Shown piece by piece: positions 1 through 22,562 of a stretch of 22,562 nt of DNA; positions within the stretch are counted from its first letter, which is position 1, and every line of letters begins with the position of its first letter. The position numbers were made by a program, and so were the translations under genes. Source of the stretch: a virus; the IMG/VR virus record IMGVR_UViG_3300050821_016329, positions 1-22,562 of that record. One strand, given 5' to 3'. Under the pieces are notes generated by a model that did no database searches, was not told the origin of the DNA, and saw nothing but the letters and a program-made list of their open reading frames with translations.

Positions 1-61
1 CTACAGGTAAGATAGCGTTCGCCTGAGTGCGTATGGTCGCGAGTTCCTGGACGGCGTTCAT
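1..61 (-). CDS. 5' end of an unidentified early-operon gene (cut by window edge)
   Basis: An ATG at 61-59 opens a frame that stays open to the window edge and encodes about 20 residues beginning MNAVQELATIRTQANAIL. It starts 5 bp after the stop of the -1-frame tail of the upstream ATPase (TGA at 69-67), the tight spacing seen throughout this phage. T precedes the ATG, as in nearly all minus-strand genes here, and there is no Shine-Dalgarno sequence. Too little is present to name a function. Being in the same operon as a RecA/Sak4-like ATPase, it could belong to replication or recombination; that is inference. Confidence 0.55.
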   Translation of the reverse strand, partial: MNAVQELATIRTQANAILPV

Positions 62-66
62 ACAGG

Positions 67-239
67 TCAGTAGATGTCCGTCTGCGCGGCAGCCATGGCA
101 GCTTCGACTTCCGGGTCGATGTCGACCGTATCGGCGGCTTCACCAGCTTTTGCCTCCTTCTTCTCCTGGACGGTGAACTCTAATGCTCTGACGATCTCGG
201 AGAAGTTCTCGGGCGTCAGCTCGAACTTGGTAAGCTTTT
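67..239 (-). other. -1-frame C-terminal extension of the ATPase (frameshift)
   Basis: Starting in the A5 run (T5 at 236-240 on the plus strand), the -1 frame encodes about 56 residues: KLTKFELTPENFSEIVRALE, then a Lys/Glu/Ala-rich tail to TGA at 69-67. One extra A in the run would join it to the ATPase as VIKKLTKFELTPE. It has no start codon of its own. The next gene starts 5 bp after its stop, which suggests the long form is the ancestral end. It is either a homopolymer indel (real or assembly) or -1 slippage at A AAA AGC. That is not a classical X XXY YYZ heptamer, so an indel is slightly favoured. Confidence 0.6.
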
Positions 240-1025
240 TATTACCGTCTTTGCTTCGTCAGGCGTCTTGGGCGAATGACCGAGCATCTTGAGGAGCCGG
301 AAGATCTTGATCTTATTCTCCTCGGTCTCCCGATCGACGCCGCCATCGTTCCAGGCGAGGAGCTCTTCTCCGATCTTTGTGGAGAGCTTGAACGGGTCCT
401 CATCAATGAAGAGTTTGGTGCGGTCTTTGGATGCGATGGCCATGTGGCTGTCGCGGTCGATGTTGAAGGCGACGGTGAGCTCGTATTCGAAGCCTTCACG
501 CTGAATGTCTTTCATGCCGATCTTCTTCACCTTGCCGCCTTCCTGGACGGTTTCGGTCTTGCTGCGTGCTGCCGTGATGACGTGGCATTTGGAGGAGACA
601 ATGGCTTCGATGAAGCGTTGGTGGCGAGGGGTGGTCTCGCTCCATGCGCTCCAGGTGTTGCCTTTAAACTTCGTCTTGGCGATCATGTCATTGATCTCGA
701 GACAACCGCCTTTGCCGTCCCACTCGTGGGTGACGGAATCTATGATGATGGCATCCATCCCGGCATCTTCGCCGGCTTTGATCGCTTCGATGTAGCGCTC
801 TGGGCTATACGGCGCCTGGAGCGTGATGACGTTGTAATCGCCCAGATCCGAGTAGAGCTCGCCGGAACCGTTCTCGGTATCGATGAGCAGTATCTTCTCC
901 CAACTCGTGGAGAGTCCGCGAGCGATGAGAAGCGCGGAGTACGTCTTACCGGAACCGGATGGTCCGGAGAGGCCGACGCGCAGCTTCGCCTTCGCGCGTT
1001 GGGCTTTCCTGATTTCTAAACTCAT
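216..1025 (-). CDS. RecA/Sak4-like AAA ATPase (phage recombination/single-strand annealing type)
   Basis: This 269-aa protein is a phage P-loop ATPase of the AAA_24/Sak4-like class, which acts in phage DNA recombination, probably with a single-stranded-DNA-binding protein. Walker A is GPSGSGKT at residues 21-28. An acidic DTENGSG follows near 49, a Walker B-like strand (AIIIDSVTHEW) near 92-102, and a sensor-type strand (HVITAARSK) near 148-156. It is the third ORF of the operon starting at P1, after an 18-aa and a 69-aa ORF, and ATG is preceded by T. The reading frame ends at TGA 218-216, but the -1 frame continues cleanly from the A5 run at 240-236 to a stop at 69-67, so the natural product may be about 50 residues longer. 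The P-loop ATPase call is solid; the exact pathway is family inference. Confidence 0.85.
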   Translation of the reverse strand: MSLEIRKAQRAKAKLRVGLSGPSGSGKTYSALLIARGLSTSWEKILLIDTENGSGELYSDLGDYNVITLQAPYSPERYIEAIKAGEDAGMDAIIIDSVTHEWDGKGGCLEINDMIAKTKFKGNTWSAWSETTPRHQRFIEAIVSSKCHVITAARSKTETVQEGGKVKKIGMKDIQREGFEYELTVAFNIDRDSHMAIASKDRTKLFIDEDPFKLSTKIGEELLAWNDGGVDRETEENKIKIFRLLKMLGHSPKTPDEAKTVIKSLPSSS

Positions 1026-1062
1026 ACTTTGGTGAGTTAACGGATAAATAATGCACCGCGCA

Positions 1063-1272
1063 TTACGCGGCGAGTACGGGCACTTTCACTACTGGAGTGA
1101 GCGTCGTGTGCGGGGTTGGTCCATTCACTCCACCGTAGCGATGGAATTGGAGCAACGCCGCGAGAATCTGCGTGGTCTGGATGGGTACCCAGTTGCAGAA
1201 GACTTCGTTATGGACATGCCCGCGGAGTTCTTCGGTGATCTCCTCCCGGCTCATGTTTTCGATCTGAGGCAT
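1063..1272 (-). CDS. small hypothetical early protein (69 aa)
   Basis: This 69-aa protein starts MPQIENMSREEITEELRGHV and includes VFCNWVPIQTTQILAALLQFHRYGG. It has an amphipathic acidic N-terminus and no clear membrane segment or known motif. It starts 2 bp after the stop of the 18-aa ORF and ends 37 bp before the ATPase gene, so it belongs to the P1 operon. It is the only supported minus-strand start in the window with C rather than T before ATG, and it lacks a Shine-Dalgarno sequence, so translation is probably coupled to the ORF before it. Function unknown. Confidence 0.6.
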   Translation of the reverse strand: MPQIENMSREEITEELRGHVHNEVFCNWVPIQTTQILAALLQFHRYGGVNGPTPHTTLTPVVKVPVLAA

Positions 1273-1274
1273 GG

Positions 1275-1331
1275 TTAAAAGCGTTTTTGATTATTACGGC
1301 GCTTGGCGACCGCTACTGCCCGACCTTTCAT
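1275..1331 (-). CDS. 18-aa basic leader ORF at start of P1 operon
   Basis: The ATG at 1331-1329 opens 18 codons encoding a Lys/Arg-rich peptide (MKGRAVAVAKRRNNQKRF), stopping 2 bp before the next gene. The ATG lies 8 nt downstream of the P1 -10 (TATACT), so the message would start at or just before it and be leaderless. P2 and P3 have the same geometry, and T precedes the ATG. It could be a real micro-protein, a leader peptide needed for coupled translation of the 69-aa gene, or chance. Its position is better evidence than its sequence. Confidence 0.45.
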   Translation of the reverse strand: MKGRAVAVAKRRNNQKRF

Positions 1332-1339
1332 ATGACATC

Positions 1340-1362
1340 AGTATACATGTTCGTAGCGAACA
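1340..1362 (-). promoter_or_regulatory. P1: leaderless early promoter with palindromic operator
   Basis: The minus strand has -10 TATACT at 1345-1340, with the perfect inverted repeat TGTTCG-N3-CGAACA (1348-1362) 2 nt upstream. No good -35 lies at 16-18 nt, so it may need an activator or be intrinsically weak. The first ATG is 8 nt downstream of the -10. A repressor bound here would block polymerase. P2 and P3 carry the same site. Confidence 0.7.
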
Positions 1363-1378
1363 AGCGAGCAAGCCGGTA

Positions 1379-1387
1379 TGTGGATAA
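1379..1387 (-). promoter_or_regulatory. perfect-consensus DnaA box
   Basis: The minus strand reads TTATCCACA, the canonical 9-bp DnaA box, 17 bp upstream of the P1 operator. I found no second copy nearby, so an origin is not supported. It could tie early transcription to host DnaA or be a chance match. Confidence 0.35.
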
Positions 1388-1458
1388 CTTGTCGAGCCTA
1401 TAGAGCGCACCACAACCCTTCGATGGAGTTTGCGGGGAGCGCGTTTACCGTCTAAGCG

Positions 1459-1483
1459 CGGAGGACAGCGGAGTCGAACCGCT
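1459..1483 (-). other. tRNA 3'-end fragment (T-arm plus acceptor strand), possible att core
   Basis: On the minus strand 1483-1467 forms a canonical T-arm: AGCGG stem, TTCGACT loop, CCGCT stem, with the invariant G53-C61 closing pair. It is followed by a 7-nt acceptor-like strand GTCCTCC (1466-1460) and a discriminator G. No matching GGAGGAC, D-arm or anticodon arm lies upstream, so this is not a complete tRNA. A tRNA 3' fragment in a phage regulatory region is what an integrase attachment core looks like. No integrase gene is in the window, so the att role is inference. Confidence 0.45.
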
Positions 1484-1611
1484 GGGATGTTGCGCGCGAT
1501 GTGAATTGTTCGGATGTGGAAGCAAAAAATGTCCCGTGCTCAGATATTCACCAGCGGCCATTGTCTTGGGGCTCGCTTCCCCAATGATGCGCTCGATAGG
1601 ATTGACAAAGA

Positions 1612-1830
1612 TCAGCGCGCCAGATGCCGGAACGCTCTGCGCATTGCTCTGGGACAGTCGCGCGGAATCGCGCCGGAGAAGCGTATCTTCTCGCGCCAGT
1701 AGATCTTGTGAGCAGTGGAGACGCTCTTGAGCTTCACGGCTGCGGCGGCTTCGCGTAGCGTCATCCCGCCATCGACGAGCTCGAGGAGGTGTGTGTTGCG
1801 CTTGGTCTTTGTGTTCGCCGGAGAGGACAT
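1612..1830 (-). CDS. small helix-turn-helix DNA-binding protein, candidate repressor
   Basis: This 72-aa basic protein has a helix-turn-helix at about residues 17-45: HLLELVDGGMTLREAAAAVK then LKSVSTAHKIYWREK, matching the pattern of small site-specific binding domains (resolvase- or repressor-type). An Arg-rich tail follows. It is made from its own promoter P2, whose -10 ends 6 nt before the ATG, so the mRNA should be leaderless. P2 contains an operator one arm-mismatch away from that of the early promoter P1. A small HTH gene whose promoter shares an operator with the early operon is a natural candidate for an autoregulated phage repressor. Direct binding is inference. The HTH call rests on sequence pattern only. 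Confidence 0.65.
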   Translation of the reverse strand: MSSPANTKTKRNTHLLELVDGGMTLREAAAAVKLKSVSTAHKIYWREKIRFSGAIPRDCPRAMRRAFRHLAR

Positions 1831-1836
1831 ACGAAA

Positions 1837-1864
1837 AGTGTAGCAAGTCCGCTACGAACAGCAA
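1837..1864 (-). promoter_or_regulatory. P2: leaderless promoter of the HTH gene, with operator
   Basis: The minus strand has -35 TTGCTG (1864-1859), a 16-nt spacer, then -10 TACACT (1842-1837), ending 6 nt before the ATG at 1830. The operator TGTTCGTAGCGGACT (1860-1846) overlaps the -35 and fills most of the spacer. It differs from the perfect P1 palindrome by two bases in one arm, one of them in the 11-bp core. Confidence 0.72.
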
Positions 1865-1875
1865 CGTGTGAATAT

Positions 1876-1904
1876 CAAAGGCCGGACTATAAGCCCGGCC
1901 TTTG
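1876..1904 (-). terminator. strong hairpin, probable intrinsic terminator upstream of P2
   Basis: A perfect 10-bp stem (CAAAGGCCGG / CCGGCCTTTG) encloses a 9-nt loop. It has the A/T-flanked GC core of a bidirectional terminator, although the T-run is short (CCTTTGAT on the minus strand). It would stop minus-strand transcripts from the boxA region before P2. Confidence 0.6.
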
Positions 1905-2001
1905 TCAATGGTGCACGCACCTATCCCTAGATCGCAAATATAGCATTTCTCAGATATGTCGCCAGTGATTGCGGTTGACCACGCGCGCGGGATGCGCGGT
2001 C

Positions 2002-2025
2002 GGTGCATGCATGCGCGCATGCACC
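2002..2025. repeat. inverted repeat and alternating purine-pyrimidine tract
   Basis: GGTGCATGC (2002-2010) and GCATGCACC (2017-2025) are perfect inverted repeats around ATGCGC. Bases 2003-2024 alternate purine and pyrimidine without a break for 22 nt, a sequence type prone to Z-DNA when supercoiled. In RNA it would form a stable hairpin directly after the boxA-linked hairpin. Confidence 0.6.
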
Positions 2026-2040
2026 CACCGCGATACCGCG

Positions 2041-2060
2041 GGTGAATTGTTAAAGAACAG
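2041..2060 (-). promoter_or_regulatory. boxA-like antitermination element
   Basis: The minus strand contains TGTTCTTTAACAATTC, one mismatch from the E. coli rrn boxA core TGCTCTTTAACA, which binds NusB/NusE. It is followed at once by a hairpin built on ACCCGCG/CGCGGTGGGT (2042-2022). A boxA plus hairpin upstream of a terminator (1876-1904) is the layout of a nut-like site. The function is inferred from that layout. Confidence 0.5.
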
Positions 2061-2281
2061 CCGGAGCTAGCTAGCACTACGGGCGTGTACTCATTAACGC
2101 GTAGACTTCGGCGATTGGACCCGAAGCTGAAATCAATATGCTCGATCCGAGCCAAGGCCCCTTTGCCGAGGCAAACTGAAGCAGCCCTGAGGTGCTTAGT
2201 TCTCTTCACCAATCATGCACGCTCTGGTATATGTTGTGGTGGAAATCTCCGTGGAACGGTAAGTGGCGGAGGATTTTTGCC

Positions 2282-2587
2282 ATGACAGACCCGGAAGTTG
2301 CAAAGATATTCGTGGAATTTGCTAAGTTCGGCTTCTACGGAACGCTGGTAGCCGCGATGGTGGGAGCGGCACTGATTTTTGCCCTAGCCTGCCTGAGCGC
2401 GTGGACATCGTTCAAAATCGAAGGGCGGGCGCTGGTCGCAATCGCCGCAATCATCTTTCTTGGCACGACAGCGTTTGGATATTTTTCGCTCTGGCAGGTC
2501 CCAAACATAGCGGCCAAAGTTTACGATATTCAGGTCGGGATGAGCGCGGATTGCCGGCCGCAGCCGCAGCCGGCGAAAAAAGACTAA
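2282..2587 (+). CDS. small two-helix membrane protein (101 aa), plus strand
   Basis: I chose the ATG at 2282 because GGAGG lies 9 nt upstream. Longer forms of the frame have no such support. The protein has two transmembrane segments, about residues 18-40 (FYGTLVAAMVGAALIFALAC) and 51-68 (ALVAIAAIIFLGTTAFGYF), and a Pro/Lys-rich C-terminus. It is one of only two plus-strand genes. It converges with the holin-like gene and uses a normal Shine-Dalgarno sequence, unlike its minus-strand neighbours. It may be a moron, for example superinfection exclusion or an accessory holin, but no family is recognised. Confidence 0.6.
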   Translation: MTDPEVAKIFVEFAKFGFYGTLVAAMVGAALIFALACLSAWTSFKIEGRALVAIAAIIFLGTTAFGYFSLWQVPNIAAKVYDIQVGMSADCRPQPQPAKKD

Positions 2588-2682
2588 CCAAACGTCTTGG
2601 ATGCGTCGCGTGCTACACCATCGTCGCTGCTCGGATCTCCGGCGATGTCCGCTTTCTTGCCGCTGCTGGAAACATCAGACAT
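2584..2682 (-). CDS. possible 32-aa polar peptide downstream of the holin gene
   Basis: ATG at 2682 opens 32 codons (MSDVSSSGKKADIAGDPSSD, then DGVARDASKTFG) ending at TAG 2586-2584, which overlaps the stop of the convergent plus-strand gene. AAGG lies 8 nt upstream. G rather than T precedes the ATG, unlike the other minus-strand genes. The composition looks protein-like (soluble, charged), but support is weak. Confidence 0.3.
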   Translation of the reverse strand: MSDVSSSGKKADIAGDPSSDDGVARDASKTFG

Positions 2683-2727
2683 CAAACGCACCTTGATCCG
2701 CGCCTCCCGATTTAGTGAGTACGCGCC

Positions 2728-3012
2728 CTAGAAAGCGTACTTGGGGAACGATGTGTTCCAGACCTTGCGGACGGCTCCGTAGAAGGTAATCGCCATGCTG
2801 ATTACCGTGAGGACAGCCTGGAGAAGGTTCACGAAACCGTCGACCAGTGCGGTGAGCTGGTCCTGACCCAAATTGATGTGTGCGAGGTTTAGAACGGCAA
2901 TCGTAGCCGGCGCAATGCCGATGAGCATTCCACGAATGGTAAGTGAGACGCTGCTGGGATCTGCGGAGGATACGAGGAGCCATCCAACCGCTTTTTCGAG
3001 TACTTGGTACAT
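2728..3012 (-). CDS. holin-like small membrane protein (94 aa)
   Basis: This 94-aa protein has two or three hydrophobic segments: about residues 8-16 (weak), 25-45 (IRGMLIGIAPATIAVLNLAH) and 56-83 (LVDGFVNLLQAVLTVISMAITFYGAV). It ends in a short basic/aromatic tail. It lies 35 bp downstream of the lysin gene on the same strand, the usual holin position. Known holins open the inner membrane so that the lysin reaches peptidoglycan. The assignment rests on size, topology and position. The start has T before ATG and no Shine-Dalgarno sequence. Confidence 0.6.
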   Translation of the reverse strand: MYQVLEKAVGWLLVSSADPSSVSLTIRGMLIGIAPATIAVLNLAHINLGQDQLTALVDGFVNLLQAVLTVISMAITFYGAVRKVWNTSFPKYAF

Positions 3013-3047
3013 AGGTGTTGTAAGCTAGCTGATTAATGCATCGACCG

Positions 3048-4091
3048 TTAGGGTGAGTAGGACAGGTACAGACCGGACGAGTAGCATACCCACTGATTTA
3101 TCTTTCCGGCTTTGACGTATTGGCACATGAGGCGCACGGCTTTCTCCGGATCGTGTACGGCTTGGTCCGGTGAGATCTCGGTGCCGTGATAGTGGTCATT
3201 CCATTGGCAGATCCCGTAGTCGGTGCTGACGACTTTGCCATCGTAGAGATTGGGATGGATGGTCGCGGGGTGATAACCGCTCTCGCAATGGACTACCTTC
3301 GACATGATGTACTTCTGACCGGCCGTGAGGCCTTCCTCATCGCATATGACGCGCAGTGAATGGCGCGCAGCTTCGGGTGTGCTCCAGTCATAGGAAGGTT
3401 GGGGAGCTATTGGCGGAGGAGTTTGGGCCTGATCCGCGAAGCCGGATATGCGCTTCTTTTGGATGAGTGATAGCGCTTGGGCGGCTTGAAGAAGGAGGTG
3501 GGTTAATTGCCCGAGTATGAATGTCTGGCGGACACCGGAGAAGTCGAGATCCGTAAGGCAGTGTTGAGGGTTTGGATCGTCTGGAAAGAATGTGGGACTC
3601 TGCGGCGTGTTCGGGAAGTGCGCATGCGTATCGTCGCGCTTGCCGAGCATGGCATAAAAGACGTGTGCGAGCTCGTGGCACGCATAAAGGGTGAAGTAGT
3701 CGCCTGCATCCTTGCCATTGACGTAGAGGCGGTCATTCTCGGCTGCGGCGAATACGGTGGTCTCCCATGGCCCTACATTGTGCTGGGTCATGGTGCCTGC
3801 GGTGGTGACGACGCCTGCATGGTCTTCGGGAGTGACTACGAAAAGGACTATATCGGCGGTTAGCGCGTGGGGCGTCGATATATTCTGGTCGTACCAGTCA
3901 TAATCGACAATCGAGAGGGGTGAGAAGTCCGGATATTGCTTGAAAACTGGATGGAGTTGGGTGTGCTCGACGATGATCTGCAGGTCGCAGACGGGCGCGA
4001 AGAATTGGCGGATAGCTTCGACTTTGCTGCTGAAGGTCGCCCAGGGGATGTTATTGGCGATAATAGCGAGCCGAAACGAAACGGGAGGCAT
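3048..4091 (-). CDS. two-domain lysin: HExxH metallopeptidase-like plus lysozyme/SLT-like domain
   Basis: This 347-aa protein joins two enzyme-like parts. Residues about 75-165 include ACHELAHVFYAML, whose HELAH at 139-143 is an HExxH zinc site, with nearby HAH (156-158) as possible extra ligands. A Pro-rich linker covers about 223-232. Residues about 235-340 resemble a lysozyme/soluble lytic transglycosylase fold: VHCESGYHP puts a candidate catalytic Glu at 270, and STDYGICQWN (289-298) matches the SxGxxQ-type motif of that family. No signal peptide is obvious. With the holin-like gene downstream it forms a lysis cassette. The N-terminal part could instead act on host surface protein or be degenerate. 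The start carries AGGAG, but only 1 nt from ATG, and T at -1. Confidence 0.7.
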   Translation of the reverse strand: MPPVSFRLAIIANNIPWATFSSKVEAIRQFFAPVCDLQIIVEHTQLHPVFKQYPDFSPLSIVDYDWYDQNISTPHALTADIVLFVVTPEDHAGVVTTAGTMTQHNVGPWETTVFAAAENDRLYVNGKDAGDYFTLYACHELAHVFYAMLGKRDDTHAHFPNTPQSPTFFPDDPNPQHCLTDLDFSGVRQTFILGQLTHLLLQAAQALSLIQKKRISGFADQAQTPPPIAPQPSYDWSTPEAARHSLRVICDEEGLTAGQKYIMSKVVHCESGYHPATIHPNLYDGKVVSTDYGICQWNDHYHGTEISPDQAVHDPEKAVRLMCQYVKAGKINQWVCYSSGLYLSYSP

Positions 4092-4211
4092 ACTCCTATT
4101 GTGCCACGGTTTCGCAGCAAACTATGGGCGGGGTGTGGACATGATCGGAGGTCGCGATAGCGAAGGGCCAACCGCGGTCCTATATGTTGCGAATAGTCTC
4201 AGGTAGTGATA

Positions 4212-4230
4212 ACTAAAAGTTACATTTAGT
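4212..4230. promoter_or_regulatory. inverted repeat upstream of the DUF7946-like gene
   Basis: ACTAAA (4212-4217) and TTTAGT (4225-4230) form a palindrome with a 7-nt centre in an AT-rich stretch 22 bp before the plus-strand ATG. It lies in the divergent gap with the lysin gene. It may be an operator for the plus-strand gene. No clear -35/-10 pair could be assigned. Confidence 0.35.
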
Positions 4231-4252
4231 AGTTTTATTAATTGGGGGCGCG

Positions 4253-5140
4253 ATGACCCAAGACATTCGCTTTGCGCTGACGTTTTCAGGTGCGCAAGCA
4301 AGTAGCAATTACATTGATTTTTATGATGTTGCGGACGCGCTCACTGGTTTTCAGCGGTCGTTAGCGCTTACGACACATCTGGTACTCAACGGAGAGATCA
4401 TAGTGCAGGCCCCGGCATTGAAGGGGGCAAAAATTCTCTTGCGGGCGCCTGAGCAGGGAAGCTGGAAAGCGCTCGCGATTGTCTCGGCAATTGCAACGGG
4501 CGCTTATCATATAGGGACGGCTCCTAAAGACACAATAATCGGCAACTTGGTTATTTCCGCATACGACTACGTAATCTCTGAAAGCCTCGGTTTTCATATC
4601 GACTTTGACAAAACTCTAGGACAGCAATACGAGGAATTGCAGAAAAGTCGTAGAAAGAAGGTGCCGGTACCCGCTGCCTCGCAGTCGCAGATGGATTCAT
4701 TAATTGAAAAATGTGAGCCATCGATTCGAGAGATGCATCGACCAATATACGCCTCTAGATCAGCTACTGAAGCAATAGTCGAGTACAAGTTCAGGAAGGA
4801 GAAGCGTACATCTCAATCCCTCACAATCGAGACATTCGGGTATATTGACGTTACTAAATTGGATGACGTCCCGATCGAGGTAGTAGGGAGAGTTAGTAGC
4901 TATAACATTAATACTTTTAAAGGCCGTATTTTCACTCAAACGGAAAGTAGGCCTGTGCCCTTTGTGCTGCATGAATCCGCTAGGTCAAATGAGAACATCG
5001 GTCGGATTACGAGAAGTTTGGACTCGAATGCTATGCAGCGCCTGGATGGATTTGCAGATGTGAGAATCGCAGCCCTCCGAAATACAAGTGTCAACGGTCG
5101 GCTCAAGAATTTCGTCGTTCTCGAGGTATCGGCCATCTAA
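4253..5140 (+). CDS. DUF7946/DUF7947-like protein of unknown function, plus strand
   Basis: This 295-aa protein resembles a family I know from many bacterial genomes (DUF7946/DUF7947-type). Diagnostic stretches are FYDVADALTGFQRSLALTTH and LVLNGEIIVQAPALKGAKI (about 23-62), GTAPKDT (88-94), SAYDYVISESLGFHIDFDKT (102-121), IEKCEPSIREMHRPI (151-165) and VVGRVSSYNINTFKGRIF (210-227). The function is not established. A G-rich sequence (GGGGG) lies about 5 nt before ATG, unlike the Shine-Dalgarno-less minus-strand genes. The upstream region is AT-rich. It splits the lysis genes and faces against the flow of the operon, so it is probably a moron or cargo gene from a bacterial chromosome. A role in phage exclusion is possible but unsupported. 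Confidence 0.65.
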   Translation: MTQDIRFALTFSGAQASSNYIDFYDVADALTGFQRSLALTTHLVLNGEIIVQAPALKGAKILLRAPEQGSWKALAIVSAIATGAYHIGTAPKDTIIGNLVISAYDYVISESLGFHIDFDKTLGQQYEELQKSRRKKVPVPAASQSQMDSLIEKCEPSIREMHRPIYASRSATEAIVEYKFRKEKRTSQSLTIETFGYIDVTKLDDVPIEVVGRVSSYNINTFKGRIFTQTESRPVPFVLHESARSNENIGRITRSLDSNAMQRLDGFADVRIAALRNTSVNGRLKNFVVLEVSAI

Positions 5141-5184
5141 AGCCAACCAGATCGCTATTGGCGGTTAGTCAGGGTGTGCATTAC

Positions 5185-5607
5185 TTATGCAATGGGATGA
5201 CTACTTAGGACGATGACCATGACGGTGCCGAGTACACCGATGACGCCGAGTAGAATGACGGCAATGAAGCCGAAGACGATGTTGCGGACGAGCTGGAAGT
5301 CTTCTTTGGTGACGCGGTTTTCGTCCCAAGTCTCGAGCGTATTGTGAATGCTTGAGACGTCGGATTTAAGTTCTGTGATGTCGTCGCAGATGAAGCCGAA
5401 ACGCTCGGCGTCAGCCATCTTGCGATCATTGAGTGGGATGAAGCGCTTGCCGTCGATGCCGCGTTGGAAAAATTCTTCGAGGCCGTTTTGTATGAGTACA
5501 GCCATTTGCGCGGCTTGCGCCTTGAGTTCGGCTTCTTTGGCTATGGCGGCAGCGTTGGCGGATTCGGCGGTATGGCTCTCTGCGAGGATTTGTGCATCTT
5601 CGGACAT
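5185..5607 (-). CDS. coiled-coil protein with C-terminal membrane anchor (XhlA-like lysis accessory?)
   Basis: This 140-aa protein has an Ala/Glu-rich helical N-terminus (about 10-50) and a predicted coiled coil (ITELKSDVSSIHNTLETW, about 78-95). The link RVTKEDFQLVRNIVFG leads into one hydrophobic segment, about 110-134. Coiled coil, 'VTKEDF' and terminal helix recall XhlA-type haemolysin/holin accessory proteins, which sit beside lysins in Bacillus phages. Identity is uncertain because such sequences converge easily. It starts 1 bp after the stop of the 30-aa gene, with TGAT before ATG. The stop lies in a small hairpin (TGCAT/ATGCA, near 5178-5192) facing the end of the plus-strand gene. 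Confidence 0.6.
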   Translation of the reverse strand: MSEDAQILAESHTAESANAAAIAKEAELKAQAAQMAVLIQNGLEEFFQRGIDGKRFIPLNDRKMADAERFGFICDDITELKSDVSSIHNTLETWDENRVTKEDFQLVRNIVFGFIAVILLGVIGVLGTVMVIVLSSHPIA

Positions 5608-5608
5608 A

Positions 5609-5701
5609 TCAGCGGCGGCGGTGCCGGTATTCGTAATCCATCGAGACGAAATAGACCGCGAGGATGAAGGGTAGGAGCAGGATTTGCAGGAGCAGCTTCA
5701 T
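5609..5701 (-). CDS. 30-aa membrane micro-protein
   Basis: ATG at 5701-5699 begins 1 bp after the fibre stop codon. The TGA at 5611-5609 ends 1 bp before the next ATG. The peptide is one hydrophobic helix (MKLLLQILLLPFILAVYFVS) followed by MDYEYRHRRR. Its end resembles that of the fibre next door (VYVGYNEYDKRRRR): Val-Tyr, then Glu-Tyr, two residues and an Arg run. The tight packing on both sides and T before ATG argue for a real gene. Possible roles are spanin-like, signal-anchor or partner of the fibre anchor; none is proven. Confidence 0.6.
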   Translation of the reverse strand: MKLLLQILLLPFILAVYFVSMDYEYRHRRR

Positions 5702-5702
5702 A

Positions 5703-8700
5703 TTATCGTCTGCGGCGCTTATCGTATTCATTGTAGCCGACGTAGACGATTAGCATTGCGATCAATGCATCCTGCCAATTCTCTTCGACACTTCGCATTG
5801 CTTTGCCGGGCGTGAGCTTTTTTATCTGTGCCTGCTGCTCCTTTATCGCTTCGACGGCATAGGCTAACAGCACGTTGGGTTTGACGTCGCGCTCGCCACC
5901 AGGAGTGAGAGATGTTTTCGATTGCACTGTCTCGACAGCATCAGGTATCACCTCTCCAAGATCCTGGGCAATAAAGCCCGCTTCTTGCTGAGATCCCATA
6001 TTCGCTTCAGGCTTGTAATTGAATGTGACTGGGTGAGTCTGCATGATGAGATCGAGTGCGGAGACGATCGGTTCGATATTCTCTTTGAGTCGTACGTCGG
6101 AAGAGACTGCGCCGCATTGGATGAGACCGGCGGCGGATGTTTGGAGAGCATTTGCACCGGAGCAGGCACCGAAGAGGCCGAGCGTCGTGGTGCCAACCTT
6201 ATCGACGCTGAGTAGTGTGGTGTAGGTCGAGTTGCTTGAGTTCGTGGATGAGCCAACGACAAACACATTGGAGAAAGTGTTGCCGTAGTTATATTGTACT
6301 GCAAGTCTGCCATCAGGTGTCGTTGTCCCGACACCTAAACTCTGAGTGACTGCTTTAAATACCATGCCAGCAGAACCAGTTGTAATGGAATTCCTTGTGG
6401 CACCTGTACCGAAATTTAGATCAGTGTTGGCTTGGGTGACTAACCACTCTTGACCTGATCCCTGTGTGACGATTCCTATGTTGGTGGACCATATAGCATT
6501 AGTACCATTTGCATCATTAAGCTGTGCGACGCCGTTCTGAGGCACCTTCACGACTAGGTTGGTGCCACTCCAAGTCATCGCAGAGCTGTTGGTCAGCCTG
6601 GTATTCCCACTGTCATAGAACATAATCCCGTTTGATGTTCCTCCGGATGTAGTGCCGGTGCCTCCGCTAGCTATCGCGAGCGGAGTCGTGAGTGTGAGCG
6701 CGCCATTGGTGCCAAATGATGAAGTGGCAGTACCGCCGAAATAGCAGGGCCCGTAACATGAGCTCTCAGTAGAAGAAGCATTGCCATTGAATTGCTGCAG
6801 CGCGGTCCAGGTGTTCGCGTTGCCAAGGTTGAGACCCCAGTCGCTCACGGCTGCACTACCGTTAAATGAGGTACCGCTCAGCGTACCATCATGCGACAGG
6901 CTGTTGGACAACGATAGAGTGCCACATTGAATGAGGCCTGTAGCAGAGGTCTGCAGAGCGCTAGATCCAGAGCAGGCACCGAAGAGGCCGATGGTGGTGC
7001 TGCCGACGCTCGATACTGTGAATAGCTGCGTCGCGCTTGAACCGCTGGTATTTGTCGAAGAAGCAACGGCAAACACCGCCGACGTGGTTGCTCCGTAAAG
7101 ATATTGAACAGATAGAGGAGCATAGGGCGACGTGGTTCCGAAACCGACCAATCCATCAGTAGTTATCAGAGTATTTAGTTGATGTATTGAACTTCCAGCC
7201 GGCGTAAGTTTCAATAATGTTCCACCTGCATTGTCGCTGGCATTTGCATTAGTGATTTGCATTACAGATTCGCCAAGTTGGAGCGCATCCCCAACACCAT
7301 TTGTGACAAAAAGGACGTTCTGCGATGCTCCTGTGCCACCTTTGAAGGTAACGGCGTTGCCACTATCAGATGCATTCCTTTGGAGGACGTGAAGCAATAC
7401 TCCAGACCCGATTCCTGCTGAAGTATTCGATTCAATGACCAACGCGTCTTGGCCACTCTTTTGGTTTGAAAGGTTGAGAGTGCCATAAGAGTTGTAGGAG
7501 TGCCCCACCTGGCCTTCCTGTACGGCTTGCAATGAGGTCGTCGCGGTTGTTGACGTTGCCGTGAAGAATGCTGCGGTGGGAGTGGAAGTGCTGATCACAT
7601 TGCCTGATAGGTCAGTGGCGAGGACTTGGCCTGCTCCGATCGATGACGCCCCTGTCCCGCCATTCCCCACGGACAACGTACCCGTGAACGAAATCGTCGA
7701 AGCCGAGCCGAGTGCATTGAAAGAATTGCAGGATATATTTCCTGAGCACGAGACTGAAGTCGTTCCTATACTCGTAATGTGATTACCGTCTGCTACATAT
7801 GCGAGTTGTCCTATTGTCCAGGGCGAAGTAGTCGCGAGCCCATTGAACCCATACGTGAGTGCTGAAGCGGAAGGTGTGAGAGTGAGTGGGTATGTAGAGG
7901 CGAAAGATGTCGTCGCCGTGCCTCCAGTATTTTGGTCCGTCGCACAGCCGAATGATCCAGCAGACCACGTCAAATACTGCCCTGCCGAGCAGCCGCCAAG
8001 GCCGTTGACAAAGAGGAGCGACGTGGACGCGACTGATGATGTGATGGCGGTCGTGGAGGCGTATGGGAAGATGCTTGAAATCGTAGAGGTCGAGGTGATG
8101 TTGCCGGCGATGAATTGATTGCCCTGGATGGAGACTGCGGAGCCCGGCGATGTAGTGCCGATGCCGACGTTTCCTCCGTTCGGTTGCAGGAAAAGGCCAC
8201 CAGTGGCACCGCTTGCAGCTTCTATACGATCAACCTGGTGGGTATTGTCGCGAAGAAGATGCATGACATTCGATTGGTCCCAGATTCTCCATAAAACGGA
8301 ACCCGGAGTATCTTGAGTGAAATCTATGAAGGAATCTCCTCCGGAAGTACCAAGGTCGTGCAAATTTATGGAGGCAACATTTGTCTTTGCAATATTAAGA
8401 GGATAGTTCGTAGCGTCTACTTGTCCTATCCCTATGTTGGCATCGGTATAGATATTGCCTGCGACAGTTAGTAGTTCCGGTGGAGATGATGTGCCTATTC
8501 CTAATTTGCCGCTGGACAACATCCTCATGCCCAAAGCACTGGAATCACTAGAAGTGTAAACAGAGAATGGGAATGTTGCTCCCGAACACAGATAAGATGC
8601 AATGCCGCTCCCTTCTCCTGCGTTGAAAGATGCGCAAGCATGGCCATTGCGCAGAATGCGGATATACGATCCATTAGTACCATCAATATCGAGGGTGCTA

Positions 8701-10457
8701 TTTAAGGCATTTCCCGTAATCAGATGACTGAGAGTCAAATCACCAGTAAGATATGCGTCGCCAACGACAGACAACTCTTGAGTGGGCGTCGTGGTGCCTA
8801 TGCCTACGCGGGTATTGAGGCCGTCGATCGAAATAGCTGGGGCTGAAGCTCCAGAACCGGCAATGCTGAAAGCATTTACAGCGGCGGGTACGGTCGTCGT
8901 GGCAAATATATGAGTACCGAGGCCATTAGCGTTTATATTCGTCGCAATGTTCGTACACGAGTTGTCTCGGATTGTGGTGCTGTAGGCGACGTCAGTAGTG
9001 TTCTCAAGCGTCTCACGGATGCATTCTTGGTCTGAAGACGAATGCCAGTCGTAAATATCATTATTTGTGACCGTTATATTTGATGACGAAGCGTTCTGAG
9101 TGACCATCCAGAGATAAAGTGCGTATGGGCGACTGGTGTATTTCGAGTTGTCGTAGAGATGATTGTTTGAAATCGTCACGTCATGAGTCGAAGAGGCGTC
9201 AGTCACGAGGGCGAGACCTGAAAAGCCATTGTCGTGGGAAGTGTTATCTAGGAACTTGACGCCTTGGACATCTCCTCCCATGAAGAAGCCGTATTGAGAA
9301 GATGAAGCTGCTGTGTTGCCTTGAATAAGTGTATCGGTAATGACGCTGTTGTCTGCGCCTCGTCCCTCAACATAAAATCCATTACGGATCGAAGCTCGAG
9401 CGTTGTTGTTTATCCATTTGAGGCCAGTCCATGGACCACCAACAGTACCGACCGGGTCGCCAGTTGCCTCAAAGCTCTGTCCGGCTCCAGTCGCGCCTGT
9501 CTGGATTACAGTGTTATCCTCGTACGTAACGTCATCCCAAGCTCCGAGGACCTGCATAGCGCTGTCGCCGATAGCTTCGCAGTAGTTATGTGCACCTTTT
9601 GAGTGCGATGACTGAACGAACTGGTTACAGGTAATTGCCTGTATGAAGCGGGAGTTTACGATGAGGTTGGCTGTGTTGTGCCCGAGCGTCATGGTGTTTG
9701 GCGTAGATTCGTATGTCGTAAGAGGTGCCCAACCAATGCCGCCATAGACGAAGGTCACGTTATCGACTGTCGAGCTAGATACGCCATTGAATGAGACAGC
9801 ATTTACATGTGTCCCCGTCGCTGGGAAGCCGCTTGGCTGATTGCGCTGGATTTTGAAATTTCGGAGCACGATAGCAGCGTCACCTCCGGTAGAAGTGTGC
9901 TGATTTTTGAGCATCTCAAGATTTGTCGTACCGGATTGGAGCAGATAGGTACTATCACCATCGCCTTCGTAGACAATGCCGCCGGGCAGACTTATTGGGC
10001 CGCTTGGGCTTGGAAAATCATACGTGCCCGCAGACATGTGAACTGTGCCGCATAGGCCGACGATTTTTAGGACAGAGCACACAGTAGCAGCGGCGGCTAT
10101 GCCGGTCGCGTTTTGAGGGAATGGAAAGCCAGTGACGTAGATGACGCGATTTAGGGAGCTCGCAGTCGTCGTCGCAAACGCATTCGTCCCGGAGAAGGTG
10201 TTGTTGTCACGAAGCAGTGTGGAACTTGCAGCGGCACCAGCATTGCTGGATAGAGTGGACGAGGCCACGAACTCATATTCGCCGTTCTTGCCGCCGATAA
10301 GGATTTTGCCATAGCCGGGAGAAGTAGAAGTGTTGGTGCAGCCTAAGAAAATGGGACAGACGGTTGCGCTGTCAGCTCGATGAGCCGCGAAGAAGCCGAC
10401 CAAGCAGAGAGCGGTGAGAAGGACTATGTAAAAGGCGAATTGTTTGAGGTGATCCAT
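5703..10457 (-). CDS. giant fibre/spike: signal peptide, parallel beta-helix, GIGTT repeats, S74 chaperone, C-terminal helix
   Basis: A protein of about 1584 aa, using the ATG at 10457, 2 bp after the previous stop and preceded by T; a TTG at 10463 is the alternative. The N-terminus is a signal peptide or anchor (KQF, about 18 hydrophobic residues, then AAHRADSA). Residues about 100-520 read as a right-handed parallel beta-helix (repeated 'SNNHLYDNS', 'FLDNTSHDNG' turns). A long Ser/Thr/Ala-rich shaft follows, with five GIGTTxP-type motifs. Near residue 1450 is a peptidase S74 intramolecular chaperone: SDVRLKENI, with the Ser and the Lys five residues later as the auto-cleavage dyad, then AGFIAQDLGEVIPDAV. 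The last 25 residues form a hydrophobic helix ending in RRRR. Position after the adhesin supports a receptor-binding role. Signal peptide and terminal helix are odd for a virion protein. Confidence 0.8.
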   Translation of the reverse strand: MDHLKQFAFYIVLLTALCLVGFFAAHRADSATVCPIFLGCTNTSTSPGYGKILIGGKNGEYEFVASSTLSSNAGAAASSTLLRDNNTFSGTNAFATTTASSLNRVIYVTGFPFPQNATGIAAAATVCSVLKIVGLCGTVHMSAGTYDFPSPSGPISLPGGIVYEGDGDSTYLLQSGTTNLEMLKNQHTSTGGDAAIVLRNFKIQRNQPSGFPATGTHVNAVSFNGVSSSTVDNVTFVYGGIGWAPLTTYESTPNTMTLGHNTANLIVNSRFIQAITCNQFVQSSHSKGAHNYCEAIGDSAMQVLGAWDDVTYEDNTVIQTGATGAGQSFEATGDPVGTVGGPWTGLKWINNNARASIRNGFYVEGRGADNSVITDTLIQGNTAASSSQYGFFMGGDVQGVKFLDNTSHDNGFSGLALVTDASSTHDVTISNNHLYDNSKYTSRPYALYLWMVTQNASSSNITVTNNDIYDWHSSSDQECIRETLENTTDVAYSTTIRDNSCTNIATNINANGLGTHIFATTTVPAAVNAFSIAGSGASAPAISIDGLNTRVGIGTTTPTQELSVVGDAYLTGDLTLSHLITGNALNSTLDIDGTNGSYIRILRNGHACASFNAGEGSGIASYLCSGATFPFSVYTSSDSSALGMRMLSSGKLGIGTSSPPELLTVAGNIYTDANIGIGQVDATNYPLNIAKTNVASINLHDLGTSGGDSFIDFTQDTPGSVLWRIWDQSNVMHLLRDNTHQVDRIEAASGATGGLFLQPNGGNVGIGTTSPGSAVSIQGNQFIAGNITSTSTISSIFPYASTTAITSSVASTSLLFVNGLGGCSAGQYLTWSAGSFGCATDQNTGGTATTSFASTYPLTLTPSASALTYGFNGLATTSPWTIGQLAYVADGNHITSIGTTSVSCSGNISCNSFNALGSASTISFTGTLSVGNGGTGASSIGAGQVLATDLSGNVISTSTPTAAFFTATSTTATTSLQAVQEGQVGHSYNSYGTLNLSNQKSGQDALVIESNTSAGIGSGVLLHVLQRNASDSGNAVTFKGGTGASQNVLFVTNGVGDALQLGESVMQITNANASDNAGGTLLKLTPAGSSIHQLNTLITTDGLVGFGTTSPYAPLSVQYLYGATTSAVFAVASSTNTSGSSATQLFTVSSVGSTTIGLFGACSGSSALQTSATGLIQCGTLSLSNSLSHDGTLSGTSFNGSAAVSDWGLNLGNANTWTALQQFNGNASSTESSCYGPCYFGGTATSSFGTNGALTLTTPLAIASGGTGTTSGGTSNGIMFYDSGNTRLTNSSAMTWSGTNLVVKVPQNGVAQLNDANGTNAIWSTNIGIVTQGSGQEWLVTQANTDLNFGTGATRNSITTGSAGMVFKAVTQSLGVGTTTPDGRLAVQYNYGNTFSNVFVVGSSTNSSNSTYTTLLSVDKVGTTTLGLFGACSGANALQTSAAGLIQCGAVSSDVRLKENIEPIVSALDLIMQTHPVTFNYKPEANMGSQQEAGFIAQDLGEVIPDAVETVQSKTSLTPGGERDVKPNVLLAYAVEAIKEQQAQIKKLTPGKAMRSVEENWQDALIAMLIVYVGYNEYDKRRRR
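6111..6340 (-). repeat. fibre shaft duplication, copy 2 (C-terminal copy)
   Basis: Encodes GVGTTTPDGRLAVQYNYG through GLFGACSGANALQTSAAG to LIQCG, just before the S74 domain. It pairs with 6921-7150. The strongest DNA identity is in the stretch coding for the Cys-containing GLFGACSG segment. Confidence 0.7.
6921..7150 (-). repeat. fibre shaft duplication, copy 1
   Basis: Encodes GFGTTSPYAPLSVQYLYG through GLFGACSGSSALQTSATG to LIQCG, about 66 residues alignable with 6111-6340. It points to growth of the shaft by tandem or dispersed module duplication. Confidence 0.7.
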
Positions 10458-10459
10458 AT

Positions 10460-11359
10460 TCAAGACATGATCGTGGTAATGCGGGCCTGGCCTTTGGCAC
10501 CGGCGCCTCCTGCATTCGAGCCAGCACCGCCGCCACCGCCACCGCCTCCAGGGACGCTGCCGGCGCTTCCCGTGCCCGCGATACTTCCCGCGCCTCCAGT
10601 GCCGCCGTAGTTCGTGGTGCTTGTGCCGCCTGAGCCGGCCGCGGCGAAGTTGCCGCCACCGCCACCGCCGCCTCCGCCAGCAAAAAGAGAATTGCCGCCA
10701 TTCTGGCCGCCAATAGAACCGGAGCCGTCACCTCCGCAACCGCCGCCTCCACCGCCATATGCGGCTACGCCGCCTGGGCCGCCAAATGTTCCGGCGTTTG
10801 TCCCGCCACCTCCAGCACCGCCGAAGTTGGCCTCGCCGCCCGTAGCACCGCTACCAGTAGCTCCTGAACCACCAGCGGGAGCGCCACCATTGCCACCTGT
10901 AACTGTCGAAGCAGTCGAGCCCGCGCCGAGAACTCCGCCGCCACCGCCACCTGCACCACCTGATGTGCCTGCAACAGCTCCGGCACCGCCGCCACCGCCA
11001 AAGGCAGTGAGTATTGAGCCGAATGTGGTGTTACCACCTACGCCGCCATTAGAGCCTGTGGCACCTGCTGTGCCGCCGTTATTGATTGTTACGGAGATAG
11101 TCGCGGCGAGATCGCTGGCGCGGAATATAGCGCGTATATATGCGCCACCGCCGCCACCACCTCCGCCGCGGCTGGTCGCGCCGCCACCACCACCGCCGCC
11201 TGCGCCCCAAAGCTCGACGATGACGATAGCATTGGATGTGATAGCGGAAGGTTTGGTCCAGGTGCCGCTGCTAGTAAAATTCTGGACGTCGGCAGGTCGC
11301 GTCGAAGCGTTGAGGTCAGCGGCGTTGAGTTGGTCTCCAGCAGACCAAGGATAACCCAT
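10460..11359 (-). CDS. glycine-rich tail adhesin
   Basis: This 299-aa protein starts MGYPWSAGDQLNAADLNA, a typical phage tail opening, followed by a small strand-rich part (FTSSGTWTKP ... IVIVELWGAG). From about residue 53 on it is mostly Gly runs separated by short strands. This matches the phage Gly-rich tail domain seen in tip adhesins, where Gly runs can form polyglycine-II helices and loops contact the receptor. It starts 3 bp after the previous stop and ends 2 bp before the fibre ATG, with T before ATG. The GCC/GCN-rich plus strand gives a long proline-rich antisense frame that is not a gene. Confidence 0.75.
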   Translation of the reverse strand: MGYPWSAGDQLNAADLNASTRPADVQNFTSSGTWTKPSAITSNAIVIVELWGAGGGGGGGATSRGGGGGGGGAYIRAIFRASDLAATISVTINNGGTAGATGSNGGVGGNTTFGSILTAFGGGGGAGAVAGTSGGAGGGGGGVLGAGSTASTVTGGNGGAPAGGSGATGSGATGGEANFGGAGGGGTNAGTFGGPGGVAAYGGGGGGCGGDGSGSIGGQNGGNSLFAGGGGGGGGGNFAAAGSGGTSTTNYGGTGGAGSIAGTGSAGSVPGGGGGGGGAGSNAGGAGAKGQARITTIMS

Positions 11360-11362
11360 ACA

Positions 11363-11947
11363 TCAGGAAATCGTGTACTGGCAGCTCACAAACATGCTCT
11401 GGACGTTCGACTTCGTCCATCCGCCAGTAAGGACATGTGAGAAGAGACGCCCGGTGTTGGCGCTCGCAGTGCCGTCGATGAAATTCCCAAATTCGTTGTA
11501 TGTGCCGTTTGTGTCGGTCGCGGCATAGAAGAAGTCGACGTAGGCGACGTTGTTGCCGTCGGTGGTATGGCTGGCGAAGAGTTTTCGATAGACTTCGGTG
11601 CCGAGCTGGGTGTCGCTGTTATTCGGTGCCGTGCTCGAGCTGCCGAGGGCGCCGTAGTTGATCTGGCCGCTATAGGTGGCGTCGCCAGTGAGGAGACGCG
11701 CGAGGACGTTGCGGCCGACCGTGGCTATGAGGTTGTGGGCGGAATAGTGGCTCTGGACAATGCCTACCGCGCGCAGATCCTCTAAGAGATGTGGCTGCCG
11801 AGTGCGCACACACTGGCGCAATGTCTCGAGGACGGGATGATCCTCGGTGATATGTGCAGGAAGATTGAAAAAGTCGAAATTGGCTCGGATGTGGACTTCG
11901 CCGACGATCAGTCGTCTGAATGCGTATAAGAGGTCCAGGAGCCACAT
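11363..11947 (-). CDS. phage tail/baseplate-associated protein (194 aa)
   Basis: Residues about 1-60 are helical (WLLDLLYAFRRLIVGEVHIR). From about 70 comes HNLIATVGRNVLARLLTGDA and NYGALGSSSTAPNNSDTQLG, a pattern I recognise from phage tail-tip and fibre-associated proteins. C-terminal strands follow. It sits between the tail hub and the adhesin, so a tail-tip role is likely. A TATAAT hexamer (11961-11956) lies 8 nt before the ATG, the spacing of the leaderless promoters, but no -35 accompanies it. T precedes the ATG. Confidence 0.6.
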   Translation of the reverse strand: MWLLDLLYAFRRLIVGEVHIRANFDFFNLPAHITEDHPVLETLRQCVRTRQPHLLEDLRAVGIVQSHYSAHNLIATVGRNVLARLLTGDATYSGQINYGALGSSSTAPNNSDTQLGTEVYRKLFASHTTDGNNVAYVDFFYAATDTNGTYNEFGNFIDGTASANTGRLFSHVLTGGWTKSNVQSMFVSCQYTIS

Positions 11948-11963
11948 ATACGGGCATTATAGC

Positions 11964-13472
11964 CTAGTAAATATCGGCGGGTGTTCTGTCCACGTTGATA
12001 ACTCGTTTGGTATCGGAGACGCTCGAGGGCGGGTATGGTCCGAGCACCCATATAGGGCTTACGCCAGCGCCGAGAGGGTCCTTCGCGATATTGGTCTCGG
12101 TGATCGTGACGGTCGCAGCATCGGTATGGTCGGGGGCGGTTCTCTCTGAGATGCTCTCGGTAATGGTTACCGTCGCCAAGTCGACCTTGATGATCTCGCT
12201 CACCTCGTTGGGGTCTATCGGCAGTGCGGCTGGCGTGAGGAGCGATTGCAGTATCTCGGTGAGCGTGAAGGTCTTTACGGTGACGAGTTCGACCGTATAG
12301 ATAAATGTATCGGGTGTACGCGGCGCAAAGGTGACAGCGCGGATTATGTAATCAGTATTCACGCCGCGGCGCGCGCTATTGATGTTGATGGTCTGCCCGG
12401 TACGCAGTCCCGCGACGTAGGTGTCGAACTGGCCGCCCTGGAGTGGGTCTTTATAGGCGGTGAGCTCTGCGACGGCGCGCTGACGGGCGACGTTCAAATC
12501 CGTGATGCTGCTATCCTCGATGAGCTTTTCACGGACGCCGTAGCTGGTGATGCTCGGACTATCTGAGGCAATAGCGAGTACCGGAATGAGCGGCGTGCCG
12601 CTGAATGCGATGGCATCTCCATCATTGAGTGCGGAATTGACCTGTATGGATTGGTCGGCATCGCGATAGAGCACGTCTTTCGTAGCGAAAGTGTCCTGGC
12701 CGTAGATGCCGACGCTCTTGCTGACGCTATTTATGGCGATCGTGAGCGTCGTGACGTCGAACTTGTAAGGAAGTACCCAGCTTTTGGTTACGGAGCCCTT
12801 GACGGTAATGGTGTCGCTGAAGGTGCTGCCCTGGTATGTGCCGCCGCGGACTTTCACCTGATTGGCGAGCTGCGTGCCGTCCATCGTCGTCTGAAGACTG
12901 TTGTTGACGTAGTTGCCGCTCGTGTCGGTGAGATTGAACGGCGATAGTTCGGTGTATTTGGGGAAGAAATGAATGTCTTTATCCGGGTCGACGTACCAGT
13001 CATATTGCACCAAGTCGGCGAGCTTCTTTATAGCTTGTGAGATGGGGACCTGATTGAAGACAATGCTGGCGACATTGAATGTGCACGTCGTGTTGATGTC
13101 AGTGAAGCCAGTCGCGAAATTCGCTACGAAGTCGTCGATTATCTGTTTGATGGTCTGGTTCGTGTACGCTTGCGAGACGAGCTCGCTGTCGAGGTCAATA
13201 GAGTAGTCGACGCAACTAAGCTTGTATATGATGCCGTCCTTCGGATTGAAACTATCTTGCTCGATGGTGGCAATCCTGCCACCGAATATCTTAGTGCTGC
13301 CGTCTTGTATGAGCACTGTGTCGAGCACGGCCGGCGTGTAGCTCTTCGCGCCGTACTTTTTATAGTAGAGGGTCGCGGTGTCGCGCTGTGCTCCGATTAT
13401 TTGCTGCACCTGGAAGCCGTTCTGGTCGATGTCGCTGGTGTGGTCAGAGCCTCCGAGCGTTACCGTGATCAT
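11964..13472 (-). CDS. tail hub / tail-associated baseplate protein (Tal/gp44-like)
   Basis: This 502-aa protein starts MITVTLGGSDHTSDID and shows the hub-type layout. An N-terminal barrel part includes DTVLIQDGSTKIFGGRIATI. It is followed by TIKQIIDDFVANFATGF and SQAIKKLADLVQYDWYVDPD (about 157-176), a hallmark of tail-hub proteins, then a receptor-tip-like half. The C-terminus repeats ATVTITES/ETN. The ATG overlaps the tape-measure TGA (ATGA, 13472-13469), and this position fits a hub that closes the tail tube. Two exact operator cores, 12679-12689 and 13120-13130, lie inside the gene. No lysozyme or peptidase motif is obvious, so a structural role is most likely. Confidence 0.75.
   Translation of the reverse strand: MITVTLGGSDHTSDIDQNGFQVQQIIGAQRDTATLYYKKYGAKSYTPAVLDTVLIQDGSTKIFGGRIATIEQDSFNPKDGIIYKLSCVDYSIDLDSELVSQAYTNQTIKQIIDDFVANFATGFTDINTTCTFNVASIVFNQVPISQAIKKLADLVQYDWYVDPDKDIHFFPKYTELSPFNLTDTSGNYVNNSLQTTMDGTQLANQVKVRGGTYQGSTFSDTITVKGSVTKSWVLPYKFDVTTLTIAINSVSKSVGIYGQDTFATKDVLYRDADQSIQVNSALNDGDAIAFSGTPLIPVLAIASDSPSITSYGVREKLIEDSSITDLNVARQRAVAELTAYKDPLQGGQFDTYVAGLRTGQTININSARRGVNTDYIIRAVTFAPRTPDTFIYTVELVTVKTFTLTEILQSLLTPAALPIDPNEVSEIIKVDLATVTITESISERTAPDHTDAATVTITETNIAKDPLGAGVSPIWVLGPYPPSSVSDTKRVINVDRTPADIY
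12679..12689. promoter_or_regulatory. intragenic operator core (site 4)
   Basis: TTCGTAGCGAA, exactly the 11-bp core of the P1 operator, with palindromic flanks CTT...AAG. It lies in the tail hub gene with no -10 beside it. Confidence 0.5.
13120..13130. promoter_or_regulatory. intragenic operator core (site 5)
   Basis: TTCGCTACGAA, the reverse-oriented exact core, within the tail hub gene. No promoter hexamer is adjacent. Confidence 0.45.
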
Positions 13473-15106
13473 ACTGCGATGCGGGTGTTAAGGCGGAGTG
13501 ACTTAACGATTTCGTCGCTCACGGCTTTGGCGATGCCGCGTACGTCGAGCTGGCTCGATATCGTATTGCCGGTGATGCTTATATTGATATTCGTGCCGAG
13601 GCCGCCGGATTGTCCGAGCGTGATTACGGCTTCAGGGCCAGCTTCGCCGACTAATGCAAGCGTTGGTCCGGTTACGATGCCGCCTTCGGCAAGATGCGGC
13701 ACAATAGCATGGATGCCAGAGGAGACTGCGCTGCCTACTGAGCTTGCTGCACCGCCGATGGCGCTCTTTGCGGAGTTGACGGCATTGATGATGTTGTTCA
13801 CGACGCCCATGACGGTAGTCCAGAGGCCGTTCACGAGACCCGTTATGTAGTCAATCGCGGTTTTTATCGTGCTGGTGATGGCGTCCCAGACGACTTGGGT
13901 TCCGAGCTGAATGTCTTTCCAATGGGTGAGGACGATGTAGGCCAAAGCGCCGACCAGGACGCCAAGGGCGATGAGCGGTAGGCTCAAGGCGGCTACAGCT
14001 GCAGCTAGGGCGCCGATGACTGTTATAGCGACCGTGAAAGCGCTTGTGGCAAGAGATACGGCAGTAGCGAGTGCGGCTATGATCAGAAGAAATGCTCCGA
14101 CTGCGGCTGCAGTACCGAGAATAGCGGTCGTGAGTTTCGGATGGGCAGCGGTCCAGTCTGCAAAAGCTTGTATCGCTGGAGTGACCGTCTCCAATATTTT
14201 CGACAGAGCTGGAAGTAGCGAAGCACCTAGTGTCTCAGCGAGTAGGCCGAGTTTAGCTTGCGCGACATCGAGCTGACCCCATGGCGTATTCACGTAATCC
14301 TTCGCGGAGTTGGCGAGCTTTACTTGCAACTCGTCTAGAGCTTCAGCGGGTGTGAGACCGTCTTTGAGATTTATGCCGAACTGCTTGAGAGCGCGACCAT
14401 TACCTTCCATAGCCTGGACGATGAGTGTGCCCGCGGTGGCCAAATCTATACCTTTGGCCCGCGCAAGGTCCATTGCCTCCTGGTTTGCTTTTAGAGATTC
14501 GCTCGCATCGCCAGTTGCACGAAATAGGGTCGTCAGACTTTTTACTGTATCGTCGTTAGCAAATCCGTAGTCGACGCCCGCGCGAGCTGCGTCTTCGAAC
14601 TTTCGCATTATTTCTTCTGTGTTCTGCGTGGCGAGCTTTTGCTCGTTGTTGAGCGTCTCGAGTTTGTCGCGTAGTCCGGAGACCTTTTGCTGTAGTGTAT
14701 CTACCGATGCGGCCATCGCGCCGCTCGTGTCTTTGCCAGCGGCAATCTTGTCGTTGTAATCTTTTATCTTTCCGGTTGCGGCTTCGAGCTGAGATTGCAG
14801 GAGTGCTTTCTGTTTGGTGAGTAAATCTGTGGCACCTGTATCGTCTTGGGCAGCTGCAATGCCGGCTCGTATGGCCGTAGAGAGTTGCATGTCCGCGGTT
14901 GCACTGTCAGCAGCCTGCTTTACCAGGACGCCAAGGCCGCCAACTATCGCGCCTCCCATCAGCGCGAAGGTGTTGCGGACTTCGTTGGCTTGATCGTGAA
15001 TTTCGTCGAGGCTTTTTGTGAGCGACGAAGTGGCGGATTGAAACTGGGCACTCGCCTGGTCTACGAGCTGGAGGACGATGGAAAGTGTGGAACTTGAGCC
15101 GCCCAT
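13469..15106 (-). CDS. tail tape measure protein
   Basis: This 545-aa protein sets tail length. By the usual rule of about 0.15 nm per residue this gives a tail near 80 nm, which is an estimate. The N-terminus is helical (LVDQASAQFQSATSSLTKSL). Coiled coils lie about 85-165. A long hydrophobic core is about 325-390 (ILGTAAAVGAFLLIIAALAT onward), followed by an amphipathic region and the common tape-measure tail AEGGIVTGPTLALVGEAGPE. It starts 6 bp after the stop of the frameshift extension of the chaperone, the canonical position. T precedes the ATG. Confidence 0.9.
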   Translation of the reverse strand: MGGSSSTLSIVLQLVDQASAQFQSATSSLTKSLDEIHDQANEVRNTFALMGGAIVGGLGVLVKQAADSATADMQLSTAIRAGIAAAQDDTGATDLLTKQKALLQSQLEAATGKIKDYNDKIAAGKDTSGAMAASVDTLQQKVSGLRDKLETLNNEQKLATQNTEEIMRKFEDAARAGVDYGFANDDTVKSLTTLFRATGDASESLKANQEAMDLARAKGIDLATAGTLIVQAMEGNGRALKQFGINLKDGLTPAEALDELQVKLANSAKDYVNTPWGQLDVAQAKLGLLAETLGASLLPALSKILETVTPAIQAFADWTAAHPKLTTAILGTAAAVGAFLLIIAALATAVSLATSAFTVAITVIGALAAAVAALSLPLIALGVLVGALAYIVLTHWKDIQLGTQVVWDAITSTIKTAIDYITGLVNGLWTTVMGVVNNIINAVNSAKSAIGGAASSVGSAVSSGIHAIVPHLAEGGIVTGPTLALVGEAGPEAVITLGQSGGLGTNINISITGNTISSQLDVRGIAKAVSDEIVKSLRLNTRIAV

Positions 15107-15112
15107 ATAGGG

Positions 15113-15636
15113 CTATTGTACCTTACGGTCGGCATGGGTTGCTTCAGCTCGCATTAGCTCCATGAGGATAAATAGAAATTCGTGAGGCTGCGCCATGTAT
15201 TCCTCGTATGTCCAAGACATCTCGCGGCAGATGAGCGCGATGCGTTGGATGGGCCATTCGAGTGCGCCGATTGTGAAGTAGCGTTTCCACGCCGCCCTTA
15301 CTTCGTCGGCTTCGTAGGGTTTTGGATTTTGTTCACCTCTTCGACGACTGCATCGTACTCGCTGGATGGTAGGTCGAGGAGTTTGTCGACGGGGTCTTTG
15401 GTCTCTCCATCGATCGAGACTACGAGATAGGAAAGTGCTCGCTTCTCTTGCTCTAAGATAAAGGAGCCGGACATTCCTTCGACGGCAATCTTGCCGGACT
15501 GAGCGTCCTGCATGTCTGCTTTAAGAGCAGAGAACATGAGCGACTTTATTTCGTTTGCCTCACGTCCGGTGAGATATGTGCGAAGTACGATCTTGCGGCC
15601 TGCGGGTGTGGTTATTTCTTTGGTCTCGCGTTCCAT
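15113..15636 (-). CDS. tail assembly chaperone frameshift product (gpGT-like, -1 fusion)
   Basis: The chaperone frame contains the slippery heptamer A AAC CCT (15322-15316), a perfect X XXY YYZ pattern. A -1 slip there replaces the last five residues with 67 new ones starting YEADEVRAAWKRYFTIGALE and ending before TAG 15115-15113, giving about 174 aa. The extension holds MSWTYEEYMAQPHEFLFILM, typical of gpT-type ends. In lambda-like phages the G and GT proteins coat the tape measure during tail assembly. Chaperone, extension and tape measure are in the conserved order. Y=C heptamers are less common than Y=A, so efficiency may be low. Confidence 0.8.
15298..15636 (-). CDS. tail assembly chaperone (gpG-like, 112 aa)
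   Basis: The unshifted product: MERETKEITTPAGRKIVLRT, YLTGREANEIKSLMFSALKA, then a charged helical C-terminus ending NKIQNPTKPTK. The opening 'I..PAGRKIVLRTYLTGREANEI' is the usual start of tail assembly chaperones. It begins 1 bp after the stop of the 48-aa membrane protein, with T before ATG, and is followed by the frameshift extension and the tape measure. It probably wraps the tape measure so that tube protein can polymerise around it. Confidence 0.85.
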   Translation of the reverse strand: MERETKEITTPAGRKIVLRTYLTGREANEIKSLMFSALKADMQDAQSGKIAVEGMSGSFILEQEKRALSYLVVSIDGETKDPVDKLLDLPSSEYDAVVEEVNKIQNPTKPTK

Positions 15637-15637
15637 A

Positions 15638-15784
15638 CTAAATGATTTTGTCGAGCTTGGTTTGTAAGTCGACCTCTAGTTGTCGCCTGCGTTTTTGTTC
15701 CGCAATACGCCCGGCTGCGGCCAGTGCGACAACGAAAGCAACTATCCAAAATAATGGTCCCGCAGTGGCGAGTTCATGTAGCAT
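15638..15784 (-). CDS. 48-aa membrane protein under its own operator-controlled promoter
   Basis: One hydrophobic helix (PLFWIVAFVVALAAAG, about 10-25) is followed by a basic stretch EQKRRRQ and a charged amphipathic tail. A longer frame begins with TTG at 15820, but that TTG is the -35 of promoter P3. The ATG at 15784 lies 8 nt below the P3 -10 and has T at -1, so I take it as the start. It ends 1 bp before the chaperone ATG. A membrane protein under a repressor-type promoter inside a tail operon is the pattern of a lysogenic conversion or exclusion gene. That role is inference. Confidence 0.6.
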   Translation of the reverse strand: MLHELATAGPLFWIVAFVVALAAAGRIAEQKRRRQLEVDLQTKLDKII

Positions 15785-15792
15785 ATGCGTGA

Positions 15793-15820
15793 AGTGTACG
15801 TTCGCTACGAATATCGTCAA
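15793..15820 (-). promoter_or_regulatory. P3: leaderless promoter with operator inside the tail operon
   Basis: The minus strand has -35 TTGACG (15820-15815), a 16-nt spacer, then -10 TACACT (15798-15793), 8 nt before the ATG at 15784. The operator TATTCGTAGCGAACG (15813-15799) fills the spacer and ends at the -10. Spacer length and -10 are identical to P2. Confidence 0.75.
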
Positions 15821-15851
15821 GGCGATATCCCCATCTCGGGCCGGCGAGGGG

Positions 15852-15924
15852 TCTTCCCTATCACGGTGCGGGCCACTCCCCGACTGCCTTCAAACGGGAA
15901 GTGGCTGCAACCGGATAGGGGAGG
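15852..15924 (-). ncRNA. long structured hairpin between two membrane-protein genes
   Basis: A nested stem: CCCTATC/GATAGGG (15856-15862 with 15914-15920, extendable outward by a few pairs), CGGT/ACCG and GC/GC, then a 10-bp stem 15873-15882 with 15895-15904 around a 12-nt loop. One mismatch in the inner stem on the plus strand becomes a G-U pair in minus-strand RNA. No U-run follows, so it is not a standard terminator. It may be a processing, stability or attenuation element, lying 32 bp upstream of P3. Confidence 0.6.
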
Positions 15925-15937
15925 GTCAAGTTGACAA

Positions 15938-16402
15938 TCAACATCTCTTATTTATGAGAGCTTCGACTTTGTCCTTAACGTCGTCGATTTTGGCAGGAAT
16001 GCCAGTGAGTTTTTCCGCGCGTGCTCGAGAAACGTCAATATCTTTTTCAATGCCGTCTCGATTCGAAGTTGCAACACCCTCTCTATTAGCCTTGTCTCTT
16101 AATTCAGTTTGTAACTTTCTTTCGTAATCAAGATTACGCCTCCATTCACTACTTTCCGTTTCTAACGCTTGTGTCAAAGGTGTGATCGCATCTCGTAATG
16201 TCTGACAGTTGGTCGGGATACGCAGACCAATGGTCTTTATTTCAACTTCGCGACCGTTTTGCATGGCGGCGGTGATTGATATTGTTACCGTGTAAATGAA
16301 CCAAGCGGTGATAAAGAAAAGAGCAGGGATGATGACAAAGAGGATGATGACTCGCGCCCAACTCGGAACAGCGCCTAATGCCTTTCCAAAAAAAGTCCAC
16401 AT
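15938..16402 (-). CDS. membrane-anchored coiled-coil protein (154 aa)
   Basis: An N-terminal hydrophobic helix (VIILFVIIPALFFITAWFIY, about 19-40) anchors an otherwise soluble protein with a long charged, helical C-terminal half (QALETESSEWRRNLDYERKL onward), including a cysteine near 65 and a terminal Cys. Such layouts occur in spanin-like, exclusion and sensor proteins; I recognise no family. It is unusual between tail tube and tail chaperone genes, and the DNA looks more AT-rich than its neighbours. TTGACG (16459-16454), 18 nt, TAGTTA (16435-16430) is a possible private promoter. The start has T at -1 and a weak GGAATGGA upstream. Confidence 0.6.
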   Translation of the reverse strand: MWTFFGKALGAVPSWARVIILFVIIPALFFITAWFIYTVTISITAAMQNGREVEIKTIGLRIPTNCQTLRDAITPLTQALETESSEWRRNLDYERKLQTELRDKANREGVATSNRDGIEKDIDVSRARAEKLTGIPAKIDDVKDKVEALINKRC

Positions 16403-16429
16403 ATTGCAAAATCCATTCCAGCTTTGTTG

Positions 16430-16459
16430 TAACTACTGAAGGTAGAATTAATGCGTCAA
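16430..16459 (-). promoter_or_regulatory. possible promoter for the coiled-coil membrane gene
   Basis: TTGACG and TAGTTA are separated by 18 nt in the 125-bp gap after the tail tube gene, with the ATG 27 nt downstream. The -35 is good and the -10 is weak. No operator core is present, unlike P1-P3. Confidence 0.35.
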
Positions 16460-16527
16460 CCCTATTCCACGAACGGCATTGCTTGCAACAGCTGAGCTAG
16501 TTCGCGGATAGAAAAAATGCGGCAGCC

Positions 16528-17736
16528 TCAATAACCGTTCTGTGTATTCGTGAGGGTCGTCTTAAGCATGTAGCTGTCAGAAGTGCTATAGCTGCCTTTG
16601 AATTTGATGGTCTGATATACGAGGTCGCCTACCTTAAACGGACGGCCGAGTTCCGTGATCGTGCACTTCGGAATGTTGAATTGGAGCTCCGGGTTTGTCG
16701 TGCTGCCGATCGTGACATCAGTGTTCTTTAGGTCAATGAGTATCGCCAGCGGATATGGTGCGCCTCCAGTCGATCCGAGGAACTGGTCCTTGAAGTCGCT
16801 GTTGTTCTGCCAGATGCATTCGAGCGTTCCGTCGACGGCGAAGTCCTTATTCAGAAAGTCAGCGGGGCTATTATTGCCCAGCGTATCCTGGTCTTCGACG
16901 TTAGCGTTTATGGTGAGCTTCGCGCTTTTGAGCGGAATGGCGACTGGTGTGAAAGTCTGCGTACCGATGGCGCCGGTCGTTGCCTGGGAAAGGTCGTAGG
17001 CGGTCGCTGACACGATCTTGGCGATAGTGGTGTTCGCCGGAATGTTCGTGCCGGTAACGCCCATGCCGACTTTGAGGTTCGTTTGCGGATTTATGCTGCA
17101 CGCGGTGACGTGCACCGTGCTTGCGGCGGTGCCAGTGGCGGTGAGTGTGCCAGCGAGGCCAGCGGAGTTGAGTGCGAACTTGACTGTTGCGAACTGACAG
17201 ACGAAGCGATTGTCTGCGGTTGTAGCCGGTGTGAATGTGCTTTGCGCAACTCCAGTGAGTGCTTTAATGCTGGCGACAAATTCGACGAACTTCTTGAGCG
17301 CGATGTTTATCTCGAGTTTTTCGACGACGCCATTTGCGTATGAATAGTCCTGACCTGAAAGCGGATCATGTAGGAAAAATGTGAGCGACTGATGCTGAGC
17401 ACTCTCGGCAACATTGAAGATATTGTCGTAGACGATGCTCTCGCCTGAGTGGGTGCTATGCGAAGTTAGCGTGCCGAAGATAGCATAGAGGAATAGACCA
17501 AAGGATTGGTCCATGACGTTGCCCGTGATGGTACCCTGCGCCCATCGCTTCGTATTGGTGAGGCCTACATTGTCCTCAATGACACCGTACGCCTGTTCGT
17601 CGGTAGCGAACTCTTTCTTCTCGTCGAGTGATAGATCCATCCACGGGTTCCAGAACGCTGCGGACGATATCGCGGTTCCGCGAGTGGTTTCTTTTGCTAC
17701 GCCTATCTGAATTAGTCGCCCAATGCCTTTGGCCAT
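16528..17736 (-). CDS. major tail tube protein
   Basis: A 402-aa protein beginning MAKGIGRLIQIGVAKETTRG, the familiar opening of siphovirus tube subunits, with AAFWNPWMDLSLDEKKEFAT next. Tube subunits are usually smaller. Here residues about 191-266 look like an inserted beta domain (TGTAASTVHV ... VGMGVTGTNIPANTTIAKI ... QATTGAIGTQTFTPV), after which the core resumes with KLTINANVEDQDTLGNNSPA. A similar module is inserted in the head-tail connector. The gene follows the 66-aa gene by 7 bp, with ATAT before ATG. The product forms the tail tube rings. Confidence 0.85.
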   Translation of the reverse strand: MAKGIGRLIQIGVAKETTRGTAISSAAFWNPWMDLSLDEKKEFATDEQAYGVIEDNVGLTNTKRWAQGTITGNVMDQSFGLFLYAIFGTLTSHSTHSGESIVYDNIFNVAESAQHQSLTFFLHDPLSGQDYSYANGVVEKLEINIALKKFVEFVASIKALTGVAQSTFTPATTADNRFVCQFATVKFALNSAGLAGTLTATGTAASTVHVTACSINPQTNLKVGMGVTGTNIPANTTIAKIVSATAYDLSQATTGAIGTQTFTPVAIPLKSAKLTINANVEDQDTLGNNSPADFLNKDFAVDGTLECIWQNNSDFKDQFLGSTGGAPYPLAILIDLKNTDVTIGSTTNPELQFNIPKCTITELGRPFKVGDLVYQTIKFKGSYSTSDSYMLKTTLTNTQNGY

Positions 17737-17743
17737 ATATGCA

Positions 17744-17944
17744 TCATTCTACCTTGCTTTCTAGATCAGGTTTTGCGGGTGCTGTGGATTTCTTTCTGAG
17801 CTCGGCATACTGAGCCTGCGCGTCTTCCATGCTGTCGGCATAAATTGTCATTGCCGCGAAGTCCGCGTCGCCCGCGAAGAAGTACGCTTGCTTTATAGGA
17901 GTGTTGCCGACCATCTTGTTCTTGGGATTGTTTTCGGTGGCCAT
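17744..17944 (-). CDS. small hypothetical tail-module protein (66 aa)
   Basis: This soluble, charged 66-aa protein (MATENNPKNKMVGNTPIKQA, then YFFAGDADFAAMTIYADSME) has strands followed by a helix and a Lys/Pro-rich tail. It lies 29 bp after the tail completion gene and 7 bp before the tube gene, with T before ATG. Small proteins in this slot are common in siphoviruses, but no family is recognised. Confidence 0.65.
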   Translation of the reverse strand: MATENNPKNKMVGNTPIKQAYFFAGDADFAAMTIYADSMEDAQAQYAELRKKSTAPAKPDLESKVE

Positions 17945-17973
17945 AGACAGATAATAGCAGAGGTTTCGTAGTG

Positions 17974-18429
17974 TTAAGAGCCGACTGTGTACAACGTGCG
18001 CGCCTCGATGCTGACGATGAACGTCGTATATGTCTTGTCTGCTATCGTTATCGGCATCGGTTCAATACGGGCTGGGGGAACTGTCGCTGCTATCGCTGAG
18101 CCCGCAAGGGTGAAGTTGGTGTCGAAGAGATTAAGCGCGGCGTCCATGACACCCTCGACGCTATTGGCGACATCGGCCAGACCTTCGTAGCTCATGACGA
18201 AAAGTATGTCGTAGCGATACACTCGTATGTTCGTGGCCTGATCCTCGAAATCGTTCGCGATGCGCGGCATGCCGATGATTGCAAATGGGTAGCCGCTCGG
18301 TGGGTCCTGTGTGATTGCGTTCGGGTTCTGGTCCTGAGCGACCCATGAGCTGATGTAGCCTTGCGTTTTGAGCGCATCGAGGATTGCTGCTATCTGCTTC
18401 TTTATTGCCTGCCCGAGTGAGTCTGCCAT
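17974..18429 (-). CDS. tail completion/terminator-like protein (151 aa)
   Basis: Starts MADSLGQAIKKQIAAILDAL, with a helix, then beta-rich segments including PFAIIGMPRIANDFEDQATN and IRVYRYDILFVMSYEGLADV and a C-terminal KTYTTFIVSIEARTLYTV. Length, helix-plus-sheet pattern and place between gp10-like and tail tube genes fit the tail terminator (gpU/gp17-like) that caps the tube. It overlaps neither neighbour: the stop of the gp10-like gene is 1 bp before this ATG (TGAT-ATG). Confidence 0.7.
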   Translation of the reverse strand: MADSLGQAIKKQIAAILDALKTQGYISSWVAQDQNPNAITQDPPSGYPFAIIGMPRIANDFEDQATNIRVYRYDILFVMSYEGLADVANSVEGVMDAALNLFDTNFTLAGSAIAATVPPARIEPMPITIADKTYTTFIVSIEARTLYTVGS

Positions 18430-18430
18430 A

Positions 18431-18847
18431 TCAGCCGGCCATTGCGGCGGTTATCTTTTCTAATGCGTGAACGAAAGTCGCGTCGATTTCGGGCTGTGAG
18501 CGTTCCACGATGCGCTCCATGTATGGATTGCCTTGGACGAATGGCTGTACGAGACGCTTGCCGATGGCAGGCACGAAGCGCCCTACTTCCTGCTTGTGGC
18601 CGAGCTCCACGGCTGCGGCGTAGCTTGCGGTTGGGAACCACCGCAATACAAAGCCGGTAATTTCAGCACGGAAACTTTGCGTGAGAAAACCGGTGCGCCA
18701 AGGCACGACGCCTTTGATAGTGTTTTTCGCGAGGATTGCGCTCGAGGCTGATAGCGCGCTTTGGAGTATCGGTGCGACTATCGACGGTGCGGCAGCAAAT
18801 CGTGAAATGAGTTCGTCAGCGCCTTCGACTTTTACAGTGAACTCCAT
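18431..18847 (-). CDS. HK97 gp10-like head-tail/tail component (138 aa)
   Basis: MEFTVKVEGADELISRFAAA begins a typical gp10 family protein. A central GVVPWRTGFLTQSF ('T..RTG.L..S') and TASYAAAVELGHKQ ('Y...VE.G') are the family signatures. A longer frame upstream exists, but this ATG is 2 bp after the connector stop and has T at -1. gp10-family proteins act at the head-tail joint or in tail completion. Confidence 0.8.
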   Translation of the reverse strand: MEFTVKVEGADELISRFAAAPSIVAPILQSALSASSAILAKNTIKGVVPWRTGFLTQSFRAEITGFVLRWFPTASYAAAVELGHKQEVGRFVPAIGKRLVQPFVQGNPYMERIVERSQPEIDATFVHALEKITAAMAG

Positions 18848-18849
18848 AG

Positions 18850-19959
18850 CTAGAAATTGAGCTGCCGGTATTGGCCGAGCACGTTCTCGTCTTCGACATC
18901 GAGTACGTTGCGCCATCCCGCGACGGTAGCGCCTTCGATGGTCATAGATGACTGGCCCGCGAGCTGACGGCGTTTGAAGCGTCGGACGACGAGGTTTTCG
19001 CACACGCTCGTAAGATCGCCTGGTAGCCAGTGCGTGTTGTGGTCTTCCGGGTTGGCCCAGTTGACCGGGTAGCCCGCGACGTAGCTCACGCGTATCATAT
19101 TGCTATAGATGCGTGGCATGACGCCATAGACGCGGATTGTGCCGCTCGGGTACCAGACGGTGCCTCTAACGGGGTCAGTGCGCGGGTCGATGAGCTCGTA
19201 TTGGTCCGCGATGAAGTCTGTCCAACTCGGGTTTGTCGGTGTGCCCGCGCGATACTGGAATTTGGATATCGAGAATACCGGCTTGTTCCTGAGGGGAAGA
19301 AATGTCTGGTGGGAATTGTCGATGGAATAGGTATCGTCGGTATATGTCTGTTGCACGAAAGAGAAGACGCCGCACTCGTTGTTGATGTAGTTTGTGGCGT
19401 AGTTAATCATGCGCGTGAGTACGGCATCGTACGCGCTTGGTTGGTCGATGACGGTGACGGTCTGGCCGGAGTTCGTGAGAGTAGCGTTCTGGGAAATGAT
19501 GATCGTCGAGCCGCTTATTGCCAATATCGTGGTGCCGGATGGAATCCCCCAGCCTGAGATCTGCTGTCCGACGATAATGGTCTTGCCACTTGGAACGGTC
19601 GCCCCGCTTATCGAATTGGAGTTCGCGGTGATGGTACAGCCGGTGACGAGTATCGTCTTATTCGGGTCAAAGAGCAGATCCTTGACGCGCTGTAGGGTCG
19701 TAAGCGCAAACGGTGAGAGTTGGTCGACGCCGGATGCGGTACTTGTCGAGGTGAGCATCTCATAATCCGCGGTGACTTGACCTGTAGAATATGAGCCGTT
19801 GATGATCGTGATAACCTGGCCGACTATCGTGTAGTCGTTGCCGGCGCCTTCCTGCAGGCGTATGCCGCTGCCATAAAGGGCAACCGAGTTTGTGACCGGG
19901 TTGAAGGCCAGTGTGAAGGCTGTTACCGATCCTGAGACGATTTCGCCGGTGATTTTCAT
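18850..19959 (-). CDS. head-tail connector (gp6-like) with extra beta domains
   Basis: At 369 aa this is much longer than usual gp6-type adaptors. Residues 1-70 form a beta-sandwich-like module (FTLAFNP ... GSGIRLQEGAGNDYTIVGQV), as seen in phage fibres. The connector core starts near 80 (LTTLQRVKDLLFDP), is interrupted at about 101-172 by a beta insert (VGQQISGWGIPSGTTILAIS), then resumes (AYDAVLTRMINYATNYINNE) with a C-terminal part including RVSYVAGYPVNW and a helix VCENLVVRRFKRRQL. It links portal and tail. The insert may decorate the neck. The ATG follows two RNA hairpins (19964-20007) and has AAT before it. Confidence 0.7.
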   Translation of the reverse strand: MKITGEIVSGSVTAFTLAFNPVTNSVALYGSGIRLQEGAGNDYTIVGQVITIINGSYSTGQVTADYEMLTSTSTASGVDQLSPFALTTLQRVKDLLFDPNKTILVTGCTITANSNSISGATVPSGKTIIVGQQISGWGIPSGTTILAISGSTIIISQNATLTNSGQTVTVIDQPSAYDAVLTRMINYATNYINNECGVFSFVQQTYTDDTYSIDNSHQTFLPLRNKPVFSISKFQYRAGTPTNPSWTDFIADQYELIDPRTDPVRGTVWYPSGTIRVYGVMPRIYSNMIRVSYVAGYPVNWANPEDHNTHWLPGDLTSVCENLVVRRFKRRQLAGQSSMTIEGATVAGWRNVLDVEDENVLGQYRQLNF

Positions 19960-19963
19960 ATTG

Positions 19964-20007
19964 CGAGGTTATGCCCTCGTCGCTGCCTCTACGGGTACGC
20001 AGAGGCA
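19964..20007 (-). other. two hairpins ahead of the connector start codon
   Basis: CGAGG/CCTCG (19964-19968 with 19975-19979) closes a 6-nt loop 4 nt upstream of the ATG. TGCCTCT/AGAGGCA (19984-19990 with 20001-20007) extends inward to a tetraloop. Both form in minus-strand RNA. They could control translation of the connector relative to the decoration protein. Confidence 0.5.
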
Positions 20008-20023
20008 AAGCGAAGGCCGAATA

Positions 20024-20539
20024 CTATGTATTCGAGACAGCCGTTCTTACGGGCAGCACTGCACCCGGACCAGGAGCACCGATGAGCTCTGCGAAGGCCA
20101 AAATGGCCGGAGAGCTACCGCCGCTGAAGGCCGGAGTGAGTACCACGCGGAGCCAGCGCTTGCGGCCGCCGTAAGGAGCCGCAGATGCGCTGTTGTTGCG
20201 GAGCATCAGGCCCTCAAGTCGGGCGTAGGCATCCGCAGCAACAGTCTTTACGTTGATGGTCGCGCCAATCACCGTTCCGGTGTTGTCGGTCGCGTCAGCG
20301 TAGGCATCGGTCGAGCCGTTGTCGTTCGACTCCTGGATTTTCCAAGCGACCGTAGCGGTCGTCGGAGTGCCAGAAGCGATCTCGGCTCTGAGGCGGAACA
20401 TTGCTGTATCCGCATCGAAGACGAGGGCGGTGTCGATACCGTCGCCGTTCACGGCTGAAGAGCCAGTGAGTGACTGGATACCGACAGAGCTCACGACAGA
20501 AGACTGCACCATCACGTCGTCATATGGTGTAAAACGCAT
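20024..20539 (-). CDS. capsid decoration-like protein (171 aa)
   Basis: A beta-rich protein, MRFTPYDDVMVQSSVVSSVG onward, with TVAWKIQESNDNGSTDAYAD and GGRKRWLRVVLTPAFSGGSS. The 'W.IQESND' plus 'R.LRVV.T' pattern is shared by phage decoration/cement proteins that bind the capsid surface. It follows the acidic protein after the MCP, the usual place for such a gene. A 5-bp hairpin (20546-20560) lies 6 nt before the ATG, and T is at -1. Function is by analogy and position. Confidence 0.6.
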   Translation of the reverse strand: MRFTPYDDVMVQSSVVSSVGIQSLTGSSAVNGDGIDTALVFDADTAMFRLRAEIASGTPTTATVAWKIQESNDNGSTDAYADATDNTGTVIGATINVKTVAADAYARLEGLMLRNNSASAAPYGGRKRWLRVVLTPAFSGGSSPAILAFAELIGAPGPGAVLPVRTAVSNT

Positions 20540-20545
20540 ATGAAT

Positions 20546-20560
20546 TGTGGTTGTGCCACA
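20546..20560 (-). other. small hairpin before the decoration-like gene start
   Basis: TGTGG (20546-20550) pairs with CCACA (20556-20560) around a 5-nt loop, ending 6 nt before the ATG at 20539. The hairpin before the connector ATG occupies the same relative position. Confidence 0.4.
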
Positions 20561-20605
20561 TTGCCGACCGTCGACACGGTGGCTGCGGCGGGTATACCGC
20601 GTGGC

Positions 20606-21046
20606 CTAATTCCCGTTTGCGAGGCAGACTACTGTTCCTGGCTCGCTGCCTTCTTGTACGGTGCCTGGTCGCCCGTCAGGGCAAGTGCAGGCATCTCCAA
20701 TCTGGGCGTTGGCGATTGTCTCGCCTTTTTCAGATACCGGTTCACTACCGGGGTCCTCCACTGGCGGTGCCGGTGGGGCATCTCCTGCAGGTGGTGAAGA
20801 CGTGTCGGCAGCACCTCCCGCGTCCGCGCTTGCATCTGTCTGGGCTTGCGCCGTTTCAGTTGAAGCGGTGTCGGTCGCAGTCGTGTCCGTCACTGTGTCC
20901 GTGTTCGATTGCTCGGTCTTGGACGTCGTGTCGGTCGTATCCGCGGCCGTATCAGTCGCAGTAGTTTCCGCTTGCGCGGTATCTGTTGCGGCTGTTTCGC
21001 CGGAGGTTTCGCTGCCAGCGTCGACGTTTGTGTTTTCGTCGCTCAT
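20606..21046 (-). CDS. acidic Thr/Asp/Ala-rich protein with Cys-containing C-terminus (146 aa)
   Basis: Residues about 1-80 are almost only Thr, Asp, Ala, Ser, Glu and Gln (ATDTAQAETTATDTAADTTD), predicted disordered and very acidic. A Pro-rich stretch follows (PPAGDAPPAPPVEDP). The last 35 residues are a compact segment with three Cys (DACTCPDGRPGTV ... VVCLANGN). It sits directly between major capsid and decoration genes. It may be a head-surface fibre-like protein or an assembly factor. No family recognised. T precedes the ATG. Confidence 0.65.
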   Translation of the reverse strand: MSDENTNVDAGSETSGETAATDTAQAETTATDTAADTTDTTSKTEQSNTDTVTDTTATDTASTETAQAQTDASADAGGAADTSSPPAGDAPPAPPVEDPGSEPVSEKGETIANAQIGDACTCPDGRPGTVQEGSEPGTVVCLANGN

Positions 21047-21078
21047 AGCGAGAAGATGTTACCGAGTAAGACTGAATC

Positions 21079-21120
21079 TGGATGCGAGGAGGTTTCAGGC
21101 ATCCACCCTATCAGTTAGGG
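21079..21120 (-). other. tandem hairpins just after the capsid gene
   Basis: In minus-strand RNA, CCCTA/TAGGG (21106-21110 with 21116-21120) is followed immediately by TGGATGC/GCATCCA (21079-21085 with 21099-21105). There is no U-run. Placed 2 nt after the MCP stop, they could protect or process the capsid message. Confidence 0.5.
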
Positions 21121-21122
21121 GA

Positions 21123-22367
21123 TCAAGACGCTGAAGTCTTTGCGACTACCATCGCGCGAGGAAGGGCCAAAGTCATAGCGTGGCGGTGCTTGTACACGAT
21201 GCCGCGCTGGTCTGACAATGCGATTTCCTTTCCTCCGAAGCTGCCGCTCTCGAACTGAGCAACGCGCATCTCACCCTTATCACCGAAGGCAAAAGCCTTC
21301 ATGTTACCGAAGATGAGGAATGCGTTAGATGCAGCATCCGAGAAGCCGTTGACGCTCGAAGCGCCCACAGCCGGGAGCCATCTGTTGGTGTAGACCGGAT
21401 AGCCGAGGATTTCTCCTGCAGGCTTGATCGGTCCGCCACCTGGGTGGTTCTCCATGGCAGGGTCAGGTTTGGCCCATCCTGCGTAAGGCAAGATGTAGTT
21501 ACCAGCCGTGTCCTTCTGCGTGCGGAGTTTCGCCCAGACGGTGCGGTTCATGTAGAACGCTGCGCCGTCCAAGAGGCTTTCTTCCATGTCACCGATCATC
21601 ACGGACGAGTCGTCAAGTACGTTGTACTTGGCGAAAGTCGTTGAACCTGTAGCAAGGACGTACGAACTGACTTTTAGGCCAGTTTCGTCGATGGTTGTTG
21701 TTGAAGGCTGATTCAGTACGCCGAGGAACGGGTCGCCGGTGTTAGCGCCGCCAATGAAGCCCTGATAGTCGATCATGTTCGCGAGAGCTTCACCGCCGAG
21801 GGCGAGAAGCCAGTCCGCAACGTTGACCGAGGCGTCTGCGAGCAAGTCGTTACCGACTACGAACGCGAGCTGCCACTTCTTGACGATGAGCTGAGCTTGG
21901 CCGAAGGTGAGACCTGTTACAGGGCCCGGTGCGTCTACGCCGAGATATGCTCCCTTGAGGAAGCTTCCGGTGTAGTTAGGCACAGCAAGTTCATCTGTAG
22001 ACATCTCCCATTTGGCTGCCTGGCTCAAAATCGTACCGACGGATGCCGCAATACGCATGATTGCGTCCGCGACTTCGCGTGATACGAGGTAGCCTCCACG
22101 GTTATCCTGCTCTTCGATGAGTGCTTCGTTGGCCTTTTCGCTGACATTAAAGCCTATGGCGCGGCGGACAGTGTCGACGAAAAGTGATTTAGACTTCTTG
22201 TCGAGACCGGTCATATCGCGGCCGAAGACCTTGCGCTGTTCGCGAAGGGTTTCAACGATTTTTGCTGATTCAGAGAGAACACGGCTTTCAATGAAAGGCG
22301 TGAGCTTCTCCTGCATGACCTCATCGAAGGCGACACCAATGGTCTCCTTCAATTGAGTTTTATCCAT
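21123..22367 (-). CDS. HK97-type major capsid protein with N-terminal delta domain
   Basis: A 414-aa protein starting MDKTQLKETIGVAFDEVMQE. Residues about 1-80 are helical, like the HK97 delta (scaffold) domain that is removed during maturation. The fold then begins with EEQDNRGGYLVSREVADAIM and VGTILSQAAKWEMSTDELAV, standard for the family. Later come QAQLIVKKWQLAFVVGNDLL and the C-terminal VYTNRWLP and FGDKGEMRVAQFES. A longer upstream frame was rejected: it overlaps the previous gene, whereas this ATG has CAAT before it and lies 13 bp after the previous stop. It builds the icosahedral head. Confidence 0.93.
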   Translation of the reverse strand: MDKTQLKETIGVAFDEVMQEKLTPFIESRVLSESAKIVETLREQRKVFGRDMTGLDKKSKSLFVDTVRRAIGFNVSEKANEALIEEQDNRGGYLVSREVADAIMRIAASVGTILSQAAKWEMSTDELAVPNYTGSFLKGAYLGVDAPGPVTGLTFGQAQLIVKKWQLAFVVGNDLLADASVNVADWLLALGGEALANMIDYQGFIGGANTGDPFLGVLNQPSTTTIDETGLKVSSYVLATGSTTFAKYNVLDDSSVMIGDMEESLLDGAAFYMNRTVWAKLRTQKDTAGNYILPYAGWAKPDPAMENHPGGGPIKPAGEILGYPVYTNRWLPAVGASSVNGFSDAASNAFLIFGNMKAFAFGDKGEMRVAQFESGSFGGKEIALSDQRGIVYKHRHAMTLALPRAMVVAKTSAS

Positions 22368-22380
22368 ATTGAATGTTGGA

Positions 22381-22562
22381 TTACTTTTTCGCTGCGGTCT
22401 TGCGTATCTCGAGATTAAGTTTTCCGAGACCGCTGCGTGCCGCAGCTTCAATACCGCGTAGGATTTCCCGGCCGAGCATGTGAGCTTCTAGGTCATCATT
22501 GGCGGGAGATGGAACGCGTGGTCTCGACCTTGTGATGCGAGGGACATCGCCAGCTGTAGAGC
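22381..22562 (-). CDS. 3' end of the gene upstream of the capsid (protease or portal C-terminus)
   Basis: The last 60 codons of a gene entering from the right edge encode VPRITRSRPRVPSPANDD, then LEAHMLGREILRGIEAAARS and GLGKLNLEIRKTAAKK, ending at TAA 22383-22381. In HK97-like phages the gene before the capsid is normally the prohead protease, or a portal in other orders. The visible part is a basic, partly helical tail with no active site, so I cannot choose. It ends 13 bp before the capsid ATG. Confidence 0.6.
   Translation of the reverse strand, partial: STAGDVPRITRSRPRVPSPANDDLEAHMLGREILRGIEAAARSGLGKLNLEIRKTAAKK

Follow-up and report, generated by a model that had tools for sequence, protein, structure and literature searches.

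What kind of element is a short palindrome that recurs beside minus-strand -10 hexamers in a virus sequence, and which protein would recognize it? This question is raised by the record IMGVR_UViG_3300050821_016329, a linear virus sequence of 22,562 nt; the whole of this stretch is referred to here as the window. A preliminary description had proposed a repeated promoter-operator unit (P1, P2 and P3), with one repressor acting on leaderless transcripts.

Origin of the sequence

The record represents part of a tailed phage genome. The window encodes a major capsid protein (21123-22451), a tail tube protein (Phage_tube_2), a tail fibre with an S74 chaperone and, in a gene of 545 aa, a probable tape-measure protein; its low-coordinate end contains an early cluster including an AAA_24/Sak4-like ATPase. 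Longer related records reach 37-53 kb, and a large share of the phage genome is probably absent from the record. Adjacent unassigned genes for 347 and 94 aa are probably lysis genes. The 347-aa protein (3048-4091) has no Pfam match; it contains HELAH, a metallopeptidase-like motif, resembles a lysozyme/transglycosylase in a C-terminal stretch, and adjoins the small 94-aa membrane protein. The two are probably endolysin and holin.

Relatives of the capsid protein were found, at 49-85% identity, in 26 metagenomic loci that form one group; there is one additional distant locus. A scan of 84,980 bacterial and archaeal genomes returned just two relatives (56% identity), both in metagenome-assembled genomes (MAGs) of Patescibacteria. 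One of these is located mid-way in a 263-kb contig and is therefore apparently a prophage. Since the only capsid relatives found in sequenced genomes occur in Patescibacteria, the host of the phage is probably also a member of these ultra-small bacteria; this sequence-based assignment stops at the level of a Patescibacterium.

A repeated 11-base element at three promoters

The elements of the three units and the genes that they precede are as follows.

1348-1362: operator copy O1, TGTTCGTAGCGAACA, a perfect 15-bp palindrome, 2 nt upstream of the P1 -10
1340-1345, minus strand: P1 -10 hexamer TATACT, 8 nt from the ATG at 1329-1331
1275-1331, minus strand: ORF of 18 codons at the start of P1, MKGRAVAVAKRRNNQKRF; 2 nt separate its end from the ATG of the 69-aa ORF
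1063-1272, minus strand: 69-aa early protein, homologous to a 45-aa ORF beside the ATPase in the related record G012
216-1025, minus strand: AAA_24/Sak4-like ATPase (phrog_1366), downstream of P1
1846-1860, minus strand: operator copy O2, TGTTCGTAGCGGACT, two palindrome mismatches, within the P2 core promoter and 3 nt from its -10
1837-1842, minus strand: P2 -10 hexamer TACACT, 6 nt before the ATG of the HTH gene
1859-1864, minus strand: P2 -35-like hexamer TTGCTG, 16-nt spacer
1612-1830, minus strand: 72-aa protein with a predicted three-helix HTH fold, the candidate repressor
15799-15813, minus strand: operator copy O3, TATTCGTAGCGAACG, two palindrome mismatches, in the P3 spacer and 0 nt from its -10
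15793-15798, minus strand: P3 -10 hexamer TACACT, 8 nt before the ATG
15815-15820, minus strand: P3 -35 hexamer TTGACG, 16-nt spacer
15638-15784, minus strand: 48-aa one-helix membrane protein at P3, ending 1 nt before the next gene
15298-15636, minus strand: conserved tail gene (112 aa), which transcription from P3 should enter

All sites, -10 hexamers and spacers of the preliminary description were recovered where it had placed them; a recognizable -35 is missing at P1. Its formula for the site, TGTTCG-N3-CGAACA, leaves the spacer free. The sites instead share the 11-base core TTCGTAGCGAA, of which the middle is fixed: all four TTCGNNNCGAA words in the window carry the identical spacer TAG, or CTA on the opposite strand. 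These four words compare with 0.54 expected, and none of 100 shuffles reached four. The exact 11-mer TTCGTAGCGAA occurs four times, against 0.017 expected under an order-2 Markov model; a fifth copy differs by one base.

Three of the five copies lie within 25 nt upstream of leaderless-type promoters. There are nine such promoters in the window, covering 0.6% of positions, and the binomial probability of this association is 2e-6, a value slightly flattered by the inclusion of TACACT, the hexamer of P2 and P3, in the list of -10 sequences. The search of the window also uncovered, beyond the three sites already described, two exact copies inside the tail gene 11964-13472, remote from any promoter:

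12679-12689, plus strand: exact 11-mer
13120-13130, minus strand: exact 11-mer

Synonymous-codon shuffles of the coding DNA predict 0.07 copies and a probability of 0.001 for two or more. The copy at 12679 was also considered as a conserved site, but it is not kept in G017, the nearest relative of that gene.

The three promoter copies abut the -10 hexamers at a distance of 0-3 nt and, in P2 and P3, fill the spacer to the -35; a bound protein would therefore exclude RNA polymerase. Such a placement is that of operators for steric repression of the core promoter. It upholds the earlier view of the three copies as operators, and as far as sequence can tell, the promoter position supports this reading well. 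We infer from it the following mode of repression. A repressor dimer on the site would cover the stretch between -35 and -10 and block RNA polymerase. At P1 this would switch off the 18-aa ORF, the 69-aa protein and the ATPase; at P2 it would switch off the HTH gene itself, which would constitute negative autoregulation; and at P3 it would affect the 48-aa membrane protein together with the tail gene that follows. The membrane protein had been proposed as the target of P3. The 48-aa gene does lie at this promoter, but it is not the sole target: it ends 1 nt before the conserved tail gene, and P3 is therefore internal to the structural operon.

Some further features were noted around the three units. 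A single perfect DnaA box, TTATCCACA, is located at 1379-1387 on the minus strand, 16 nt from O1, and the related record G013 also has a DnaA box within its cluster of small HTH gene and ATPase. The minus strand at 1459-1483, AGCGGTTCGACTCCGCTGTCCTCCG, resembles a tRNA's T-arm and 3' acceptor half, with the 5' half missing. ARAGORN and Rfam were both negative for a whole tRNA gene, and no match with up to two mismatches was found in 380 genomes of the Patescibacteria phylum; the sequence is possibly the attachment-site core of a temperate phage. Just upstream of P2 is a strong hairpin, AAAGGCCGG...CCGGCCTTT (1876-1904; -23 kcal/mol, z -6.5), which is probably a bidirectional terminator insulating P2. 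A hairpin at P2 itself was rejected as a terminator, being no better than shuffles (z -0.6). Near P3, a 154-aa membrane protein (15938-16402) lies with the 48-aa protein between the tail tube gene and the 112-aa gene; neither the 48-aa nor the 154-aa gene was found in relatives, and the latter looks like a moron-like insertion.

The candidate repressor

The targets include the gene of a predicted DNA-binding protein, and the location of P2 at this 72-aa gene is the geometry of autoregulation. An AlphaFold model from single-sequence input shows a confident three-helix HTH with a pLDDT of 85.7. Among known structures the model comes closest to HTH DNA-binding domains, but no match is significant. 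The protein matches the 53-aa HTH protein of G013 weakly (36% identity over 36 residues, pairwise E 9e-4); beyond this, no relatives were found in IMG/VR, PDB, phages or Pfam. A link between the operator sites and the 72-aa protein is plausible, and we infer from the predicted fold and the gene arrangement that this protein is plausibly the most likely repressor. The earlier assignment of all three promoters to this protein thus draws support from the HTH model and from small HTH genes that recur next to the ATPase in relatives. As the identification of a single repressor it does not fully stand, because another regulator could bind and much of the genome is probably missing.

Two relatives carry different repeats at the same place

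The 11-mer was searched for in 17 related phage records, as the preliminary description had suggested, and occurs in none of them. The exact pattern of operator, -10 and ATG was likewise found nowhere else in 2.9 million viral contigs. The site itself therefore has no phylogenetic footprint. The gene neighbourhood is nevertheless partly shared. A scan with a single ATPase sequence found nothing, but an alignment query returned 80 loci, among which only L137 was informative. Three relatives have a small HTH gene as neighbour of the same AAA ATPase:

G013: 53 aa
G012: 47 aa, HTH_38 with E 4e-8
L137: 69 aa, HTH by inspection

These HTH proteins differ strongly from the window protein. The 69-aa early protein and the 45-aa ORF of G012 share 36% identity (pairwise E 8e-7).

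Two of the relatives have repeats of their own in this cluster. The whole G013 record has three copies of GTTGGGGGT, all within 190 bp at the HTH/ATPase cluster. One separates TTGACA from TAATAT in the promoter of the HTH gene itself, and another separates TTGACT from TATAAT in the promoter that follows. G012 has two copies of GCGGACGCGTGGG, both upstream of the operon and none elsewhere; one of them is located between TTGCAT and TACAGT. A different repeat in each relative would fit a separate repressor-operator pair in each phage; this is only suggestive, because local repeats of similar size, unrelated to these, are also present elsewhere in the G012 and G013 records. Palindromic words repeated as in the window, with a comparable excess at promoters, were not found in the relatives. 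The preliminary description had held that conservation of the genes without the sites would count against it. Taken at face value this is the situation for the ATPase and the 69-aa protein, but the relatives carry other repeats at the same promoters, which is what joint change of operator and repressor would be expected to produce.

A separate motif is conserved in many relatives. The intergenic regions 19960-20023 and 20540-20605, before the 369-aa and 171-aa genes, have a GGCACAA-like sequence and short inverted repeats in common, a possible RNA processing or regulatory element.

Predicted leaderless starts in the phage, its relatives and Patescibacteria

Under the rule of our script, a Shine-Dalgarno sequence precedes none of the 20-21 starts predicted in the window. 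Besides P1-P3, the genes at 11363-11947, 13469-15106, 16528-17736 and 17744-17944 also have a TATAAT-like hexamer, 6-9 nt ahead of their ATG, and T immediately precedes the ATG in 81% of starts. We analyzed related phages (336 starts), Patescibacteria fragments from about 40 genomes (564 starts) and an E. coli control (137 starts) with the same simple gene-calling script. Because every long ORF was simply taken to start at its first ATG, the percentages carry noise and are probably underestimates.

A Shine-Dalgarno sequence precedes 8% of the starts in related phages (5% of internal ATGs), 13% in Patescibacteria (8%) and 43% in E. coli (4%). A hexamer from a list of TATAAT-like -10 sequences is found at positions -17 to -12 before 11.9% of phage starts vs 0.5% of internal ATGs; in the Patescibacteria fragments the values are 14.9% and 1.9%, with a sharp peak exactly at -12, and in E. 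coli 1.5% and 0.8%. Thus -10 hexamers 6-11 nt before the ATG are strongly enriched in related phages and sampled Patescibacteria, but not in E. coli. T at -1 occurs in 56% of phage starts (10% of internal ATGs), 48% of Patescibacteria starts (29%) and 28% of E. coli starts (24%); this pattern suggests initiation at UAUG without Shine-Dalgarno.

With a -10 at -12, transcription would usually start on the A of the ATG, and P2 fits this exactly; for P1 and P3, leaders of about 2 nt would be predicted. RNA from the three promoters would then start at the AUG or about 2 nt before it, so that ribosomes would begin without a Shine-Dalgarno, as is apparently common in this phage lineage and its hosts. 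The proposal that P1-P3 produce leaderless transcripts therefore finds support, with either no leader or one of 2 nt, but the property is not special to these units: it extends over the whole phage, its relatives and the sampled Patescibacteria, and is apparently widespread among Patescibacteria hosts.

Which explanation fits the element

We consider it fairly probable that the 11-bp element, which in O1 forms a 15-bp palindrome, serves as operator for a single repressor encoded by the phage, most likely the 72-aa HTH protein, acting at the leaderless promoters P1-P3. Several observations speak against this: the 11-mer is absent in relatives, two exact copies are in a coding gene, P1 has no -35 and the 72-aa protein is nearly without relatives. 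The first of these would also agree with chance, i.e. with a short functionless word that recurs in 22.6 kb, but four copies against 0.017 expected and the promoter association (P 2e-6) make this very improbable. A different role, such as binding of a replication or partition protein, with the promoter location being secondary, would account for the two of five copies inside a gene and for the perfect DnaA box near O1. The position of three of the five against -10 hexamers argues against it, and the copies are few and scattered rather than iterated as at origins or partition sites; we regard this role as improbable.

It is a weightier though still unlikely alternative that the sites are operators of another regulator and that the 72-aa gene is only one target. 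This regulator would be either a CI-like repressor whose gene lies in the part of the genome absent from the record, or a host protein such as LexA. The record is a linear fragment of 22.6 kb compared with 37-53 kb in longer related records, and TGTTCG...CGAACA presumably resembles the LexA-type boxes of some phyla. On the other hand, TTCGTAGCGAA is absent from two genomes of the host phylum, neither of which is shown to be the host of this phage, and the different repeats at the small-HTH promoters of two relatives fit better with a phage-encoded partner. The operator set is real, probably functional and of an ordinary kind, in a phage group about which little is known.

The interesting part is the leaderless signal at the level of the phylum, not the operator. 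Patescibacteria and their phages may, as a phylum, largely use leaderless, non-Shine-Dalgarno initiation at (U)AUG, with the repressor circuit of this phage sitting on such promoters and operator, promoter and first codon contained within about 40 bp; we find the case for this general statement evenly balanced. Because few Patescibacteria have been cultured, next to nothing has been explored of how they regulate genes and initiate translation. If their start codons often lie at the 5' end of the RNA, start-codon prediction, promoter annotation and expression tools should change radiation-wide. The phage sites offer a compact set of promoters with operators, amenable to testing in E. coli.

Comparison with known systems

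The element is like LexA/SOS boxes in being a palindrome of GTTC/GAAC-type half-sites, but unlike them it has a fixed 3-bp spacer. The Gram-positive LexA box is CGAAC-N4-GTTCG, and the phage element has its half-sites in the opposite order; no LexA gene was recognized in the window. The closer parallel is with phage repressor-operator circuits that follow a CI/Cro-type logic or use small HTH repressors. As in these, a repeated specific site overlaps core promoter elements, the palindromic operators include one at the promoter of the small-HTH gene, and two related phages have repeats of a different sequence. Unlike in such circuits, each promoter has just one operator, whose asymmetric spacer is fixed, one copy is in a late structural operon, and the protein has no significant match to a known repressor family.

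The start signals resemble the TANNNT motif, by which leaderless genes of Deinococcus-Thermus and Actinobacteria are known to be marked (PMC3160421, PMC12340547). A supplementary figure of PMC12340547 reports a motif scan across bacteria, phylum by phylum. A partial literature search found no paper describing the signature in Patescibacteria. The resemblance lies in a -10 about 12 nt upstream of the start, above background, and in the absence of a Shine-Dalgarno sequence. Compared with those leaderless genes, the signal reported here belongs to Patescibacteria and their phages and is accompanied by a strong excess of T at -1.

Follow-up and report, generated by a model that had tools for sequence, protein, structure and literature searches.

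A TTCG dyad shared by three apparently leaderless promoters and the hub gene in a probable Patescibacteria phage

The fragment and the repeated core

The sequence analysed, IMG/VR record IMGVR_UViG_3300050821_016329, is a linear fragment of 22,562 bases, here called the window, and all window counts refer to this fragment. Read from right to left, its genes specify the capsid, head-tail connectors, tail proteins, tape measure, hub and tail fibres. At the left end is an AAA ATPase gene of the Sak4-like recombination type (216–1025, minus strand; phrog_1366/phrog_124, PF13479). The tail protein or baseplate hub-like gene (11,964–13,472, minus strand) matches phrog_400 (4e-8) and phrog_4930 (7e-4). 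A DUF7946/DUF7947 protein is encoded at 4253–5140 on the plus strand, opposite to the structural genes. Relatives of the capsid are present in IMG/VR and in Patescibacteria (two named genomes and four of 380 sampled genomes of the phylum), so that the host is probably an ultra-small member of this group. The early region, in which the main repressor would be expected, probably lies mostly outside the fragment.

The 11-bp word TTCGTAGCGAA is found in four exact copies, beginning at 1350 (+), 12,679 (+), 13,120 (-) and 15,801 (-), and a copy with one mismatch, TTCGTAGCGGA, is located at 1848–1858 (-). All five had been listed in the initial annotation and were confirmed at their positions. With GC-rich repeats set aside (GCC/CACC repeats clustered around a single tail-fibre-assembly ORF), this is the only 11-mer to occur four times in the window. 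The annotation had also held that the core should be far rarer by chance, and this agrees with Markov models of order 1–5, which predict 0.00–0.07 copies against the four observed; any 11-mer reaching at least four copies arose in 1–11 of 100 Markov simulations. Approximately 610 kb of sequence from relatives contain no exact core and 30 copies of TTCGNNNCGAA with any centre, a density of roughly one in 20 kb. By themselves the dyad arms are therefore common, and it is the shared TAG/CTA centre which is unusual.

The three promoter copies and a candidate binder

Three of the copies are intergenic. The arrangement TAYACT-N6-8-ATG occurs exactly three times on the two strands of the whole window, at sites designated P1, P2 and P3, and in each case (3/3) a TTCG-NNN-CGRA dyad is situated 2–5 nt upstream. 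At P1 the dyad is a perfect 13-bp one, GTTCG-TAG-CGAAC (1349–1361, minus strand), with TATACT at 1345–1340, 8 nt and an ATG at 1331; read leftwards the site is GTTCGCTACGAAC-ATG-TATACT-N8-ATG, without a good -35 box. A possible 18-codon first ORF of this transcript (1275–1331, minus strand) is separated by 2 nt from the ATG at 1272, which opens a 69-aa ORF (1063–1272, minus strand); by eye, this resembles a 45-aa ORF that precedes the AAA gene of phage G012. The P2 operator, GTTCGTAGCGGAC on the minus strand (1847–1859), lies between TTGCTG and TACACT (1842–1837), which is followed after 6 nt by an ATG at 1830, the order being TTGCTG-TTCGTAGCGGA-N5-TACACT-N6-ATG. At P3 the operator ATTCGTAGCGAAC (15,800–15,812, minus strand) falls within TTGACG-N16-TACACT (15,820–15,793), 8 nt before the ATG at 15,784, giving TTGACG-ATA-TTCGTAGCGAA-CG-TACACT-N8-ATG. 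The first gene behind P3 is a 48-codon ORF (15,641–15,784, minus strand) for a probable small membrane protein, and the ORF at 15,298–15,636, the tape measure and the hub follow in that order.

Since the -10 box lies only 6–8 nt before the ATG, the geometry of sigma70 promoters suggests that these transcripts are leaderless. The promoter operators have in common a flanking G...C pair outside the core, and the distance from dyad to -10 box varies (2, 4 and 5 nt). Promoter-like sites at 17,956 (TATTAT) and 11,961 (TATAAT) are without a dyad, and hence the dyad is confined to some of the promoters and is no general promoter element. One dyad thus overlaps several promoters, the property that defines a phage operator regulon serving several promoters. 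Judged from their sequences, the three intergenic copies look like one operator set for three leftward, apparently leaderless promoters. This part of the network postulated in the initial annotation stands; its extension into the hub gene as a stoperator-like network is not supported, there being two sites, in opposite orientations, unconserved and lacking the G...C pair.

Both P2 and P3 are preceded by secondary structure. A terminator-like hairpin (1876–1904) is situated directly upstream of P2, and a strong GC-rich palindrome around GCATGCATGCGCGCATGC is found at 1995–2032, also upstream; tRNA and Rfam searches at P1–P2 gave no match above threshold. The long hairpin upstream of P3 (15,845–15,935, minus strand; MFE -46.1 kcal/mol, z -4.9) is possibly a terminator or a processing element. 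It has a counterpart at 12,575–12,668 in the relative L023 (z -5.3), both being located between head and tail genes, and L011 has a similar CCCTA...TAGGG outer stem with a z of only -1.1.

The gene whose ATG follows P2 (1612–1830, minus strand) encodes a 72-aa protein for which no Pfam family and, by sequence searches, no relative was found. It had been annotated as HTH-like, and structure prediction agrees: a confident single-sequence AlphaFold2 model (pLDDT 85.7) has four helices in a helix-turn-helix-like arrangement, and HTH DNA-binding proteins (TrpR, GerE, Lrp-type and others) make up most of its best PDB matches, all with E >0.1 and none better than E 0.6. It is a candidate for the operator binder.

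Related phages

IMG/VR was queried with the AAA, DUF7946 and HTH proteins and no relatives were found, so that the P1/P2 region could be compared directly only as P1 versus G012. At the place of P3, the layout TTGNNN / ~16–18 nt / -10 / N8-9 / ATG is present in eleven phages, namely that of the window and ten relatives (L008, L011, L012, L015, L021, L023, L024, L055, L057 and L062), where it sits upstream of the o15298 homologue with mostly unrelated spacers. At the sequence level, P3 is thus a conserved promoter-like place. The leaderless-type layout is kept at the head/tail boundary of this phage group while the small gene downstream varies.

The closest relative, L023, carries TTGACGgtaTTCGctgCGAAcgTAAAAT at this place, in which the TTCG...CGAA arms are retained and the centre is changed from TAG to CTG. 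Because the two phages are closely related (74–86% amino acid identity in several genes), this conservation is mild evidence only. L023 was also the sole true match when IMG/VR was scanned for the full promoter with its dyad; matches in L063 and L064, neither of which is homologous to the window genes, were rejected. For L006, L015, L019, L021 and L011, the word in the P3 spacer has no second exact occurrence in the phage's own record. L057 has at its P3 equivalent (~4640–4665) a different dyad, GCTGAAA...TTTTCAGC, spanning the -10 box and the start codon.

Phage G012 (L048) possesses a dyad of its own, ATGCSGACGCGTSGGCAT, which occurs as such or as a close variant at 10,999, 11,040, 14,326 and 15,938. 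These sites precede a divergently oriented gene of 58 aa, the counterpart of the small-ORF/AAA operon at P1, and apparently two further starts. An automatic ORF mask labelled three of these positions as coding, chance long ORFs being frequent in this GC-rich genome; on reading, those at 10,999 and 11,040 are flanked by the ATG of the 58-aa gene on one side and by the following start on the other. One more match, at 23,271, has three mismatches, and the G012 hub gene (L048 3494–4903) contains no copy. The dyads adjoin small HTH-like and basic genes. They apparently form a phage-specific operator set, like that of the window in being repeated near several transcript starts, the AAA operon included, but unlike it in being an 18-bp dyad of other sequence whose close copies are confined to the early region. 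They support a promoter operator set and offer no parallel for the hub sites. Two other apparent cases were rejected: in G010 an enrichment of TTCGNNNCGAA (nine sites) is mostly in coding sequence with mixed centres and was not accepted as an own-dyad network, and the apparent GTTCG dyads of G007 are likewise located in coding sequence.

The hub gene copies and the operator model

The two remaining copies are in the reading frame of the hub gene, have no promoter signals and are in opposite orientations. The one at 13,120–13,130 (minus strand) is made up of the codons TTC GTA GCG AA(T), specifying F-V-A-N from 13,130, and that at 12,679–12,689 (plus strand) corresponds to the minus-strand codons TTC GCT ACG AA(A), specifying F-A-T-K from 12,689; both are without the outer G/C. 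Along the leftward transcript the centre reads TAG at P2, P3 and 13,120, and CTA at P1 and 12,679. Their separation of 441 bp (~42 helical turns) carries no evidential weight in this analysis.

We think it probable that these copies match the core by chance, through the peptides F-V-A-N and F-A-T-K, and that the promoter sites alone function. With typical codons each core arises, given its peptide, with a probability of 0.03–0.04. With a matrix derived only from the promoter sites, all three of which score 17.3–19.2, the hub copies rank 4th and 6th (13.4 and 11.5), among background coding sites such as those at 17,599 (13.2) and 4110 (11.3), because the outer G...C is missing; when the arms alone are matched, a dozen sites of the window have two mismatches, and the hub pair is among them. 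Against chance stand the TAG/CTA centre shared with all three promoter operators and the low probability, only ~0.001, of two exact cores. The codon-choice check proposed in the initial annotation did return a small value, synonymous resampling giving at least two cores in the hub gene with P 0.001–0.003, as did the empirical rate from relatives (P 0.0006) and, at its loosest, a null of up to 0.006; all of these are post hoc, the word having been picked because it is repeated. Two exact cores within one gene of the P3 transcript are also what would be said for a stoperator-like role, in which a repressor at the hub sites would block elongation or loop to P3 and so silence the tail operon of a lysogen. 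We regard this as unlikely in view of the missing outer G...C, the background-level scores, the opposite orientations and the fate of the sites in other phages. Neither dyad is kept in any hub homologue, the more distant ones included, and among other relatives no copies of their own dyads were seen in structural genes. The comparison with homologous hubs that the annotation had called for went against it: at the place of the 12,679 copy the hub of L005 (the best homologue, 74% identical) encodes Q-D-T-F-A-S-K-D with other codons, TTC GCG AGC AAG versus TTC GCT ACG AAA in the window. This comparison is imperfect for the following reason: L057, from the same sample and with its hub split at about the same residue, probably represents the remainder of the L005 phage, and since its P3 lacks a TTCG dyad it may use another operator. 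That intragenic repressor sites which stop or loop the tail transcription of the lysogen arose independently within a tail gene of a Patescibacteria phage, in parallel to the mycobacteriophage stoperators, we consider quite improbable; if the hub sites did bind, they would represent a second origin of stoperator-like silencing. The hub copies are probably incidental, and at most weak auxiliary sites in the P3 transcript.

The dyad might also be bound by a host regulator such as LexA, or by an activator, rather than by the phage HTH protein, which we hold to be rather unlikely. LexA is encoded by the Patescibacteria hosts of relatives, but two lexA loci examined contain no TTCGN3CGAA, and GTTCGN3CGAACN4TANNNT is absent from 22 related Patescibacteria genomes, from which the true host may differ; LexA as the binder therefore has no support from either source. 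Activator-dependent promoters can carry off-consensus -10 boxes, and the TAYACT boxes are off consensus, but the variable register is unfavourable to an activator. The spacing of 2, 4 or 5 nt to the -10 box would agree better with steric repression than with a phased activator.

The explanation which we prefer, with some confidence, is that the dyad serves several promoters as the operator for a small DNA-binding repressor encoded by the phage, for which the 72-aa HTH protein is the most likely candidate, the hub copies probably being incidental. At each of three sigma70-type promoters, leftward and leaderless, the operator GTTCG-NNN-CGAAC would fall within the interval from the -35 to the -10 position, where the bound protein would block RNA polymerase sterically. 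Its targets would be the small ORF and AAA/Sak4-like recombination operon at P1, the HTH gene itself at P2, resulting in autoregulation, and the tail operon at P3, so that recombination and tail genes would be switched together. The arrangement of the sites, and the conserved promoter-like place at P3, can be read directly from the sequences; protein binding, repression rather than activation, and the identity of the binder are inferred.

The logic resembles that of lambda CI/Cro, with one dyad at several promoters, one of them before the gene for a DNA-binding protein, and differs in the single dyad per promoter, the leaderless starts, the tail operon as a target and a binder which is a candidate. 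In Cluster A mycobacteriophages, 20–30 stoperators are distributed genome-wide, oriented with transcription and mostly not at promoters (PMC6550527). The window shares with L5 and its Cluster A relatives a division of repressor-type sites between promoters and the interior of a lytic transcription unit (PMC6550527), but its five near-symmetric sites, in a 22.5-kb fragment too short for their number to be weighed against a genome-wide 20–30, are of mixed orientation. Its TAG and CTA readings are mixed, three of the five sites are directly upstream of TAYACT-ATG, and across related phages only the arms of P3 recur, in L023. In view of this orientation and of the location at promoters, the set is not assigned to the stoperator systems; the stoperator reading is not supported, and we classify the sites as an ordinary operator set serving several promoters.

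For a probable Patescibacteria phage group, an operator, its three target promoters and a candidate repressor are thereby proposed, and the tail operon of the group is seen to be preceded by a leaderless-promoter layout that is conserved. In the paper library searched, no publication dealt with leaderless promoters of Patescibacteria/CPR or of their phages. A further leaderless-type promoter, TATAAT-N8-ATG, is located at the end of the hub gene (11,961–11,945, minus strand), and its counterpart in L005 (~1110–1124) reads TATACT-N7-ATG.
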